From Falsiroseomonas ponticola (GTDB lineage: Bacteria > Pseudomonadota > Alphaproteobacteria > Acetobacterales > Acetobacteraceae), in assembly GCF_016805305.1 (NCBI RefSeq), contig NZ_JAERQN010000001.1, positions 372,001 through 436,000 of the forward strand: 64,000 nucleotides of DNA, given 5' to 3'. Positions within the stretch are counted from its first letter, which is position 1, and every line of letters begins with the position of its first letter. The notes under the pieces are model-generated. The model saw only the letters and a program-made list of their open reading frames with translations. It was not told the DNA's origin and did no database searches. Both the position numbers and the translations under genes were made by a program. Positions 1-64,000 of the stretch are shown here, one piece after another.

Positions 1-290
1 CCGCAAGCAAAATACATCACGTTGAAGTCGTGTACGTGATCCAGGCCGATAGCCAGTTTCTGAATAAGGCCATTATCGCCACGGCCGAAATTTTGGATTT
101 GGCGCGCGAGCGATGTTTTGCCAATGCCTCGATTTCCGACTATCGCCAAATTCGCTCCCGACGCAAGCAGGGCGAGGAACGCTTCCGTGACCGGCTTCGC
201 TCGCCCTGCAAATCGCTCAATATCGCTTATTTCTTTTGCTGGCTGAAATGCATTTTCGATTTCGTGGAGAGTAGGGGTTGTACTTGACAT
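1..290 (-). CDS. P-loop NTPase (AAA/STAND-like), amino-terminal fragment running off the left edge
   Basis: Reading leftward from an ATG at 290, the frame is open for 96 codons to the window edge, so only the amino terminus is visible. Residues 28-31 include a Gly-Arg pair in the sequence ERFAGR, followed about 20 residues later by a hydrophobic strand and a Walker A loop, GNRGIGKTS, at residues 52-60. This order (F-x-G-R, short helix, P-loop) is usual in Orc1/STAND-type ATPases that are common in signalling and defence genes. A ribosome site, AAGAGG, lies at 301-306. Base composition is about 50 percent G+C, far below every other gene here, and codon use is mixed, which suggests horizontal transfer. 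The output domain is outside the window, so no function is assigned. Confidence 0.75.
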   Translation of the reverse strand, partial: MSSTTPTLHEIENAFQPAKEISDIERFAGRAKPVTEAFLALLASGANLAIVGNRGIGKTSLARQIQNFGRGDNGLIQKLAIGLDHVHDFNVMYFAC

Positions 291-424
291 TCCGTTCTAC
301 CCTCTTGAGAAATAGCCAAGATTGCCCGAAAAAAACTTAAATTCAGCCGATGATTTTCCGAGCGGCTACTAGCCTCGGGGTACAGTCAGTCTGACGGTAC
401 GGGCGATATGGTTACGACAGATCG

Positions 425-430
425 TATAAT
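425..430 (+). promoter_or_regulatory. possible -10 element (TATAAT)
   Basis: A perfect TATAAT stands at 425-430, about 100 bases before the DUF4096 gene, in the only A+T-richer intergenic stretch of the left end (291-533). No convincing -35 hexamer sits 16-18 bases upstream (GGCGAT is the best), so the call is tentative. Confidence 0.25.
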
Positions 431-533
431 GGGCGCAACGGTCTGCCCGGCACGCAGACGTGCTGCTTTTCGTTGATTATCAGACTATTTTCCTATACGC
501 TCCCTCGCTCCCTCCCCCCGCGAGGCCCTGCCC

Positions 534-1151
534 ATGCCCCCGCTCCCCTCCCCCCTCCACCGCACCACCCCCCACCCCTTCCGCCCCCTCACCGACGCCG
601 AATGGGCCGCCCTCGCCCCCCTCATCGCCCGCGCCGACCCCCGCGGCAGGCCAGCGCGGAACACCCGCCGCACCATGGATGCCATCTTCTGGGTCGCCTG
701 TTCCGCCGGCCCCTGGCGCGCCCTCCCGCCGGAATATGGCCCCGCCAATTCCGCCCATCGCCTGCTGGCCCGCCTGGCGCATAGCGGCGCGCTGGATCGG
801 CTGCTGGTCGCCGCCTCCCGCCACCCCATGGCCTTCGCATCCGCCAGAAGCCTGGAATGGCGGATCGTCCGCGCCTGGCGCCGCGCCGCGCGCATCCTGC
901 CCGTCACCAGCATGGCGCTGGTCCGTCGCCTCGGCATGCTCTCCGCCATGCCGGCGCCCCCCTGGTGCCTCCCCTATCCGGAGCTGGAGCCAGGCCTCAT
1001 GGAGCTTGTTAGGAAGATCTTCCGGACGCGCCGCGTGCCCACCCAGCCGGAGATCACGCTCCTCGCCCGCCTCCACCGCCTCATCGCCGGAAGGCCGGGG
1101 CTGTTCAGAACGACAGAACCCCCGGGCCTCGCGGCGCCGGGGGTTCGGTAG
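534..1151 (+). CDS. DUF4096 (IS5-type transposase N-terminal) domain protein without a transposase core
   Basis: 205 codons. Residues ~16-85 match the DUF4096 helix-turn-helix region that opens IS4/IS5-family transposases: a start like PLTDAEWAALAPLI, a conserved R-N-T-R-R-T-M-D-A-I-F-W stretch, then a W-R-x-L-P-x-E-Y element. The rest (residues ~90-200) has none of the DDE blocks (no D-G-T/S-x-x strand, no Y-x-x-x-K/R), and no terminal inverted repeats or target duplication are visible, so it is not an intact IS. It may be a remnant or a domesticated DNA-binding protein. Codon use is typical of the host (very high third-position G+C), unlike the fragment to its left, which argues for long residence. 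ATG at 534 is preceded by only weak ribosome-site sequence. Confidence 0.6.
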   Translation: MPPLPSPLHRTTPHPFRPLTDAEWAALAPLIARADPRGRPARNTRRTMDAIFWVACSAGPWRALPPEYGPANSAHRLLARLAHSGALDRLLVAASRHPMAFASARSLEWRIVRAWRRAARILPVTSMALVRRLGMLSAMPAPPWCLPYPELEPGLMELVRKIFRTRRVPTQPEITLLARLHRLIAGRPGLFRTTEPPGLAAPGVR

Positions 1152-1175
1152 ATGCTGAAGCCGGGGAATTTGTCC

Positions 1176-1198
1176 AAAAGGGCCGCGTTTCCGGCCCT
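1176..1198 (-). terminator. intrinsic terminator of the FYDLN gene
   Basis: On the minus strand a seven-base-pair stem AGGGCCG/CGGCCCT (1198-1192 with 1185-1179, six-base loop) is followed directly by four T residues (1179-1176). It lies just past the stop of the minus-strand FYDLN gene at 1233. Confidence 0.55.
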
Positions 1199-1232
1199 CA
1201 AGGTCCTAAAACCCCTAAAATCCGGGGAAGCC

Positions 1233-1556
1233 TTACGGCTCCTCCTCGCGGTCGGTCTCGACCTCGATCTCCTCGCCCAGCGCCTCGGCGTCGTCCTCCA
1301 GCTCGTCCGCGTCCTCGATCGCCTCCGCGTCGTCGTCCGCCTCGACCTCGACCCCCTCCTCGGCATCGACCTCCGCCGCCACGGCCCGCTTCTTCAGCCG
1401 CTCATCCGCCGCCGCCGCCGCGCGCTTCAGCCGCGGCTGTTCCGCCGGCTGCTCCGTGCCGCATTTCGGGCAGATCGCCGGCGCCCGGGTCAGGTCGTAG
1501 AACTTCGTGCCGCAGGCGACGCAGACGCGCTTCAATCCGAGTTCAGGCTTCGCCAT
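1233..1556 (-). CDS. TIGR02300 / FYDLN-acid family zinc-ribbon protein
   Basis: 107 codons from ATG 1556. The amino-terminal 40 residues carry the family signature: KPELGLKR, then [11 protein letters not shown] and C-P-K-C-G, i.e. two CxxC pairs (residues ~12-15 and ~29-32) able to bind one zinc. The remainder is a low-complexity tail with alternating Ala/Lys and then Glu/Asp-rich sequence, as in other family members. The function is unknown in the family. It is divergent from aroA, the usual alphaproteobacterial arrangement. A second ATG three codons upstream (1565) is possible; GAGG lies closer to that one, so the exact start is uncertain. Confidence 0.9.
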
Positions 1557-1682
1557 GGGGAACATCAGCCTCGTGTCAGGCCCGGGCATACCCCCTTCAT
1601 CAGGGCGCGGCCGGGGCGGAGGGGTGGTAGGGCGGGGTGCGCGCGATTGCCACTTCACGCCCTGCATGTCAAACGCCGCGTC

Positions 1683-3059
1683 ATGCAGGAACCCGCGCCC
1701 CACCACCACCAGGCCGCCCGGCCGCTCAAGGCGGCGGCGCCTTCCAGCCCGCTCCGGGGCACCATCACCGTGCCCGGCGACAAATCCATCAGCCACCGCG
1801 CCCTGATGTTCGGCGCGCTGGCCATCGGCACCACCGACATCACCGGCCTGCTGGAGGGTGAGGACGTGCTCCGCACCGCCGCCGCCATGCGCGCGCTCGG
1901 CGCCACGGTGGACAATCTGGGCCAGGGCCATTGGCGCGTCGCCGGCCGCGGCATCGGCGGCCTGGTGGAGCCCGCCGATGTGCTGGACATGGGCAATAGC
2001 GGCACCGCCGCCCGCCTGCTCTGCGGCCTGCTCGCCGGCCACCCCATCTTCGCGGTGATGACGGGCGATGCCTCGCTGCGGAAGCGCCCCATGAAGAGGG
2101 TGACGGACCCCCTCTCCGCCACCGGCGCCCGCTTCGCGACGCGCGCCGGCGGCCGCCTGCCGCTGGCGGTGGAGGGCGCGGCCGATCCCCTGCCCCTCGA
2201 CTACGCCGTGCCCGTCCCCTCCGCCCAGGTGAAGTCCGCCTGCCTCCTCGCCGGCCTCTGCGCCCGCGGCGTGACCCGCGTGACGGAGGTCGAGGCCACG
2301 CGCGACCACACGGAAAACATGCTCCGCCACTTCGGCGCCGTGGTCGATGTGCAGGAAGAAGGCCATGGCCGCATCATCGAACTCCGCGGCCAGCCGGAAC
2401 TCGTCGCCGCCCCGGTCGTGGTGCCCGGTGATCCCTCCTCCGCCGCCTTCCCCGCCATCGCCGCCCTGCTGGTCCCGGGGTCGGAGGTCACGATCCGGGG
2501 CGTCGGCATGAACCCGCTCCGCGCCGGCATCTTCCTCACGCTGCGGGAGATGGGCGCCGACATCACGGAGGCGAACCGCCGGGTGGAGGGGGGCGAGCCC
2601 GTGGCCGACCTCGTCATCCGCGCCTCCGCGCTCCGCGCCGTCGATGTGCCGGCCAGCCGCGCCCCCTCGATGATCGATGAATACCCCGTCCTCTCCGTCG
2701 CCGCCGCCATCGCCTCCGGCACCACCCGCATGCGCGGGCTGAAGGAGCTGCGGGTGAAGGAAAGCGATCGCCTGGCCGCCACCGCCGCCATGCTGGTCGC
2801 CAATGGCGCGCGGGTGGAGATCGAGGGCGATGACCTCATCGTCCACGGCACCGGCGGCCCGGTCGAGGGCGGCGGCCTGGTGGAGACCCACATGGACCAC
2901 CGCATCGCCATGTCCGCCCTCGTCATGGGCCTGGCGTCGAGGCGCCCCGTCACCGCCGACGACGCCGCCTTCATCGAGACGTCCTTCCCCGGTTTCGCCA
3001 GCCTTATCAATGGCCTGGCCGGCAACGGCGCCCCCGGCGGCCCGCTCTCCGCGCCATGA
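1683..3059 (+). CDS. aroA: 3-phosphoshikimate 1-carboxyvinyltransferase (EPSP synthase)
   Basis: 458 codons, normal family length. It transfers the enolpyruvyl group of PEP to shikimate-3-phosphate in the cytoplasmic chorismate pathway. The P-G-D-K-S-I-S-H-R shikimate-phosphate loop is at residues 31-39 (Lys34, Ser35, Arg39), the N-S-G-T-A-A-R PEP-loop is near residue 105, and K-E-S-D-R-L occurs near 360. ATG 1683 was chosen because upstream codons in the open frame are antisense to the FYDLN gene. The stop overlaps the start of cmk (ATGA at 3056-3059), so the two are translationally coupled and feed aromatic and nucleotide synthesis. Confidence 0.97.
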
Positions 3060-3712
3060 CCGCGCGGCCCCTCGTCATCGCCCCCCTTGTTGTTGCCGTG
3101 GATGGGCCCGCCGCCGCCGGCAAGGGCACGCTGGCGCGGCGGCTGGCGGCGGAGCTGGGGCTGCCCTACCTCGATACCGGCCTGCTCTACCGCGCCACCG
3201 GCCGCCGCGTGCTGGACCGGGGGCTCGACCCGCGTGACGCCGTGGCGGCGGAGGCCGAGGCCCGCGCCATGACGGCCGAGGACCTCTCCCGCACCGATCT
3301 CCGCGGCCCCGCCGCCGACATGGCCGCCAGCGCCGTCGCCGCCATCCCCGCGGTGCGCGCCGCGCTGCTCGACTGGCAGCGCCAGTTCGGCCGCCGCCAT
3401 GGCGCGGTGATGGATGGGCGGGACATCGGCACCGTCGTCTTCCCCGACGCCCCCATCAAGCTCTTCGTCACGGCAGGGGCGGAGGAGCGTGCCCGCCGCC
3501 GCTGGGCCGAACTCCACGCCCGCGGCGTGGCGGCGGATCTCGACCAGGTGGCGGCCGAGTTGCGGGCGCGGGACGCGCAGGATGCCGGCCGCAGCGTGGC
3601 GCCCATGAAGCCGGCCGAGGATGCGGCGGTGCTGGACACCACCGCGCTGGATGCCGAGGCCGCCTTCGCCGCCGCCCTGCTGCTGGTCCGCGCCCGGATG
3701 GCCGCGGCCTGA
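3056..3712 (+). CDS. cmk: cytidylate kinase
   Basis: 218 codons. It phosphorylates CMP/dCMP using ATP. The P-loop G-P-A-A-A-G-K-G-T is at residues 17-25, followed by Y-L-D-T-G-L-L-Y-R of the CMP-binding region, and [11 protein letters not shown] (residues ~121-131) of the family core. The LID-like stretch with E-E-R-A-R-R-R is near residue 145. It overlaps aroA by four bases and precedes rpsA, the conserved aroA-cmk-rpsA order of many proteobacteria. Confidence 0.96.
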
Positions 3713-3738
3713 TGCGGCGCTGCACAAGGGATTCACCC

Positions 3739-3768
3739 TTGACTCTCGTAAGCCCCGGGGCGTAGGCG
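3739..3768 (+). promoter_or_regulatory. candidate promoter for rpsA
   Basis: TTGACT (3739-3744) and TAGGCG (3763-3768) are separated by 18 bases, just after cmk. The -35 matches consensus at five of six positions while the -10 is poor. The 318-base gap between cmk and rpsA (3713-4030) otherwise has no gene; this site and the hairpin at 3989-4009 are the only structures I can support in it. Confidence 0.35.
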
Positions 3769-3988
3769 AGGGTCGAACCGCGCTGCCCCTCCGGGGACCC
3801 CGCGGTGCCCATGCCATCGCGGAAGGGGAGCCAGGGGGGCGCGCTCAGCGTCCCGCTGTTCACCGCATTGGCCGGGGCCGGCATCGGCGGACCGTTATCC
3901 CGTCATCAGACTGTGGGCCGCGCGGATCCAGGGGACCGATGCCGGCCAGGTCGTGCCCGTGGCGGCTCGCCGCGGGGGCGCATACCCC

Positions 3989-4009
3989 ATGCCCCGCCCC
4001 GCGGGGCAT
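3989..4009 (+). promoter_or_regulatory. rpsA leader hairpin
   Basis: A perfect nine-base-pair stem, ATGCCCCGC/GCGGGGCAT, with a three-base CCC loop ends 21 bases before the rpsA start codon. There is no T-run after it, so it is not an intrinsic terminator. Its position next to the initiation region suits a structure that controls S1 translation; that role is inferred. Confidence 0.5.
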
Positions 4010-4030
4010 CGACCGGGAAACATCTGCTAC

Positions 4031-5746
4031 ATGGCAACCGCCAACACCCTCGCCACCGATGCCGGCGAGGACTTCGCCGCCCTCCTCGACGCGACGCTGG
4101 GCGAGAACTCTTCCTTCCACGGCTCCGTCATCACCGGGAAGGTCATCCGCGTCGACGATGACTTCGCCGTGGTCGATGTCGGCCTGAAGTCGGAAGGCCG
4201 CGTCCCCCTCAAGGAGTTCGCGCCCCAGGGTGCGAAGCCCGAGGTCAAGGTCGGCGACGTCATCGAGCTCTTCGTCGAGCGCTACGAGGACCGCGACGGC
4301 TCCATCATCCTGTCGCGTGAGAAGGCGCGGCGCGAGGAAGCCTGGACGAACCTCGAGAAGTCCTTCACCGCCCAGCAGCGCGTGAACGGCGTGATCTTCG
4401 GCCGCGTGAAGGGTGGCTTCACCGTCGACCTCGGCGGCGCCGTGGCCTTCCTGCCCGGCTCCCAGGTCGACATCCGCCCCGTCCGCGACGTGACCCCCCT
4501 GATGGGCAGCCCGCAGCCGTTTCAGATCCTCAAGATGGACCGCGCCCGCGGCAACATCGTCGTCAGCCGCCGCGCGGTGCTGGAGGAGACGCGCGCCGAG
4601 CAGCGCAGCGAGCTCATCCAGGGCCTCAAGGAAGGCATGGTGCTCGACGGCGTGGTCAAGAACATCACCGACTACGGTGCGTTCGTGGACCTCGGCGGCG
4701 TGGACGGCCTGCTGCACGTCACGGACATCGCCTGGCGCCGCATCAACCACCCGAGCGAGGCCCTCACCATCGGCCAGCAGGTCAAGGTGCAGGTCATCCG
4801 CTTCAACCCGGAGACGCAGCGCATCAGCCTCGGCATGAAGCAGCTGATGGCCGATCCCTGGGATGGCGTGGCGATCAAGTACCCGGTCAACGGCAAGTTC
4901 TCCGGCCGCGTCACGAACATCACGGACTACGGCGCCTTCGTGGAGCTGGAGCCGGGTGTCGAGGGCCTCGTGCACGTCAGCGAGATGTCCTGGACCAAGA
5001 AGAACGTGCACCCCGGCAAGATCGTCGCCACCTCGCAGGAGGTGGACGTCATGATCCTGGACGTGGACGGCCCGAAGCGCCGCATCTCGCTCGGCCTGAA
5101 GCAGGCCCAGGGCAACCCGTGGGAGCTGTTCGCCGAGGCCAACCCGCCCGGCACGGTGATCGAGGGCGAGATCCGCAACATCACCGAGTTCGGCCTCTTC
5201 GTCGGCCTCGGCCCGGACCTGGACGGCATGGTGCACATGTCCGACCTGAGCTGGGACGTCCCCGGCGAGCAGGCGATGACCGCCTACCGCAAGGGCGACA
5301 ACGTCAAGGCCAAGGTCCTCGACGTGGATGTGGAGAAGGAGCGCATCTCGCTCGGCGTCAAGCAGCTCCAGGCCGACCCGGCCGCCGAGGTGCTGGACCG
5401 CATCCGCAAGGGCGACGTCGTCACCTGCATCGTCACCAAGATCGAGCCGAACGGCATCGAGGTGAAGGTCGATGAGGTGCTGACGGGCTTCATCCGCCGC
5501 GCCGAACTGGCCCGCGACCGTGGCGACCAGCGCCCCGACCGTTTCGCCGTGGGCGAGAAGGTCGATGCGAAGATCACCGCCGTCGACCGCGCCGGCCGCC
5601 GCCTGGCCCTGACCATCAAGGGCAAGGAAGTGGAGGAGGAGCGCGAGGCGATGAAGGAGTTCGGCTCCACCGACAGCGGTGCCTCGCTGGGCGACATCCT
5701 GGGCGCGGCCATCCGCCGCCGCAACCAGAGCGCCTCCGACGAGTAA
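4031..5746 (+). CDS. rpsA: 30S ribosomal protein S1
   Basis: 571 codons with six S1/OB-fold repeats, the usual size. Repeats begin near residues 34 (G-S-V-I-T-G-K-V), 120, 205 (G-M-V-L-D-G-V-V-K-N-I-T-D-Y-G-A-F-V), 290, 377 and 464; repeats 3-5 show the canonical D-Y-G-A-F-V and L-V-H-V-S-E-M motifs. It binds mRNA at the 30S platform and melts structured leaders. ATG 4031 gives the standard start MATAN. It is followed after seven bases by the DUF218 gene. Confidence 0.98.
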   Translation: MATANTLATDAGEDFAALLDATLGENSSFHGSVITGKVIRVDDDFAVVDVGLKSEGRVPLKEFAPQGAKPEVKVGDVIELFVERYEDRDGSIILSREKARREEAWTNLEKSFTAQQRVNGVIFGRVKGGFTVDLGGAVAFLPGSQVDIRPVRDVTPLMGSPQPFQILKMDRARGNIVVSRRAVLEETRAEQRSELIQGLKEGMVLDGVVKNITDYGAFVDLGGVDGLLHVTDIAWRRINHPSEALTIGQQVKVQVIRFNPETQRISLGMKQLMADPWDGVAIKYPVNGKFSGRVTNITDYGAFVELEPGVEGLVHVSEMSWTKKNVHPGKIVATSQEVDVMILDVDGPKRRISLGLKQAQGNPWELFAEANPPGTVIEGEIRNITEFGLFVGLGPDLDGMVHMSDLSWDVPGEQAMTAYRKGDNVKAKVLDVDVEKERISLGVKQLQADPAAEVLDRIRKGDVVTCIVTKIEPNGIEVKVDEVLTGFIRRAELARDRGDQRPDRFAVGEKVDAKITAVDRAGRRLALTIKGKEVEEEREAMKEFGSTDSGASLGDILGAAIRRRNQSASDE

Positions 5747-5753
5747 GGCGTGC

Positions 5754-6365
5754 GTGCACGAGGCGGGCGAAGTCGCCCGCCTCGGCGATCCGGGCGAGGT
5801 CGCCCGGATCGAGCGTGACCACTGCCTGGACCATCCGGCAGAAGCGGCCGACCTGGCCATCGTCTTCGGCAACCGCATCGCGGTGGCCGGGATGGCCCAG
5901 GCGGCCGCTTCGCTGTTTCTCGAGCGCCACGTCCCGCGCCTGCTGGTGACGGGGGGCGCCACCCCCGGTGGCCCGGCCACGGAGGCCGGCGTGATCGCCG
6001 ACGCCATCGTCGCGCTCGGCGTGCCGCGGGACGCGCTGATCCTGGAACACCAGGCCACCCACACCGGGGAGAACGTGACCCTCTCCCTCCCCCTGCTCGC
6101 CGCAGCCGGGCTGCTCGCCGCGCGGCGCGTCTTCTGCATCGGCCTCTTCTGCACCGGCCGCCGCTACGCCATGACCTTGCACCGCCACTGGCCGGCGCCC
6201 GCGAAGCGCTGCCGCGCGGTGGAGTACGGCCCCGTCCGCCGCGGCGCCTGGCACCTCGACCCGCGGGCGCGCGCGCGCGTGCTGGGGGAGGTCGCGAAAG
6301 TCCCGCGCTATCTGGCCGCGGGCCACATTGCGGAGTGGCCGCCGCCGCCGCCTGCGCCTATCTGA
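5754..6365 (+). CDS. YdcF/SanA-type DUF218 protein
   Basis: About 203 codons from a GTG at 5754 directly after rpsA. The DUF218 fold is indicated by an L-A-I-V-F-G-N strand near residue 28, the phosphate-type loop L-L-V-T-G-G-A-T (residues ~57-64), an E-x-x-x-x-x-x-x-x-x-x-x-G-V-P segment, and E-H-Q-A-T-H-T-G-E-N-V (residues ~93-103), where Asn and Glu are the family hallmark. Family members are linked to cell-envelope processes but the substrate is not known. No transmembrane anchor is present, unlike SanA or ElyC. Its 3-prime end overlaps the sppA reading frame upstream region, and sppA starts five bases later. Confidence 0.8.
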   Translation: MHEAGEVARLGDPGEVARIERDHCLDHPAEAADLAIVFGNRIAVAGMAQAAASLFLERHVPRLLVTGGATPGGPATEAGVIADAIVALGVPRDALILEHQATHTGENVTLSLPLLAAAGLLAARRVFCIGLFCTGRRYAMTLHRHWPAPAKRCRAVEYGPVRRGAWHLDPRARARVLGEVAKVPRYLAAGHIAEWPPPPPAPI

Positions 6366-6370
6366 GGGCC

Positions 6371-7288
6371 ATGCCCCTCGATGCCGATCTCCTCCTCGAC
6401 CGCCGTCGCCTGAAGCGGCGCCTCTCCCTCTGGCGCGCGCTCGCGGTGGTCGCCATCGCGGCCGTGGCCGTCGCCGCCACCTGGCAGCCGGATCTGCGCG
6501 CGGCCATCACCGGCTCCACCGGCCCGCACCTCGCCCGCCTCACCCTGCAGGGCTTCATCGGCGATGACCGCAAGCTGCTGGAGGGGCTGGACCGCGCGCG
6601 GCGCGACGCCTCCGTCCGCGGCGTCATCGTCGCGATCGACAGCCCCGGCGGCAGCGTGGCGGGGGGCGAGGGCCTCTACCGCGCCCTCACCCGCATCGCC
6701 GCCGACAAGCCCGTGGTCGCCGTCATGGGCGGTACCGCGGCCTCCGCCGGCTACATGGTGGCCCTCCCCGCCGCCCGGATCTTCGCGCGGGAGGCGACGG
6801 TCACCGGCTCGATCGGCGTCATCCTGCAGAACTTCGAGGCGACGGAGCTGATGGCGCGCCTCGGCGTGCGGGCGGAGACCGTCGCCTCCGGCGTCTTCAA
6901 GGACCAGCCGAGCCCCTTCCGCCCGCTGACGGAGGAAGGCCGCGCCGAACTCAACCGCGTGGTGCTCGACCTCTACGAGCAGTTCGTCGGCATGGTCGTG
7001 GCTGGAAGGCGGCTGGAGCCGATGCATGTCCGCGCGCTCGCCGATGGCCGCATCTTCACCGGCCGCCAGGCCCTCAGCCTCGGCCTGATCGACGCCATCG
7101 GCGGCGAGCCCGAGGCGCGGGAATGGCTGGCGGCGGAGCGGGAGATCCCGGCCAACCTCCCCGTCCGGGAGATCGAGACGCGGTCCTTCACGGAAAGGAC
7201 CTTCGGGGCGGTTGTCGGGGCCTTCACGAAAGGCCTTGTGAATGAATGGCTTGGCGTTGACCGCGTGCGCGCGCTTTGGCAGCCTTGA
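6371..7288 (+). CDS. sppA: signal peptide peptidase, S49 family
   Basis: 305 codons. A positively charged start (RRRLKRR) and a hydrophobic segment at residues ~17-36 form a signal anchor. The S49 core follows: I-D-S-P-G-G-S at residues ~90-96 and the nucleophile block G-G-T-A-A-S-A-G-Y near residue 120, with G-S-I-G-V-I after it. It is the short, single-domain form that cuts signal-peptide remnants in the membrane. GAGGGCC precedes ATG 6371, which is preferred over the longer frame beginning at 6335. ihfB follows 31 bases later. Confidence 0.92.
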
Positions 7289-7319
7289 GCGCAACGAGGG
7301 AGAAGGCTGCAGGGTTGCC

Positions 7320-7655
7320 ATGACCCGGTCCGAACTGATCACCCAGCTGGCCGCGGCCAACCCGCATCTGCGCCAGCCCGATGTCGAGCTGATCGTCACC
7401 ACGATCTTCGACGAGATCATCACCGCGCTCGCGCGCGGCGATCGCGTGGAACTGCGCGGCTTCGGCGCCTTCTCCACCAAGCGCCGGGACCCCCGCACCG
7501 GCCGCAACCCCCGCACCGGCACCGCCGTGGCGGTGGACGGCAAGGCCGTGCCCTACTTCAAGCCGGGGAAGGAGCTGCGGGAGCGCGTGAATGGCGGCCC
7601 GCTGCAGGAACCCCCGCGCAAGACCCGCGCCGCCCCCGCCACCGCCAAGGCCTGA
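7320..7655 (+). CDS. ihfB: integration host factor subunit beta (HU/IHF family)
   Basis: 111 codons. The DNABII fold is clear: M-T-R-S-E-L-I at the start, the helix-helix region, then V-E-L-R-G-F-G-A-F at residues ~41-49, and the β-arm [13 protein letters not shown] containing the intercalating Pro, ending in [10 protein letters not shown] Pro/Ala-rich basic tail of about 18 residues extends beyond the E. coli form. It follows rpsA-(DUF218)-sppA, the conserved rpsA/sppA/ihfB neighbourhood. The 190-base gap to the next gene (7656-7847) contains a seven-base-pair stem TCCCGGC/GCCGGGA at 7727-7745 with a T-rich stretch beginning some 17 bases later. Confidence 0.95.
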
Positions 7656-7847
7656 CCGCGCAGCCCCGCGCCGCAACGAATCGCCTGGATTTTGTTCTTG
7701 AAATGTTCGCGGAATTAGGATTAGTTTCCCGGCACACCGCCGGGAGATTCCGGAATGTTGTTTTTTCCGTCCGATCCGCGAGGATTCGATTGTTTCGGTT
7801 GCACGCCCCCCTCTAGCCTCCCCTCCCGCGTGTGGGGAGGAACCTCC

Positions 7848-9560
7848 ATGGGGATTGGCAGCTCGGGCTCCGTCCGGATCCTGGGATGGGTCGCAGCGGC
7901 CGCGATGGCGCTGCCCCCGGTCGCCCTGGCGCAGGCGCCGCCATCCCCGGCCGATACCCCGGCCCCGGCCACCACGGGGGGCGCGGCGCTCGGCGTCGTC
8001 TTCGTCCTCGTCCTCTTCCTCATCGGCGCCTGGGTCATGCTGCGCCGCCTGGCGGAGGAGATGCAGGCCAAGGCCGCCGCCGCGCCGGAAGCCGACCAGC
8101 CGCGGCTCGCCACCCGGCTGATGGAGCTGCCGCTCGGCGTGCCGGAGGGGTCGATCCGCGCCCTGCTGTCGATCTTCATCATCGTGCTGGGCTTCCTCCT
8201 CCTCGCCCTGCAGGGCCCGCTCGGCCTCGGGTCGGGGGAGGCGCTGACGGGCTTCATCGGCGCCGTCATCTCCTTCTACTTCGCGGCGCGGACCGGGGAG
8301 CAGGCGCGCCAGGTGGCGGAAACCGCCGCCGATGCGGCGCGCCAGGCCGCGGGGGCGGCGGACCGCGCGACCACGGCCGCGACGGATGCCGGCACCGCCG
8401 CCAACACGGCCGCCACGGCCTCCACCACCCTTGCCAACAGCGTGCAGGCCGGCGCCGTCGCGCCCGCCGCCACGCCGGAACAGCAGGGCATCCAGTCCCG
8501 GCTGCGGGAGGCGCAGGGCCAGTTGCAGTCGCTGCGCGGGCTGATCTCGGTGGTCGGCACGCTCGGCGTCGGCACCGGGGCGCTGGCGGGGGCGGACCGG
8601 GCGCTGGCCCGGGTGGACGGGCTGCTCGACCGCATCGCGCCGGTGGTGGGCGGCCAGGCGGATCTCGGCAGCATCGGCCGGCTGGCGGAGGAGGCCAGCA
8701 CGGCGATCCGGGAACTCGGCGACCTCGGCCCGGTCGGCACCGCCGTGGCGGATGCGATGGCGACGGTCGGGCGCGTGGCCTCGGACAGCCTGCCCATCGC
8801 GGGGCTGCTCGGCCGGCTGGTCGGCAGCGGCGGCATCGCGGGCGCCGGCGCGCTCGCGGGGCCCGCCGGGCTGGTCGCCGCGGTGGTGGTGGGCGGCATC
8901 GGGCTGGTGCGGGACCGCGAGAAGTTCGACCGCTGGAAGGCCGCCATGCTGGACACGCCGCTCGACCTCGGCCTGCTGCCGCCGGTGGTGGATGCCAGCC
9001 TGGCCGCCGCGGCGCTGCTGCGGTCCCCGCCGCTGGCGGCGCTGACGCGGCAGGGCGCGGTGGAGCCGGCGCTGGCGCTGTCGGTCTGGGAAGCGGTGCA
9101 GGGCACGCCGCCGGAGCCCGCCGCCAGCCTGGCTGTGCGCATCCTGCAGGGGGTGGTGGCGGGCCCCGGCGCCCAGGCGCTGCGCGACAATTTCGCCGGC
9201 CACCCCGACGCGCTGGCCGATGCCATCGAGGATTTCCGCGCCGCCATGACGGGTGCCGCGGCGCTGGCCGGGCTCGACCTGCCGCAGGTGACGGTGGCGG
9301 GCGCCAGCATCCCGACCGCTTCCCTGGCCACGGCGGTGCGCGCCGCGCGCCAGGACAGCCGCGTGGCCGCGGAGATCGAGCGCCTGGTCTACATGGTGCA
9401 GGCGCTGGGCAAGGCGGATCCCGCCATGCTCGCCACCGTCGCGGGCCAGCTCGGCGATGCCGGGTTCCTCGCCAGGGCGGCGCAGGAGGCGGCGGCCAAG
9501 GCGCAGGCGGCGCAGGCGGCCTCCACGCCCCTGTCGAGCCCCGAGGGAGGGAGCGGCTGA
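7848..9560 (+). CDS. exported/membrane protein with Ala-rich coiled coil, unknown
   Basis: 570 codons, not recognised by name. ATG 7848 is preceded by GGGGAGG at the right spacing. Residues 1-30 look like a signal peptide ending P-V-A-L-A-Q-A. Hydrophobic helices are at ~44-65, ~102-123 and ~131-147; the segment before the second reads L-P-L-G-V-P-E-G-S-I-R-A-L-L-S. Residues 150-200 are an Ala/Thr/Gln-rich coiled coil (E-Q-A-R-Q-V-A-E-T-A-A-D-A-A-R-Q). The rest is Ala/Gly/Leu-rich with a further hydrophobic Gly-Ala stretch near residue 335. It is the first gene of a tight run with a lipoprotein (two-base gap) and a murein lytic enzyme, so an envelope role is likely. Confidence 0.75.
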   Translation: MGIGSSGSVRILGWVAAAAMALPPVALAQAPPSPADTPAPATTGGAALGVVFVLVLFLIGAWVMLRRLAEEMQAKAAAAPEADQPRLATRLMELPLGVPEGSIRALLSIFIIVLGFLLLALQGPLGLGSGEALTGFIGAVISFYFAARTGEQARQVAETAADAARQAAGAADRATTAATDAGTAANTAATASTTLANSVQAGAVAPAATPEQQGIQSRLREAQGQLQSLRGLISVVGTLGVGTGALAGADRALARVDGLLDRIAPVVGGQADLGSIGRLAEEASTAIRELGDLGPVGTAVADAMATVGRVASDSLPIAGLLGRLVGSGGIAGAGALAGPAGLVAAVVVGGIGLVRDREKFDRWKAAMLDTPLDLGLLPPVVDASLAAAALLRSPPLAALTRQGAVEPALALSVWEAVQGTPPEPAASLAVRILQGVVAGPGAQALRDNFAGHPDALADAIEDFRAAMTGAAALAGLDLPQVTVAGASIPTASLATAVRAARQDSRVAAEIERLVYMVQALGKADPAMLATVAGQLGDAGFLARAAQEAAAKAQAAQAASTPLSSPEGGSG

Positions 9561-9561
9561 G

Positions 9562-10176
9562 ATGCGCCTCGCCCTCATCCCCCTGCTGCTGCTGGTCGCG
9601 GCCTGCGGCACGGAACCGTCGCGGGAGGCGGTGGAGCTGGCCGGTGCCGTGCGGCGGGACCCGGCGGTGGCCCGCACCATGGCCGACCGGCCCTTCGACT
9701 GCACGGTGCGGGACCGCGCCTGCGCCACGCTCTGGCTGGCGCGCGGCGCCGCCTGCCAGGACCAGGGGCGCGCGGATTGCGCCATCGCCGCCTTCCGCCA
9801 GGCGGAGGCGCTGACACCCGCCGAGGCCCCGGCGGCGGAGCGGGCGGAACCCGCCTTCCGCCTGGCCGATGCGCTGGAACGCCGCCGCGACCGCGCCGTG
9901 GCGGAGGCCCGCCGGGCGGATAACGAGGCGATCCTGGCGGCGATCCCGGCGCTGCCCGCCGGGGCCGCCGCGCATTACCGGGCCGGCGTCGGGCTCAACC
10001 GCGTGCTGGCGGGCGATGTGCCGCCGGCGGCGCGCTGCGCCGCGCTCGGCGTGGTGGCGGCCGATGTCGCCGCCGCCGCCTCCGCCCTCGGGCTGCCGCC
10101 GATCGACGACCGCATCGCCCAGCGCCGCGCCGCCCTTGCCACCGCCCGCGCGGCCCAGGACCCGAGGTGCCCCTGA
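9562..10176 (+). CDS. small lipoprotein, unknown
   Basis: 204 codons. The first 19 residues are a lipoprotein signal: M-R-L-A-L-I-P then a Leu-rich core and the lipobox V-A-A-C (Cys18), after which residues are G-T-E. The mature part is helical, rich in Ala/Arg/Glu, with three further Cys pairs (C-T-V...C-A-T, A-C-Q...D-C-A) that could form disulfides, and a repeated A-x-A-x-x-x-A-x-R pattern like short TPR-type helices. It sits between the membrane protein (two bases upstream) and the lytic transglycosylase (its TGA overlaps the next ATG). No family recognised. Confidence 0.75.
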   Translation: MRLALIPLLLLVAACGTEPSREAVELAGAVRRDPAVARTMADRPFDCTVRDRACATLWLARGAACQDQGRADCAIAAFRQAEALTPAEAPAAERAEPAFRLADALERRRDRAVAEARRADNEAILAAIPALPAGAAAHYRAGVGLNRVLAGDVPPAARCAALGVVAADVAAAASALGLPPIDDRIAQRRAALATARAAQDPRCP

Positions 10177-11159
10177 TGTCCCAGACCATCGATCCCGCCC
10201 CGGCCCCGGCGGCGGCCCCCTTGGCGGCCCCCTTGGCCCGCAGCTGGTGGTTCACCCAGCCCATGATGCGCGGGGACGACGTGTTCCGCGCGCAACGCCT
10301 GCTGAATGACCGGGCCGGCGCCGCCCTGAAGCCGGACGGGCTGTTCGGCGCCGCGACGCGGGATGCGCTGAAGGCCTTCCAGCGCCGCCGCGGCCTGGTG
10401 GAGGACGGCGTGCTCGGCCCCGCCACCTGGGCCGCGCTGAACGGGGAGGTCCGCGTCGCCTCCGCCCTGGCGACGGGGGTGCAGGCGGTGCTGGATGCGG
10501 CGACGCTGGCCGCGCTGCGCACCCCGCATACCCGCTTCCCCGGCGGCGTCCCCTGGCGCCTGGTGCCGGGGGGGATCGAGGTGGAGGGCGCGCTGGCCGC
10601 CCCCTCCGCCGCCGAGGCCGCGCTGGCGGCGCGGGTGCTGCACGACTACGGCGATGCCATCGCCACCGCCTCCCTGCGCTTCCCCGTGCCGGCGGAGCTG
10701 GTGGTGGCGACCATCTGCACGGAATCCGGCGGCCTGCCCGCCGCGCGGCGGCTGGAGCCGGGCTGCGACCCGGTCGATCCCTCGCTGACGCCGCGCCGCG
10801 TCTCCGTCGGGCTGACGCAGACCCTGCTCTCCACGGCGCGGGAGGTGCTGGGCGATGAGGGGGTGACGCTGGCGGCGCTGGAGAACCCCTCCGTCTCCAT
10901 CCGCGCCGGCATGGCGATGATGTGGCGACAGGCGGCGCAGACGCGCTTCGACCCGCCCCTGGTGGCGGCCGCCTACAATGCGGGCTCGCTGCGCTTCGAA
11001 GGCTCGGCCGGCAATCGCTGGAAGCTCTGCCAGTACCCCATCGGCACGGGCAAGCATGTGGACCGCTTCTGCCGCTTCTTCGCCGGTGCCTGCGCGGCCA
11101 TGGCCGCGCAGCCCGGGGCGCTGCCGCCGCCCGGGGTCAGCTTCGCCGGCCTGCCCTGA
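10176..11159 (+). CDS. peptidoglycan-binding domain plus SLT-type lytic transglycosylase
   Basis: 327 codons from ATG 10176 with GAGG eight bases before it; the start overlaps the lipoprotein stop (TGATG). A PG_binding_1 domain lies at residues ~30-88 (D-G-L-F-G-A-A-T-R-D-A-L-K-A-F-Q-R, then D-G-V-L-G-P-A-T-W). A lysozyme-like/SLT domain spans ~160-300: the likely catalytic Glu is in the I-C-T-E-S-G-G block, followed by V-S-V-G-L-T-Q in place of the usual G-L-M-Q, and A-A-A-Y-N-A-G-S. No signal peptide is evident, which is odd for a murein-cleaving enzyme and suggests export by another route or delivery with the two partners upstream. Confidence 0.85.
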   Translation: MSQTIDPAPAPAAAPLAAPLARSWWFTQPMMRGDDVFRAQRLLNDRAGAALKPDGLFGAATRDALKAFQRRRGLVEDGVLGPATWAALNGEVRVASALATGVQAVLDAATLAALRTPHTRFPGGVPWRLVPGGIEVEGALAAPSAAEAALAARVLHDYGDAIATASLRFPVPAELVVATICTESGGLPAARRLEPGCDPVDPSLTPRRVSVGLTQTLLSTAREVLGDEGVTLAALENPSVSIRAGMAMMWRQAAQTRFDPPLVAAAYNAGSLRFEGSAGNRWKLCQYPIGTGKHVDRFCRFFAGACAAMAAQPGALPPPGVSFAGLP

Positions 11160-12050
11160 TCAGGGCGCGGCGAAGTGGCGGAGCCGGCCGGCGATGATGC
11201 CGCCCACCGCCTCCACCGCCGCGCGGCGCGGGTAGCTGGCGCGGTGGACGATGCGGATGGTCCGCCCCGCCGGCGTCGCCAGCGGTCGCAGCACCAGCCC
11301 CGCATCCTGCGCGACGCCGGCCGCCAGGCCCGGGATCAGCGTGGTGCCGTAGCCCGCCGCCACCATGTTCAGCAGGGTGGAGAGGCTGGCCGCGCGCAGC
11401 GTGCCGCCCAGCGCACCGCCCTGGGTGCCGCAGGCCGCCAGCACCTGGTCGCGCAGGCAATGCCCGTCCGACAGCACGAGCATGTCCCCGGCCAGCTCCG
11501 CCTCCGCCACCGCCTCCCGCGCCGCCAGGCGGTGGTCGGGCGGCAGGGCGGCCAGGAAGGGTTCGGCGAACAGGGCCTGCCCGGCCAGGTCCGGCCCCTC
11601 GGCCTCCGTCGCCAGCAGGGCGGCGTCCAGGTCATGGGCGCGAAGCCGGTCGAGCAGCGCCGCGGTCTGGTCCTCCCACGGCTCGATCTCCAGCGCGGGC
11701 AGCGCCTCCCGCAGCGGGCCGAAGACCAGGGGCAGCAGGTAGGGGGCCAGCGTCGGGATGATGCCCAGCCGGAACCGCCCCGCCATCGGGTCCCGCAGGC
11801 TGCGCGCGACGTCGAGGATGGTATCGGCCTCCGCCACCGCGCTGCGGACATGGCCGATCAGCCGCTCGCAGGCCGCGGTCGGGACCACGGATTTGGGCCC
11901 GCGCTCGAAGAGGGTGACGCCCAGCAGCTCCTCCAGCTTGCGCAGCTGGACGGAGAGCGTGGGCTGGCTGATGCCGCAGGCCTCCGCCGCGCGGCCGAAA
12001 TGGCCATGCTCGGCGACGGCGAGGAGGTAGCGGAGGTCACGCAGGTTCAT
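11160..12050 (-). CDS. oxyR: hydrogen-peroxide-sensing LysR regulator OxyR
   Basis: 296 codons. An amino-terminal winged HTH (N-L-R-D-L-R-Y-L-L-A-V-A-E-H-G-H-F-G-R-A-A) is followed by the effector domain. The two redox cysteines match E. coli positions: Cys198 in D-G-H-C-L-R-D-Q and Cys207 in L-A-A-C-G. Oxidation to a disulfide would activate transcription of katG, its divergent neighbour. The shared 171-base intergenic region carries an OxyR-type operator at 12091-12127. Confidence 0.95.
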   Translation of the reverse strand: MNLRDLRYLLAVAEHGHFGRAAEACGISQPTLSVQLRKLEELLGVTLFERGPKSVVPTAACERLIGHVRSAVAEADTILDVARSLRDPMAGRFRLGIIPTLAPYLLPLVFGPLREALPALEIEPWEDQTAALLDRLRAHDLDAALLATEAEGPDLAGQALFAEPFLAALPPDHRLAAREAVAEAELAGDMLVLSDGHCLRDQVLAACGTQGGALGGTLRAASLSTLLNMVAAGYGTTLIPGLAAGVAQDAGLVLRPLATPAGRTIRIVHRASYPRRAAVEAVGGIIAGRLRHFAAP

Positions 12051-12090
12051 GGGGAGGCGGCACGGCGATCCGGTCAGGTCGGCTTACATT

Positions 12091-14444
<2,354 letters not shown>

Positions 14445-14468
14445 GCGGGGGGCGCAAGCCTTGACCAG

Positions 14469-14510
14469 GGGGGGCGGCAACCCGGCGGGGGATGCCGCCC
14501 CCCATCTTTC
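14469..14510 (+). terminator. katG intrinsic terminator
   Basis: An eleven-base-pair stem GGGGGGCGGCA (14469-14479) with TGCCGCCCCCC (14493-14503), 13-base loop, is followed by ATCTTTC. It starts 25 bases after the katG stop. Confidence 0.7.
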
Positions 14511-14541
14511 AAGCCGACAAGGCGATACCGGGGAGGAGGCG

Positions 14542-14961
14542 ATGGCGCAGGCGGCGGAGGCCGTGGCGCGCGGGGAGCTGCGCCGCGCGGGATTGCCGGC
14601 GCAGGGCAAGCTGGCCCGGCTGCTGGTCGCGCTGCGCGCGGCGCCGGAGACGCATCTGACCAGGGGCGAGATCGACCGGCTGGCGGGGGCCGCGGGGCTC
14701 GGCCTGGCGCCGGCGGAGCTGGCCTCGCAGCTGGAGACGCTGGAGCGGCACGGCCTGCTGGCCCGCCTGCCCAGCACGGGCACGGAGCCGGTCTTCGACA
14801 CCGTGCCCGCGCCGCATTCCCACCTGCTCTATGAGGAGACGGCGCAGGTCGTGGACCTCGACGTCTCGCCGGAGACGCTGATCGCCATCCTGCGCCAGGC
14901 GCTGGCCGAGCGGCCGGGGGAGGTCGATATCCTGGTGCGGTTCCGGCGGCCGGGCGGGTAG
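14542..14961 (+). CDS. Fur-superfamily regulator, Irr-like
   Basis: 139 codons from ATG 14542, with GGGAGGAGG just upstream. The winged-helix half (residues ~15-80) has the Fur layout, with H-L-T-R-G-E-I and L-E-T-L-E-R-H-G-L-L. The dimer half contains F-D-T-V-P-A-P-H-S-H-L-L-Y-E-E-T and ends V-D-I-L-V-R-F-R-R, as in alphaproteobacterial Irr proteins. The Irr His-His-His haem site is reduced to P-H-S-H, and no CxxC zinc site is present. It follows katG and may link iron or haem status to peroxide defence; that link is inferred from position only. Confidence 0.8.
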   Translation: MAQAAEAVARGELRRAGLPAQGKLARLLVALRAAPETHLTRGEIDRLAGAAGLGLAPAELASQLETLERHGLLARLPSTGTEPVFDTVPAPHSHLLYEETAQVVDLDVSPETLIAILRQALAERPGEVDILVRFRRPGG

Positions 14962-15015
14962 CAAAGCCGCAGGGGCTTGCACCGCGCCCCCATCCCGCCC
15001 TACCTCCCCCGCCAA

Positions 15016-15072
15016 GGACTGGCGGCGCGCCGACGGCGCGCCGAGCGCCCGACCGGGCGCCGCCGGCAGTCC
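15016..15072 (+). promoter_or_regulatory. multi-hairpin leader upstream of accD
   Basis: An outer pair GGACTG/CAGTCC (15016-15021 with 15067-15072) encloses two perfect hairpins: GGCGCGCC-GAC-GGCGCGCC (15024-15042) and GCGCCC-GACC-GGGCGC (15045-15060). The result is a closed three-way junction 55 bases before the accD start. No T-run follows. A leader RNA structure is suggested. Confidence 0.45.
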
Positions 15073-15126
15073 GGCGAGCCAAGTGCGCCCCAGGGGACCT
15101 GGTTTGCGCGCCCGGCGCTTGAGGGC

Positions 15127-16062
15127 ATGAACGAAGTGAACTGGATCAGCGACTGGGCCCTGCCCAAGGTGAAGGCGATCTTCGGGGGAACCCGGGAAGT
15201 GCCGGACAACCTCTGGCACAAATGCCCTTCCTGCGAGCAGATGATCTTCCACCGCGACCTCGAGCGGAACCTGCATGTCTGCACCCATTGCGGGCACCAC
15301 ATGCGGCTTTCCGCCAATGCGCGGGTGAAGGCGACACTGGATGAGGGCTGGTCCCGCATCGAGCTGCCGAAGGCGCCGGCGGACCCGCTGCGCTTCCGCG
15401 ACCAGCGGCGCTACGGCGACCGGCTGAAGGAAGCCCAGCAGAAGAACGCGATGGATGACGCGGTGCTGGTCGCGCAGGGCAGCATCGAGGGCCGCAAGGC
15501 CGTGGTCGCCGCCTTCGAATTCGCCTTCATGGGCGGGTCGATGGGCGCCGGCGTGGGTGAGGCGCTGGTCACGGCCGCCAAGCTCGCCGTGCTGCAGGAT
15601 GCGCCGCTGATCGTCTTCACCGCCTCCGGCGGCGCGCGCATGCAGGAAGGCACGGTCAGCCTGATGCAGATGCCGCGCACCGTGATCGCGACGCGCATGG
15701 TGAAGGAAGCGGGCCTGCCCTTCATCGTCGTGATGTGCGACCCGACGACCGGCGGCGTCACCGCCAGCTTCGCCATGCTGGGCGACATCCACATCGCGGA
15801 GCCCGGCGCGCTGATCGGCTTCGCCGGCGCGCGCGTCATCGAGCAGACGGTGCGGGAGAAGCTGCCGGAGGGCTTCCAGCGCGCCGAGTACCTGCTGCAG
15901 CACGGCATCCTCGACATGGTGGTGAAGCGGCACGACATGCGCGCCACCCTGGCTCGCGTCATCTCCCTGCTGCGGGAGCCGATGCCGCTGGTGGCGCCGG
16001 CGGCGGAACTGCCGGCCCTGCCCGCGCCCGATGCCCCGGCCGAGGTCGCCAAGCCGGCGTGA
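15127..16062 (+). CDS. accD: acetyl-CoA carboxylase carboxyltransferase subunit beta
   Basis: 311 codons from ATG 15127. An amino-terminal zinc ribbon C-P-S-C (residues ~34-37) and C-T-H-C (~56-59) precedes the crotonase-like carboxyltransferase core with G-S-M-G-A-G-V-G-E near residue 140 and the T-A-S-G-G-A-R-M-Q-E block near 170. With AccA it moves carboxylate from carboxybiotin to acetyl-CoA, the first step of fatty-acid synthesis. The stop overlaps the folC GTG start (GTGA), the conserved accD-folC pair; in many alphaproteobacteria trpFBA comes directly before, whereas here that operon is at 29-33 kb. Confidence 0.97.
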   Translation: MNEVNWISDWALPKVKAIFGGTREVPDNLWHKCPSCEQMIFHRDLERNLHVCTHCGHHMRLSANARVKATLDEGWSRIELPKAPADPLRFRDQRRYGDRLKEAQQKNAMDDAVLVAQGSIEGRKAVVAAFEFAFMGGSMGAGVGEALVTAAKLAVLQDAPLIVFTASGGARMQEGTVSLMQMPRTVIATRMVKEAGLPFIVVMCDPTTGGVTASFAMLGDIHIAEPGALIGFAGARVIEQTVREKLPEGFQRAEYLLQHGILDMVVKRHDMRATLARVISLLREPMPLVAPAAELPALPAPDAPAEVAKPA

Positions 16063-17357
16063 GCACCCTTCCCGCCTCCCGCAGCGAGGCCATCATCAAC
16101 CGGCTGCACAGCCTTCACCCCGTGCTGATCGACCTCAGCCTGGGGCGCATGCGGGAGTGCCTCGCGAAGCTCGGCCATCCGGAGCGGCGGCTGCCGCCGG
16201 TGATCCATGTCGCCGGCACCAACGGCAAGGGCAGCACGAGCGCCTTCCTGCGCGCCATCGCGGAAGCGGCGGGGCTGCGCGTGCATGTCTATACCTCGCC
16301 CCACCTGGTGCGGTTCCATGAGCGCATCCGCCTGGCCGGCGCGCTGGTGAGCGAGGCGGCGCTGACCGAGGCGCTGGAGCATGTGGAGCGCGTGAATGCC
16401 GGCGCGCCGATCACGGTGTTCGAGGTCACGACGGCCGTCGCGCTCCATCTGTTCGCGAGTGTCCCGGCCGACCTGCTGGTGCTGGAAGTGGGCCTCGGCG
16501 GGCGCTTCGACGCGACCAACGTGATCGATCCCGTGGCGACCGCGATCACCAGCATCTCCATGGACCACATGGATTTCCTGGGCGACACGCTGGAGAAGAT
16601 CGCCTTCGAGAAGGCGGGGATCATCAAGCCCGGCGTGCCCTGCGCGACGGGGGCGCAGGCGCCCGGCGCGGCCGCCGTGCTGCGCCAGGTCGCGGCCGAC
16701 CAGGGCGCGGCCCTGCTGGCGCGGGGCGAGGCCTGGGAGGTGGCGCCCCAGCCGGACGGGCGGCTGCGCTGGCGGGATGCGGCGGGCGTGCTGGACCTGC
16801 CGCCGCCGGCCCTGGCCGGGCCGCACCAGGCGGACAATGCGGGCATCGCCATCGCGACGCTCCGCGCCTGGAACCCGGCCTGGCTGACGGAGGATGCGAT
16901 CGCCCGCGGCCTCGCCAGCGCCAGCTGGCCGGCGCGGATGCAGCGGCTGGGCGGACACCTGGCCGCGCTGCTGCCGGCGGGCTGGGAGTTGTGGCTGGAT
17001 GGCGGGCACAATGCGGGCGCCGGCGTGGTGCTGGGCCAGCATCTCCGCAGCGCCTTCGCCGACCGCCCCTGCCACCTGCTGGTCGGCATGAAGGGGTCGA
17101 AGCAGGCGGCGGAGTTCCTGGCGCCGCTGATCCCCGTCGCGACCTCCATCCAGGCGATCGCGGAGCCCGGCCAGCACCTGGCGATGCCGGTCGAGGCCAT
17201 CATCGCCGCCAGCGGCGGCGCGGCCACGGCGGGCGGCACGGCGGCGCAGGCGCTGGCCGCCATCCCGAAGGACGGCCCGCCCGCCCGCGTGCTGATCTGC
17301 GGCAGCCTCTATCTGGCGGGCGAGATCCTGAAGCTGGACGGTTCCCTGCCCGCCTGA
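16059..17357 (+). CDS. folC: bifunctional folylpolyglutamate synthase/dihydrofolate synthase
   Basis: 432 codons from a GTG that overlaps the accD stop by four bases. The Mur-ligase-type P-loop G-T-N-G-K-G-S-T is at residues ~48-55, followed by Y-T-S-P-H-L-V-R-F-H-E-R-I, and the magnesium-binding E-V-G-L-G-G-R-F-D-A-T-N region near 145. It joins glutamate to dihydropteroate and folates. The gene ends only five bases before the convergent sugar dehydrogenase. Confidence 0.95.
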   Translation: MSTLPASRSEAIINRLHSLHPVLIDLSLGRMRECLAKLGHPERRLPPVIHVAGTNGKGSTSAFLRAIAEAAGLRVHVYTSPHLVRFHERIRLAGALVSEAALTEALEHVERVNAGAPITVFEVTTAVALHLFASVPADLLVLEVGLGGRFDATNVIDPVATAITSISMDHMDFLGDTLEKIAFEKAGIIKPGVPCATGAQAPGAAAVLRQVAADQGAALLARGEAWEVAPQPDGRLRWRDAAGVLDLPPPALAGPHQADNAGIAIATLRAWNPAWLTEDAIARGLASASWPARMQRLGGHLAALLPAGWELWLDGGHNAGAGVVLGQHLRSAFADRPCHLLVGMKGSKQAAEFLAPLIPVATSIQAIAEPGQHLAMPVEAIIAASGGAATAGGTAAQALAAIPKDGPPARVLICGSLYLAGEILKLDGSLPA

Positions 17358-17379
17358 GGGCCTCAGGCCGGGCTGAGGC
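17354..17379. terminator. palindrome at the folC/dehydrogenase convergence
   Basis: GCCTCAG (17360-17366) pairs with CTGAGGC (17373-17379), and CCTGAGG immediately before it offers a competing pair. The structure spans both stop codons of the convergent genes. It lacks a T-run, so a two-way transcription stop is only possible, not shown. Confidence 0.3.
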
Positions 17380-18502
17380 GCAGGATCCGCCCGCGCGCCT
17401 CATCCGTCAGCACCAGCAGCGCGCCATCGGCGGCCACCACCACCTGGCGCATGCGGATGCGGCGGTCGAAGAGCAGGCGTTCCTCCGCCACCACCCGGTC
17501 GCCCTCCGTCTCCAGCCGCACCAGGCCGGGCGGGTTCAGCGCCGCGACGAAGAGGCTGCGGGACCAGCCGGGGAAGGCGCCGCCGGTGTAGAAGCCGATG
17601 CCCGACGGGCTGACCGAGGGCGTCCAGAAATGCAGCGGCGCCTCGATCCCCTCGGCGGTCTTCTGGCCGGTGCCGATCGGGCTGCCATTGTAGTCCACGC
17701 CATGGCTGACGACGGGCCAGCCATAGTTGAGACCGGGGCGAACGATGTTGATCTCATCCCCGCCGCGGGCGCCGAATTCCGCCTGCCACAGCCCGCCGGT
17801 CCAGGGGTTGAAGGCCAGGCCCTGCGGGTTGCGGTGGCCGTAGGAGAAGATCTCCGGGCGGGCGTCGCCGCGGCCTGCGAAGGGGTTGCCGGCCGCGGCG
17901 CGGCCATCCCGTTCCAGCCGCAGGATCTTGCCCGCCAGATCGTCCAGCCGCTGGGACCGCATCTTGTCGTTCTGCCGGTCCCCGGTGGAGAGGTAGAGCC
18001 GCCCATCGGGGCCGAAGGCGATGCGGCTGCCATAGTGGTTGCGGCCGCTCGGCTGGGCGGGGGTGGCATCCAGGACCGGCGTGACCGCTTCCAGCGCGGT
18101 CGCATCCGCCGACAGCCGCGCGCGGGTCAGCCGCGTCAGCGCGCCGCCCTGCACCAGCATGGCGTGGGAGAGGTAGAGTTCCCGCGTCCGGGCGAAATCG
18201 GGGGCGAGCGCCACGTCCAGCATCCCGCCCTGGGCGCGGGCCTCCACCTCCGGCACGCCGGAAAGCGGGTTGGAGAGCTGGCCGGACGGCGTCACCACGC
18301 GCAGGCGGCCCGGCCGCTCCGTCACCAGCAGCCGGCCATCGGGCAGCAGGCTAGCGCCCCAGGGATGTTCCAGCCCGGTGGCGAGGGTGGTCAGCCGGAA
18401 GGCGGCGCGGTCCGACCGCACGGCATCGCCGGATTGGGCGAGGGCCGGCAGCGGCAGCAGCGAGGTGGCGAGGAGGGTGCGGCGATGGATCATCGCCCGC
18501 AT
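17363..18502 (-). CDS. PQQ-dependent aldose sugar dehydrogenase (YliI type)
   Basis: 379 codons. Residues 4-25 are a signal peptide (M-I-H-R-R-T-L-L then a Leu-rich core and A-L-A-Q), placing it in the periplasm. The six-bladed soluble glucose dehydrogenase fold shows L-E-H-P-W-G near residue 45, G-R-N-H-Y-G-S-R with the catalytic His, G-P-D-G-R-L-Y-L-S-T-G-D, E-I-F-S-Y-G-H-R-N-P-Q-G, and D-E-I-N-I-V-R-P-G-L-N-Y-G-W. It oxidises aldoses to lactones and passes electrons on via PQQ. An internal ATG three codons in (18493) is an alternative start. It sits 70 bases downstream of trxA. Confidence 0.9.
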   Translation of the reverse strand: MRAMIHRRTLLATSLLPLPALAQSGDAVRSDRAAFRLTTLATGLEHPWGASLLPDGRLLVTERPGRLRVVTPSGQLSNPLSGVPEVEARAQGGMLDVALAPDFARTRELYLSHAMLVQGGALTRLTRARLSADATALEAVTPVLDATPAQPSGRNHYGSRIAFGPDGRLYLSTGDRQNDKMRSQRLDDLAGKILRLERDGRAAAGNPFAGRGDARPEIFSYGHRNPQGLAFNPWTGGLWQAEFGARGGDEINIVRPGLNYGWPVVSHGVDYNGSPIGTGQKTAEGIEAPLHFWTPSVSPSGIGFYTGGAFPGWSRSLFVAALNPPGLVRLETEGDRVVAEERLLFDRRIRMRQVVVAADGALLVLTDEARGRILRLSPA

Positions 18503-18572
18503 GTAGTCAGGCGCGGGGCGCCGGGAAGCGCCCCGCGGCCGGAATCGGATCAGCCGGGCTTGCCGGGATGCC

Positions 18573-18902
18573 TCATCCCAGCTTGCTGGCGACCCATTCC
18601 TTCATGGCGCCGCGCGGCAGGGCGCCCACCTTGGTGTCCACCGGCTTGCCGTCCTTGAACAGGATCATGGTCGGGATGCCGCGCACCGCGTAGTCGTTCG
18701 GCGTCATCGGGTTGTCGTCGATGTTGACCTTCGCGATGGTCAGCTTGCCTTCGTATTCCTTGGCGATCTCGTCGAGGATGGGCGCGACCATGCGGCAGGG
18801 GCCGCACCACTCGGCCCAGAAATCCACCAGCACGGGGCCGGGGGCCTCCAGCACGTCCTGCCGGAAGCTGTCGTCGGTCACGGCCTTGGTGAGTTCACTC
18901 AT
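18573..18902 (-). CDS. trxA: thioredoxin
   Basis: 109 codons. The active site W-C-G-P-C is at residues 32-36 (Cys33, Cys36), with D-F-W-A-E-W before it and the cis-Pro I-P-T-M-I-L-F near residue 76. A general cytoplasmic disulfide reductant. The start at 18902 lies after a G-rich ribosome site. It is the last member of the tsaE-amgK-murU-addB-addA-trxA run, separated from addA by 105 bases, an order widely conserved in alphaproteobacteria. Confidence 0.97.
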
Positions 18903-19007
18903 GGGGGGTCGTCTCCAGCGCCGGGCGGGGGCCCGGCTGTTATGTGGCAAGATCGTGGCGGGCCCGGCCCGGGTCAAGCAAGCGCCGCGTGAGGGCGGCG
19001 CGGGCCG

Positions 19008-22000
19008 TCATGCGCCCGGCGCATGCCGATCCAGCAACTCGCCCGGAAGCGGCATGAGCCGCGCGCCATAGGTCCAGACCAGCACGCAGTCCACGGCGCG
19101 GCCCGGAAAGGCGCGGGACAGCACGGCGCGGTAGGCCGCCATCTGGCGCAGGTAGAGGCGGGGCACGCCCTCCACCGTGGCCGGCGGCGGGCGGTTGGTC
19201 TTGTAGTCCAGCACCAGCACGCGGCCGGGCGTGACCAGCAGCCGGTCCACCTGGCCGCTGACCAGCAGCTCGCCCACCTGGCCCGCGATCGGCGCCTCCG
19301 CCAGGCTGCCCGGGCCGAAGGCGGGGCCGATGCCCGGCGCGTCGAGCAGCGCCAGCACCTCCGCCAGCGTCTCCGCCTGCTCGGCGGGATCGAGCCCATG
19401 GCCGGGGCGCGCGAGGAAGGCGCGCCCGGCCTCGGCGCGCCGGCCGGCGGGCTGGTCGGGCAGGTGCTGCAGCAGGGCGTGGACGATGCGGCCGCGGCGG
19501 AAGCGCTGTCCTGTCGGGTCCGCGGCGCCATGCGGGGCGGCGGCGGGGCCACCCTCATTCTCCCCGGGCACGGCGGAGGGGGCGAGGGCGTCCACGACGC
19601 CTTCCGGCGGCGCCGGGCTTCGCGCCCAGGCCGGCAGGTCCGCCGCCGCGGGGGGCGGGGCATCCCGCCCATCCGGCACGGGCGCGGCTTCCTGCGGCGT
19701 GGAGAGCACCAGGGCCTCCCCGCTCGCGAAGCGGCATTCGGCGGGGGCGCCAAACTGTTCGGGGTCAAACGCCTCCGCGACCGCCGTGTCCATCCGGGAA
19801 AAACCGCGGGCGACCAGGTCGTACCAGGTGCCTTCCTTCCAGGGCGCGTCCTTGGGGCGCTTCTTCTGCCAGCCGCAGACCAGCAACCGGTCCTCCGCCC
19901 GCGTCAGCGCGACATAGAGCAGCCGGTGCTCCTCCTCCGCCCGCGCCTTCTTCTCCGCGGCCAGCAGGGCGGTATAGGCGGGGGCGTGGTGGTCCTTGTT
20001 GGGGGCCCAGAGCGGCAGGGGCACGCCCTCCTCCGGCGCATGCCAGCGGACATCGGCATTGTCCCGCCCGCCGCCCATCGTGTCCGGCAGGATGACCACG
20101 GGCGCCTGCAGCCCCTTGGCGCCATGCACCGTCATGATGCGGACGGCATCGCCCGCGCCTTCCTGTTCCCGCTTCACCTCCGCGCCGCCGCGCCGCAGCC
20201 AGCCCACGAAATGCTGCAGGCTGGGCGGGTGGCGGCTGCCATGGTCCAGCGCGGCGTTGAGGAACTCATCGATGGGGTCGGCGGCATCGGGGCCGAGCCG
20301 CTCCAGCAGCCTCTCCCGCCCCCGATGCTCCCCCAGCACTTCGGCGAGGAGGGCGTGGGGCGTGACCAGGTCGGCCCGCGCCATCAGCCCGGCGATCCAG
20401 TCGGCCGCCCTGCCCTCCGGCGTCTCCGCCCCGCGCGCCTTCTGCAGCACGGCCCAGAGGCTGGTGGTGCGGCCATGGGCGAGGGCGAAGAGCTGGTCCT
20501 CATCGAGGCCGATGAGCGGCGACTTCAGCAGGGCGGCGAGCTGGAGGTCGTCATCCGGCAGCAGCAGGACATCGGCCAGGGCCAGCAGGTCCTGCACCGC
20601 GATCTGCTCGACCAGGCGGATGCGGTCGGCGCCGCCCACCGGCACGCCGCGTTCCTTCAGCGCGCGCACCAGGCGCGGCAGCAGCCCGCCGGATCGCTTG
20701 CGCAGCAGCACCAGGATGTCACCCGCGCGGATCGGCCGGCCCCGGCTTTCGAGCGGGGTGCGGGACCTGATCCACTGCGCGATGCGCGCCGCGATCGCCT
20801 CCGCCAGCAGCGCATCGGCGCCGGTCGTGGCGGCAGGGGTTTCAGGCACCTCCCAGGGCGGCGGCGGCTCCGTCGGCGCGGCTTCCAGCATGGGCCACAG
20901 CTCGACCCGCCCGGCATGGCCGGCGCGGTCGGGGCGGTGCAGCAGCTCCTCGCCGGGGTTCACCACGCCGTCGCGCGCCTCGCCCTCCGCGAAGACGGCA
21001 TCGACCAGGGCCAGCACCGGCGCGGTGGAGCGGAAGGAAACCTTGAGCTGCACGTCGCGCAGCGCATCGCCCAGCGCCGCGATGCGCCGGCCGAAATGCC
21101 CCTTCCAGCGGGAGAAGCCGGCGGCATCCGCGCCCTGGAAGCCGTAGATGGACTGCTTGATGTCGCCTACCGCGAAGATGGTACGGGGCGTGGGCGGCTC
21201 ATCACGGCGGGATTCGCGCCCGGCGCCGGCGAAGAATTCCTCCGTCAGCGCGGCGGCGATGCCCCATTGCGCGGGGTTGCTGTCCTGCGCCTCGTCCAGC
21301 AGGACGTGGTCGAGCCCGCCATCCAGCTTGAACAGCACCCAGGCGCTGCCGGGGTCCTGCAGCACGCGCTGGGCGGAGAGGATCAGGTCGTCATAATCCA
21401 TCAGCCCGCGCGCCTGCTTGCGGGCGGCATAGCCGGCAAGGACGGGCGCGCCGAGCGCCAGCAGCGCGCGGGTCGCGGCCAGCAGGCGGCAGGCGCGGCG
21501 GCTGCCCTCCAGCGCCGCGATCCGCTCGGCCTCCCGCGCCAGCACGGCGGCGCATTCGCCCTGGCGGGGGCCGACCTGCTTCGTCGCCATGGATTTCCGG
21601 GGCGTGCCTTCCTTGGTCAGGAAGATCTCCGCCCATTCCCCCCAGCGCGCGGTGCGATGGGCCGGGTGCAGTTCCAGCCAGGTGAGGATGCGGAGCCCCC
21701 GCGCCTGGTCGTTCTCGTTCCGGCTGGCCTGGAGGAGGCGCGCGGCCATCACCGCGTCGCGGTCCACCTGCTCCGCGGCGGTCGCGATCAGCGTCGCCTC
21801 ATGCGCGCCATCGGGCAGGCCGAGATGGCCGGCGATGGCGGCGCAGAGCCCCTCCAGCGACCCGGTGCCGCGCAGCGCGGCCGAGAGGCGTTCGCGGTCC
21901 CCATCGAGGGCCTGCACGAGGCGGGCGAAGGCATCGGGGGGCACCAGGCTGGCCAGGGCCTCCAGCGCCTCCCGCGGCGTCATCGGCCCGGCGAGCACGG

Positions 22001-22499
22001 CCTCCCGCGCCTCGGCCAGCAGGGTGCGGGCATCGGCATCCTCGACGACGCCGAACTGGGGGGCGAGGCCGGCTTCCAGCGGGAAGGCGCGCAGCAGGGA
22101 CTGGCAGAAGGCGTGGATGGTGCTGATGCGCATGCCGCCCGGCAGTTCCAGCACGCGGCAGAACAGGGCGCGGGCGGTGTCGAGGTCATCGCGCGTCGGC
22201 GCGCGGCCGAGCAGGCGCGCCAGCCGGTCCGCCAGGCGCGATTCGGGATCGACCGCCCAGCGGCCGAGTTCGCGGGCGAGACGCGTCGCCATCTCCGCCG
22301 CCGCGGCCTTGGTGAAGGTCAGGCAGAGGATGCTGGCCGGCCGCGTGCCCGGCGCCAGCAGCAGCCGCAGCACGCGGTCCGTCAGCACCTTGGTCTTGCC
22401 GGAACCCGCGGAGGCGCCGACCCAGGCGGAGGAGAGTGGGTCGGAGGCCCGGCCCTGCTCGAATTCGGCTTCCTGGCGGGGGGTGAGGGGAAGGTTCAT
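19008..22499 (-). CDS. addA: double-strand break repair helicase-nuclease AddA
   Basis: 1163 codons. A UvrD-type superfamily 1 helicase with the Walker A loop G-A-S-A-G-S-G-K-T at residues 28-36, L-T-F-T-K-A-A-A-A-E-M (motif Ia), L-L-D-E-A-Q-D (motif II), and V-A-L-T-R-A-E-D-R-L (motif VI). The carboxy-terminal RecB-type nuclease shows L-V-L-D-Y-K-T-N-R. With AddB it resects double-strand ends for RecA. ATG 22499 overlaps the addB stop (ATGA), so the two subunits are translated together. Confidence 0.95.
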   Translation of the reverse strand: MNLPLTPRQEAEFEQGRASDPLSSAWVGASAGSGKTKVLTDRVLRLLLAPGTRPASILCLTFTKAAAAEMATRLARELGRWAVDPESRLADRLARLLGRAPTRDDLDTARALFCRVLELPGGMRISTIHAFCQSLLRAFPLEAGLAPQFGVVEDADARTLLAEAREAVLAGPMTPREALEALASLVPPDAFARLVQALDGDRERLSAALRGTGSLEGLCAAIAGHLGLPDGAHEATLIATAAEQVDRDAVMAARLLQASRNENDQARGLRILTWLELHPAHRTARWGEWAEIFLTKEGTPRKSMATKQVGPRQGECAAVLAREAERIAALEGSRRACRLLAATRALLALGAPVLAGYAARKQARGLMDYDDLILSAQRVLQDPGSAWVLFKLDGGLDHVLLDEAQDSNPAQWGIAAALTEEFFAGAGRESRRDEPPTPRTIFAVGDIKQSIYGFQGADAAGFSRWKGHFGRRIAALGDALRDVQLKVSFRSTAPVLALVDAVFAEGEARDGVVNPGEELLHRPDRAGHAGRVELWPMLEAAPTEPPPPWEVPETPAATTGADALLAEAIAARIAQWIRSRTPLESRGRPIRAGDILVLLRKRSGGLLPRLVRALKERGVPVGGADRIRLVEQIAVQDLLALADVLLLPDDDLQLAALLKSPLIGLDEDQLFALAHGRTTSLWAVLQKARGAETPEGRAADWIAGLMARADLVTPHALLAEVLGEHRGRERLLERLGPDAADPIDEFLNAALDHGSRHPPSLQHFVGWLRRGGAEVKREQEGAGDAVRIMTVHGAKGLQAPVVILPDTMGGGRDNADVRWHAPEEGVPLPLWAPNKDHHAPAYTALLAAEKKARAEEEHRLLYVALTRAEDRLLVCGWQKKRPKDAPWKEGTWYDLVARGFSRMDTAVAEAFDPEQFGAPAECRFASGEALVLSTPQEAAPVPDGRDAPPPAAADLPAWARSPAPPEGVVDALAPSAVPGENEGGPAAAPHGAADPTGQRFRRGRIVHALLQHLPDQPAGRRAEAGRAFLARPGHGLDPAEQAETLAEVLALLDAPGIGPAFGPGSLAEAPIAGQVGELLVSGQVDRLLVTPGRVLVLDYKTNRPPPATVEGVPRLYLRQMAAYRAVLSRAFPGRAVDCVLVWTYGARLMPLPGELLDRHAPGA

Positions 22500-25400
22500 T
22501 CCTCCCCCTCCGCATCCGCCCATTCCGCGACGCGAGAGAGGTGGTCGTAGTCATCCCCCTTGGCGCTGCGTGCCGGATGCGGCCGCGCGGTGAAGGGGGC
22601 GTCGCCGAGCAGGAAGCGATCGACCAGCAGGCCGAGGCGGTCCAGCGCATCCTCGGCGGCGCTCTCCACCTCCTCCGGCTCGGTGATCATCGCCTTCACC
22701 TCGCCCGCCGTCTCCCCGCCCGAGAGCTTCCAGTAGGTCAGCGCCCGCACCGGGCTGTCCGGCACGCCCTGGATGGCGCCGCGCCAGGCCATGGCGGCTT
22801 CCAGCGGCAATTGGGGGGCGGTGCCGTCCACCAGGTCCTCGGTGCTGGGCAGGGTGCCGGTCTTGTAGTCCAGCACCGCCAGCGTGCCGTCGCCGAGCTG
22901 GTCGATGCGGTCGGCACGGGCCTTCAGCGTGACCTTGCCGCGGGGGCGCGGCAGGTCGAGCCGCCCGTCGCGCTCCACCCAGCTCTGCCGGATATGGCCG
23001 TCGCGGCGCATCTCCCGCTCCAGCTCGATCACGAAGGCGCCGATGCGCAACAGGCGTGGCCGCCAGAAGGCGGCGAGCGCGGGGCGCGGGCCCTGTTCGG
23101 CCAGCGCCTGCTCCGCCGCCTCCGCCCAGATCGCGCGGGCGGCGTCGTCCCCCGGCCAGCCGGCGCGGGCGGTGGAGACATCCCGCACGAAGCGGGCCAG
23201 CGCGGCATGGACGATGATGCCGTAGTCCAGCGCGCCGACATCCGCATCCAGCGGATCGAGTTTCCTCAAATCCAGCACGCGGCGGGCGTAGAAGGCGTAG
23301 GGGTCGGCCAGCAGGGTCGCGACCTCCGTCACGCTGATCTCGCGCGGCCGTTGCGCGGCGGGGGGGCAGGGCGAGGGGCGGCGCAGCGGCGTGACCGCCG
23401 CCGGCTGGTCCAGCGCCGCGGCCAGGCGGGCGGCTTGGCTCCGCGGCAATTCCAGCCCCTGGCCGGAGAGGAAGGTTTCCAGCCGCGTGATCCAGCGTGC
23501 GGGCACCGTCGGCGCACCGCCGCGGCGTGCCGCCCGCGAGAGCACGGCGTCCGGCGCCGCGCAGGCGAACAGGAAAAAATCCATGCAGACGCGGCCGATG
23601 CGGGCCTCGGGCTCGGGCAGGCCGAACTGGGTGCGCATGGGGCGGCTCATCCAGGGGCCGGGATCGGTCGCCAGCGGCCAGACCGTCTCGTCCAGCGCGC
23701 CCAGCACCACGCGGTCGAAGGCCAGCAGCCGCGCCTCCAGCAGGCCGAGGATTTCCACCCGTGGATGCGCCCCCGCATCGCGCCCCGCCTGGGCGCGGAC
23801 GGATCGCGCGGCGATGCCCTCGATCGCCGCGTCGAACAAGGCGGGCCAGGCGCCGGGGTCGAGCGGCGGGAGCATCGCCATGGCCGGCGCCAGGTCAGCG
23901 AGGTGGGAGGCCAGCACCTCCCCCTCCTCCGCCGCATAGAGCCGCAGCCCGCCCGGTGCCTCCGGGGTGGTGGCCAGCGCCTCCGCCGCCGCCAGATGCG
24001 CGGCCAGCAGGTCCGCGGGCGGGCGCGGCGTGCCGTGCAGGGACGCGAAGTCACCCAGCGCGGCTTCCAGCGCGGCGTGCAGCGCGACCAGCCGGGGCTT
24101 GGACGCGCCCTCCGGCAGCGCCGCGATGGCCGCGCGCAGCCCGGCCAGGCCGCCCTGCGGCCGCGGCCCGCGCAGCACGCGGCGTTCCAGCAGCCGCACC
24201 GCATCCAGGAAATCCGCCCGCGCCATGCCCGCCGCCGCGATCGGGTGCTTCAGCAGCGCCAGGAGGGGCACCGGCGCCAAATCCTCCGCCACCGCGCGGG
24301 CCAGCATCCGAAGAAAGGCGCCGGTCGGCGTCTGGCCCAGCGGCTCGCCGGCGCTGTCATCGGCGATGATGCCGTGGCGGATCAGCTCCGCCGAGACGCG
24401 GCGCGCCAGGTCGCGGTCCGGCGTGACGAGGGCGGCGCGGGCGCCGGGCTTCTCCAGGGCTTCGCGCAGCAGCAGCGCGATGGCGGCGGCTTCCGTCTGG
24501 GCATCGGGGGCGGCCAGCACCTGCAGCCCCGTGAGGCCCGGCGCCCAGGCATCGGCGGCGGGAACGGTCCAGGGGGCCATGCCCTCCGGCGGCCGCAGCG
24601 CCATCTCCAGCAGGGCGGGGCGGGCTTCCGGCACGGCGCGGGGCTGGTGCAGCCCGCAGCCGGGCCAGCGCTTCACCTGCCGGGCTTCCGCGCCCATCGC
24701 CGCCAGCAGCCTTGCCTGGCTGCAGAAGGGGTGGGTGGGCGCCTGCGACACCGCGTCCCACACCTGGCCGAGCGCGGCGCGGTCCAGCCCATGCAGCACC
24801 ACGGCGCCGCGCGGCAGGGCGGCGACCACCTTCAGCAGTTCCACCGCCGCCGGGATGGTGCCGCCGACACCGATGCCGGCCGCGATGATCGGCGCATCCG
24901 GCGGGGCCTCGCGCCAGGCCTCCGCCTGGGCGCGCAGGGCGAGGACGCGGCGCAGCCCGATATCCAGCAGCTCCCGCTCCTCCAGCCACCCCGCCCAGGC
25001 GGTGGCGACGCCGCGCAGGAAGGTGGTGGTGATCTGCCAATGGGTCGCCTGCTCCCCGGGCACGAGCGCTTCGAGCCGCGCGAGCCAGGCCTCCGCATAG
25101 GCCAGCGGGTTGCCCTGGCGGAGCAGGTCCGGGTCCTTCTCCTCCAGCGCCACCTCGTCGAAGAGCCGCGCCATCTCGGCGGCCAGGCCCCAGGCCTGTT
25201 CAGGGGTGGCGGGGCCGCCATGGCGGGGGGGCAGGCGCATCACCATGCCGGTCAGCACCGCCTGGCGCGTCAGGGGCGCCACGGCCGGGGGCAGGTCCAG
25301 CAGCGCGGGCAGCGCCAACTCGTCGGCATCCTCGGTCGAGAGCCCCGCCAGGGCCCGCATGCGCGGCAGCAGCAGCGCCCGGCCCTCCGCCGCCGCCAGG

Positions 25401-25561
25401 AAGGCATCGCGCAGCCCGCGGGCGGAACGGCGCGTCGGCAGCAGGATGGTGGCGCGGGCCAGGGCTTCCGGCGGCGCCTCCTTCAGCTTCAGCGCCTCCA
25501 GCACCCCCGCGGCCAGGCAGTCCAGGAAGGGCAGCTCGGCGGGGATGTCGTAGAGGTGCAT
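22496..25561 (-). CDS. addB: double-strand break repair protein AddB
   Basis: 1021 codons. An inactivated helicase-like body with a carboxy-terminal PD-(D/E)XK nuclease, seen in L-A-V-L-D-Y-K-T-G-T near residue 905 and the W-V-E-R-D-G-R-L-D segment before it. The amino-terminal loop I-L-L-P-T-R-R-S-A-R-G occupies the place of the P-loop and lacks GKT, as in the alphaproteobacterial AddB type. It partners AddA, overlapping it by four bases, and its own ATG overlaps the murU stop by one base. Confidence 0.92.
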   Translation of the reverse strand: MHLYDIPAELPFLDCLAAGVLEALKLKEAPPEALARATILLPTRRSARGLRDAFLAAAEGRALLLPRMRALAGLSTEDADELALPALLDLPPAVAPLTRQAVLTGMVMRLPPRHGGPATPEQAWGLAAEMARLFDEVALEEKDPDLLRQGNPLAYAEAWLARLEALVPGEQATHWQITTTFLRGVATAWAGWLEERELLDIGLRRVLALRAQAEAWREAPPDAPIIAAGIGVGGTIPAAVELLKVVAALPRGAVVLHGLDRAALGQVWDAVSQAPTHPFCSQARLLAAMGAEARQVKRWPGCGLHQPRAVPEARPALLEMALRPPEGMAPWTVPAADAWAPGLTGLQVLAAPDAQTEAAAIALLLREALEKPGARAALVTPDRDLARRVSAELIRHGIIADDSAGEPLGQTPTGAFLRMLARAVAEDLAPVPLLALLKHPIAAAGMARADFLDAVRLLERRVLRGPRPQGGLAGLRAAIAALPEGASKPRLVALHAALEAALGDFASLHGTPRPPADLLAAHLAAAEALATTPEAPGGLRLYAAEEGEVLASHLADLAPAMAMLPPLDPGAWPALFDAAIEGIAARSVRAQAGRDAGAHPRVEILGLLEARLLAFDRVVLGALDETVWPLATDPGPWMSRPMRTQFGLPEPEARIGRVCMDFFLFACAAPDAVLSRAARRGGAPTVPARWITRLETFLSGQGLELPRSQAARLAAALDQPAAVTPLRRPSPCPPAAQRPREISVTEVATLLADPYAFYARRVLDLRKLDPLDADVGALDYGIIVHAALARFVRDVSTARAGWPGDDAARAIWAEAAEQALAEQGPRPALAAFWRPRLLRIGAFVIELEREMRRDGHIRQSWVERDGRLDLPRPRGKVTLKARADRIDQLGDGTLAVLDYKTGTLPSTEDLVDGTAPQLPLEAAMAWRGAIQGVPDSPVRALTYWKLSGGETAGEVKAMITEPEEVESAAEDALDRLGLLVDRFLLGDAPFTARPHPARSAKGDDYDHLSRVAEWADAEGEE

Positions 25562-26289
25562 CAGAACAAGGCGGTCAGCATCCCGGCGCGCAGCATCGTC
25601 TCCGCCCGCTGCAGGTCGCGCGGCGTGGAGAGGTGGAACCAGGCGCCGTCATGCACCAGGCCGAACATCCGCCCTTCCTCGATCGCGCGGTCGAACAGGA
25701 GGTTGAGCGAGAAGGGGCCGGGCGGCGCATCGCGGAACAGCTCGGGGGAGAGGATCTGCACGCCGGCGAAGAGGTAGGGGGAGATCTCCCGCTCCTTCGG
25801 CCGGCGCACGCGGCCGAGGGGGTCCAGCAGGAAGTCGCCGCGCCCGACCTCCCCATCCACCTGCGACGTCCGCACCAGCAGCAGCAGCGCGTCCATCTGG
25901 TCCGGGTCGAAGGCGGCGGCCAGGCGGTCCAGCGCCGGCGTCGGGCCATCCAGCCAGAAGGCATCGCCATTGATGACGGCGAAGGGGCCGTCGCCCAGAT
26001 GCGGCAGCGCGTTGGTGATGCCGCCGCCGGTCTCCAGCAGCACCTCCTCCCGCAGCACCGTCCGGTCCGGCGCGTCATGCGCGGCGACGGCCTCCGCCAC
26101 CTGGTCGGCGAAGTAGTGGGCGTTCACCACGTGATGCGCGACGCCCGCGGCGGCCAGGCGATCCAGCGCATGGTGCAGCAGGCTGCGGCCTTCGAGCGGC
26201 AGCAGCGGCTTCGGCCGGTCATCCGTCAGCGGCCGCATGCGGGTGCCGAGGCCGGCGGCGAGCACCATGGCGTGGGAAAGGGTGATCAT
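25561..26289 (-). CDS. murU: N-acetylmuramate-1-phosphate uridylyltransferase-type nucleotidyltransferase
   Basis: 242 codons. The nucleotidyltransferase signature A-A-G-L-G-T-R-M-R-P-L-T at residues ~11-22 is followed by K-P-L-L-P and V-I-N-G-D-A-F-W, with E-T-G-G-G-I near 88. Next to AmgK it fits the cell-wall recycling bypass that makes UDP-MurNAc directly from MurNAc, avoiding the fosfomycin-sensitive MurA step. The start overlaps the amgK stop (ATGA). Confidence 0.88.
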   Translation of the reverse strand: MITLSHAMVLAAGLGTRMRPLTDDRPKPLLPLEGRSLLHHALDRLAAAGVAHHVVNAHYFADQVAEAVAAHDAPDRTVLREEVLLETGGGITNALPHLGDGPFAVINGDAFWLDGPTPALDRLAAAFDPDQMDALLLLVRTSQVDGEVGRGDFLLDPLGRVRRPKEREISPYLFAGVQILSPELFRDAPPGPFSLNLLFDRAIEEGRMFGLVHDGAWFHLSTPRDLQRAETMLRAGMLTALF

Positions 26290-27287
26290 GCCGTGGCGTC
26301 CTGAAGAACGGGGGGATTCTGTCGCATGGAAGGCGGCACATGCGCATCCAGGAAGTCGCGCAGCGGTGTCGTGGCGGGGTGTTCCAGCGCGCGGCCCAGC
26401 TGCGCCCAGCAGCGCGGCCCGTGCACGAGGTAATGCGGCTTGCCGTCCCGCCGCGCCAGCCGCACCCAGAGCGCGGCCACGCGCAGATGCCGCTGCGCCG
26501 CGCAGGCGGCCATGGCGGCGCGGAAATCACCGGCATCGAGGTCCGGCCGCAGCGCCAGGTAGCGCGCGATGCATTCCTCCCGCAGGGCCGGGTCCACATC
26601 CCGCCGCGCATCCTCGGTGAGGGAGACGAGGTCATAGGCGGGATGGCCGATGGCGGCGTCCTGGAAATCCAGGATGCCGACATCGCGCGGCGCTTCGCGA
26701 TCCGGCAGGGGCATGAGGTTGGCCGGGAAGTAGTCGCGATGGACGAAGCCGGTTCCCTGGAACGGCGCGAGCATGGCGCGCATCGCCGCTTCGAAGGCCG
26801 CGGTCACCGCGGCCGAGGGCGCCGCACCGAAAGCCGCCGGCCACCACCACTGGAGAAAGGTGGCGCCCGCGGTTTCCGTCATGCGGTCCACGCCCCAGGC
26901 GGGCAGGCCTTCGGGCGGCGGCACCGCGTGCAGCCGGGCCAGCGCGGCGGTGGCGGCCAGGTAGTGGGCCGCGGGGTCGTCGCCCGCATCCAGCAGCTGC
27001 GCCACGGTGGAGGCGCCGAAATCCTCGACCAGGCAGAAACCCCGGGAAACGTCGGCCGCGATGACCTCCGGCGCCGACAGCCCAGCAGCGCGCAGATGCG
27101 CCGCGATGGCGAGGAAGGGGCGCAGATCCTCCTGCGGCGGCGGCGCATCCATCAGCAGCACGGGACGCGGCCCACCCCGCAGCCGGGCATAGCTGCGGAA
27201 GGAGGCATCGGCCGGCAGCGGCGCGTAATCCGCCGCGCCATAGCCATGCTCCGCCAGGAAGGAAGCCGCCTCCGCCGCGCGCATCAT
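26286..27287 (-). CDS. amgK: anomeric MurNAc/GlcNAc kinase (aminoglycoside-phosphotransferase fold)
   Basis: 333 codons. The APH-type kinase core is visible: catalytic loop F-V-H-R-D-Y-F-P-A-N-L-M near residue 205, and I-L-D-F-Q-D-A as the metal-binding strand near 230. The amino lobe has D-A-S-F-R-S-Y-A-R and V-L-L-M-D-A-P-P. Together with MurU it recycles MurNAc. The ATGATG start overlaps the tsaE stop; either Met may be used. Confidence 0.88.
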   Translation of the reverse strand: MMRAAEAASFLAEHGYGAADYAPLPADASFRSYARLRGGPRPVLLMDAPPPQEDLRPFLAIAAHLRAAGLSAPEVIAADVSRGFCLVEDFGASTVAQLLDAGDDPAAHYLAATAALARLHAVPPPEGLPAWGVDRMTETAGATFLQWWWPAAFGAAPSAAVTAAFEAAMRAMLAPFQGTGFVHRDYFPANLMPLPDREAPRDVGILDFQDAAIGHPAYDLVSLTEDARRDVDPALREECIARYLALRPDLDAGDFRAAMAACAAQRHLRVAALWVRLARRDGKPHYLVHGPRCWAQLGRALEHPATTPLRDFLDAHVPPSMRQNPPVLQDATA

Positions 27288-27736
27288 GCCGCCAGTTCCT
27301 TCAGCCGCGCGCCCCAGCCCGAGAGCGTCGCCACGCGCTGCTCCTCCGTCTCGCCCGGCGCCAGCGCGATGACCAGGGCATCGGCGGGCTGCCAATCGCC
27401 CAGCCGGTCCGGCCATTCGACCAGCACGATTCCCTCCCGCGCCTCCTCCCACCCCAGCTCCCGCAGCCCGTCCGGCCCATCCAGCCGCCAGAGGTCGAAG
27501 TGGAAGGCGGGACCAGCGGGCAGGTCATAGGCCTGCACCAGCGTGAAGGTCGGCGATGGTACCTCCAGCGCCGGATCGCCGCTGGCGGCGCGCAGGAAGG
27601 CGCGGGCGAAGGCGGATTTGCCGGCGCCGAGCGGGCCTTCCAGCAGCACCGCATCCCCCGCCCGCGCATGCCGCGCGACACGCGCCGCCAGCGCGGCGGT
27701 GGCGGCTTCATCGGGGAGGAGCAGCGTGAGCGACAT
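27284..27736 (-). CDS. tsaE: tRNA threonylcarbamoyladenosine ATPase subunit
   Basis: 150 codons from ATG 27736. The P-loop G-P-L-G-A-G-K-S occurs at residues ~36-43, with P-S-P-T-F-T-L-V near 65 and H-F-D-L-W-R-L and G-W-E-E-A in the TsaE core. It acts with TsaB and TsaD to place t6A at position 37 of ANN-decoding tRNAs. First gene of the operon; the longer open frame upstream is antisense to the ferredoxin-reductase promoter region. Confidence 0.94.
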   Translation of the reverse strand: MSLTLLLPDEAATAALAARVARHARAGDAVLLEGPLGAGKSAFARAFLRAASGDPALEVPSPTFTLVQAYDLPAGPAFHFDLWRLDGPDGLRELGWEEAREGIVLVEWPDRLGDWQPADALVIALAPGETEEQRVATLSGWGARLKELAA

Positions 27737-27866
27737 GAGGGCCCAATCTGCCCTTCCCCACCCCCCTGGCACAAGCGCACCCGTTCCCAATTTGATCCCG
27801 CAGGCTTGATCGGCCCCGGCGCTTCCGCCAAGGGGTGGCGCGACGATCGGCGTGGGGACAAGGCGT

Positions 27867-28886
27867 ATGACCGCAGTGGTCGAGACGGATGTGGCGATCA
27901 TCGGCGCGGGCCCCGTGGGGCTCTTCGCGGTGTTCGAATGCGGGATGCTGCGGATGAAGACCGTGGTGATCGACGCGCTGGAAGCGATCGGCGGACAATG
28001 CGCCGCACTCTACCCGGAAAAGCCGATCTTCGACATCCCCGCCCATCCCGAGATCGCGGGCGCGGACCTCATCGCCTCCCTCCACAAGCAATGCGCGCCC
28101 TTCAATCCCCTGCTGATGCTGGGCCGCCGCGTCGATGCGCTGCGGCAGGAAGGGGATGGCTTCGTCCTCGCCACCAGCACCGGCGACACCATCCGCTGCA
28201 AGGCCGTGGTGGTCGCCGCCGGCGCCGGCGCCTTCGGCCCGAACCGCCCGCCGCTCGATCGCCTGGCGGAATTCGAGGCCTCGGGCGGCGTGCGCTACAT
28301 GGTCAGCCGCCGCGAAGACTTCCGCGGCAAGCAGGTGGTGATCGCGGGCGGCGGCGACAGCGCGGTGGACTGGGCGCTCAGCCTCAAGCAGATCGCCGCC
28401 AAGGTCACGGTGGTGCACCGCCGCGACAAGTTCCGCTGCGCCCCCGAAAGCGCCGCGCAACTGAAGCAGGCCGCCGAACGCGGCGAGATCGAACTCGCCA
28501 TCCCCTACCAGCTGCACGGCCTCGACGGCACGAACGGTCAACTCACCGGCGTCTCGCTCGCGACCCTCAAGGGGGAGGTGAAGACCGTGCCGGCGGACCA
28601 CCTGCTGGCCTTCTTCGGCCTGTCCATGGAACTCGGCCCGATCGCGGACTGGGGGCTCGGCCTGGAACGCAGCCACATCGCCGTCACCCCCGCGACCTGC
28701 GAAACCACCATCCCCGGCATCCACGCCATCGGCGACATCGCCACCTACCCGGGCAAGCTGAAACTGATCCTGCAAGGCTTCTCCGAAGCCGCCATGGCCG
28801 CCCACGCCATCCACCCCCGCATCTTCCCCGGCGAAGCGCTGCACTTCGAGTACAGCACCAGCAAAGGCGTGCCCGTGGCGGGGTGA
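27867..28886 (+). CDS. thioredoxin-reductase-like ferredoxin/flavodoxin-NADP+ reductase
   Basis: 339 codons. Two Rossmann motifs: I-I-G-A-G-P-V-G (FAD, residues ~10-17) and I-A-G-G-G-D-S-A (NADPH, ~158-165), with V-H-R-R-D-K-F-R after the latter. The conserved I-G-G-Q-C-A-A-L-Y-P-E-K-P segment and absence of the CxxC redox pair distinguish this family from true thioredoxin reductase. The carboxy end G-D-I-A-T-Y-P-G-K-L-K-L-I-L-Q-G-F is typical. It supplies reduced ferredoxin or flavodoxin. A GTG five codons upstream (27852) is an alternative start. Confidence 0.92.
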   Translation: MTAVVETDVAIIGAGPVGLFAVFECGMLRMKTVVIDALEAIGGQCAALYPEKPIFDIPAHPEIAGADLIASLHKQCAPFNPLLMLGRRVDALRQEGDGFVLATSTGDTIRCKAVVVAAGAGAFGPNRPPLDRLAEFEASGGVRYMVSRREDFRGKQVVIAGGGDSAVDWALSLKQIAAKVTVVHRRDKFRCAPESAAQLKQAAERGEIELAIPYQLHGLDGTNGQLTGVSLATLKGEVKTVPADHLLAFFGLSMELGPIADWGLGLERSHIAVTPATCETTIPGIHAIGDIATYPGKLKLILQGFSEAAMAAHAIHPRIFPGEALHFEYSTSKGVPVAG

Positions 28887-28906
28887 GGGGCGCGCGGGTG
28901 GCCGCG

Positions 28907-29112
28907 CAGGGGGACGCTGTCCCCCTGCACCCCCTGCCAGGGTCCAGCGGGACCCTGGACCGCGAGGTTATTGGTCGATGGAGGGAGGGGCGCCGCGCGA
29001 CCGCCTGTCCGGAGCGCGCGCCGTGCCCCTCCCTCCATCGACCAATCTCATGGGTTCAAAGGGCCGCCGGGCCCTTTGCATGGGGGGTACGGGGGGAACG
29101 GCGTTCCCCCCG
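28907..29112. repeat. compound palindromic element between convergent genes
   Basis: Five hairpins fill the gap between the ferredoxin reductase and trpA. From left: CAGGGGGAC-GCT-GTCCCCCTG (28907-28927); CCAGGGTCC-AGCG-GGACCCTGG (28937-28958); a perfect 22-base inverted repeat beginning ATTGGTCGATGG (28970-28991 with 29025-29046, 33-base loop); CAAAGGGCC-GCCG-GGCCCTTTG (29057-29078); CGGGGGGAAC-GGC-GTTCCCCCCG (29090-29112). The right half, reverse-complemented, aligns with the left half hairpin for hairpin with compensating changes, so the element is two inverted copies of one double-hairpin unit. No T-runs follow the stems. Confidence 0.85.
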
Positions 29113-29117
29113 GGCCA

Positions 29118-29951
29118 TCACGCCGCGACCTTCCTCGCCGCGCGCACGGCCTCGGCCAGGCTGCTGACCTGGGCCAGCACTTTCGTCACGGTGTCGGGCG
29201 TGGCGCGGCCTTCGGCGTCGAGGCTCGCGGCCAGCGTGTCCACGAGCGCGGTGCCGACCACGGCGCCGTCCGCGGCCTTGGCGGCTTCCGCGGCCTGGGC
29301 CGGGCTGCGGATGCCGAAGCCGATGGCGACGGGCAGGTCCGTGTGGCGCTTGAGCTTGGCGATGGTCGGCGCCATGGAGGCGTAGTCGGCGCTGCGCGTG
29401 CCGGTGATGCCGGTGATCGCGACGTAGTAGATGAAGCCCGTGGTGGCGGCGAGCACGCGGGGCAGCCGCGCCTCGTCGGTGGTGGGCGCGATCAGGCGGA
29501 TCAGGTCGAGGCCGTTCGCGGTGGCGTGCGGCTCCACCTCATCCGCTTCCTCCGGCGGCACGTCGACGATGATGAGGCCGTCGGCGCCGGCGGTGGCGGC
29601 GTCAGCGCAGAACTTCTCCACGCCGTAGGTGAGGATCGGGTTGTAGTAGCCCATCAGCACCACGGGGGTGGTGTCGTCCAGCTTGCGCAGGCCGCGCACC
29701 AGGTCGAGCACGCCGGCGGCGGTGGCGCCGGCCTTCAGCGCGCGCTGCCCAGCCTTCTGGATGGAGGGGCCATCCGCCATGGGGTCGGTGAAGGGCACGC
29801 CGACCTCGATGATGTCGGCGCCGGCTTCGGGCAGGCCGTGCAGGATGGCGCGATACGTCTCCCGGTCCGGATCGAAGGCCTGGAGGTAGGTGACGAGGGC
29901 GCCGCGACCTTCCTGGCGGAGCGCGGCGAATTTGGCGGCGATGCGGCTCAT
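29118..29951 (-). CDS. trpA: tryptophan synthase alpha chain
   Basis: 277 codons. It splits indole-3-glycerol phosphate to indole for TrpB. The family signature [15 protein letters not shown] is near residue 46 (here I-E-V-G), carrying the catalytic Glu, and the catalytic Asp is in V-D-V-P-P-E-E. The phosphate loop G-F-G-I-R-S-P is near 232. It starts one base after the trpB stop region and is the last gene of the trp run. Confidence 0.97.
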
Positions 29952-29952
29952 C

Positions 29953-31191
29953 TCAGATGTTCTCGCCCAGGTGCTTCGCGACGGTGAAGATGTCCTTGTC
30001 CCCGCGGCCGCAGAGATTCATCAGGATGATGCTCTCCGCCGGCATGGTCGGCGCGGCCTTGATGACGTGGGCCAGGGCGTGGGCGGGCTCCAGCGCCGGG
30101 ATGATGCCTTCCTGGCGGGAGCAGAGCTGGAAGGCGGCCAGCGCCTCCTCATCCGTGGCGCCGACATATTGCACGCGGCCGATCTCGTGCAGCCAGGAAT
30201 GTTCGGGGCCGACGCCGGGATAGTCCAGGCCGGCGGAGATGCTGTGCGCTTCCGTGATCTGGCCGTCGCCATCCTGCAGCAGGTAGGTGCGGTTGCCATG
30301 CAGCACGCCAGGCCGGCCGCGGGACAGCGCCGCGGCGTGTTCATGCGTGTCGAGGCCACGGCCCGCGGCCTCCACGCCGACCATCGCGACATCCTTGTCG
30401 TCGAGGAAGGGGAAGAACAGGCCCATGGCGTTGGAGCCACCGCCGACGGCGGCGACCAGCACATCCGGCAGGCGGCCTTCCGCTTCCAGCATCTGGGCGC
30501 GGGCTTCGGTGCCGATCACGGACTGGAAGTCGCGCACCATGGCGGGATAGGGGTGCGGGCCGGCGACGGTGCCGATGCAGTAGTAGGTGTCGTGCACATT
30601 CGCGACCCAGTCGCGAAGGCCTTCGTTCATCGCATCCTTCAGCGTCGCGGCGCCGGAGGTGACGGGCACGACCTCCGCCCCCAGCAGCTTCATGCGGAAG
30701 ACGTTGGGCTGCTGACGCTCCACATCGGTGGCGCCCATATAGACGACGCAGGGCAGGTCCATCAGCGCGCAGGCGGTGGCGGTGGCGACGCCGTGCTGGC
30801 CCGCGCCGGTTTCCGCGATGATGCGCGTCTTGCCCATCTTCTTGGCCAGCAGGATCTGGCCGAGCACGGCGTTGATCTTGTGCGCGCCGGTGTGGTTCAG
30901 CTCATCCCGCTTGAAATAGACCTTGGCGCCCTTGCCGGGTTCGGCGGTCTTGCGGAGATGGGTGGTCAGCCGTTCCGCGTACCACAGCGGGCTCGGGCGG
31001 CCGACATAGTGGGTCAGCAGCCGGCGCCATTCCGCCTGGAAGGCCGCGTCCTTCTTGGAGGCCTCGTAGGCGGCCTCGACCTCGAGGATCAGGGGCATCA
31101 GGGTCTCGGCGACGAAACGGCCGCCGAAATCGCCGAAGCGGCCGCGGGCGTCGGGGCCCTGGCGGAGGGAGTTCGGAAGGGGCTTGTTCAC
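29953..31191 (-). CDS. trpB: tryptophan synthase beta chain
   Basis: 412 codons. It joins indole and serine with pyridoxal phosphate. The PLP lysine is in [11 protein letters not shown] (residue ~101), the phosphate-binding G-G-G-S-N-A near 245, and the E-T-G-A-G-Q-H-G-V loop near 123. The amino terminus has [10 protein letters not shown]. trpA follows almost directly, so the α2β2 complex is made from one message. Confidence 0.98.
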
Positions 31192-31221
31192 GGGGCAATA
31201 TTCCTGGGCGTTCCGCGGTGT

Positions 31222-31770
31222 TTAGCGCAGGGGCGCGGGCGGGTCACGGGCAGGTGGGATGCAAGACAGATCGCGCCAGACATAGGCGATCTCGGAAACG
31301 GCGATCCGGCCGTGATAGCCGGTCTGGCTGACGCCCGGCACGGCGCCCGTCGCGGCGTAGAAGGCGCGGGCCGGGTGGTTGGCGTCGAGCACCCAGGCCG
31401 CGGCATCGGCCAGGCCCTCGGCACGCAGGCGTGCCGCCCCCGCGGCCAGCAGGGCCCCGCCGAGGCCCCTTCGTTGCGCGCGCCGCAGCAGGTAGAGGCC
31501 CGAGACTTCACCCCCCGTGCCCAGCGCCGCGTCCCGCGCCCGGCAGACGCTGATGAAGCCGAGGATGGCGCCGGCCTCCTCCGCCACGAAGGTGCCACCC
31601 TCCAGCAGCGGTTCCGCCAGGTTGCGCGCCCAGGCGGCGCGGCGGCGGGCGGGGTCCGTCATCTCCTCGAACAGGGCCGGCGGCACCAGGCCTGGATAGG
31701 TCTCGACCCAGGCCGCCGCATGCATCTCCCCGATCGCGGGGGCGTCGGCGCGGGTCGCGGGGCGGATCAC
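31222..31770 (-). CDS. GNAT-family N-acetyltransferase
   Basis: 182 codons. The acetyl-CoA loop Q-R-R-G-L-G-G-A-L-L is at residues ~98-107 (Q/R-x-x-G-x-G/A), preceded by V-S-G-L-Y-L-L and followed by a conserved A-W-V-L-D-A-N-H-P-A-R-A-F-Y motif IV/B region. Its substrate is unknown. The start overlaps the trpF stop, so it is translated within the trp operon, where such a gene is not usual; it may simply be a passenger. Confidence 0.85.
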   Translation of the reverse strand: MIRPATRADAPAIGEMHAAAWVETYPGLVPPALFEEMTDPARRRAAWARNLAEPLLEGGTFVAEEAGAILGFISVCRARDAALGTGGEVSGLYLLRRAQRRGLGGALLAAGAARLRAEGLADAAAWVLDANHPARAFYAATGAVPGVSQTGYHGRIAVSEIAYVWRDLSCIPPARDPPAPLR

Positions 31771-32396
31771 GCCGCCCGGGCGGCGGCGATGAAGGCCGCG
31801 ATGCGGGCGGGGTCCTTCACGCCGCGGGAGGCCTCGACACCGGAGGAGACATCGACGCCGGGCGCGCCGGCAACGCGGATGGCCTCCGCCACATTGCCGG
31901 GCGTCAGGCCACCCGCCAGCAACCAGGGGCGCGGGATGGCGCGGCCGGCGGTCAGCGTCCAGTCGAAGGGCGCGGCATTGCCGCCGGGCAGCGGCGCGCC
32001 GGGGGGCGCCTTGGCGTCCAGCAGGAAGCGATCGACATGCGGCGCATAGGCGGCCAGCCCGTCGAGATCGGCCGCGGAGGCGATGCCGAGCGCCTTCATC
32101 ACCGGCCGCCCGAAGCGGGCGCGCACCGCGGCGCAGCGATCGGGCGTCTCCTCCCCATGCAGTTGCAGGACATCCAGCGGCACGGCGGCCAGCGTCTCCG
32201 CCAGCTGGTCGTCCGTTGCGTCCACGAACAGCCCGACACGCTGCGGGCCACCCGCGAGGGTGGCGGACAGCGCCGCCGCCCGCGCGGGCGTCACCGCCCG
32301 GGGCGAGGGCGGGAAGAAGACAAAGCCGAGAAAATCCGCGCCCGCGGCGGCCTGCATGGCGGCGGCATCGTTGATGCCGCAGATCTTCACCAGCAT
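31767..32396 (-). CDS. trpF: phosphoribosylanthranilate isomerase
   Basis: 209 codons. The start K-I-C-G-I-N-D supplies the catalytic Cys, the second acid is in V-G-L-F-V-D-A-T-D, and the phosphate site is at L-L-A-G-G-L-T-P-G-N-V near residue 165 and G-V-D-V-S-S-G-V-E. It isomerises PRA in tryptophan synthesis. Seven bases separate it from pyrF. Confidence 0.96.
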   Translation of the reverse strand: MLVKICGINDAAAMQAAAGADFLGFVFFPPSPRAVTPARAAALSATLAGGPQRVGLFVDATDDQLAETLAAVPLDVLQLHGEETPDRCAAVRARFGRPVMKALGIASAADLDGLAAYAPHVDRFLLDAKAPPGAPLPGGNAAPFDWTLTAGRAIPRPWLLAGGLTPGNVAEAIRVAGAPGVDVSSGVEASRGVKDPARIAAFIAAARAA

Positions 32397-32403
32397 GGGG
32401 TGC

Positions 32404-33120
32404 CTACCAGCCGAGCGAGGCGGCGATCCGCTCCGCCGCGGCGCCGGGATCCCCTGCCTTGGTGATGGGACGGCCGACCACGACCCAGGTCGCGCCGGCT
32501 GCCGCCATCGCCTCCGGCGTCGCGGTGCGGGCCTGGTCGTCGGCGGCGCTGCCGGCGGGGCGGATGCCGGGGACGACGAGGGCAGGCCCCTCCCCCAGCG
32601 CGTCGCGCAGGGCGGAGACCTCCCGCGGGGAGCAGACCAGGCCATCCGCGCCGGCGGCGACCGCCAGGCGGCCCAGGCGCAGCACCTGCTGCATGGTGCC
32701 GCCCGCGACGCCGATCTCGCTCAGCGTCGCCGCATCGATGCTGGTCAGCACGGTCACGGCCAGGATCTTCGGGCGGGTGGCACCGCCGGCCTTCTCCGCC
32801 GCCTCCCGCGCCGCGGCGACCATGGCGGCGCCGCCGGCGGCGTGGATGGTGATCCAGTCGGCGCCAAGAGGCGCGAGGGACCGGATGGCGCCGGCCACCG
32901 TGTTCGGGATGTCATGCAGCTTGAGGTCGAGGAAGACGGGGCGATGCGCCGCGATCCGCCGGACCGCGGGCGCCCCCTCCGCCGAGAACAGCTCCAGCCC
33001 CACCTTCAGCAGCCCGGCCGAGGGCGCCACGGCCTGCGCCCAGGCCTCCGCCGTCGCCAGGTCCGGCGCATCCAGCGCGACGCAGAGGCCGCAGGGCGCG
33101 TTGCGGATCGCGGCGGTCAC
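32404..33120 (-). CDS. pyrF: orotidine-5-phosphate decarboxylase
   Basis: 238 codons from a GTG at 33120 that overlaps the lapA stop (GTGA). The catalytic array [11 protein letters not shown] is at residues ~63-73, with L-C-V-A-L-D-A at the start and V-V-P-G-I-R-P near 180. It makes UMP from OMP. The pyrF-trpF-trpB order is conserved in alphaproteobacteria. Confidence 0.95.
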
Positions 33121-33440
33121 GGCGCGGGCAGGCGGCCGAGATCGGCGTCCCGCTTCGCCTGCTCCTCCCGCGCCTTGTAGCCGGCCAGCTCGGCCTCCAT
33201 CAGGCGGGCGGCGTTCTGCAGCTCCCGCGCCCGCCGCCGCGCCGGCAGCGCCGCCGCCCAGGCGATGGAGGCGCCCAGCAGGAAGCCCACCGCCGACAGC
33301 AGCAGCACCGCGATGCCGAGCGGCGAGGCCCAGCCGATATCGAAGGGCCAGAGCCGCAGCTCCACCTCCTGCGTGTTCGACAGGGCGAAAAGCGCGATCA
33401 GGATCAGCAGGGGCAGGAACAGGACCCAGCGCATGGCCAT
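33117..33440 (-). CDS. LapA-domain membrane protein
   Basis: 107 codons. Two transmembrane helices (residues ~4-20 and ~40-62) frame the DUF1049/LapA signature [15 protein letters not shown]. The cytoplasmic tail is a short, charged coiled coil (residues 68-100). Relatives take part in lipopolysaccharide assembly (LapA with LapB). GGAGA lies five bases before the start. It opens the pyrF-trp run. Confidence 0.85.
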
Positions 33441-33513
33441 TCATTCTCCAGGCACGGGGCGTTCCTACGCGTCCCGGGGGCGGACGGGAAGCGCCCCCCG
33501 CCGCCGGGCCCTG

Positions 33514-33867
33514 TCACACGGACATCAGCATGTCCTCGACCCGCCCGGCATCGGCACGGGCGACCGTGAGGCGCAGCTCCAGCCCCTCGATCGCCGTGCA
33601 GTGGCGGTCCAGCGGGACGGCGCGGACCAGGTTCTCCAGCGCCAGCTTGGCGGATTCGGCATCCGGGAAGTGGCGGGCCAGCGTCACGGCATCGGCTTCG
33701 GGGGCGGCGGCGCTGCCCATCATCGCCGCCGGCGGCACGGCGCGGGCGCCCTGGGTGGCGGTGCCGGCGGGGGCGTCGCTGGCGGGGAAGCTGTCCACCA
33801 CGCCCTTCTCGATGTTGCGGTCCGGCGTGTTCTCCGGCCGTTCGTTCGGGCTGGTCGGGTTCGGCAT
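33514..33867 (-). CDS. small hypothetical protein with a D-S-F-P-A-S-D motif
   Basis: 117 codons after a good ribosome site (GGAGGACC). The amino-terminal half is polar and disordered, with V-V-D-S-F-P-A-S-D-A-P-A (residues ~22-33), a motif found in many short uncharacterised proteobacterial proteins. The second half (residues ~60-117) predicts a βαβ-type fold, with F-P-D-A-E-S-A-K-L-A-L-E-N-L and R-L-T-V-A-R-A-D-A-G-R-V-E. It lies alone between pyrF-lapA and the gentisate dioxygenase gene. Function unknown. Confidence 0.75.
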   Translation of the reverse strand: MPNPTSPNERPENTPDRNIEKGVVDSFPASDAPAGTATQGARAVPPAAMMGSAAAPEADAVTLARHFPDAESAKLALENLVRAVPLDRHCTAIEGLELRLTVARADAGRVEDMLMSV

Positions 33868-33967
33868 GGCGTGGTCCTCCGGGCTCGGGCCGCCGGAGAG
33901 GCTTCCCGGCGGCGATGCCTGGGGCGAACGCGGCCGGGGCGCGCGGGGTTGCCGGGGACCGTAACGG

Positions 33968-35035
33968 CTACAGCCGCGCTTCCCGGTACAGGCCGAGCTT
34001 CTGCTGCGCCGCCGCATCCGAATAGCCGAACAGCACCAGGTCACTCTCCGCCGAGAGGGTGACGCTGGACCAGGAGGGGACGACCAGCAGGTCGCGCTCC
34101 GCGAGCGCGAAATCCTGTTCCCCGACCCGGGCGCTGCCCTGGCCCTCCACCACCACCAGCACCATCGCGTCGGTGGACCGGCGCGGCCGCGTGGCGAAGC
34201 CGGCCGGCAGCAGGCGGACATGGGCGGCGATGGTCGGCATCACCGGCCCGCCATCGGCCGGATTCACGAATTCCAGCGCATGGCCGAGATGCGGGTCCGG
34301 GTCGCCGGACCGCGCCATGGCCGCCAGGCTGTCCCGCCATTCGGCATAGGGGTAGTGGAACATCGGCTGGTGCGCCGGGCGCCGGGCCGCGGCCGTCCCC
34401 GCGAAGGGCCGGAGGTTGCGGCCGTAGCGCGCCGCCGTATCCCCCGCCGGCGCGGTTTCCGCATGCGCCATGGCGCCATCCGGCAGGCGTTCGGCGAAGC
34501 TGGCGGCGAAGTGGCGCACGGTCGGGATATCCAGCCCGTCCAGCCAGATCATCGGCGCGCCGCTGGTATTGCCGTGGTCATGCCACTGCCAGTTCGGCGT
34601 CAGCACCAGGTCGAAGGGGCGCATCACCGCCTTCTCCCCATCCAGGGCCGTGAAGGCGCCGTCGCCTTCCATCACGAAGCGGAGCGCGCATTGGGTGTGG
34701 CGGTGGCAGGGCGCGACCTCCCCCGGCAGGATCAGCTGCAACCCGGCATAAAGGCTGGTGGTGACGGAGGAGGTCCCCGGCAGGCCCGGATTCTCCAGGA
34801 TCAGCACCCGGCGTTCCGCCTGCTCGGCGGAGATCAGGTCACCCGCCCGCAGCAGGTGGTCCCGCGCTTCCCCGTAGTGCCAGAGATGCGGCCGGACCGG
34901 GGAGGTGGGGGTGGGCGTGACCAGGGCGGACAGCACTTCCCACAGCGGAAACAGGTGCCTGGGCGCCATTTCGGCATAGAGCGCCTGGAGCAGCGCCTTC
35001 GGGTCATTCGTGCCGGTGGGCAGCGCGTCTGTCAT
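33968..35035 (-). CDS. gentisate 1,2-dioxygenase family protein (bicupin)
   Basis: 355 codons, normal length. The first cupin contains the iron ligands in P-C-H-R-H-T-Q (residues ~109-115) and the later His in N-W-Q-W-H-D-H-G (~150). A second cupin (residues ~265-345) lacks the metal His residues. The family opens the gentisate ring to maleylpyruvate. No maleylpyruvate isomerase or hydrolase lies nearby, so the in vivo substrate could be another hydroxylated aromatic acid. Confidence 0.87.
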   Translation of the reverse strand: MTDALPTGTNDPKALLQALYAEMAPRHLFPLWEVLSALVTPTPTSPVRPHLWHYGEARDHLLRAGDLISAEQAERRVLILENPGLPGTSSVTTSLYAGLQLILPGEVAPCHRHTQCALRFVMEGDGAFTALDGEKAVMRPFDLVLTPNWQWHDHGNTSGAPMIWLDGLDIPTVRHFAASFAERLPDGAMAHAETAPAGDTAARYGRNLRPFAGTAAARRPAHQPMFHYPYAEWRDSLAAMARSGDPDPHLGHALEFVNPADGGPVMPTIAAHVRLLPAGFATRPRRSTDAMVLVVVEGQGSARVGEQDFALAERDLLVVPSWSSVTLSAESDLVLFGYSDAAAQQKLGLYREARL

Positions 35036-35158
35036 GGGCCGGGCCCCTCCCCTTCATTGGCGGCAAGGGTAGCCGAGGAGGGGGCTGCGGTGAAATGCCG
35101 GTGCGTGACGCTGCCGGGGCTTCCGTCGCGCCCCGGCATTGGCTATGGAGGGGGTGCG

Positions 35159-35235
35159 GGACCCGTAGCTCAGCTGGATAGAGCGTTGCCCTCCGAAGGC
35201 AAAGGTCGTACGTTCGAATCGTATCGGGTCCGCCA
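35159..35235 (+). tRNA. tRNA-Arg (anticodon CCG)
   Basis: 77 bases including encoded CCA. Acceptor arm GGACCCG (35159-35165) pairs with CGGGTCC (35225-35231); the anticodon stem TTGCC/GGCAA flanks the loop CTCCGAA with anticodon CCG at 35193-35195, reading CGG; the T-loop is TTCGAAT. No integrase or repeated 3-prime half lies beside it, so it is not evidently an integration site here. Confidence 0.97.
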
Positions 35236-35354
35236 ATCTTTTCAGAGGCTTGGGGTGATGTCGTCCCCGCCAGGTGGCCGGCCCGGCGGGGTCGGGCCGC
35301 CTTCGCCGCGCGGGAAGCACGGCCGGCTGGCCGCGCCCCCTCCCCTCCGCGACG

Positions 35355-36389
35355 TCAGCAGCCCGGGCGTGGGCGGGACATGCCGCCGAGGAAGCTCCGC
35401 AGGTAGCGGCCAAGGGAGGGGCTGAGATAGCCGCCCTCCTGCACCAGCAGCGTGGGGCAGCCCAGCGCCGCGATCCGTGCCGCCGCCGCCGCGAAGCCCG
35501 CCTCGGTGATCCGGAAGGTCGCGACGGGATCGTGCTCCGCGGCGTCGAAGCCCAGCGCGATGACGATCGCGCCCGGCGCGAAGCGCCGGATGCGGGCCAG
35601 GGCACCATCCAGGGCCGCCAGCCAGGGCCCGTCGCCGGTGCCGCGCGGCAGCGGCTGGTTGTCGTTGCAGCCGCGCGCGGCATCGCCCCCGACCTCATCC
35701 GCATGGCCGGCATAGAGCGGCGCGCCGTCATTCGGATCGACATGGATGGAGCAGGTCAGCACATCCGCGCGGTCCCAGAAGATGGCCTGCGTGCCATTGC
35801 CGTGATGCACGTCGATGTCGAGGATGCCGATGCGCCCGAACCGCCGGCTGAGAAGCTGCGCGGCGATCGCCGTGTTGTTCAGGTAGCAGCCGCCGCTCAT
35901 CAGGTCGGGATAGGCGTGGTGCCCGGGCGGCCGGCACATCGCATAGACGGGCGCATCGGCGGCGGCCAGGCGCTCCGCGCCATGGATCGCGACCTGCGCG
36001 CTGGCCAGGACCGAGGTCCAGGTATCGGCGGTGATCGGGCAGGTCGTCGAATTGCTGTACCAGCCGAGCTCGCCGACCAGGTCGGTGGGCCTGCGATGCA
36101 TGCGGTGCGTGGGATGGACGCTCGGCACCGCGATGGGGCCGAATTCCGGCCGCCGCATCCAGCGCGCATGCACCCCCTTCAGGAAATCGACATAGGCGGG
36201 ATCGTGCACGGCGGTGATCGCCTCCAGCCCCCCGGCCGGCGCCTGTACCACCTGATGCCCCTGGCCCGTCACCGCCTCCAGGAACACCCGGTATCGCTCG
36301 GCCCGGTCGAAATGCGGGATGAACTTGCCGGTGCGGAACACGCTTTCCACATCGTGCCTGGCCTGGTCGGGATGGTGAATGACGAGCAT
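35355..36389 (-). CDS. histone-deacetylase-like / acetylpolyamine amidohydrolase
   Basis: 344 codons from ATG 36389. Zinc-hydrolase motifs: R-P-P-G-H-H-A (His157-His158), G-G-C-Y-L-N-N-T-A, the metal strand I-L-D-I-D-V-H-H-G-N-G-T (Asp193, His195), G-F-D-A-A-E-H-D-P with the third ligand near 285, and the closing Q-E-G-G-Y. The long insertion around residues 85-120 and F-I-P-H-F-D start match polyamine deacetylases (AphA type), which release acetate from acetyl-putrescine or -spermidine. Divergent from the RidA operon with a LysR-type operator (36482-36496) between. Confidence 0.87.
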   Translation of the reverse strand: MLVIHHPDQARHDVESVFRTGKFIPHFDRAERYRVFLEAVTGQGHQVVQAPAGGLEAITAVHDPAYVDFLKGVHARWMRRPEFGPIAVPSVHPTHRMHRRPTDLVGELGWYSNSTTCPITADTWTSVLASAQVAIHGAERLAAADAPVYAMCRPPGHHAYPDLMSGGCYLNNTAIAAQLLSRRFGRIGILDIDVHHGNGTQAIFWDRADVLTCSIHVDPNDGAPLYAGHADEVGGDAARGCNDNQPLPRGTGDGPWLAALDGALARIRRFAPGAIVIALGFDAAEHDPVATFRITEAGFAAAAARIAALGCPTLLVQEGGYLSPSLGRYLRSFLGGMSRPRPGC

Positions 36390-36481
36390 CGCGCATGTCC
36401 CTGATGACCTCGAGCATCCGGTGATACGCCGCCCCTGCCCGGCTGCCCATCGCGGCGCCCAGACCGATCGCGATCCTCCGC

Positions 36482-36520
36482 ATAAGGCGGCCTTATGAAA
36501 GGCGGCGCGGATTGTCTTGG
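36482..36520 (+). promoter_or_regulatory. LysR-type operator A and -35 element, ridA operon
   Basis: CATAAGG-CGG-CCTTATG (36481-36497) is a perfect palindrome containing ATAAG-N5-CTTAT, i.e. T-N11-A. Exactly 18 bases later comes TCTTGG (36515-36520), as at operators B and C. The centre falls near -62 if TCTTGG is the -35. No good -10 is evident; GATGAG lies 16 bases after CTTGGA. The 312-base gap (36390-36702) holds this site and the small ORF at 36617. Confidence 0.6.
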
Positions 36521-36616
36521 AGCGCCGCGCGCCTTCGGATGAGGATGCGCCCGGGAAGGCGGGACAGCGGCGGCGCGGCCCGGCGGCCTTCCCGGCGATG
36601 CGCGAAGGAGCAGGCA

Positions 36617-36706
36617 ATGGCGTTCCGGCTCACATCCCCCCGGCGCCGGCGTGCGGCGGCGGGCATCACCCGCGGCGCCGGCGGCCGCGACACCGGGACG
36701 CGATGA
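36617..36706 (+). CDS. possible small leader ORF before ridA
   Basis: 29 codons, M-A-F-R-L-T-S-P then five basic residues and a Gly/Ala-rich end. It has the best ribosome site in the gap (GAAGGAG, seven bases before ATG 36617), and its TGA overlaps the ridA start (ATGATG). This would couple ridA translation to it. No similarity recognised; it could equally be chance. Confidence 0.3.
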   Translation: MAFRLTSPRRRRAAAGITRGAGGRDTGTR

Positions 36707-37110
36707 TGAGGAAGGTCTTCACCGCCAGCCCCCCCGAGGTACCGGCGGGGGAGAGCTACGAACAGGCCTCGCGCGCCGGCGACTTCATCTTCCTCTCCGG
36801 CCAGGTCGCGAAGGATGAGAACGGGCGCTGGGTCGGCGGCGATGCCGCCAACCAGGCGCGGCAGATCTGGCGCAACATCGACCGCGTGCTGGCGCATATG
36901 GGCGCGACGAAGGACGACATCGCCAAGGTCACGACGATCCTGACCGATGTCGCGGACCGGGAAGCGGTCACGGCCGTGCGCCTCGCCTACCTCGGCGACC
37001 ATCGCCCGCCGCATACGGGCCTCTACGTGCCGGTGCTCGGCCGGCCGCAGATCACCATGGAGGTCGAGGTGATCGCCTATGCGCCGAAGGCCGGCGCCCC
37101 CGCCGCATGA
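36703..37110 (+). CDS. RidA-family (YjgF/UK114) enamine/imine deaminase
   Basis: 135 codons. The fold is shown by G-D-F-I-F-L-S-G-Q-V (residues ~27-36), Q-A-R-Q-I-W-R-N-I near 51, V-T-T-I-L-T-D and the closing M-E-V-E-V-I-A-Y. The active-site Arg of true RidA (R105 in the I-E-I/C-A region) is not clearly present: the corresponding block reads P-H-T-G-L-Y-V-P, so it may belong to an Rid1-7 subgroup. It hydrolyses reactive imines from PLP enzymes, and overlaps a PLP aminotransferase gene by four bases. Confidence 0.85.
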   Translation: MMRKVFTASPPEVPAGESYEQASRAGDFIFLSGQVAKDENGRWVGGDAANQARQIWRNIDRVLAHMGATKDDIAKVTTILTDVADREAVTAVRLAYLGDHRPPHTGLYVPVLGRPQITMEVEVIAYAPKAGAPAA

Positions 37111-38255
37111 TCCCTGTCTATGACCGGCGGAAGCTCTACCTCGACGACAAGGACGCCATCGATGCCGCGGTGGCGCGCGTGCTGGCCAGCGGCCGCTACG
37201 ATTGGGGCGACGAGGTGCCGGCCTTCGAGGCCGAGCTCGCGGCATGGCTCGGCGCTGGTCATTTCGTCGCCACGGGCTCCGGCACCGCCGCGCTGAAGGC
37301 CGCGCTGCGCGCGCTGCGGATCGGGCCAGGCGATGAGGTGATCACCGTCGCCAACACCGACATGGCGAACAGCACCGCGATCCATTCGGTCGGCGCCACG
37401 GTGGTGTGGGTGGACATCGATCCGCTGACGCGCTGCATGGACCCCGGCGCCTGCGCTTCCGCCATCACGCCGCGGACCGCCGCCATCCTGCCCGTCGATC
37501 TCTACGGCCATCCCTGCGACATCCGCGCCTTGCGCCGGCTGGCGGACCGGCACGGGCTGACGCTGATCGAGGATGCCTGCCTGGCGCTGGGCGCGGAGAT
37601 CGAGGGCCAGCTCGTCGGCCGCCTGGCCGACATCACCTGCTTCAGCTTCTCCTCCGGCAAGCATCTCGGCGCCATGGGCAATGCCGGCGGCTGCGCGACG
37701 GAGGATGCCGGCCTCGCGCAACGGCTCCGGCTGGTCTCGGGCGATGGGCAGGACCGCGCGCGGCATCGCCTGCAGCCCCGCCCGCTCGACCTGCGGCATG
37801 AGGAGGAGAGCCACAACGACCGCATGGACGAGATCCAGGCCGCGGTGCTGCGGGCCAGGCTGCCCTCCCTCCACCGCACCCTCGCCCAGCGGCGCGCGCA
37901 GGCCGCACGCTATTCGGACGCCCTCGCGGGCCTCGTGCAGATCCCGGCGGAGCAGCCCGGCATGCGCCACGCCTGGCGCAACTACGTCATCGAGACGGAG
38001 GACCGGGAAGCGCTGGCGCGGCACCTGGCGGCCCAGGGCATCCAGTGCAACGCGCTCTACAACCCGCCCATGCACCTCCAGCCCGTCTATGCGCGGCTCG
38101 GCGTCACGCGCGGCCGGCTGCCGGGGACGGAAGCCTCCGCCGACCGGCTGCTGGGCCTGCCGGTCGGGCCGCATCTGGGGATGGCGGAGATCGAGACGGT
38201 GATCGCGGCCATCCGCCAGTGGAACGGGGCGGGCGGAAGAAAGGCATCCGCCTGA
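37107..38255 (+). CDS. DegT/DnrJ/EryC1/StrS-family aminotransferase
   Basis: 382 codons. PLP lysine Lys185 in S-F-S-S-G-K-H-L-G-A; T-G-S-G-T-A-A-L near 56-63 binds the cofactor phosphate; I-E-D-A-C near 154 holds the cofactor Asp. The carboxy part has the M-D-E-I-Q-A-A and R-N-Y-V-I-E motifs. Such enzymes act mostly on nucleotide-linked keto sugars, yet no sugar-pathway gene is near; overlap with ridA and a LysR-type operator upstream suggest a catabolic amine instead. Confidence 0.87.
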   Translation: MIPVYDRRKLYLDDKDAIDAAVARVLASGRYDWGDEVPAFEAELAAWLGAGHFVATGSGTAALKAALRALRIGPGDEVITVANTDMANSTAIHSVGATVVWVDIDPLTRCMDPGACASAITPRTAAILPVDLYGHPCDIRALRRLADRHGLTLIEDACLALGAEIEGQLVGRLADITCFSFSSGKHLGAMGNAGGCATEDAGLAQRLRLVSGDGQDRARHRLQPRPLDLRHEEESHNDRMDEIQAAVLRARLPSLHRTLAQRRAQAARYSDALAGLVQIPAEQPGMRHAWRNYVIETEDREALARHLAAQGIQCNALYNPPMHLQPVYARLGVTRGRLPGTEASADRLLGLPVGPHLGMAEIETVIAAIRQWNGAGGRKASA

Positions 38256-38294
38256 AGGCCGCGCTTCCGCCGCGCCGCCCCGGTCACCGCCGCC

Positions 38295-39137
38295 TCACGG
38301 CAGCGGCGTGAACTGCAGCTGGGAGAAGGGCGTCACCCGGTCCGTCCGCACCATGCGGAATTCGGTATCGGGGCCGAGCCACCGGTTCCAGATCGCGGTC
38401 AGCTCGCCCTCGTTCTCCATCGCGACCAGCGTCTCGTTCACCCGCGCCAGCAGCGCCGCCTCGTCCCGCTTCATGCCGATGCCGATCGGCTGGAACGCCA
38501 TCGGTTCCTCGATCATGCGCATCGGGATCCCCGCGGTCTGGGAATCGTTCACCAGCTTCGTGATGGTCATGGTGTTGGCCACGATGCCGAAGGCGCGGTT
38601 CTGCTGCACCGCCATGAAGGCGGAACCGGTATCGGCGAAGGTCAGCGGCTCCGACCCGTTCATGCGGATCGCGAGTTCCGAGGTGGAGCCGCGGGTGGAG
38701 GCGAGCCGCCGGCCGGCATAATCCGCCCGCGCGCGGCCCGGATCATTGGCGCGGACGGCCAGCATCTCCTTCGCCAGGTAGTAGGGATCGCTGAACTGGA
38801 TCTGCTCCGCGCGGCTCAGCGTATAGGCGAGGTTCGCGATGGTGAGATCGACGCGGCCCAGCCGCACCTCCGGCACGCGGGCCTCGACCGAGACCGGCGT
38901 GATGCGGGCCTGCACGCCCCAGCGCCGTGCGATGGCGCGACAGAGATCGACGTCATGGCCCACCATCTCCCGCGTCCGCGGGTCCGGCGCGGCGAAGGGC
39001 GGCACATCCGCGAAGGTCGCGCAGCGCAGCTCCCGGCGCTGCATGATGTCCGCCAGCTGGTCGGCCTGGGCCACGGGCGCCGCCGCAAGGCCCAGGGCCA
39101 CCAGGCCCAGGGACAGCAGTGATCTCCGCATCGTCAT
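38295..39137 (-). CDS. polar amino-acid ABC transporter, substrate-binding protein
   Basis: 280 codons from ATG 39137 after GAGGAG. Signal peptide residues 1-25 end V-A-Q-A-D. The SBP_bac_3 fold is shown by L-R-C-A-T-F-A-D-V-P-P-F, G-H-D-V-D-L-C-R-A-I-A-R, E-V-R-L-G-R-V-D-L-T-I-A-N and Y-A-G-R-R-L-A-S-T-R-G-S. The Arg and Asp that clamp the amino-acid backbone appear conserved. Last gene of the SDR-permease-permease-ATPase-SBP run, so made in the periplasm for this importer. Confidence 0.92.
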   Translation of the reverse strand: MTMRRSLLSLGLVALGLAAAPVAQADQLADIMQRRELRCATFADVPPFAAPDPRTREMVGHDVDLCRAIARRWGVQARITPVSVEARVPEVRLGRVDLTIANLAYTLSRAEQIQFSDPYYLAKEMLAVRANDPGRARADYAGRRLASTRGSTSELAIRMNGSEPLTFADTGSAFMAVQQNRAFGIVANTMTITKLVNDSQTAGIPMRMIEEPMAFQPIGIGMKRDEAALLARVNETLVAMENEGELTAIWNRWLGPDTEFRMVRTDRVTPFSQLQFTPLP

Positions 39138-39169
39138 TCTCGATCTCCTCGACCTGTTGCAGTTCTTGT

Positions 39170-39925
39170 TCACCGCCCGCGCAGCTCCGACAGGAAGCGT
39201 TGCGCGCGGGGATGCCGGGCGCGGCCGAAGAAATCCTCCGGCGGCGCGGTCTCGACGATGCGGCCCGCATCCATGAACCAGACGCGGTCCGCCACGTCGC
39301 GCGCGAAGCCCATCTCATGGGTCACGCACATCATGGTCATGCCGTCGCGGGCGAGCGCGCGCATCACGCTCAGCACCTCCGCCACCATCTCGGGATCGAG
39401 CGCGCTGGTCGGCTCGTCGAACAGCATGGCCGGCGGTTCCATCGCGAGCGCGCGGGCGATCGCCACGCGCTGCTGCTGGCCACCCGAAAGCTGCCCGGGG
39501 AAGGCATCGCGCCTGGCGGAAAGGCCCACGCGGTCCAGCAGCGCCAGCGCCTTCTCCCGCGCCTCCGCCCGCGGCGTGCCGTTCACCTTCACGGGCGACA
39601 GCATCACGTTCTCCAGCGCGGAGAGGTGGGGGAAGAGGTTGAAGCTCTGGAACACGAAGCCGATGCGGCTGCGCAGCCGGTTGAGCTGCGCGCTGCTCAT
39701 CGGCGCATGCACGTCCTGGCCATCGAAGGTGATGGAGCCCGACTGGATCTCCTCCAGCCGGTTGGCCGTGCGGATCAGCGTGGATTTGCCGGACCCCGAG
39801 GGGCCGCAGACCACCACCACCTCGCCGCGCGCCACCGCCTCGTTGATATCGATCAGCGCCGCGAGGGGCCCGTAGGATTTGTTGACCGCCTTGAAGCCGA
39901 TCATCGCCGGGCGGGGTTCGCTCAT
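39170..39925 (-). CDS. polar amino-acid ABC transporter, ATPase (GlnQ/GltL type)
   Basis: 251 codons. Walker [10 protein letters not shown] at residues 41-49, Q-loop F-Q-S-F-N-L-F-P-H, signature [15 protein letters not shown] near 147, Walker [13 protein letters not shown] near 166 and the H-loop in V-T-H-E-M-G-F-A. Three bases separate it from the upstream permease. Confidence 0.95.
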
Positions 39926-39928
39926 CGG

Positions 39929-40678
39929 TCAGGCCTCCCCGGGGCGGGGCGAGAGGAAGGTGGGGGCGGCGGGCTGGCTCGTGCGGCTCGCCGCGATCCG
40001 CGCCTCCAGCGACTGCGCGATCCGCGTCAGCGTCCAGCAGACGATGAAGTAGGTGATGGCGAGGATCGCATAGACCTCGAAGGGCTTGATCATCAGCCGG
40101 TTGTTGATCTGCCCCGCCGCGAAGGTCAGTTCCGGCACGTTGATGACGTAGCCCAGCGTCGTCTCCTTGATGGTGGAGACGAACTGGCTGAGGATGCTCG
40201 GGATGGTGTTGAACAGCGCCTGCGGCAGGATCACCCAGCGCATGGCGCCAAGGTGGCTGTGGCCGAGCGACCGTGCCGCCTCCATCTGCCCCTTCGGCAG
40301 GGCCTGGATGCCGCTGCGCACGATCTCGCTGATGAAGGCGGCCTCGTAGATCGTCAGCGTGACCAGCATGGCCAGGAAGCCGGGCACGCTGCGCCCGATC
40401 AGGATCGGCAGCAGGAAATAGACCCAGAGGATGATGAGCAGCAGCGGCACGCCGCGCGCCACGTAGATCAGCACGAAGACCGGCCACCGCAGCAGCCGCC
40501 AGGGCGACAGGCTGGCCAGCGCCATCAGCACCCCCAGCGGAAAGGCCAGCGCGATGCCGAGTGCCGAAAGGATCAGCGTGGCGACGATGCCGCCGACCGG
40601 CCCGTTCGGATACTGCCCGATCAGCAGCAGCAGCCAGTTGTCGCGGACGATGTCGATGATGGTGCCGATCATCGTCAT
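39929..40678 (-). CDS. polar amino-acid ABC transporter, permease 2
   Basis: 249 codons from ATG 40678 overlapping the preceding permease stop (ATGA). Five or so membrane helices; the HisM-type EAA loop reads E-A-A-F-I-S-E-I-V-R-S-G-I-Q near residue 128 and G-Q-M-E-A-A-R-S-L-G-H near 147. It would pair with permease 1 to form the heterodimeric channel. Confidence 0.93.
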   Translation of the reverse strand: MTMIGTIIDIVRDNWLLLLIGQYPNGPVGGIVATLILSALGIALAFPLGVLMALASLSPWRLLRWPVFVLIYVARGVPLLLIILWVYFLLPILIGRSVPGFLAMLVTLTIYEAAFISEIVRSGIQALPKGQMEAARSLGHSHLGAMRWVILPQALFNTIPSILSQFVSTIKETTLGYVINVPELTFAAGQINNRLMIKPFEVYAILAITYFIVCWTLTRIAQSLEARIAASRTSQPAAPTFLSPRPGEA

Positions 40679-41379
40679 GCCACCGGCCTCATGTGCCGGT
40701 TGCGCCGCTCCAGCCAGGCGCCGAAGGCCATCAGCAGCAGCGTGCAGGCCAGGTAGATGACCGTGCCCAGCAGGTAGGATTCGAAGGCGCGGAAGGTGCG
40801 GCTCTCGATCTCCTTGATCACATGCGTCACTTCCGACACGCCGATCGCCATGGCCAGGCTGCTGTTCTTGAACAGCGAGACGGTGTGGTTGACGATGGAA
40901 GGCCCGGCATTGCGCAGCGCCTGCGGCAGCAGCACCCAGCGCATGGCGCCGATGAAGGAATGGCCCAGCGCGCGCGATGCCTCCCACTGCCCCTTCGGCA
41001 CGGCGCGGAGGCCGGAGCGGAGGTCCTCGCTGAAATAGGCGGCCTGGCAGAGGCCGAGCGCGATGATGGCGAAGACCGCTTCGCTGTTGTGGTCGGCCAG
41101 CCAGAACTGGACATCCGGCGGCAGCAGGCTGGCGATGCCGAAATACCAGAACATCAGCTGCACCAGCGTCGGCACGTTGCGGTGATAGGCGATGTAGGCC
41201 GCCACCACGCCTTCCGCGATGCGCGACGGCAGCATGCGGACCGAGAGCAGCAGCGCCGCCAGCCCCATGGCGAGGGTCCAGGACCCGGCGAAGACGACCA
41301 CCGTCATCAGCAAGCCGTGCAGCAGCATCCGGCTGAATTCGGGGTTGGCGAGGATCGCCATGACGTCGAAGCCGGACAT
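40675..41379 (-). CDS. polar amino-acid ABC transporter, permease 1
   Basis: 234 codons. HisQ/GltJ-type membrane protein with N-V-P-T-L-V-Q-L-M-F-W-Y-F-G near residue 68, A-A-Y-F-S-E-D-L-R-S-G near 112 and the conserved G-Q-W-E-A-S-R-A-L-G-H at 127-137. It starts eight bases after the SDR stop. Confidence 0.93.
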   Translation of the reverse strand: MSGFDVMAILANPEFSRMLLHGLLMTVVVFAGSWTLAMGLAALLLSVRMLPSRIAEGVVAAYIAYHRNVPTLVQLMFWYFGIASLLPPDVQFWLADHNSEAVFAIIALGLCQAAYFSEDLRSGLRAVPKGQWEASRALGHSFIGAMRWVLLPQALRNAGPSIVNHTVSLFKNSSLAMAIGVSEVTHVIKEIESRTFRAFESYLLGTVIYLACTLLLMAFGAWLERRNRHMRPVA

Positions 41380-41386
41380 CCGCGCC

Positions 41387-42142
41387 TCAGCCGCCGGGGG
41401 CGGATGGCGGCCTGGCGGTGGAAAGCCCGCCCGGCACCTGCAGCGTCGGCGTGATCTCGATATGCCCGATATTCACCGCGACGGGCGCCGCGATGGCGAA
41501 GGCGATGGCGTCCGCCACGTCCTTCGCCTCCGGCAATTCGAAGCCATCCAGGAAGCGCGCCCGCGTCTCCGGCGTGTCGCCATGGACATGGGCGAAGATG
41601 TCGGTCGCGATGCGGCCCGGGCAGATCTCCGTCACCCGCACGCGCTTGCCGAAGGCGTCGATGCGCAGCTGGCTGGACAGCATGCTGACCGCCGCCTTGG
41701 TGGCGTGGTAGGTGGAATTGCCGCCGAAATTATAAGCCGCCGCGATGGAACTGATGTTGACCACATGGCCGCGATCCCGCGCGACCATGCCCGGCACGAC
41801 GAGGCGGCAGAGGTGCAGCACCGCCCGCAGGTTCACATCCACCAGCAGGTCGATATCCCCGGCCTCGGCCTCCAGGAACTTGCGCGGGCGATCGACGCCG
41901 GCGTTGTTCACCAGGATATCGACCTGCAGGGAAGCCAGCAGCCGCGCGATGGCGTCCCGGTCGCAGACATCGATGGCATGCGCGATGCAGCCGGTTTCCG
42001 CGGCCAGCGCGGCCAGCGCGTCGCCGCTCCGCGCCACCGCATGCACCTCCAGCCCCTCCTGCCGGAAGCGGCGGACGACGGCGGCGCCGATGCCGGAGGA
42101 TGCGCCGGTGACAAGGGCTGTCCGGTAGTCGGGGAATGGCAT
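41387..42142 (-). CDS. short-chain dehydrogenase/reductase
   Basis: 251 codons. Nucleotide loop V-T-G-A-S-S-G-I-G at residues ~11-19, N-N-A-G at ~83, catalytic Ser in I-S-S-I-A-A-A and Y-x-x-x-K as Y-H-A-T-K near 150. The closest pattern is YdfG-like (3-hydroxy acid or serine dehydrogenases), with P-G-R-I-A-T-D after the active site. GGAAGGAG precedes ATG 42142. First gene of the transporter operon behind operator B, so it probably oxidises an intermediate of the imported compound. Confidence 0.9.
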   Translation of the reverse strand: MPFPDYRTALVTGASSGIGAAVVRRFRQEGLEVHAVARSGDALAALAAETGCIAHAIDVCDRDAIARLLASLQVDILVNNAGVDRPRKFLEAEAGDIDLLVDVNLRAVLHLCRLVVPGMVARDRGHVVNISSIAAAYNFGGNSTYHATKAAVSMLSSQLRIDAFGKRVRVTEICPGRIATDIFAHVHGDTPETRARFLDGFELPEAKDVADAIAFAIAAPVAVNIGHIEITPTLQVPGGLSTARPPSAPGG

Positions 42143-42161
42143 CGGCCTGCTCCTTCCGGGC

Positions 42162-42992
42162 TCACGCTAGCCGAGGCGCGATCGGGCCGGCCAAGAGGGT
42201 TTCGGTTTGGGGAGATAAGGAACTCTTATCCTCGGCGCGGGAGAGCGGCGCCACCTCTCCCCCTTCCGCCAGGATCGCCCCGCGGATCGCCCGCGCCAGC
42301 TCCACCGCGCCGGCGGTATCGCCATGCACCAGGATGGATCGCGCCCGGGCCGGCAGCCGCGCGCCACTGGCGGTGACCACGCAGCCCTCCCGCAGCAGCC
42401 GCAGGACGCGGTCCAGCACCTGCGCGCGGTCATGGATCACGGCGCCGGGCAGCCGGCGCGGCACCAGCAGCCCGTCATCGCCATAGGCGCGGTCGGCAAG
42501 GAAGCTGATGGCGGCGGGAAGGCCGAGCGTGGCGGCCGCGCCCTCGATCGCGGGGCTGGCGGAGGTGAGGATGGTGAGCCGCGGGTCGAAGGCGGCCACC
42601 GCCTCCAGCAGCGGCAGCGCCAGCTCCCGGTCGGCGGCGGCCATGTTGCCCAGCGCGCCGTGGAAACTCATATGCGTCATGCGCGCGCCGAGCGACCGCG
42701 CGATGCCGTCCAGCGCGCCCAGCTGGTAGATCACCATCGCCGCCAGCTCCGGGATCTCCACCTGCATCGGCCGGCGGCCGAAGCCCTGGCGATCGGGGAA
42801 GCCGACATGCGCGCCGATATCGACGCCGCGCGCCTTCGCCACCGCCACGGTGCGGCGCATGATCGGCGGATCGCCCGCATGGAAGCCGCAGGCCAGGTTG
42901 CCGGAGGTGACGACCTCCAGCAGCGCCGCATCGTCGCCCATGGTCCAGGGGCCGAAGCCCTCGCCGAGATCGGCGTTGATGTCGATCCTCAT
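42162..42992 (-). CDS. pxpA: LamB/YcsF family protein (5-oxoprolinase subunit A)
   Basis: 276 codons from ATG 42992. Family signature D-I-N-A-D-L-G-E-G-F-G at residues 3-13, then N-L-A-C-G-F-H-A-G-D-P near 34, H-V-G-F-P-D-R, M-S-F-H-G-A-L near 100, and E-x-F-A-D-R-x-Y as F-L-A-D-R-A-Y-G near 155. The last ~25 residues exceed the usual length and are encoded by DNA that also holds operator B of the next operon, so the promoter is buried in the 3-prime end. In PxpABC, subunit A works with B and C on 5-oxoproline; in fungi LamB serves 2-pyrrolidinone use. Confidence 0.92.
   Translation of the reverse strand: MRIDINADLGEGFGPWTMGDDAALLEVVTSGNLACGFHAGDPPIMRRTVAVAKARGVDIGAHVGFPDRQGFGRRPMQVEIPELAAMVIYQLGALDGIARSLGARMTHMSFHGALGNMAAADRELALPLLEAVAAFDPRLTILTSASPAIEGAAATLGLPAAISFLADRAYGDDGLLVPRRLPGAVIHDRAQVLDRVLRLLREGCVVTASGARLPARARSILVHGDTAGAVELARAIRGAILAEGGEVAPLSRAEDKSSLSPQTETLLAGPIAPRLA
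42166..42229 (-). promoter_or_regulatory. LysR-type operator B and promoter of the SDR-transporter operon
   Basis: Minus-strand order: GATAAG-N5-CTTATC (operator core 42229-42215, T-N11-A), 18 bases containing AAACCG-AAACCC (42208-42197), TCTTGG (42196-42191), 18-base spacer from CTTGGC, then GCTAGC (42171-42166). The start codon of the SDR gene is at 42142, giving a short leader with GGAAGGAG. It shares 30 of the aligned positions' key blocks with operator C. Confidence 0.7.
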
Positions 42993-43005
42993 GGCGCATT
43001 CCCCG

Positions 43006-43410
43006 TCATGGCGCATCGCCGGGCGGCAGGGGCCGCAGGCGGAACAGCGTGTCCCCGTAGCCCACCAGCGTGCCGGGCGCGCAGGGGCGGGCGGCCACCA
43101 GGCCCGCCTGCGGCGCGCGCACGGGCAGCAGCAGCGCGCCGACCCGCAGGCAGCCGAGATCGTCGCCCGCGGCGACCTCCTCCCCCGTCTCCACCAGGGG
43201 CCGGCCCGAAAGGGGATGGCGGTCGAGGAAGAGGCCCGGCGACGCGGCCCGCACCTCGACCAGCGCGGGCCCGGCCGCCGGGGGCGCGGCCCCGCCGCCC
43301 GCGCGGCGCAGCAGCAGGGACACGGATGGCCCGGTGAGTTCCAGCTGGTCGATATCCGTCGCCTCCAGCCAGCGGCGAAGGGTGGCGACGAAGGCGTCGT
43401 CCGGCGTCAT
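43006..43410 (-). CDS. biotin-carrier-like protein lacking the biotin lysine
   Basis: 134 codons. The lipoyl/biotinyl fold is recognisable by alignment with the carrier protein encoded at 46389: both share G-D-x-L/G-A-V, V-R-A and the closing G-x-x-L-x-R-L. Where the true carrier has E-A-M-K-T, this one reads R-V-G-A-L, so the modified Lys is Ala92. It cannot carry biotin and may be a structural or regulatory subunit. It lies between pxpC (overlap of four bases) and pxpA. Confidence 0.75.
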   Translation of the reverse strand: MTPDDAFVATLRRWLEATDIDQLELTGPSVSLLLRRAGGGAAPPAAGPALVEVRAASPGLFLDRHPLSGRPLVETGEEVAAGDDLGCLRVGALLLPVRAPQAGLVAARPCAPGTLVGYGDTLFRLRPLPPGDAP

Positions 43411-44390
43411 GCGCCGTGCTCCTGCAGGCGCCGCAGCGCCACCAGGCGGCGCGCCTCCGCCAGCCAGCCCCGCGCCTCCTCCAGCGCCGCCACCGCCTCC
43501 GCCCAGCTGGTGCGCAGGAAGCGGATGCGGCCGCCGATCGGCGCCTGGCCGAGCCGCCAGAGATCGGCCTCGATCACCGTCGCGATCTTGGGATAGCCGC
43601 CGGAGGGCTGGGCATCGCGCATCTGCACGATGGGCTGGCCGCCATGCGGCACCTGCACCACGCCCGGGACGATGCCGTGGGACCGCAATTCCATCGGCGC
43701 CAGCGGCTCCAGCGCCGTGCCGGCCAGGCGGAAGCCGTAGCGGTCGCTCTGCGGCGTGACCTTCCAGGGCTGGTTCCAGAAGGCATCCAGCGCGGCGGGC
43801 GTGAAGCGGTCATGCTCCGCCGCCGGCAGCGCGCGCATGGCGGGGATGCCATCCACCTCCAGCGGCAGGGCCTGCGCCGGCGGGATCAGGCCGGCATCGA
43901 TCCCCGCCAGGGCAGTGGCGCCGATGGGCAGCCGGTCCCCCGCCCGCAGCGGCCGCCCCTCATGCCCGCCAAAGGCGCCGCGCAGCTGCGTGGAGCGGGA
44001 GCCGAGCACGGCGGGCACGTCGATCCCGCCGGCCACGCAGAGATAGGCGCGGCTCGCCCGCCAGGGGCCGGGCTCCGGCGCGCCGATCTCCAGCACATCC
44101 CCGGCCGCCGCCGCCAGCGCCCACCAGGGCATCACCGTCCGCCCGTTCAGCGTGAGCGCGGCATGCGCGCCCGTCACGGCGAAGCGCGCCGCGGCATCGA
44201 AGCGCAGGCGCACCGGGAAGACCGGCATCTCGATCGCCGCCGCATCCTCCGCATTGCCCAGCAGGATGTTGCCCGCCGCCAGCGCCATGCCATCCATGGC
44301 GCCGGAGACGCCGACACCCCAGCCGAGCGCGCCGTGGCGGCCCGGATCCTGCACGGTGGCCAGCGCGCCGGGCGCCAGGATCTCGATCAT
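43407..44390 (-). CDS. pxpC: KipA / 5-oxoprolinase subunit C (carboxyltransferase-domain protein)
   Basis: 327 codons. Signature T-V-Q-D-P-G-R-H-G near residue 12, G-A-M-D near 31, A-x-x-L-x-L-N-G, Y-L-C-V-A-G-G-I-D-V-P near 116, and L-R-x-x-x-G-x-x-x-x-R as Q-L-R-G-A-F-G-G-H-E-G-R. This protein is homologous to half of the carboxyltransferase domain of urea carboxylase. Overlaps pxpB by four bases. Confidence 0.92.
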   Translation of the reverse strand: MIEILAPGALATVQDPGRHGALGWGVGVSGAMDGMALAAGNILLGNAEDAAAIEMPVFPVRLRFDAAARFAVTGAHAALTLNGRTVMPWWALAAAAGDVLEIGAPEPGPWRASRAYLCVAGGIDVPAVLGSRSTQLRGAFGGHEGRPLRAGDRLPIGATALAGIDAGLIPPAQALPLEVDGIPAMRALPAAEHDRFTPAALDAFWNQPWKVTPQSDRYGFRLAGTALEPLAPMELRSHGIVPGVVQVPHGGQPIVQMRDAQPSGGYPKIATVIEADLWRLGQAPIGGRIRFLRTSWAEAVAALEEARGWLAEARRLVALRRLQEHGA

Positions 44391-45043
44391 CGCAGCACCC
44401 GCGCGATGCGGAAGCGGATGCTGTCGCCGGGCTGCAGCAGCGTGGGCGGCATGCGGCCCAGATCGAAGAAGACCATGCCGGTGGACCCGATGGTGTTCCA
44501 GCCGCTCGGCCCCGGAGAGGCCGAGACGCCGGTCTGCGCGCCGCCGATGGACACCGCGCCGCCCGGGATGCGCAGCACCGGCGTGCGGCGGCGCGGCGTC
44601 GCGATGCGCGGATCCATGCCGCCGAGGTAGCAGTAGCCGGGATGGCTGCCGACGGCGAAGACGGGGTAGGTGGGCGCGGCGTGGATCTCCGCGATCTGCT
44701 CCGGCGTCAGCGCGGTATGGGCGACGACATCGGCCATGTGCGGCCCGCCCTCGCCGCCATAGACCACGGGCAGTTCCACGCAGCGCCCTTCCAGCGGCAG
44801 CGGTTCGATGGCCTGCCAGGCCTGGCGCAGCCGCGCGGCCAGCGGCGCCCAGTCCCGCGGCGGGCGCGCGAAGGTGACCATGACGTTGTTCATGCCGGGC
44901 ACGGCCTCCCCCACCTCCGGCCAGGCGGCGGCTTCCCGCGCCAGCGCCCAGATGCGGCGCTGCGCCTCCAGCGTCGTCTCGCCCGGCGCCTCGAACAGCA
45001 GCGCGGTGGTGCCGAGGAGGCTGAGCTGCGGATCGTCGCTCAT
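44387..45043 (-). CDS. pxpB: KipI / 5-oxoprolinase subunit B
   Basis: 218 codons from ATG 45043 overlapping the accC stop (ATGA). Family motifs: [10 protein letters not shown] near residue 93, [14 protein letters not shown] near 130, [12 protein letters not shown] near 165, and G-P-S-G-W-N-T-I-G. It pairs with the KipA-type subunit; together they match the carboxyltransferase module of urea carboxylase. Confidence 0.92.
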
Positions 45044-46392
45044 CCCGCCGCCATCAGCCGTTCGAGGTGGTGGATATCGACGCCGCCGGCGATGAAGGCC
45101 GGGTCGGCGACGATGCGCCGGTGCAGATCCAGATTGGTGCTGATGCCGCCGACCCGCATCTCCGCCAGCGCGACGCGCAGCCGCGCCAGCGCCTCCGCCC
45201 GGCTGTCGCCATGCACGACCAGCTTGGCGAGCAGCGAGTCGTAATGCGCCGGCATCCGGTAGCCCGCGGCGACATGGGTATCCACGCGGATGCCCGGCCC
45301 GCCCGGGGCGGACCAGGCGGTGACCAGCCCGGGCGAGGGCGCGAAGCTCACGGGATCCTCCGCATTGATGCGGCATTCGATGGCGTGGCCGCGGCAGGCG
45401 ATGTCGCCCTGCCCGATCGGCAGGCTATCCCCCATCGCGACGCGCAGCTGCAGCTGCACCAGGTCGAGGCCCGCCGTCATCTCCGTCACGGGATGCTCCA
45501 CCTGCAGCCGCGTGTTCATCTCGATGAAGTGGAAGGCGCCATCCTCGACCAGGAATTCGAAGGTGCCGACGCCGCGATAGCCGATGCGGCGGCAGGCCTC
45601 CACGCAGGCCGCGCCGATGCGGGCGACGAGGTCCGGGGCCAGCCCCGGCGCCGGCGCCTCCTCCACCACCTTCTGGTGGCGGCGCTGCAGCGAACAGTCC
45701 CGGCTGCCGAGCCAGAGCGCGCCGCCCTGCGCATCCGCGATCACCTGGATCTCGACATGCCTGGGCCCGCCGAGGAACTTCTCGACATAGACGGTGCCGT
45801 CGCCGAAGGCGCGGCGCGCTTCCTCCCGCGTCACCGCCAGCGCATCGGCAAGGCCGGCCTCGCCGGTGACGACGCGCATGCCGCGCCCGCCCCCGCCGCC
45901 CGCGGCCTTCAGGATGACGGGATAGCCGATCGCCGCGGCCGCCCGCCGCGCTTCCGCCGCATCGCCGGACAGCGCCTCCTCCCCGCCCGGCACGCAGGGC
46001 ACGCCGGCCTCCCGCATCGCGCGCTTGGCGGCGATCTTGTCGCCCATCAGGCGGATGCTGCCGGGGCGCGGGCCGATGAAGACGAGGCCCGCCTCCTCCA
46101 CCCGCGCCGCGAAGCCGGCATTCTCCGACAGGAAGCCGTAGCCCGGATGGATCGCGCCCGCCCCGCTGGCCCGCGCGGCGAACAGGATCGCCGCCTGGTC
46201 GAGGTAGCTGCGCGAAGCGGGCGCCGGGCCGATGCAGACCGCGGCATCGGCCAGCGCGACATGCGGCAGGTCCCTGTCCGCCTCGGAGAAGACGGCGACG
46301 GTCCTCAGCCCCAGCGCCTTGCAGGCGCGCTGCACGCGCAGCGCGATCTCCCCGCGATTGGCGATCAGGACCGTGTCGAACATCCCGCTCAC
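45040..46392 (-). CDS. accC: biotin carboxylase subunit
   Basis: 450 codons from a GTG overlapping the carrier stop (GTGA); an ATG three codons in is an alternative. ATP-grasp biotin carboxylase: I-A-N-R-G-E-I-A at the start, [10 protein letters not shown] near 80, the Gly-rich lid [11 protein letters not shown] near 160, [10 protein letters not shown] near 288. It carboxylates carrier-bound biotin. Placement with KipI/KipA, not with accB-fabric genes or accA/accD, suggests a dedicated enzyme separate from acetyl-CoA carboxylase. Confidence 0.94.
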
Positions 46393-46793
46393 CCGAGGCG
46401 CATGAGCGGCTGGCCGAGCTCGACCTCCTCGCCGGAGGCGACGAGGATGGCGGCGATGGTGCCGCCGCGCTCGGCGCGGACCTGCAGGAAGGTCTTCATC
46501 GCCTCCACCACGCAGATCACCGCGCCGGCGGCGATGGTGGAACCCGGGGCCACGAAATCGGCCTCGCCGGGCGAGGGGCGGAGATAGACGATCCCCGCCA
46601 TGGGCGAACGGATCTCGGCCGGGGCCGCGGCGCGCGGCCGGGTGCGCGGCGCGGCCGGGGCGGGCGCCGCCGCCCCTGGCGAAGCCCCGTCGCGCAGCAG
46701 GCGCAGCGTCCAGCCATCCTTGCCGGCCACCATCTCCGAGAGGTCGGACGCCGCCATGGCATCGATGAAGGTCTTGATCTGGAGGAGGTCCAT
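46389..46793 (-). CDS. biotin carboxyl carrier protein
   Basis: 134 codons from ATG 46793; an in-frame ATG at 46811 would leave almost no leader if the promoter at 46823 is right. An amino-terminal helix, a Pro/Ala linker (residues ~37-60) and a biotinyl domain with V-E-A-M-K-T (Lys100). It should be biotinylated. First gene of the carrier-accC-pxpB-pxpC-(degenerate carrier)-pxpA operon, all overlapping by four bases except the last step. Confidence 0.92.
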
Positions 46794-46822
46794 GCGCCGC
46801 CGGTCAGCCATCGGGGCGGCAG

Positions 46823-46886
46823 GCTATCGTCGCCCCGCCGCGGCTGGCCAAGACGGTTTGGGTTTAGCGCAATAAGACCTGCTTAT
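46823..46886 (-). promoter_or_regulatory. LysR-type operator C and promoter of the carrier-accC-pxp operon
   Basis: Minus-strand order: ATAAG-N5-CTTAT (46886-46872), 18 bases containing AAACCC-AAACCG (46865-46854), TCTTGG (46853-46848), 18-base spacer from CTTGGC, then GATAGC (46828-46823). The operator overlaps the stop codon of the LysR gene. Conserved nearly block for block with operator B. Confidence 0.7.
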
Positions 46887-47812
46887 GGTGCGGGCCAGGC
46901 CTCGCCCATCGCGCCCTGGGCGCGGGCCTCGATCAGCTCCTGCACGATCAGCTTCACGGTCTGCGCGGGCTCCGACAGCGGAAGATGGTCGGACAGGCAG
47001 AGCGCGAGCGGCGCCTCGATCACCGGCTTCACCAGCCGGCGCTGCCAGGCGGCGCAGGAGGCCACGACCTGCCGCGCCATCGATTCCGGCAGGATGGTCG
47101 CGCCCAGCCCCTCCGCGATCACCTGCTTCAGCGTGCTGTCGGATTCGATCTCCGCCACCACGCGGGGCGTCATGCCATGGGCGGCGAAGGCCTCGTCCAC
47201 CATGCGCCGGACCACGTTGTAGGGACGGGCGAGGAAGAGATCGACCTCCGCCAGCTCCGGCACCGGCACGTCGCCGGCCGGGGCGGGCATGCTGTCCGGC
47301 GCGACGACGCAGAGCCTCTCCTTCAGCAGCGGCTCGAAGCTCAGCCCGTGCACCGAAGCCTTGCCGCCATACAGCATGGCGAAATCCATGCGCCCGTTCA
47401 TGACCAGTTCCGACAGCGTGCTGCCATAGGTCTCGTTCAGGTAGAGCACGATGCCGGGATGCCGGGCGCGCACCGTGCGCAGCAGCGGCAGCGCGAAGCC
47501 CGCCGCCGCCGTGCCGGGCGCCAGGCCGACGGAGACCGCGCCGGACAGCCCCTGCACCGCCGCCCGCATGTCCACCCGCGCCTGGTCGCATTGCCGCAGG
47601 ATGATCTGCGCGTGGCGATACAGCACGCGCCCGGCCTCGGTCGGCACCACGCCGCGCTTGGTGCGCGTCAGCAGCGTCTGCCGCGCCTCGCTCTCCAGCG
47701 TCGCGAGCTGCTGGCTGAGCGCGGGCTGGGCGATGTGCAGCACATTGGCGGCGCGGGTCAGGCTGCCGGTATCGACGATCTTCACGAAATACTGCAGCCG
47801 CCGCAGGTTCAC
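46883..47812 (-). CDS. LysR-family transcriptional regulator
   Basis: 309 codons from a GTG at 47812 (N-L-R-R-L-Q-Y-F-V-K-I-V). HTH residues ~16-36 (S-L-T-R-A-A-N-V-L-H-I-A-Q-P-A-L-S-Q-Q), linker helix, then a substrate-binding-like effector domain with G-L-A-P-G-T near residue 93 and L-P-E-S-M near 245. It resembles the Nac/Cbl branch that controls nitrogen or amino-acid use. Its 5-prime end is next to operator D and its stop codon lies in operator C, which fits direct control of both flanking units and itself. Confidence 0.93.
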   Translation of the reverse strand: MNLRRLQYFVKIVDTGSLTRAANVLHIAQPALSQQLATLESEARQTLLTRTKRGVVPTEAGRVLYRHAQIILRQCDQARVDMRAAVQGLSGAVSVGLAPGTAAAGFALPLLRTVRARHPGIVLYLNETYGSTLSELVMNGRMDFAMLYGGKASVHGLSFEPLLKERLCVVAPDSMPAPAGDVPVPELAEVDLFLARPYNVVRRMVDEAFAAHGMTPRVVAEIESDSTLKQVIAEGLGATILPESMARQVVASCAAWQRRLVKPVIEAPLALCLSDHLPLSEPAQTVKLIVQELIEARAQGAMGEAWPAP

Positions 47813-47836
47813 GCCGCCACCCGCATCTCGAACGCC

Positions 47837-47899
47837 ATAAGATTCCGCTATAAGGCCAGCGTGAAGTCCTTTTGGCCAGGGGTTTCCGCCGGGGCTAGC
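47837..47899 (+). promoter_or_regulatory. LysR-type operator D and promoter of the class I aminotransferase
   Basis: ATAAG-N5-GCTAT (47837-47851) keeps T-N11-A but has two mismatches in the second arm. After 18 bases comes TTTTGG (47870-47875), then GCTAGC (47894-47899) at 17 bases from TTTGGC. It lies between the divergent LysR and aminotransferase genes. Confidence 0.6.
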
Positions 47900-47935
47900 G
47901 TCCGGCCCCCATGCCCTGAGGAGCGCCCCACCCCG

Positions 47936-49153
47936 ATGTCCGCCGCCGAGCCCCGCATCGCCGACCGGGTGCGCCGCATCAAGCCATCGCCGAGTTCCGC
48001 CGCGGCCGACCGCGCGGGCGCGCTGCGGCGCGAAGGCCGCAGCATCGTCAGCCTGGTGGTGGGGGAGCCCGATTTCGACACGCCCGCGCCCATCCGCCGC
48101 GCGGCGGCCGAGGCGATGGAGCGCGGCGCGACGCGCTACACCATGCTCGCCGGCACGCCCGAGCTGCGCCAGGCCATCGCCGCCAAGCTGAAGCGGGAGA
48201 ACGGGCTGGACTACGACCCTCGCGACATCGTCGTCACCAATGGCTGCAAGAGCGCGATCTACAGCGCCTGGGAAGCGACGCTGGAGCCGGGCGACGAGGT
48301 CATCATCCCCGCGCCCTACTGGGTGTCCTACCCCGACATGGCGCTGGCCTGCGGCGGCACGCCCATCTGCCTTCCCTGCCCCGAAGGCCAGGGCTTCAAG
48401 CTGGCGCCGGCGCAGCTGGCCGCGGCGATCACGCCGCGCACGCGCTGGCTCGTCCTCAATTCCCCCGGCAACCCGACCGGCGCGACCTATTCGCCGGCCG
48501 AATGGCGCGCGCTGGCCGATGTGCTGCGCGGCCATCCGCGCGTGCTGGTGATGACGGACGACATCTACGAACACATCCGCTTCGGGGCCGAGGGCCCGGC
48601 GCCGCACCTGCTGGCCGCCGCGCCGGAACTGCGCGACCGCACGCTGGCCATCAACGGCGTCTCCAAGACCTATGCGATGACGGGCTGGCGCATCGGCTGG
48701 GCGGCCGGCCCGCGCGACATCGTGGATGCGCTGGCCACCCTGCTCTCCCAGGCCGCCGGCAATGCCTGCTCCGTCAGCCAGGCGGCGGCGGTGGAGGCGC
48801 TGAACGGCGACCAGTCCTTCGTCGCCGCCAGCGTCGCCACCTATCGCGCGCGGCGGGACCGCATGGCGGCGCGCATCAACGCCATCCCCGGCCTGCGCTG
48901 CACGCCGCCGGAGGGTGCCTTCTACCTCTACGTCGATTGCGCCGGCCTGATCGGGCGGCAGACGCCGGAAGGCCGGGTGCTCACCAGCGACCACGACGTG
49001 GTCATGCACCTGCTGGAGAGCGTCGGCGTCGCGCTGGTGCCCGGCGCCGCCTACGGGCTCTCGCCCTATTTCCGGCTGTCGATCGCGGCGTCGGCCGACA
49101 TCCTCGACGAAGGCGCGGACCGCATCGCCCGCGCCGTCGCCGCGCTGCGCTGA
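47936..49153 (+). CDS. class I/II PLP aminotransferase (aspartate aminotransferase-like)
   Basis: 405 codons from ATG 47936 after GAGGAG. Motifs: E-P-D-F-D-T-P near 44, N-G-C-K-S-A-I-Y, N-S-P-G-N-P-T-G at ~175-182 with the cofactor Asn, D-D-I-Y-E-H near 208, the PLP Lys244 in N-G-V-S-K-T-Y-A-M-T-G-W-R, and F-R-L-S-I-A near the end with the substrate Arg. Subgroup Iγ, active on aspartate, aromatic or similar amino acids. Divergent from the LysR gene and behind operator D. Confidence 0.92.
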   Translation: MSAAEPRIADRVRRIKPSPSSAAADRAGALRREGRSIVSLVVGEPDFDTPAPIRRAAAEAMERGATRYTMLAGTPELRQAIAAKLKRENGLDYDPRDIVVTNGCKSAIYSAWEATLEPGDEVIIPAPYWVSYPDMALACGGTPICLPCPEGQGFKLAPAQLAAAITPRTRWLVLNSPGNPTGATYSPAEWRALADVLRGHPRVLVMTDDIYEHIRFGAEGPAPHLLAAAPELRDRTLAINGVSKTYAMTGWRIGWAAGPRDIVDALATLLSQAAGNACSVSQAAAVEALNGDQSFVAASVATYRARRDRMAARINAIPGLRCTPPEGAFYLYVDCAGLIGRQTPEGRVLTSDHDVVMHLLESVGVALVPGAAYGLSPYFRLSIAASADILDEGADRIARAVAALR

Positions 49154-49159
49154 GGCGCC

Positions 49160-50194
49160 TCAGAAGGCCAGCTGCACCTTCATCGCGCGGGCGCGGTCGC
49201 CCGCCAGGTCGAAGGCGCGCCGCGCCTCCGCCACCGGCACCACCTCCGTCAGCAGGGGCGCGACATCGATGCGCCCCGCGCCCAGCGCCTCCACCGCCCA
49301 GCGGAATTCCTCGTGGAAGCGGAAGGTGCCGCGCAGCGTGATCTCCTTCGCCACCAGCGCGTTCACGGGCAGCGGCACCTCGCCGCCCAGGCCGAGCTGC
49401 ACGATGGTGGCGCCCGGCCGGGCCGCGGCGATGGCGCCCGCCAGCGCGGCGCCGGCGCCCGATGCCTCGAACACCACGTCGAAATACCCCTTGTCGGCGC
49501 CGTAGCGATCGAGCGCCGCCGGATCGGCGCGCAGGTCCAGCGCCGCATCCGCGCCCAGCCGCCGCGCGATGACGAGCGGCGCGGGCGACAGGTCCGTGCA
49601 CACCACCTCCCGCGCCCCGGCATGGCGGGCGACGAGGATCGCGAGCGCGCCGATCGGCCCCGTGCCCGTCACCAGCACGCGGCTTCCCATCAGCGGCCCC
49701 GCCTGGCGCGCGGCATGCAGGCAGACCGCCAGCGGTTCCGCGAAGGCGGCGCGGGCCAGGTCCATGCCGGGCGGCAGCGCCACGGCCTGCGCCTCCTCGC
49801 AGACCAGCACCTCCCGGAACGCGCCCTGCACATGCGGGAAGCGCATCGCCGATCCGTAGAAGCGCATGTCGAGGCAGTGGTTCGGCTTGCCTTCCAGGCA
49901 GTAGCGGCAGGCGCCGCAGGGCAGGGAGGGGCTGACCGCCACGCGGTCGCCCGGCTTCACCGTGGTGACGTCGCGCCCGGTCTCCAGCACCTCGCCCGCC
50001 ACCTCATGCCCCAGCACCATCGGCTCCCGCAGCCGCACCGTGCCGAAGCCGCCATGGTGGTAGTAGTGCAGGTCGGACCCGCAGATGCCGCCGGCGCGGA
50101 TGCGCACCGCCACCTGGCGCGGCCCCGGCGCGGCGGGCGGCGCCGCTTCCTCCACCCGCAGATCGTGCGGACCATGGATGATGACGGCCTTCAT
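49160..50194 (-). CDS. zinc-dependent medium-chain dehydrogenase (L-idonate 5-dehydrogenase-like)
   Basis: 344 codons from ATG 50194. Catalytic zinc at C-G-S-D-L-H (Cys~39) and G-H-E-V-A-G-E-V (His~64); four structural-zinc Cys in C-G-A-C-R-Y-C-L-E-G-K-P-N-H-C; nucleotide motif V-T-G-T-G-P-I-G-A near 170. The Y-Y-H-H-G-G-F segment after the first zinc ligand is typical of idonate/polyol dehydrogenases. Convergent with the aminotransferase, 87 bases upstream of nothing but the Bug gene end. Confidence 0.9.
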   Translation of the reverse strand: MKAVIIHGPHDLRVEEAAPPAAPGPRQVAVRIRAGGICGSDLHYYHHGGFGTVRLREPMVLGHEVAGEVLETGRDVTTVKPGDRVAVSPSLPCGACRYCLEGKPNHCLDMRFYGSAMRFPHVQGAFREVLVCEEAQAVALPPGMDLARAAFAEPLAVCLHAARQAGPLMGSRVLVTGTGPIGALAILVARHAGAREVVCTDLSPAPLVIARRLGADAALDLRADPAALDRYGADKGYFDVVFEASGAGAALAGAIAAARPGATIVQLGLGGEVPLPVNALVAKEITLRGTFRFHEEFRWAVEALGAGRIDVAPLLTEVVPVAEARRAFDLAGDRARAMKVQLAF

Positions 50195-50281
50195 GCTCTC
50201 TCTCCCTCGGGCCACCGGCACCGGCGGCGCCCGGGCGGAGACATGCGCCAGCCGCGTCGCCCGCGCCAGGGTGCCGGCCGT

Positions 50282-51241
50282 TCAGTCACGCCAGGGCTTG
50301 CGGGCCCACAGCGCGCGCAGCGCCGCATCCTGTTCCAGGAACAGCGCCTGCTGCGCCGCCGCCGTCATCGGGCGCAGCGGCAGGTTCACCCGCTCCGCCG
50401 CCGCGATCCAGTCGGGGTCCGCATTGGCGGCGGCGACGGCGGCGCGCAGCGTGTCGCGGATCTCGGCCGGCAGGTTCGGCGGCGCCACCAGGCCGCGCGT
50501 CGATCCCTGTTCCACCGCGAAGCCCTGCTCATGCATCGTCGGCACATCGGCCGTGCCGGACCAGCGCTGCGGCCCGCCCTGCGCCAGCGCGCGCAGCGAC
50601 CCGTCCCGCAGCAGGGACTGCCCCTCGCTCATGTTGAAGGAGCCGACATCGATGCTGCGCGACAGCAGGTTGGTGATGATGGGCGGCGTGCCGTTGAACG
50701 GCACATGGGAGAATTCGACGCCGGCCACCCCCTGCAGCCCCAGCATGATCAGGTGGTCGTCGCTGCCCGCCCCGGCGGTGCCGACCGTGACCTGCCCCGG
50801 CCGCTGCCGCGCCGCCGCCACCAGGTCCGCCACGCTCCGGATCGCGCTGTCCGCCCGCACCCAGAGGCCGCAGGGATCCTCGATGACGTTGCCGAGGAAG
50901 GTGAAGTCCTGCACGCGGTAGCGCACCGCGCGTTCGATCGGCAGCACGATGGAATTGGGCGCCTGCGCGGCGCCGATGGTGAAGCCATCCGGCGCCGCCT
51001 GGGCCACGCCCTCGAAGGCCAGCTGCCCGCCCGCGGCGGGGCGGTTGATGATGACGAAGCTGGCCCCCGGCAGGCGGCGCGCCACGAAGGGCAGCACCGT
51101 GCGCGCCAGCATGTCCATGCCGCCGCCCGGCGGGCCGGAGACGAGGACCTGGATCGGCCGCTCCGCCGGCCAGGCGGCATGCGCGACGCGGGGCGCCGCG
51201 AGCGCGACAAGGGTCGCGGCCAGGATGGGCCTGCGCTTCAT
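50282..51241 (-). CDS. Bug-family (TctC) periplasmic solute-binding protein
   Basis: 319 codons from ATG 51241. Signal peptide residues 1-22 (K-R-R-P start, A-H-A end). Family marks: W-P-A-E-R-P-I-Q-V-L-V, P-G-G-G-M-D near 42, N-R-P-A-A-G-G-Q, F-N-G-T-P-P near 185, and A-P-P-N-L-P near 265. These bind carboxylates for tripartite tricarboxylate transporters; no tctA/tctB genes are next to it, so it is an orphan binding protein, common in this order. Confidence 0.9.
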   Translation of the reverse strand: MKRRPILAATLVALAAPRVAHAAWPAERPIQVLVSGPPGGGMDMLARTVLPFVARRLPGASFVIINRPAAGGQLAFEGVAQAAPDGFTIGAAQAPNSIVLPIERAVRYRVQDFTFLGNVIEDPCGLWVRADSAIRSVADLVAAARQRPGQVTVGTAGAGSDDHLIMLGLQGVAGVEFSHVPFNGTPPIITNLLSRSIDVGSFNMSEGQSLLRDGSLRALAQGGPQRWSGTADVPTMHEQGFAVEQGSTRGLVAPPNLPAEIRDTLRAAVAAANADPDWIAAAERVNLPLRPMTAAAQQALFLEQDAALRALWARKPWRD

Positions 51242-51286
51242 GGGCACTTCCTCCTCCGGCCTTGTGGTCGGCCCGGTGCCCGCATC

Positions 51287-51429
51287 CTGGAGCAATATGC
51301 GTTCAGATGGAATCATCTGAACGCATTTCTTGCTCTGGATTCAATGACTACTGGAGCACGAGCTGCGTTCATTCGAACGCAGCGTGCTCCAGGGTCTGTC
51401 AGGCGCGGGTAGAAGCGCCTGACGGACCC
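51287..51429. repeat. triple-hairpin intergenic repeat
   Basis: Three stems stand in a row in the 297-base gap 51242-51538. First, ATGCGTTCAGATG-GAAT-CATCTGAACGCAT (51297-51326), extended outward by GAGCAA/TTGCTC. Second, CTGGAGCAC plus CTGCGTTC pairs with GAACGCAG plus GTGCTCCAG (51351-51392). Third, GGGTCTGTCAGGCGC pairs with GCGCCTGACGGACCC (51392-51429), one G:T pair. Stems 1 and 2 share GCGTTC/GAACGC and TGCTC blocks, so they look like related units. The rest of the gap shows no gene. Confidence 0.8.
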
Positions 51430-51538
51430 CGGCCTTCCGTCTTGTCGCGCGGTTCACGCCCTTCGGCGATTCCGCCTCGGGCGATCGCACCCCAGGCACC
51501 GGGCGCCAGCCGCCGCAACGCCGCGGGGTGCCCCCGCC

Positions 51539-53020
51539 TCACGCGCCCGGGTCGTAGTCCAGCGCCGGCGCGTCCTGCCAGCCCGCGGGGGCCGCGGCCC
51601 AGTCGGCCGGCGCTTCCTCCGCGAACATCGCCGCGGCATCGGCGGCGGAGACCCCCTCGGCCTCCCCCGCTTCCAGCAGGAAGGCATGGCCCCTGGCCGC
51701 GCCCGCCGGCGCCACGAACAGGATGCCACCCTCGGCCAGCGCATCGGCCAGCACCGCGCGCAGCTCCTCCGGCGCCAGGCTCGCCACCCCATCGGCGATG
51801 CCGATCGCGACGGCGCCATCCTCCTGCCCCACCAGCAGGGCGCTGCCCTGGCCGATCCCGGCCAGGTGGCCGGCGATGGCGGCCAGCAGCGCCTCCTTCA
51901 CCGGCGGGTCCTCCCCGTCCTGCTCCTCCTCGTCCTCGTCCTCCTGCCCGTCATCCGGGATGGCGAGCTTGGCGCGGCGCAACAGGTCCAGCGCCCGAGC
52001 CAGCGGCACGGGCAGCGATGCCTCCCCGCCGCCCGCGGCCTCCGCCACCAGCGCCTCCCAGCGATCGAGGCGCGCGACCGCCTCCTCATCCGCCGGCGGT
52101 TCCTCATCGGACAGGAAGGGCAGGTTCAGGCCCACCAGGCAGACATCGCGGTCGAGCGGCGTGGCGGGGGGCAGGGAGGGTTCGACGCCATTCGCCAGCG
52201 CCTCCGCCAGGTCGCGCAGGTCGGAGGGGCGGAGCCGCGCCATGGTCGCGGTCGCGATGAAGCGCGGCGCCAGGACCAGATGCGCGAAGGCCGGGTCGAT
52301 CGCCACCGCCATCAGCGCCTCCGCCAGCGTCGCGGGCACCGCGGAATCGCGCGGATCCTCGCCGCTGCGCATCACCGGGCTGACGAAGACCGGCGCCAGC
52401 CCTTCCTCCCCCGCCTCGCCCATCAGGGCCATCGCGGCCGCGAAGTCGATCTCCCGGCGCGCATGGGCGAAATCCTCGGGCTCCAGCATGCCCTCCAGCG
52501 GGCCGAGCGCGCCGTCCAGGCGCTGGGCCAGCAGCTCCTCCGTCAGCTCCTCGATCTCGTCCTCCGGCGCCTCCGGGTCGGTCGCCCAGCGCGCGATGCG
52601 CGCGGCCAGCGTCCGGCCGGTGGCCGGCTTGCGCGGCGCCTGGCGCAGATCCGCGGCCCGCAGGCCGAGCGCGCGCAGCGCCGCATCGCCGTGCAGGCGG
52701 TCGGCGGGCTCCCCGGGATATTCGGACAGGTCCGCCCCCTCCCCCCGCGCCGCCAGCCAGGCGCGCATCGGCTCCGCCCGCAGCCGGTGCACGGCGATGT
52801 CGAAGCCGTGCCGGTGCGCCGCGCGCGCCAGGGTGCGGGCGATGCGCGCATGCCCGGCATTGTCGGTGCGGTGGGCCGCGGGATGCGCCAGGCGGAAGGC
52901 CTCCTCATCCGCGTAGAGGATGACGGGCAGCTCGTCCCGCCCCGCCTGGTAGGCCAGGTCGAGCGTGGCCGTCACGGCGGCGACGATCGCCTCCGCCTTC
53001 TCGATCTCGGAGCTGGACAT
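51539..53020 (-). CDS. large acidic hypothetical protein
   Basis: 493 codons, not recognised. ATG 53020 begins M-S-S-S-E-I-E-K. The first ~65 residues, with T-L-D-L-A-Y-Q-A-G and V-I-L-Y-A-D-E-E-A-F, and the next ~40 with a I-A-R-T-L-A-R-A-A-H-R-H-G-F-D-I helix, look like a compact αβ domain. A strongly acidic stretch D-E-D-E-E-E-Q-D-G-E-D occurs near residue 380. No signal peptide, membrane helix or catalytic motif is apparent. Codon use is native. It stands alone between the hairpin repeat and a divergently unrelated SGNH hydrolase gene in the same direction. Confidence 0.75.
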   Translation of the reverse strand: MSSSEIEKAEAIVAAVTATLDLAYQAGRDELPVILYADEEAFRLAHPAAHRTDNAGHARIARTLARAAHRHGFDIAVHRLRAEPMRAWLAARGEGADLSEYPGEPADRLHGDAALRALGLRAADLRQAPRKPATGRTLAARIARWATDPEAPEDEIEELTEELLAQRLDGALGPLEGMLEPEDFAHARREIDFAAAMALMGEAGEEGLAPVFVSPVMRSGEDPRDSAVPATLAEALMAVAIDPAFAHLVLAPRFIATATMARLRPSDLRDLAEALANGVEPSLPPATPLDRDVCLVGLNLPFLSDEEPPADEEAVARLDRWEALVAEAAGGGEASLPVPLARALDLLRRAKLAIPDDGQEDEDEEEQDGEDPPVKEALLAAIAGHLAGIGQGSALLVGQEDGAVAIGIADGVASLAPEELRAVLADALAEGGILFVAPAGAARGHAFLLEAGEAEGVSAADAAAMFAEEAPADWAAAPAGWQDAPALDYDPGA

Positions 53021-53168
53021 GGAGGGCGCGGTTCCTCGGTTGCGGCCGCGCAAGCGCGCGGCGTCTGTGCTGGGGCGCGCGCGGCGCCCGCGGCACGGTG
53101 TGCCCCGGCCCCGGCCCGTGCGCAGCGATTACGGCAGATGGCGCGGGGCGGATAGGGGCGCGGGCCCC

Positions 53169-53810
53169 TCAGCGCATGCCGGCGACCTGGGTGCGCTCCA
53201 TCGACCGCACCAGCGCGGACCACCAGTTGCGGTACCACTCCCCGGTCGGGTGCACGCCGTCATGGGATTCGTAGGTGCAGCGCGCTTCCCGCCCGCGGTT
53301 GATGGCGGGCAGGTGGCGCAGCGCGTCATCCGCCTGGTTCACGCGGCGCGCCAGCACGCGGTCCAGCGCCGTGCTGCCCTGTTCCAGCTGGGCGTCGCGG
53401 TTGAAGCAGCCCGGCGTCGCCCAGATGATGCGCGCGGCCGGCCAGCGTTCCATCACCGCGCTGATCTGGCGAAGGTACTGGTCCGCCTCCTCGTTCCGCA
53501 TGCCGCGCAGGTCATTGGTGCCGAAGACCAGCACCAGGCGGCGGGCGCAGCGGGGTTCCTGCTGGCGCAGCCAGGTGATGCCGGCGCCGTTGCGGGCGAT
53601 CACCTCGAACCCCTGGGCCTGGGCGAAGGGGGCCATGCCGACGGCCAGGCTGTCGCCCAGCAGCACGTCGGGGCAGCCATTCTGCGCGGCGGCAGGCGCG
53701 GGGGCGGCCATCAGCCAGCCCAGCAGCGGCAGCAGCAGGGCCCAGCGGCCGCGGGGAACACGGCCCCGCGCGATTCTGCCGTCCAGCCCAGGGCGCGTCC
53801 GCATGCGCAT
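53169..53810 (-). CDS. exported SGNH/GDSL-type hydrolase
   Basis: 213 codons. A long basic amino terminus precedes a signal core (residues ~22-42, ending A-P-A-A-A-Q). SGNH blocks: L-L-G-D-S-L-A-V-G (Ser~54), N-G-A-G near 74, V-F-G-T-N-D-L-R-G near 95 (Asn), and D-G-V-H-P-T-G near 185 with the Asp and His. A secreted esterase or carbohydrate deacetylase; substrate unknown. A second Met at residue 3 could be the start. Confidence 0.87.
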   Translation of the reverse strand: MRMRTRPGLDGRIARGRVPRGRWALLLPLLGWLMAAPAPAAAQNGCPDVLLGDSLAVGMAPFAQAQGFEVIARNGAGITWLRQQEPRCARRLVLVFGTNDLRGMRNEEADQYLRQISAVMERWPAARIIWATPGCFNRDAQLEQGSTALDRVLARRVNQADDALRHLPAINRGREARCTYESHDGVHPTGEWYRNWWSALVRSMERTQVAGMR

Positions 53811-54290
53811 GCTTCGCCATCACCTCCTGCGATCGCCGGCGCATGTGGCGCCGGGGTTGCTACCATGGCGTTAACCCGATGGGGTCGTGCCGTTGGGGCC
53901 AGGGCCCCGCCCGCGTGCCGGCGGGGCCGGGGCGCGGAACCCCTGCGGGCCCTGTTGGCGCGCGGCAGGGGGGAACCCGCCGGAAGGCGGGGGCGGGGGC
54001 ATAACCCGGCCGGCGCAGCGCGCCAACCCCCGAAAGGGTTTCGTCAGGAATCACGAAAATGATGGCGCCGGGGCACCTGTTCGCGGTATGTTCGGTCTGC
54101 CACCCCCGCGGGCTGCGCGCCCCGCCACCACCCCAAAGCCACCCCAAGCGTCGGGCAGGCACGCGAAAAACGGTGCTAAAGGCGTCTAATCGGCATAATC
54201 GGGCTAAAGGGGTTAGCGACTTTATTGTCACACCCGGCCGCGCCCGCCGCCCGCTTGCGCCGCGCCCGGCCCCGCGCCCATATCCCATGC
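53811..54290. other. 480-base intergenic region
   Basis: No gene is supported between the SGNH hydrolase and the divergent ThiF gene. The left part is G+C-rich with several short stems: GCCCCGCC/GGCGGGGC (53904-53927), CCCCTGC/GCAGGGG, and a GGAA tetraloop stem CCCGCC/GGCGGG. The right part (54160-54230) is less G+C-rich, with the direct repeats GCTAAAGG (twice) and TAATCGG (twice). On the minus strand GTGACA and TTTAGC are 17 bases apart, a weak promoter candidate. Confidence 0.5.
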
Positions 54291-55115
54291 ATGGACCTCG
54301 ACTTCACGGATGCGGAGCTTCGCCGCTACTCCCGGCACATCCTGCTGGAGGAAGTGGGCGCCATCGGCCAGTCGCGGCTGCGATCGGCCCGCGTGCTGCT
54401 GGTGGGCGCGGGCGGGCTCGGCTCGCCGCTCGCGCTCTACCTGGCCGCGGCCGGGGTCGGCACCCTCGGCATCATCGATGATGACCGGCTGGAACTGTCG
54501 AACCTCCAGCGCCAGGTCGCCCACGTCACCGCCCGGATCGGCCGCAACAAGGCCGACAGCGCGGCGGAGACGATCGGCGCCCTGAACCCGGAGGTGAAGG
54601 TGGAGGTCCATGCCCGGCGGCTGGATGCCGCCTGGGCGTGGGAGAATGTGCCGAAATACGACCTAGTCTGCGACGGCACCGACAATTTCGCCACCCGCTT
54701 CCTGCTGGGCGATGCCTGCCACCTGCTCGGCCGGCCGCTGGTCTCCGCCGCCGTGCTGCGGTTCGAGGGCCAGCTCTCCGTCTTCAAGTCCCATCTCGGC
54801 GCGCCGCACCCCTGCCACCGCTGCCTGCACCCGGAACCGCCGCCGGAGGGGCTGGTGCCCACCTGTTCGGAGGCCGGCGTGCTCGGCGCCGTCACCGGCG
54901 TGATGGGCACCTTGCAGGCGACGGAGGCGCTGAAGCTCATCCTCGGCATCGGGGAGGATCTGTCGGGCCGGCTGCTGCTGTGGGATGCGCTGGATGCGCG
55001 CTTCCGCACCGTGAAGCTGCGGCGCGACCCCGCCTGCGCCCTGTGCGGGGACGCCGCGACCATCCACGACCTCTCGGCCCATGCCGAGACCACAGCCCCG
55101 GCCTGCGCGATTTGA
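54291..55115 (+). CDS. moeB: ThiF/MoeB/HesA adenylyltransferase
   Basis: 274 codons from ATG 54291. The E1-like fold shows L-L-V-G-A-G-G-L-G-S near residue 40, D-D-D-R-L-E-L-S-N-L-Q-R-Q near 65 and D-G-T-D-N-F-A-T-R near 125. The catalytic Cys is in V-P-T-C-S-E-A-G-V-L-G. Zinc ligands are C-H-R-C and C-A-L-C. It adenylates the carboxy-terminal Gly of a ubiquitin-like sulfur carrier (MoaD or ThiS). No rhodanese domain follows, unlike the longer MoeBR type. Coupled to a DsrE-like gene, which is consistent with sulfur transfer. Confidence 0.88.
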   Translation: MDLDFTDAELRRYSRHILLEEVGAIGQSRLRSARVLLVGAGGLGSPLALYLAAAGVGTLGIIDDDRLELSNLQRQVAHVTARIGRNKADSAAETIGALNPEVKVEVHARRLDAAWAWENVPKYDLVCDGTDNFATRFLLGDACHLLGRPLVSAAVLRFEGQLSVFKSHLGAPHPCHRCLHPEPPPEGLVPTCSEAGVLGAVTGVMGTLQATEALKLILGIGEDLSGRLLLWDALDARFRTVKLRRDPACALCGDAATIHDLSAHAETTAPACAI

Positions 55116-55486
55116 CCCAGCCCCTCGGCATCCTGCTGCGGCACGGCGACCATGAGGCCGCGCATTACGCGCTGGTGCTGGCGACGGGCGCCGCGGCGGT
55201 GGGGCGAGAGGTGACGCTCTTCGCCACCAATGGCGGCTGCCGCCTGTTCCTGGCCACCGCGCCTTTGGTGGAGGAGGCGCGGGAGGCCCTGCTGGCATCC
55301 CGCGGCGTCGCGGGCATCGCGCCGCTGATGGAGGCCGCGCGGGACCTCGGCATCCGCCTCATCGCCTGCGAGGCCGGATTGAAGGCGGAAGGGTTGGCCG
55401 CCGCCTCCCTGGCGCCGGGGGTGGAGGTGGAGGGCGTCGTCACCTTCCTGGCCGCGGTCGGGCCGGGGCAGATCGTCAGCCTTTAG
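55112..55486 (+). CDS. DsrE-family protein
   Basis: 124 codons from a TTG that overlaps the moeB-like stop (TTGA). The DsrE/F-like fold: a first strand G-I-L-L-R-H-G-D, helix H-Y-A-L-V-L-A-T-G-A-A-A-V-G, strand V-T-L-F-A-T-N-G-G, then a long helical insert and G-I-R-L-I-A-C-E-A-G near residue 85 carrying the conserved Cys. It is likely a small sulfur-handling partner of the ThiF protein. The unusual start codon rests on the overlap and on conservation of the first strand. Confidence 0.7.
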   Translation: MTQPLGILLRHGDHEAAHYALVLATGAAAVGREVTLFATNGGCRLFLATAPLVEEAREALLASRGVAGIAPLMEAARDLGIRLIACEAGLKAEGLAAASLAPGVEVEGVVTFLAAVGPGQIVSL

Positions 55487-55548
55487 TCGCCTTGACCCCC
55501 ATCCCGCGCCGGGCGAAGCCTGTGCGCCTGGGAAACGGGGGGTTCGGC

Positions 55549-56322
55549 ATGGTCCGCATCGGCATCTGTGGCATCGCCGGCCGCATGGGGCGGCTGCTGG
55601 CGGAGGAAGCCGTGCTGGCCGGCGCGACGCTCGCCGGCGGCATCGACCGACCCGGCGCCGATCCCGCCGGCCTGCCCGCGCCCCTGCTGCCGGATGCCGG
55701 CGCGCTGTTCGCCGCCAGCGACGTGGTGATCGACTTCACCCATGCCTCCGCCGCCGCCGGCCATGCCGCCGCCGCCGCCGCCGCGGGCCGCGCCTATGTG
55801 CTGGGCACCACCGGCCTGACCCTGGAGGAGGAGGCCGCCGTCGCCGCCGCCGCCCGCTCCGCACCCGTCTGCTACGCCGCCAACTACTCCACCGGCGTGA
55901 ACCTGGTGCTGGCCATCGCGGAACGCATGGGGGCCACCCTGCCGCCGGAGCAGTACGACGCCGAGATCCTGGAGATGCACCACCGCCAGAAGGTGGACGC
56001 CCCGTCGGGCACCGCCATCGCCATGGGCCGCGCCGTCGCCAAGGGCCGGGGAAAGACGCTGGAGGAGGTGGGGATCGACTCCGGCCGGGATGGCCATACC
56101 GGCGCCCGCAAGACCGGCCCGATCGGCTTCGCCGCGCTGCGCGGCGGCCAGGTGGTGGGGGAGCATACCCTGCTGTTCGCCAGCGGGACGGAGCAGATCG
56201 CCCTGACCCATCGCAGCTTCGACCGGCGTTCCTACGCCACGGGCGCGATCCGCGCGGCGCTCTGGCTGCATGGCAGGCCGAACGGCCTCTATTCCATGAT
56301 GGACGTGCTCGGCATCCGGTGA
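55549..56322 (+). CDS. dapB: 4-hydroxy-tetrahydrodipicolinate reductase
   Basis: 257 codons. Nucleotide motif I-G-I-C-G-I-A-G-R-M-G near residue 4, V-I-D-F-T-H near 62, G-T-T-G-L near 87, A-N-Y-S-T-G-V-N near 110, and the catalytic H-H-R-Q-K-V-D-A-P-S-G-T-A near 148. It reduces the DapA product in lysine and diaminopimelate synthesis. Its stop overlaps the next gene (GTGA). Confidence 0.96.
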   Translation: MVRIGICGIAGRMGRLLAEEAVLAGATLAGGIDRPGADPAGLPAPLLPDAGALFAASDVVIDFTHASAAAGHAAAAAAAGRAYVLGTTGLTLEEEAAVAAAARSAPVCYAANYSTGVNLVLAIAERMGATLPPEQYDAEILEMHHRQKVDAPSGTAIAMGRAVAKGRGKTLEEVGIDSGRDGHTGARKTGPIGFAALRGGQVVGEHTLLFASGTEQIALTHRSFDRRSYATGAIRAALWLHGRPNGLYSMMDVLGIR

Positions 56323-56942
56323 CGGCCCGGCGCTGGGACGCCGCCGCGCTGGTCGCGCGGGGCGGCGGCGTCGCCTGGCACCTGACGAGCCCGGCCGCCC
56401 TGCCCCTGATCCGCCGCCACGGCCTGCTGAGCGCCGAGGCGCTGGTCGCGCTGTTCGAGGTGCCGGCGCCCGAGGCGGCCCTGCTGCTGGAAGCCAACCG
56501 CGCCGGCTTCGCCACGCTGCGCCACCCCCTGCATGGGGTGGTAGAACTCCGCCGCCAGAAGATGCCGGATGGCGCCCTGGCGGGCGCGCTGGCGGGCAGC
56601 GGGACCAGCCCGGCGGCGTGGCGCCGCCACGTCAACGGCCATGTCTTCTTCTGGCTGGACCGGCGGCGGGTGGAGGGGCTGCGCGCCGCGGACCCCGCCC
56701 GCCCGCAGCTGGCGCTGCGGATCGACCTCCGCCTGCTGCTGGCCCGCCATGGCGACGCGGCCCGGTTGACGCCGATGAACACCGGCGCCGTCCGCCACCC
56801 CGGCCACCGGCGCAGCCTGGCGGATTGGCACGCGGTCGGGGCCTATGCGGACCCGCGCGGCAGGCCGCCCGTGGAGCTCGCCATCCCCGGCGCCGTGCCG
56901 GATGTGGAGGGCCTGCTGCTGGACCCCTGGCCTCAACCCTGA
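56319..56942 (+). CDS. DUF7002-like protein, possible ADP-ribosyltransferase fold
   Basis: 207 codons from a GTG overlapping dapB by four bases. The amino terminus W-H-L-T-S-P-A-A-L-P-L-I-R-R-H-G-L-L-S matches the opening strand-helix of DUF7002 and of DarT-type proteins (H-x-T, then I-x-x-x-G-L). Later blocks are L-R-R-Q-K-M near residue 77 and N-G-H-V-F-F-W-L-D near 108. Whether it is an active enzyme is not known. Linkage to dapB suggests a housekeeping-level expression. Confidence 0.65.
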   Translation: MTARRWDAAALVARGGGVAWHLTSPAALPLIRRHGLLSAEALVALFEVPAPEAALLLEANRAGFATLRHPLHGVVELRRQKMPDGALAGALAGSGTSPAAWRRHVNGHVFFWLDRRRVEGLRAADPARPQLALRIDLRLLLARHGDAARLTPMNTGAVRHPGHRRSLADWHAVGAYADPRGRPPVELAIPGAVPDVEGLLLDPWPQP

Positions 56943-56976
56943 CGCGATCGAAACCCAACGCGAGGGCCCTCCTGCC

Positions 56977-57005
56977 TTGACCCCGCCATCTTGCACTGCG
57001 ATACG
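56977..57005 (+). promoter_or_regulatory. metK promoter
   Basis: TTGACC (56977-56982), 17 bases, GATACG (57000-57005). Good -35, moderate -10. It lies about 80 bases before the metK start. Confidence 0.55.
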
Positions 57006-57013
57006 CGCCCGTC

Positions 57014-57055
57014 CCGGATCCGCCGGGCCAATCTTGCCAGGCCGGGGCGATCCGG
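57014..57055 (+). promoter_or_regulatory. metK leader hairpin
   Basis: CCGGAT-C-CGCC pairs with GGCG-ATCCGG (57014-57055) with one bulged C, and GGCC/GGCC closes an inner stem. It would begin the metK transcript. The sequence does not match the SAM-II or SAM/SAH consensus that I know. Confidence 0.4.
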
Positions 57056-57085
57056 CTCTCCCGCGACAAGAGGCCGAACCAAGCC

Positions 57086-58273
57086 ATGCGCGATAAGGGC
57101 GAATACCTTTTCACGTCTGAAAGCGTCTCCGAAGGCCATCCGGACAAGGTGGCGGACCGCATCTCGGACACCGTGCTCGACGCCTACCTCTCGGCCGATC
57201 CCTATTCCCGCGTGGCCTGCGAGACGCTCTGCACCACCAACCGGGTGGTCCTGGCGGGCGAGACGCGCGGCCCCGGCAGCGTGACGCCGGAGCTGCTGAT
57301 CCACCTGGCCCGCATGGCGATCCATGACATCGGCTACGAGCAGGACGGCTTCCACTGGAAGAACGCCCAGATCGAATGCCACCTGCATGCCCAGTCCGCG
57401 CATATCGCGCAGGGCGTGGACGCCGCCGGCAACAAGGACGAAGGCGCCGGCGACCAGGGCATCATGTTCGGCTATGCGTGCCGCGAGACGCCGGAGCTGA
57501 TGCCCGCGCCGCTCTACTACGCGCACCTGATCCTGCGCCGCGTGAGCGAGCTGCGCCGCGCCGGCGACGTCTCCGTCAAGGGCCTGCTGCCGGACGCCAA
57601 GTCCCAGGTCACGCTGCGCTACGTCGATGGCAAGCCGGTGGGCGCCACCTCCATCGTCGTCTCGACGCAGCATGAGGAGCATCTGGACCAGGCCGAGATC
57701 AAGCGCATCCTGCGCCCGATCGTCGAGAGCAGCCTGCCCAAGGGCTGGATGTGCCCGGACAACGAGTTCTACGTGAACCCGACCGGCACCTTCGTCATCG
57801 GCGGGCCGGATGGCGACTGCGGCCTGACGGGCCGCAAGATCATCGTGGACACCTATGGCGGCGCGGCGCCCCATGGCGGCGGCGCCTTCTCGGGCAAGGA
57901 CCCGACCAAGGTGGACCGCTCGGCCGCCTATGCGGCGCGCTATGTCGCGAAGAACGTCGTGGCCTCGGGCCTCGCGGATCGCTGCACCATCCAGGTCTCC
58001 TACGCCATCGGCGTGTCCAAGCCGCTCTCGGTCTATTTCGACCTGCACGGCACGGGCAAGGATGTGGACGAGACGAAGCTGGCCAAGGTGATCGACGGCA
58101 TGGTGAACCTCTCCCCGCGCGGGATCCGGGAGCACCTGCACCTGAACCGCCCGATCTACGTCCCGACCTCGGCCTATGGCCATTTCGGCCGTACGCCGGA
58201 TGCGGAGAAGGGCACCTTCACCTGGGAGAAGACGGACCTCGCCGACGAGATCCGCCGCGCCTTCGGCCGCTGA
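57086..58273 (+). CDS. metK: S-adenosylmethionine synthetase
   Basis: 395 codons. Motifs: [13 protein letters not shown] (residues ~9-21), [11 protein letters not shown] near 125, D-A-K-S-Q-V-T near 171, and the P-loop-like [14 protein letters not shown] near 267. It makes SAM from methionine and ATP. Followed by a strong terminator. Confidence 0.98.
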
Positions 58274-58293
58274 TTCCAGGCTTTGCTTGACTT

Positions 58294-58328
58294 GGGGGCG
58301 GTGGGCGCAGGCCCGCCGCCCCCTTTTT
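58294..58328 (+). terminator. metK intrinsic terminator
   Basis: A 13-base-pair stem GGGGGCGGTGGGC/GCCCGCCGCCCCC (one G:T pair) with a GCAG loop (58294-58323) is followed by five T residues. It separates metK from trmB. Confidence 0.9.
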
Positions 58329-58344
58329 CGTTCCGGGAAGATCG

Positions 58345-59058
58345 ATGACCGCCGACCGTCCGCCCCTCGCCGAGGGCGTGCCCGACCGCCTCTATGGCCG
58401 CCGCCGCGGCCACCCGCTGCGGCCGCGCCAGCAGCGCCTGCTGGACGTGACCCTGCCGCGGCTGCGCCTTTCCGCCGAGCAGGCGCGGGACCCGCTCTCG
58501 GCCTTCGGCATGCCGGGCGCGAAGCTCTGGCTGGAAGTGGGCTTCGGCGGCGGGGAGCACGCGCTGGAACAGGTCGCCGCCCATCCCGAGGTCGCCTACA
58601 TCGCCTCCGAGGTGTTCGAGAACGGCCTCTGCTCCCTGCTGACGCGGCTGGTGGCGGAGGGGGAGGAGGCGACCGGCGCGCTGCCCGCCAATCTCCGCCT
58701 CTGGCCGACCGATGCCCGGCACCTGGTGCAGGCGCTGCCGGAGGGGTCGCTCGACAGGCTGATGCTGATGTTCCCGGACCCCTGGCCCAAGTCGCGCCAC
58801 GCCAAGCGCCGCTTCGTGCACCCGGAGCTGCTGGCTCTCGTCGCCCGCGCGCTGCGGCCCGGCGGCGAATGGCGCATCGCCAGCGACGACCCGACCTACC
58901 AGGCCTGGGTGGAGGAAGTCTTCGCGAATACCACCCTCTTCACCCAGGCCGAGCGGCATGCGGCGGAGCGCCCGGCGGGCTGGCCCGGCACGCGGTACGA
59001 GGCGAAGGCAAGGCGGGAAGGCCGGCAACCCATCTGGTGGATCTTCCGCAAGGCCTGA
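58345..59058 (+). CDS. trmB: tRNA (guanine-N7-)-methyltransferase
   Basis: 237 codons. SAM motif L-E-V-G-F-G-G-G-E near residue 63, E-V-F-E-N-G near 90, and the catalytic P-D-P-W-P-K-S-R-H-A-K-R-R near 145. It makes m7G46 in tRNAs. An amino-terminal basic region G-R-R-R-G-H-P-L-R is family-typical. It lies right after the metK terminator. Confidence 0.96.
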   Translation: MTADRPPLAEGVPDRLYGRRRGHPLRPRQQRLLDVTLPRLRLSAEQARDPLSAFGMPGAKLWLEVGFGGGEHALEQVAAHPEVAYIASEVFENGLCSLLTRLVAEGEEATGALPANLRLWPTDARHLVQALPEGSLDRLMLMFPDPWPKSRHAKRRFVHPELLALVARALRPGGEWRIASDDPTYQAWVEEVFANTTLFTQAERHAAERPAGWPGTRYEAKARREGRQPIWWIFRKA

Positions 59059-59141
59059 TCCCGCCCAGCGCGCCAGATCGCGATTGTGTGATTGTATATT
59101 TCACGCTATCGTGAGGTCCTCGATGTTCGGGGCCCCACGCC

Positions 59142-59627
59142 ATGCTGCCGCTGCCCGCCAATGACCTGCGCCCGCGCCGCCTGCGCCGCCCGGAGGATTT
59201 CGCCGGCGAGCGCGGCGGCTATGCCCCCTGGTGCGGCCCGACCGCCGTCGCGACCGCCGCGGGCCTCGACTATGCCAGCGCCTGCGCGCTGCTCGCCCGC
59301 GTGGCGCCGGACCGCTACCCGCCGGGGCGGGAGGTGGTGACGGCCTGGTGGCGCGACCTGGTCGGCGCGCTGGACCTGGCAGGCGTGCCCGCCGAGCCGC
59401 GCCCGGTGGAGGGCCGCAAGACCCTGACCCGCGCGGTGCGGGAGGGCCTGCCCGAGGGCTGGTGGCTGGCCCGCGTCACCGGGCATTTCTGCCTGGTCGA
59501 GGTCGCCCGCGGCGGCGCCCGCGTCTTCGACAACCGCCTGCATGGGGAGAAGCTCTCCCCCCGCGCCCATGGCCGCCGGCGCGTGACCCACCTGGCCCGG
59601 GTGCCGACGCCGCCCGGCGCGGAGTAG
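59142..59627 (+). CDS. papain-fold cysteine-peptidase-like small protein
   Basis: 161 codons. The sequence W-C-G-P-T-A-V-A-T-A-A-G at residues ~29-40 places a Cys at a helix start, G-H-F-C-L-V near 115 supplies a His and F-D-N near 129 an Asp/Asn: the order C-H-D/N fits a C39/papain-like fold. No signal peptide. It may be an inactive or dedicated peptidase. First of three genes of accessory character inserted between trmB and rimP. Confidence 0.65.
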   Translation: MLPLPANDLRPRRLRRPEDFAGERGGYAPWCGPTAVATAAGLDYASACALLARVAPDRYPPGREVVTAWWRDLVGALDLAGVPAEPRPVEGRKTLTRAVREGLPEGWWLARVTGHFCLVEVARGGARVFDNRLHGEKLSPRAHGRRRVTHLARVPTPPGAE

Positions 59628-59703
59628 GGCGCGCCCCAGCCGATGGTTCCGATCCAGCACCGGATGTCGTAGGGAGTCGTCGGCAGACACGGGCGGAGGG
59701 TGC

Positions 59704-60498
59704 ATGTCTCGGCTGATGGCGATGGTGATCCTGGCTGACCGGGCCGCCCGCATTCCGGCCGATCGCCTCCTCGCCACGCTGGGCCCGGCCCGGGCCAGCC
59801 TGCTGGGCGATGGGGCGCAGGCGGCCGGCGAGCGGATGCTGCTGCGGCTGGATGGCCGGATCTTCGTCATCATGAGGATTGATCGCCCGGTGCCGGACGG
59901 CTCCATTGAGGCCGCGGCGGCGCAGGCCTATTGGTGGCCGGAAGCGGGCCAGGCGATCCGGCGCCAGGCCGCGCACCTCATCGTCGCGCCGATGGCCTCG
60001 GCCGACGCCACGGCGGTCGCCGAATCGGTCGCCATGGCCCGATCGCTGACGGCTCTGCTCGCCACGCTGGTCGCGACGATGCCCAGCGCGATCGCGGTGC
60101 ACTGGTCGGCCTCCGAGGTCCTGCAACCTGCTTCTGGCATGGCGGAGTTGGCGCGGGAGACGCTGCCCCTCTCGCTCTGGCTCGATGTCCGGCTGGTGCC
60201 TGGGACGGGCCAGGCCGTGGGCATCGCGGTGCGGGGGCTGGATGCCTTCGTCGGGCGGGACCTGGTGATGGAGCCGACCGTGGCGCTGCCGCCGGCCACG
60301 CTCGCGCGGCGCGCGATCGACATCGCGGCCTATCTCCTCAATGCCGGCCCGGTGTTCCAGGACGGGGACACGGCGGGGATCAGCCCGACGGAGCGCATCC
60401 GCGTGCGCTTCGGCACCTGGCCCGGCCTGCCGGCGCCGGTCTATCGGCTGACGCTGGAACAGGCGGATGCGGGCAGGCCGGGCGCGGGGCGGCGGTGA
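59704..60498 (+). CDS. DUF4261 domain protein
   Basis: 264 codons. The central region resembles DUF4261: R-Q-A-A-H-L-I-V-A near residue 88, A-V-H-W-S-A-S near 130, L-P-L-S-L-W-L-D, then V-R-G-L-D-A-F-V-G near 178 and L-N-A-G-P-V-F-Q-D-G near 218. The domain's function is unknown; it occurs next to various accessory systems. It overlaps the next gene (GTGA). Confidence 0.75.
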   Translation: MSRLMAMVILADRAARIPADRLLATLGPARASLLGDGAQAAGERMLLRLDGRIFVIMRIDRPVPDGSIEAAAAQAYWWPEAGQAIRRQAAHLIVAPMASADATAVAESVAMARSLTALLATLVATMPSAIAVHWSASEVLQPASGMAELARETLPLSLWLDVRLVPGTGQAVGIAVRGLDAFVGRDLVMEPTVALPPATLARRAIDIAAYLLNAGPVFQDGDTAGISPTERIRVRFGTWPGLPAPVYRLTLEQADAGRPGAGRR

Positions 60499-61187
60499 GC
60501 GGAACGCCGTCCTCGGCCGCCCGCGCCGTCCTGCGCGCGCTTCTGGCCATCGCACCGGCATTCACGGCGGGGGCGCAGGCGCAATCCGCGGTCGAGCCGC
60601 AACGGGCCGAAGAGCGGCGCGATATGAGCGACGCCGCCGCCATCACGGCCTGTGGCGGCCGGGCGGAACGGCGCGGCCGGACCCTCGCGATCCGGACCGA
60701 CCAGCCACATTTGCCGCCGGAGGCGCGCTGGAAGGAGTTCGTCGATCTGGTGGACCAGGATGGCGAGCCCCTCATCGCGCCGCGACTGGTGCTATGCGAG
60801 GTCGCCCGGCGATACGCGCTGGTCCGGGTGTTCCAGCCTGAGCTGGATGAACTGTTCCTGGTGGACTGGCTGAGCGGCCGGCATTTCGCCGTGAACAACG
60901 CGAATTTCTTCTTCCGCCACGGCGACCGGGCCTTCATCGTCGTGGAGCGCCCCGTCGATGGGGGGCCGGCCGCCGGCATCCAGTATATCCAGCACAGCCC
61001 AGGCCATGGATGGCAGCCGGTGTGGCGCTTCGTCTCCGGCGCGCAGGCGCAGGAATTTCTTGGCTGGGTGAATGACGAGGCGTTCCGCATGCGCTTCGTC
61101 TGGTCAGAGACGGGCCACGGCCCGGGCGGAGGGAACACCCTCCTGTTCCGCATCCAGCCGATCGGCTTCAGCGCCGTCATCGACTGA
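60495..61187 (+). CDS. exported hypothetical protein
   Basis: 230 codons from a GTG overlapping the DUF4261 gene. Residues 1-29 look like a signal peptide (A-R-A-V-L-R core, ending G-A-Q-A-Q-S). The mature part is β-rich with paired aromatic residues ([16 protein letters not shown]). No family recognised. Coupling to DUF4261 suggests the two act together, with this one in the envelope. Confidence 0.65.
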
Positions 61188-61213
61188 CGCTGGCGGTCGG
61201 CATGCCGCCGCGC

Positions 61214-61242
61214 TTGCAGCCGCCACGGCCCGGGTCTATATG
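61214..61242 (+). promoter_or_regulatory. rimP-nusA operon promoter
   Basis: TTGCAG (61214-61219), 17 bases, TATATG (61237-61242). Both hexamers match consensus at four or five positions. A leader of roughly 100 bases would follow. Confidence 0.6.
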
Positions 61243-61276
61243 GCAATCGAGAGATCGCTTTCCGACGAGACCGGGA

Positions 61277-61304
61277 GGTGGCCCCGAAACGGGCCGCCTT
61301 TTTT
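61277..61304 (+). terminator. leader terminator/attenuator before rimP
   Basis: GGTGGCCC pairs with GGGCCGCC (61277-61284, 61291-61298; one G:T pair, loop CGAAAC), followed by six T residues. It lies inside the leader between the promoter and the rimP start, so it would have to be read through to express rimP-nusA, as reported for rimP leaders in other bacteria. Confidence 0.75.
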
Positions 61305-61350
61305 GTTGGCCGCTTCCTGTGGCCCCGGGCGCGTCGGCCTGGAACGCGCA

Positions 61351-61938
61351 ATGGACGACGACCTTCCGCATCATGAGGGCCTGGAGGCCCGGATCGCCAC
61401 GGCGATCCTGCCGACGCTGGGGCAGCTCGGCTATGAACTCGTGCGGGTTCAGGTCAGCGGCAAGGAACGGCCGGTGGTGCAGATCATGGCCGACCGGGCC
61501 GACCAGGCGCCCTTCACCGTCGATGACTGCGAGACGATCAGCCATTCCGTCGGCGCCGTGCTGGACGTGGAAGACCCGATCAAGGGCGAATGGATGCTGG
61601 AAGTGTCCTCCGCCGGCATCGACCGCCCGCTGACCCGCGCCAAGGACTGGAACCGCTTCGCCGGCCACCTGGCGACCGTCGAGCTGGTCGTGCCGCAGGA
61701 CGGCCGCAAGCGCTTCCGCGGCATCGCGCTGGGCGCGGATGCGGACAGCGCGCGGCTGCGGCTGGAGGATGGCACGCAGCTCGACCTGCCGCGCGGCAAT
61801 ATCCGCCGCGCCAAGCTGGTGCTGACCGACGAACTGATCGCGGCCACCGCCGTGCCGGCCGATGACGCCGGCGCGGAGGAGGCCACTGACGAGGCCGCCG
61901 GGGCGCCCCCCCGCGGCCGCAAACCCAAGAGGAACTGA
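61351..61938 (+). CDS. rimP: ribosome maturation factor RimP
   Basis: 195 codons from ATG 61351. Two-domain form: amino αβ domain (L-G-Y-E-L-V-R-V-Q near residue 28, [10 protein letters not shown] near 55) with [10 protein letters not shown] near 88, and a Sm-like carboxy domain. A Glu/Ala tail of ~25 residues is extra. It assists 30S assembly. Four bases before nusA. Confidence 0.95.
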
Positions 61939-61942
61939 CGCC

Positions 61943-63586
<1,644 letters not shown>

Positions 63587-64000
63587 CACGCCGCGGCACC
63601 CGGCCGGAACCGGCGCCCCGGCGATGCTGGCCGAGGACCAGGCCGCCTTCCCGGCGGCCGGGCCCGGCGATCCGGGCGATGACATGGAGGAGCCCGAGAA
63701 GGGCCCTCTGCGCCGTTGCCTGGTGACGCGGGAGCGTCTGGCGAAGGAGGCGATGCTGCGCTTCGTGCTCTCGCCCGACCGCCTGGTGGTCTGCGACCTG
63801 GCCGGGCGCCTGCCGGGCCGGGGAATGTGGTTGAGCGCGAAGGCCGATGTGATAGAACGTGCCGCGACCCGTGGGGCCTTTGCCAAGGCATCGCGCGGTT
63901 CGGTGCACGTGCCCCCTGACCTTCGCGCGCGGATCGAGGACGGCCTACGGGGGCGCGTCCGCGACCTCATCGGCTTCGCCCGTCGCGCCGGGCAGGCTGT

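Follow-up and report, generated by a model that had tools for sequence, protein, structure and literature searches.

A conserved two-part LysR-type promoter element beside a NAC-family regulator gene, and a predicted local regulon around a biotin-linked pxpABC cluster in Falsiroseomonas ponticola

The window analysed here, a stretch of 64,000 nucleotides of the Falsiroseomonas ponticola genome, contains on its minus strand a gene for a LysR-type regulator (46883..47812, GTG start, TAA stop) with the Pfam domains HTH_1 (PF00126) and LysR_substrate (PF03466). The protein is a member of the NAC family (NCBIfam NF008410, 449.4 bits, cut-off 309), an assignment absent from the first-pass annotation of this DNA; it is 49% identical to E. 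coli Nac (b1988), with 50 of 65 residues identical in the DNA-binding domain, and databases label its relatives NAC. A class I aminotransferase gene (47936..49153, plus strand; PRK06107, 663 bits, cut-off 617; Aminotran_1_2) is divergent from it.

On the other side of the regulator gene, and on its strand, lie candidate genes for a biotin carboxyl carrier protein (BCCP; 46389..46811; Pfam Biotin_lipoyl), a biotin carboxylase of the accC type (45040..46392; NCBIfam accC, 633 bits, cut-off 626.5), PxpB with carboxyltransferase subdomains C and D (44387..45043; TIGR00370 above cut-off; PF02682), a PxpC-like protein with subdomains A and B (43407..44390; PF02626; PxpC equivalog below cut-off, 280 of 500), a second carrier-like protein (43006..43410; no Pfam or NCBIfam match) and PxpA of the LamB/YcsF family (42162..43016; NF003814, 325 bits, cut-off 226; PF03746). 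They are followed on the same strand by a gene for an SDR dehydrogenase (41387..42142; PF00106) and by the genes of an ABC importer (38295..41379), which comprises two permeases (40675-41379 and 39929-40678; BPD_transp_1 in each), an ATPase (39170-39925; ABC_tran) and a binding protein (38295-39137; SBP_bac_3). Measured against the PxpABC 5-oxoprolinase, the PxpA subfamily and PxpB pass their cut-offs, PxpC stays short of its own, and a biotin carboxylase and carrier are added. The enzymes of the operon are predicted to open a lactam-like ring after import.

The two carriers of the operon differ in their motifs. The second one lacks the biotin-type motif A[MV]K in the window; the motif is present in 35 of 36 relatives of the first carrier and in none of 35 relatives of the second; a carrier fold without its lysine is retained in the operon.

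Four operators, A to D, had been placed in the window by the first-pass annotation, each as ATAAG-N5-CTTAT or a close variant, and all four were found at these positions: A at 36482..36496 (plus strand), B (ATAAGAGTTCCTTAT) at 42215..42229 (minus), C (ATAAGCAGGTCTTAT) at 46872..46886 (minus) and D (ATAAGATTCCGCTAT) at 47837..47851 (plus). Operators A, B and C match ATAAG-N5-CTTAT exactly, giving three occurrences in the window against a mean of 0.00 in shuffled windows, and D retains ATA-N9-TAT with two mismatches to the strict form. The next element indeed begins exactly 18 bases after the palindrome, as TCTTGG in A, B and C and as TTTTGG in D. The GCTAGC or GATAGC reported 17-18 bases further on is present as well, but at 18 bases in D and at 19 in B and C.

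The 18 bases between the palindrome and TCTTGG (below, the middle) are conserved and could be scored. Promoter C (46848..46871, minus strand; middle +12.7 bits) and promoter B (42191..42214, minus; +11.7 bits) have a -10-like TA 21 bases after TCTTGG; promoter D (47852..47875, plus; +5.0 bits), the weakest of the three, has it 20 bases after TTTTGG. Operator B falls within the 3' part of the pxpA gene and is directed at the SDR gene and the importer, and operator C is directed at the genes from BCCP through accC, pxpB, pxpC and the second carrier to pxpA. The regulator's TAA stop sits within the ATAAG of operator C, in agreement with the overlap described before. Operator D, located between the regulator and aminotransferase genes and directed at the latter, does not abut the regulator gene as had been claimed: a gap of 24 bp separates it from the GTG start. 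Site A lies between a gene for an amidohydrolase of the histone deacetylase family (PF00850; 35355-36389, minus strand) and a divergent RidA-DegT gene pair (36703-38255, plus strand).

A scan of the whole 6.73-Mb genome gives five exact matches to ATA-N9-TAT-N18-TYTTGG, against 0.015 expected from the base composition of the window, and none to the backwards version of the pattern. The many unrelated same-spacing matches that had been named as an argument against the regulon were not found: four of the five are the sites already reported, and the fifth, site E (C7:16159), lies beside an unrelated LysR gene. Exact ATAAG-N5-CTTAT is found in four places, namely A, B, C and E. Allowing one mismatch, the bare palindrome shows no enrichment (7 matches per strand versus 10 for the backwards control), and the full pattern has 6 matches versus 2. 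The case for the element rests on its exact form, on its spacing and on the conservation described below. A chance origin of the elements was rejected on the empty reversed controls and the expectation for this genome.

Site E is at the stop codon of a LysR gene whose product is 24% identical to the window's regulator. This second LysR gene (L008, 7211-8174; about 15210-16173 of contig C7 of the same genome) has palindromes at both ends, the last one inside the stop codon, with TCTTGG at N18, and is followed by HyuA and HyuB genes; the products of the latter resemble caprolactamase subunits, but at 442 and 256 bits neither reaches the cut-off of 1000. Orthologues of the C7 regulator in four genomes (G036, G011, G038 and G183) show the same layout with N18; in G305 the spacing is N18 and in G321 it is N19. 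At E 1e-70 the C7 protein has matches in 3 of 385 genomes of the class.

A contig scan with the protein sequence of the window's regulator yielded 37 orthologue loci (62-82% identity) in alpha- and betaproteobacteria, among them Bradyrhizobium, Microvirga, Methylobacterium, Skermanella, bins of Acetobacteraceae and Rhodospirillales, and the betaproteobacterium Aquabacterium. The order recurring over these loci is the regulator, then BCCP-accC-pxpB-pxpC-carrier-pxpA, then SDR and importer, with the aminotransferase divergent; in L052-L054 the SDR-importer block has the opposite orientation, L063 shows a rearranged order, and contig ends truncate several loci. ATA-N9-TAT is present in all 105 regulatory regions (37 of 37 for D, 36 of 36 for C and 32 of 32 for B; 6 of the 111 possible regions, missing or too short, were left out), this count asking for the palindrome only, with no filter on the bases that follow. 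TNTT stands at exactly N18 in 105 of the 106 palindromes of these regions, as TCTTGG (82), TGTTGG (9), TCTTAG (9), TCTTTG (3), TCTTAT (1) or TCTTTC (1). The regulator's stop codon lies within palindrome C in 29 of the 37 loci. In total, 646,082 bases of orthologue loci contain 118 ATA-N9-TAT palindromes, 108 full elements and no match to the reversed pattern.

Whole genomes were scanned for 36 of the 37 loci (L062 shares its genome with L049). The element is present in all 36, 89 times in sum, and the reversed-pattern control is empty in each. By manual sorting, 83 of the 89 fall in the regulator's own cluster, a count that requires the full element and that lone NAC-type sites would escape. 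Outside the cluster, G207:C161 and G230:C50 resemble B sites on other contigs, and extra elements were found in G202 (one), G204 (two) and G211 (one).

Logos and a profile were built from 83 sites passing a YYTTGG filter, which excluded the TGTTGG (9) and TCTTA or TCTTT (14) sites. The consensus from the palindrome to TCTTGG is approximately N5-CA-x-AG-CCAATCCG. In the unfiltered set of 106, A is found at position 22 in 105 sites and at position 24 in 102, and T at positions 34 and 36 in 105 each; both A's are kept in B and C of the window, and C replaces the second one in D. In all 83 sites a TA is located 20 or 21 bases behind TCTTGG, extended to TA-N3-T in 32 of 32 C sites, 23 of 23 B sites and 18 of 28 D sites.

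The first-pass annotation had correctly placed TCTTGG or TTTTGG as the next element, but it appears to be more than a -35 box, because TCTT persists where GG changes (14 of 105 regions), and a plain -35 reading was rejected for this reason. For the middle together with TCTTGG the best reading is a degraded palindrome copy, AxA-N9-TxT, which would be centred 21 bp on, two helical turns from the first; on this view the fixed N18 would be the spacing that separates the two sites bound by a LysR tetramer. This dyad is a reading rather than a proof, since a centre at 30 pairs equally well and one at 32.5 better on average, so that the 21-bp solution is not unique. If TA is taken as -12/-11, the centre of the palindrome would fall at about -64 and that of the second site at about -43, which supports the recognition-site geometry of LysR activators suggested earlier (with a centre near -62).

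Among 200 genomes of the family, 17 have a match to the regulator at E 1e-60, 6 of them at 65% identity or more and 11 at 43-44%; it is absent from all three same-genus genomes sampled. The bare pattern alone is unspecific in AT-rich genomes, as it gives 63 sites in 39 of the 200 genomes, many of them AT-rich, against 37 sites for its reverse. With the profile, 16 sites score 35 bits or more. They are spread over 8 genomes, which include every one of the 6 whose orthologue is at least 65% identical (3 of these 6 were also in the building set of the profile) and 2 of the 194 others. One of these two is G069, where the cluster meets a contig end; the other is G038, in which a NAC-like middle (+11.4) stands at the other LysR type. 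The 11 genomes with only 43-44% relatives have no site at 35 bits. Operator D of the window scores 28.0 bits, less than three matches in genomes without a close orthologue (30.3, 30.1 and 28.8), and its assignment is carried by place, spacing and TA.

At the level of sequence comparison, these data demonstrate that the element exists, that its spacing is fixed and that it is conserved next to orthologous regulators. We consider it highly probable that the adjacent NAC-family regulator, already proposed as the binder, recognises the element shared by B, C and D and activates all three units; the regulator's own gene is probably also controlled from D, by autoregulation. The regulon foreseen by the first-pass annotation thus keeps three of its four units, with B, C and D carrying the element conserved over 37 loci and A having a middle of -33.0 bits and lacking the -10 TA.

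Mechanistically, the regulator would occupy the palindrome near -64 as a tetramer; under the action of an effector, its second pair of DNA-binding domains would come to rest on the site near -43, overlapping the -35 region, and the tetramer would thereby aid RNA polymerase. The units served would be the aminotransferase (D), BCCP-accC-pxpB-pxpC-carrier-pxpA (C) and the SDR with the ABC importer (B). The predicted pathway would import a lactam or similar cyclic amide, open the ring using ATP and biotin-bound CO2, and hand the opened product to the aminotransferase and the dehydrogenase; the effector would probably be the substrate or an opened product. Comparison of the regulator with solved structures, made with regard to the effector, returned only distant LysR and amino-acid-binding relatives. 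The analysis offers a base-resolved regulon for a recurrent biotin-linked pxpABC cluster, whose regulator could report the substrate of the cluster, and the fixed N18 makes these promoters a natural test of LysR spacing setting activation.

Two other explanations concern the regulator and operator C. The conserved stretch at C is palindromic and overlaps a stop codon, as an RNA hairpin or terminator ending the regulator gene would; yet D and B carry the same element and are not such gene ends (D is on the start-codon side of the gene), the stretch folds no better than its shuffles (z 0.61; 139 of 200 shuffled versions fold equally well or better) and a T run behind it is absent, which leaves this origin scarcely credible. 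The regulator could also be a global NAC as in enterics, produced under nitrogen limitation through NtrC and sigma-54, the cluster being merely its local part. In enterics NAC has a sigma-54-type promoter upstream of its gene and a wide regulon in nitrogen metabolism, and the score in the NAC model, the identity to E. coli Nac and the database names of the relatives all fit such a role. This is nevertheless improbable, given that the full elements of the 36 whole genomes are concentrated in the regulator's own cluster and that 2 of 37 loci have a loose -24/-12 pattern upstream of the regulator gene, compared with 15 of 37 for an equal stretch inside the gene; a sigma-54 promoter for the regulator gene was rejected on the latter comparison. 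The protein is a NAC by sequence, yet it looks like a dedicated local regulator, and the automatic name 'nitrogen assimilation regulator NAC' is suggested to overstate the function of this clade.

The other two concern site A. Its exact palindrome (21.8 bits alone), with TCTTGG at N18, is among the five exact full patterns of the genome, which would favour a single regulon of all four operators. Against this, its middle scores -33.0 bits, compared with a minimum of 4.3 among 83 true sites each scored without its own locus, TA is missing at 14-29 bases after TCTTGG, and no ATA-N9-TAT was found in the stretch examined at the DegT homologues in G201 and G206 (54-55% identity; the two closest DegT proteins in regulator-bearing genomes). 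A was accordingly rejected as a member, and a four-operator regulon is unlikely. At E 1e-80 none of 199 other family genomes contains a match to the DegT protein, a further point against membership, and for this reason the RidA-DegT pair may have been acquired. Somewhat less unlikely, though still doubtful, is an assignment of A to the second LysR regulator, that of contig C7, whose gene has such sites at both ends: the palindrome at the start of this gene and that of A agree in all but 1 of 15 bases, and at the end of the gene site E is likewise followed by TCTTGG at N18, with a middle (-13.9) that does not resemble the NAC type. However, a one-base difference between 15-base palindromes is weak evidence, the middles of A and E have little in common, and no functional link from RidA-DegT to the C7 locus was found. 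The preferred reading remains a local regulon of B, C and D under the adjacent NAC-family protein.

Related arrangements were observed in other genomes. In G204 (L150, L151) and G202 (L153), NAC-type elements are located near NAC paralogues, aminotransferases, importer ATPases, HyuAB-like genes and an SDR gene; in G211 (L152) such an element precedes an aminotransferase gene, followed by importer and HyuAB-like genes, and no NAC paralogue was seen in the stretch. In G174 (L118, 9818-16377) a NAC-like gene, whose product (43% identity, 286 bits) is below the NAC cut-off of 309, has two pxpA-like genes and pxpBC as neighbours, and a variant element precedes a pxpA-like gene (10973-11692) on the other strand.

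The proposed cyclic-amide pathway gains support because the promoter type pairs with two unrelated ring-opening enzymes. As a speculation that we rate as rather unlikely, one grammar (palindrome-N18-TCTTGG) could run cyclic-amide pathways under several cross-binding LysR clades, with the NAC type at biotin-linked pxpABC, NAC-type paralogues at HyuAB-like genes and the unrelated C7 type at HyuAB genes of the caprolactamase-like kind, all forming one genome-wide network in which A would be a link.

In our search of open-licence literature by exact words, no paper on a LysR regulator of such pxp genes was found, and the comparative-regulon paper PMC5343134 had no match for NAC or oxoproline words. 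According to a 2026 paper, regulation of 5-oxoproline metabolism in bacteria had, to its authors' knowledge, previously been unstudied; the PxpR that it describes in Corynebacterium glutamicum is a GntR-type repressor that binds 5-oxoproline, with the operon pxpTABC (PMC13274462). PxpR controls pxpABC genes, as the regulator here is predicted to do, but it is a GntR protein on that account, and the regulator here has LysR domains.

The closest system by sequence is NAC of enterics (E. coli nac, b1988), a protein of the same family sharing most residues of the DNA-binding domain. NAC recognises ATA-N9-TAT-type sites near -64. Here, by comparison, the regulon is local, the element has two parts, and no conserved sigma-54-type promoter is present in the 37 loci. 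By geometry other LysR proteins are alike as well. The CynR promoter carries ATAA-n7-TTAT repeats, located at -66, -44 and -34, and at the OccR promoter the repeat of highest affinity is at -64 (PMC5002191); their targets are other ones, and in our loci the proposed second site is a degraded copy and N18 is fixed over all 37. For BhbR1 of Pigmentiphaga kullae, a regulator of bromohydroxybenzoate catabolism, footprinting marks an ATA-N9-TAT recognition site, of a type described as usual near -65, together with an activation site, ACT-N10-TGT, that is weak and covers the -35 box (PMC12016517); the geometry read here is the same. The regulon predicted here is new, and its design is that of a classical LysR system.
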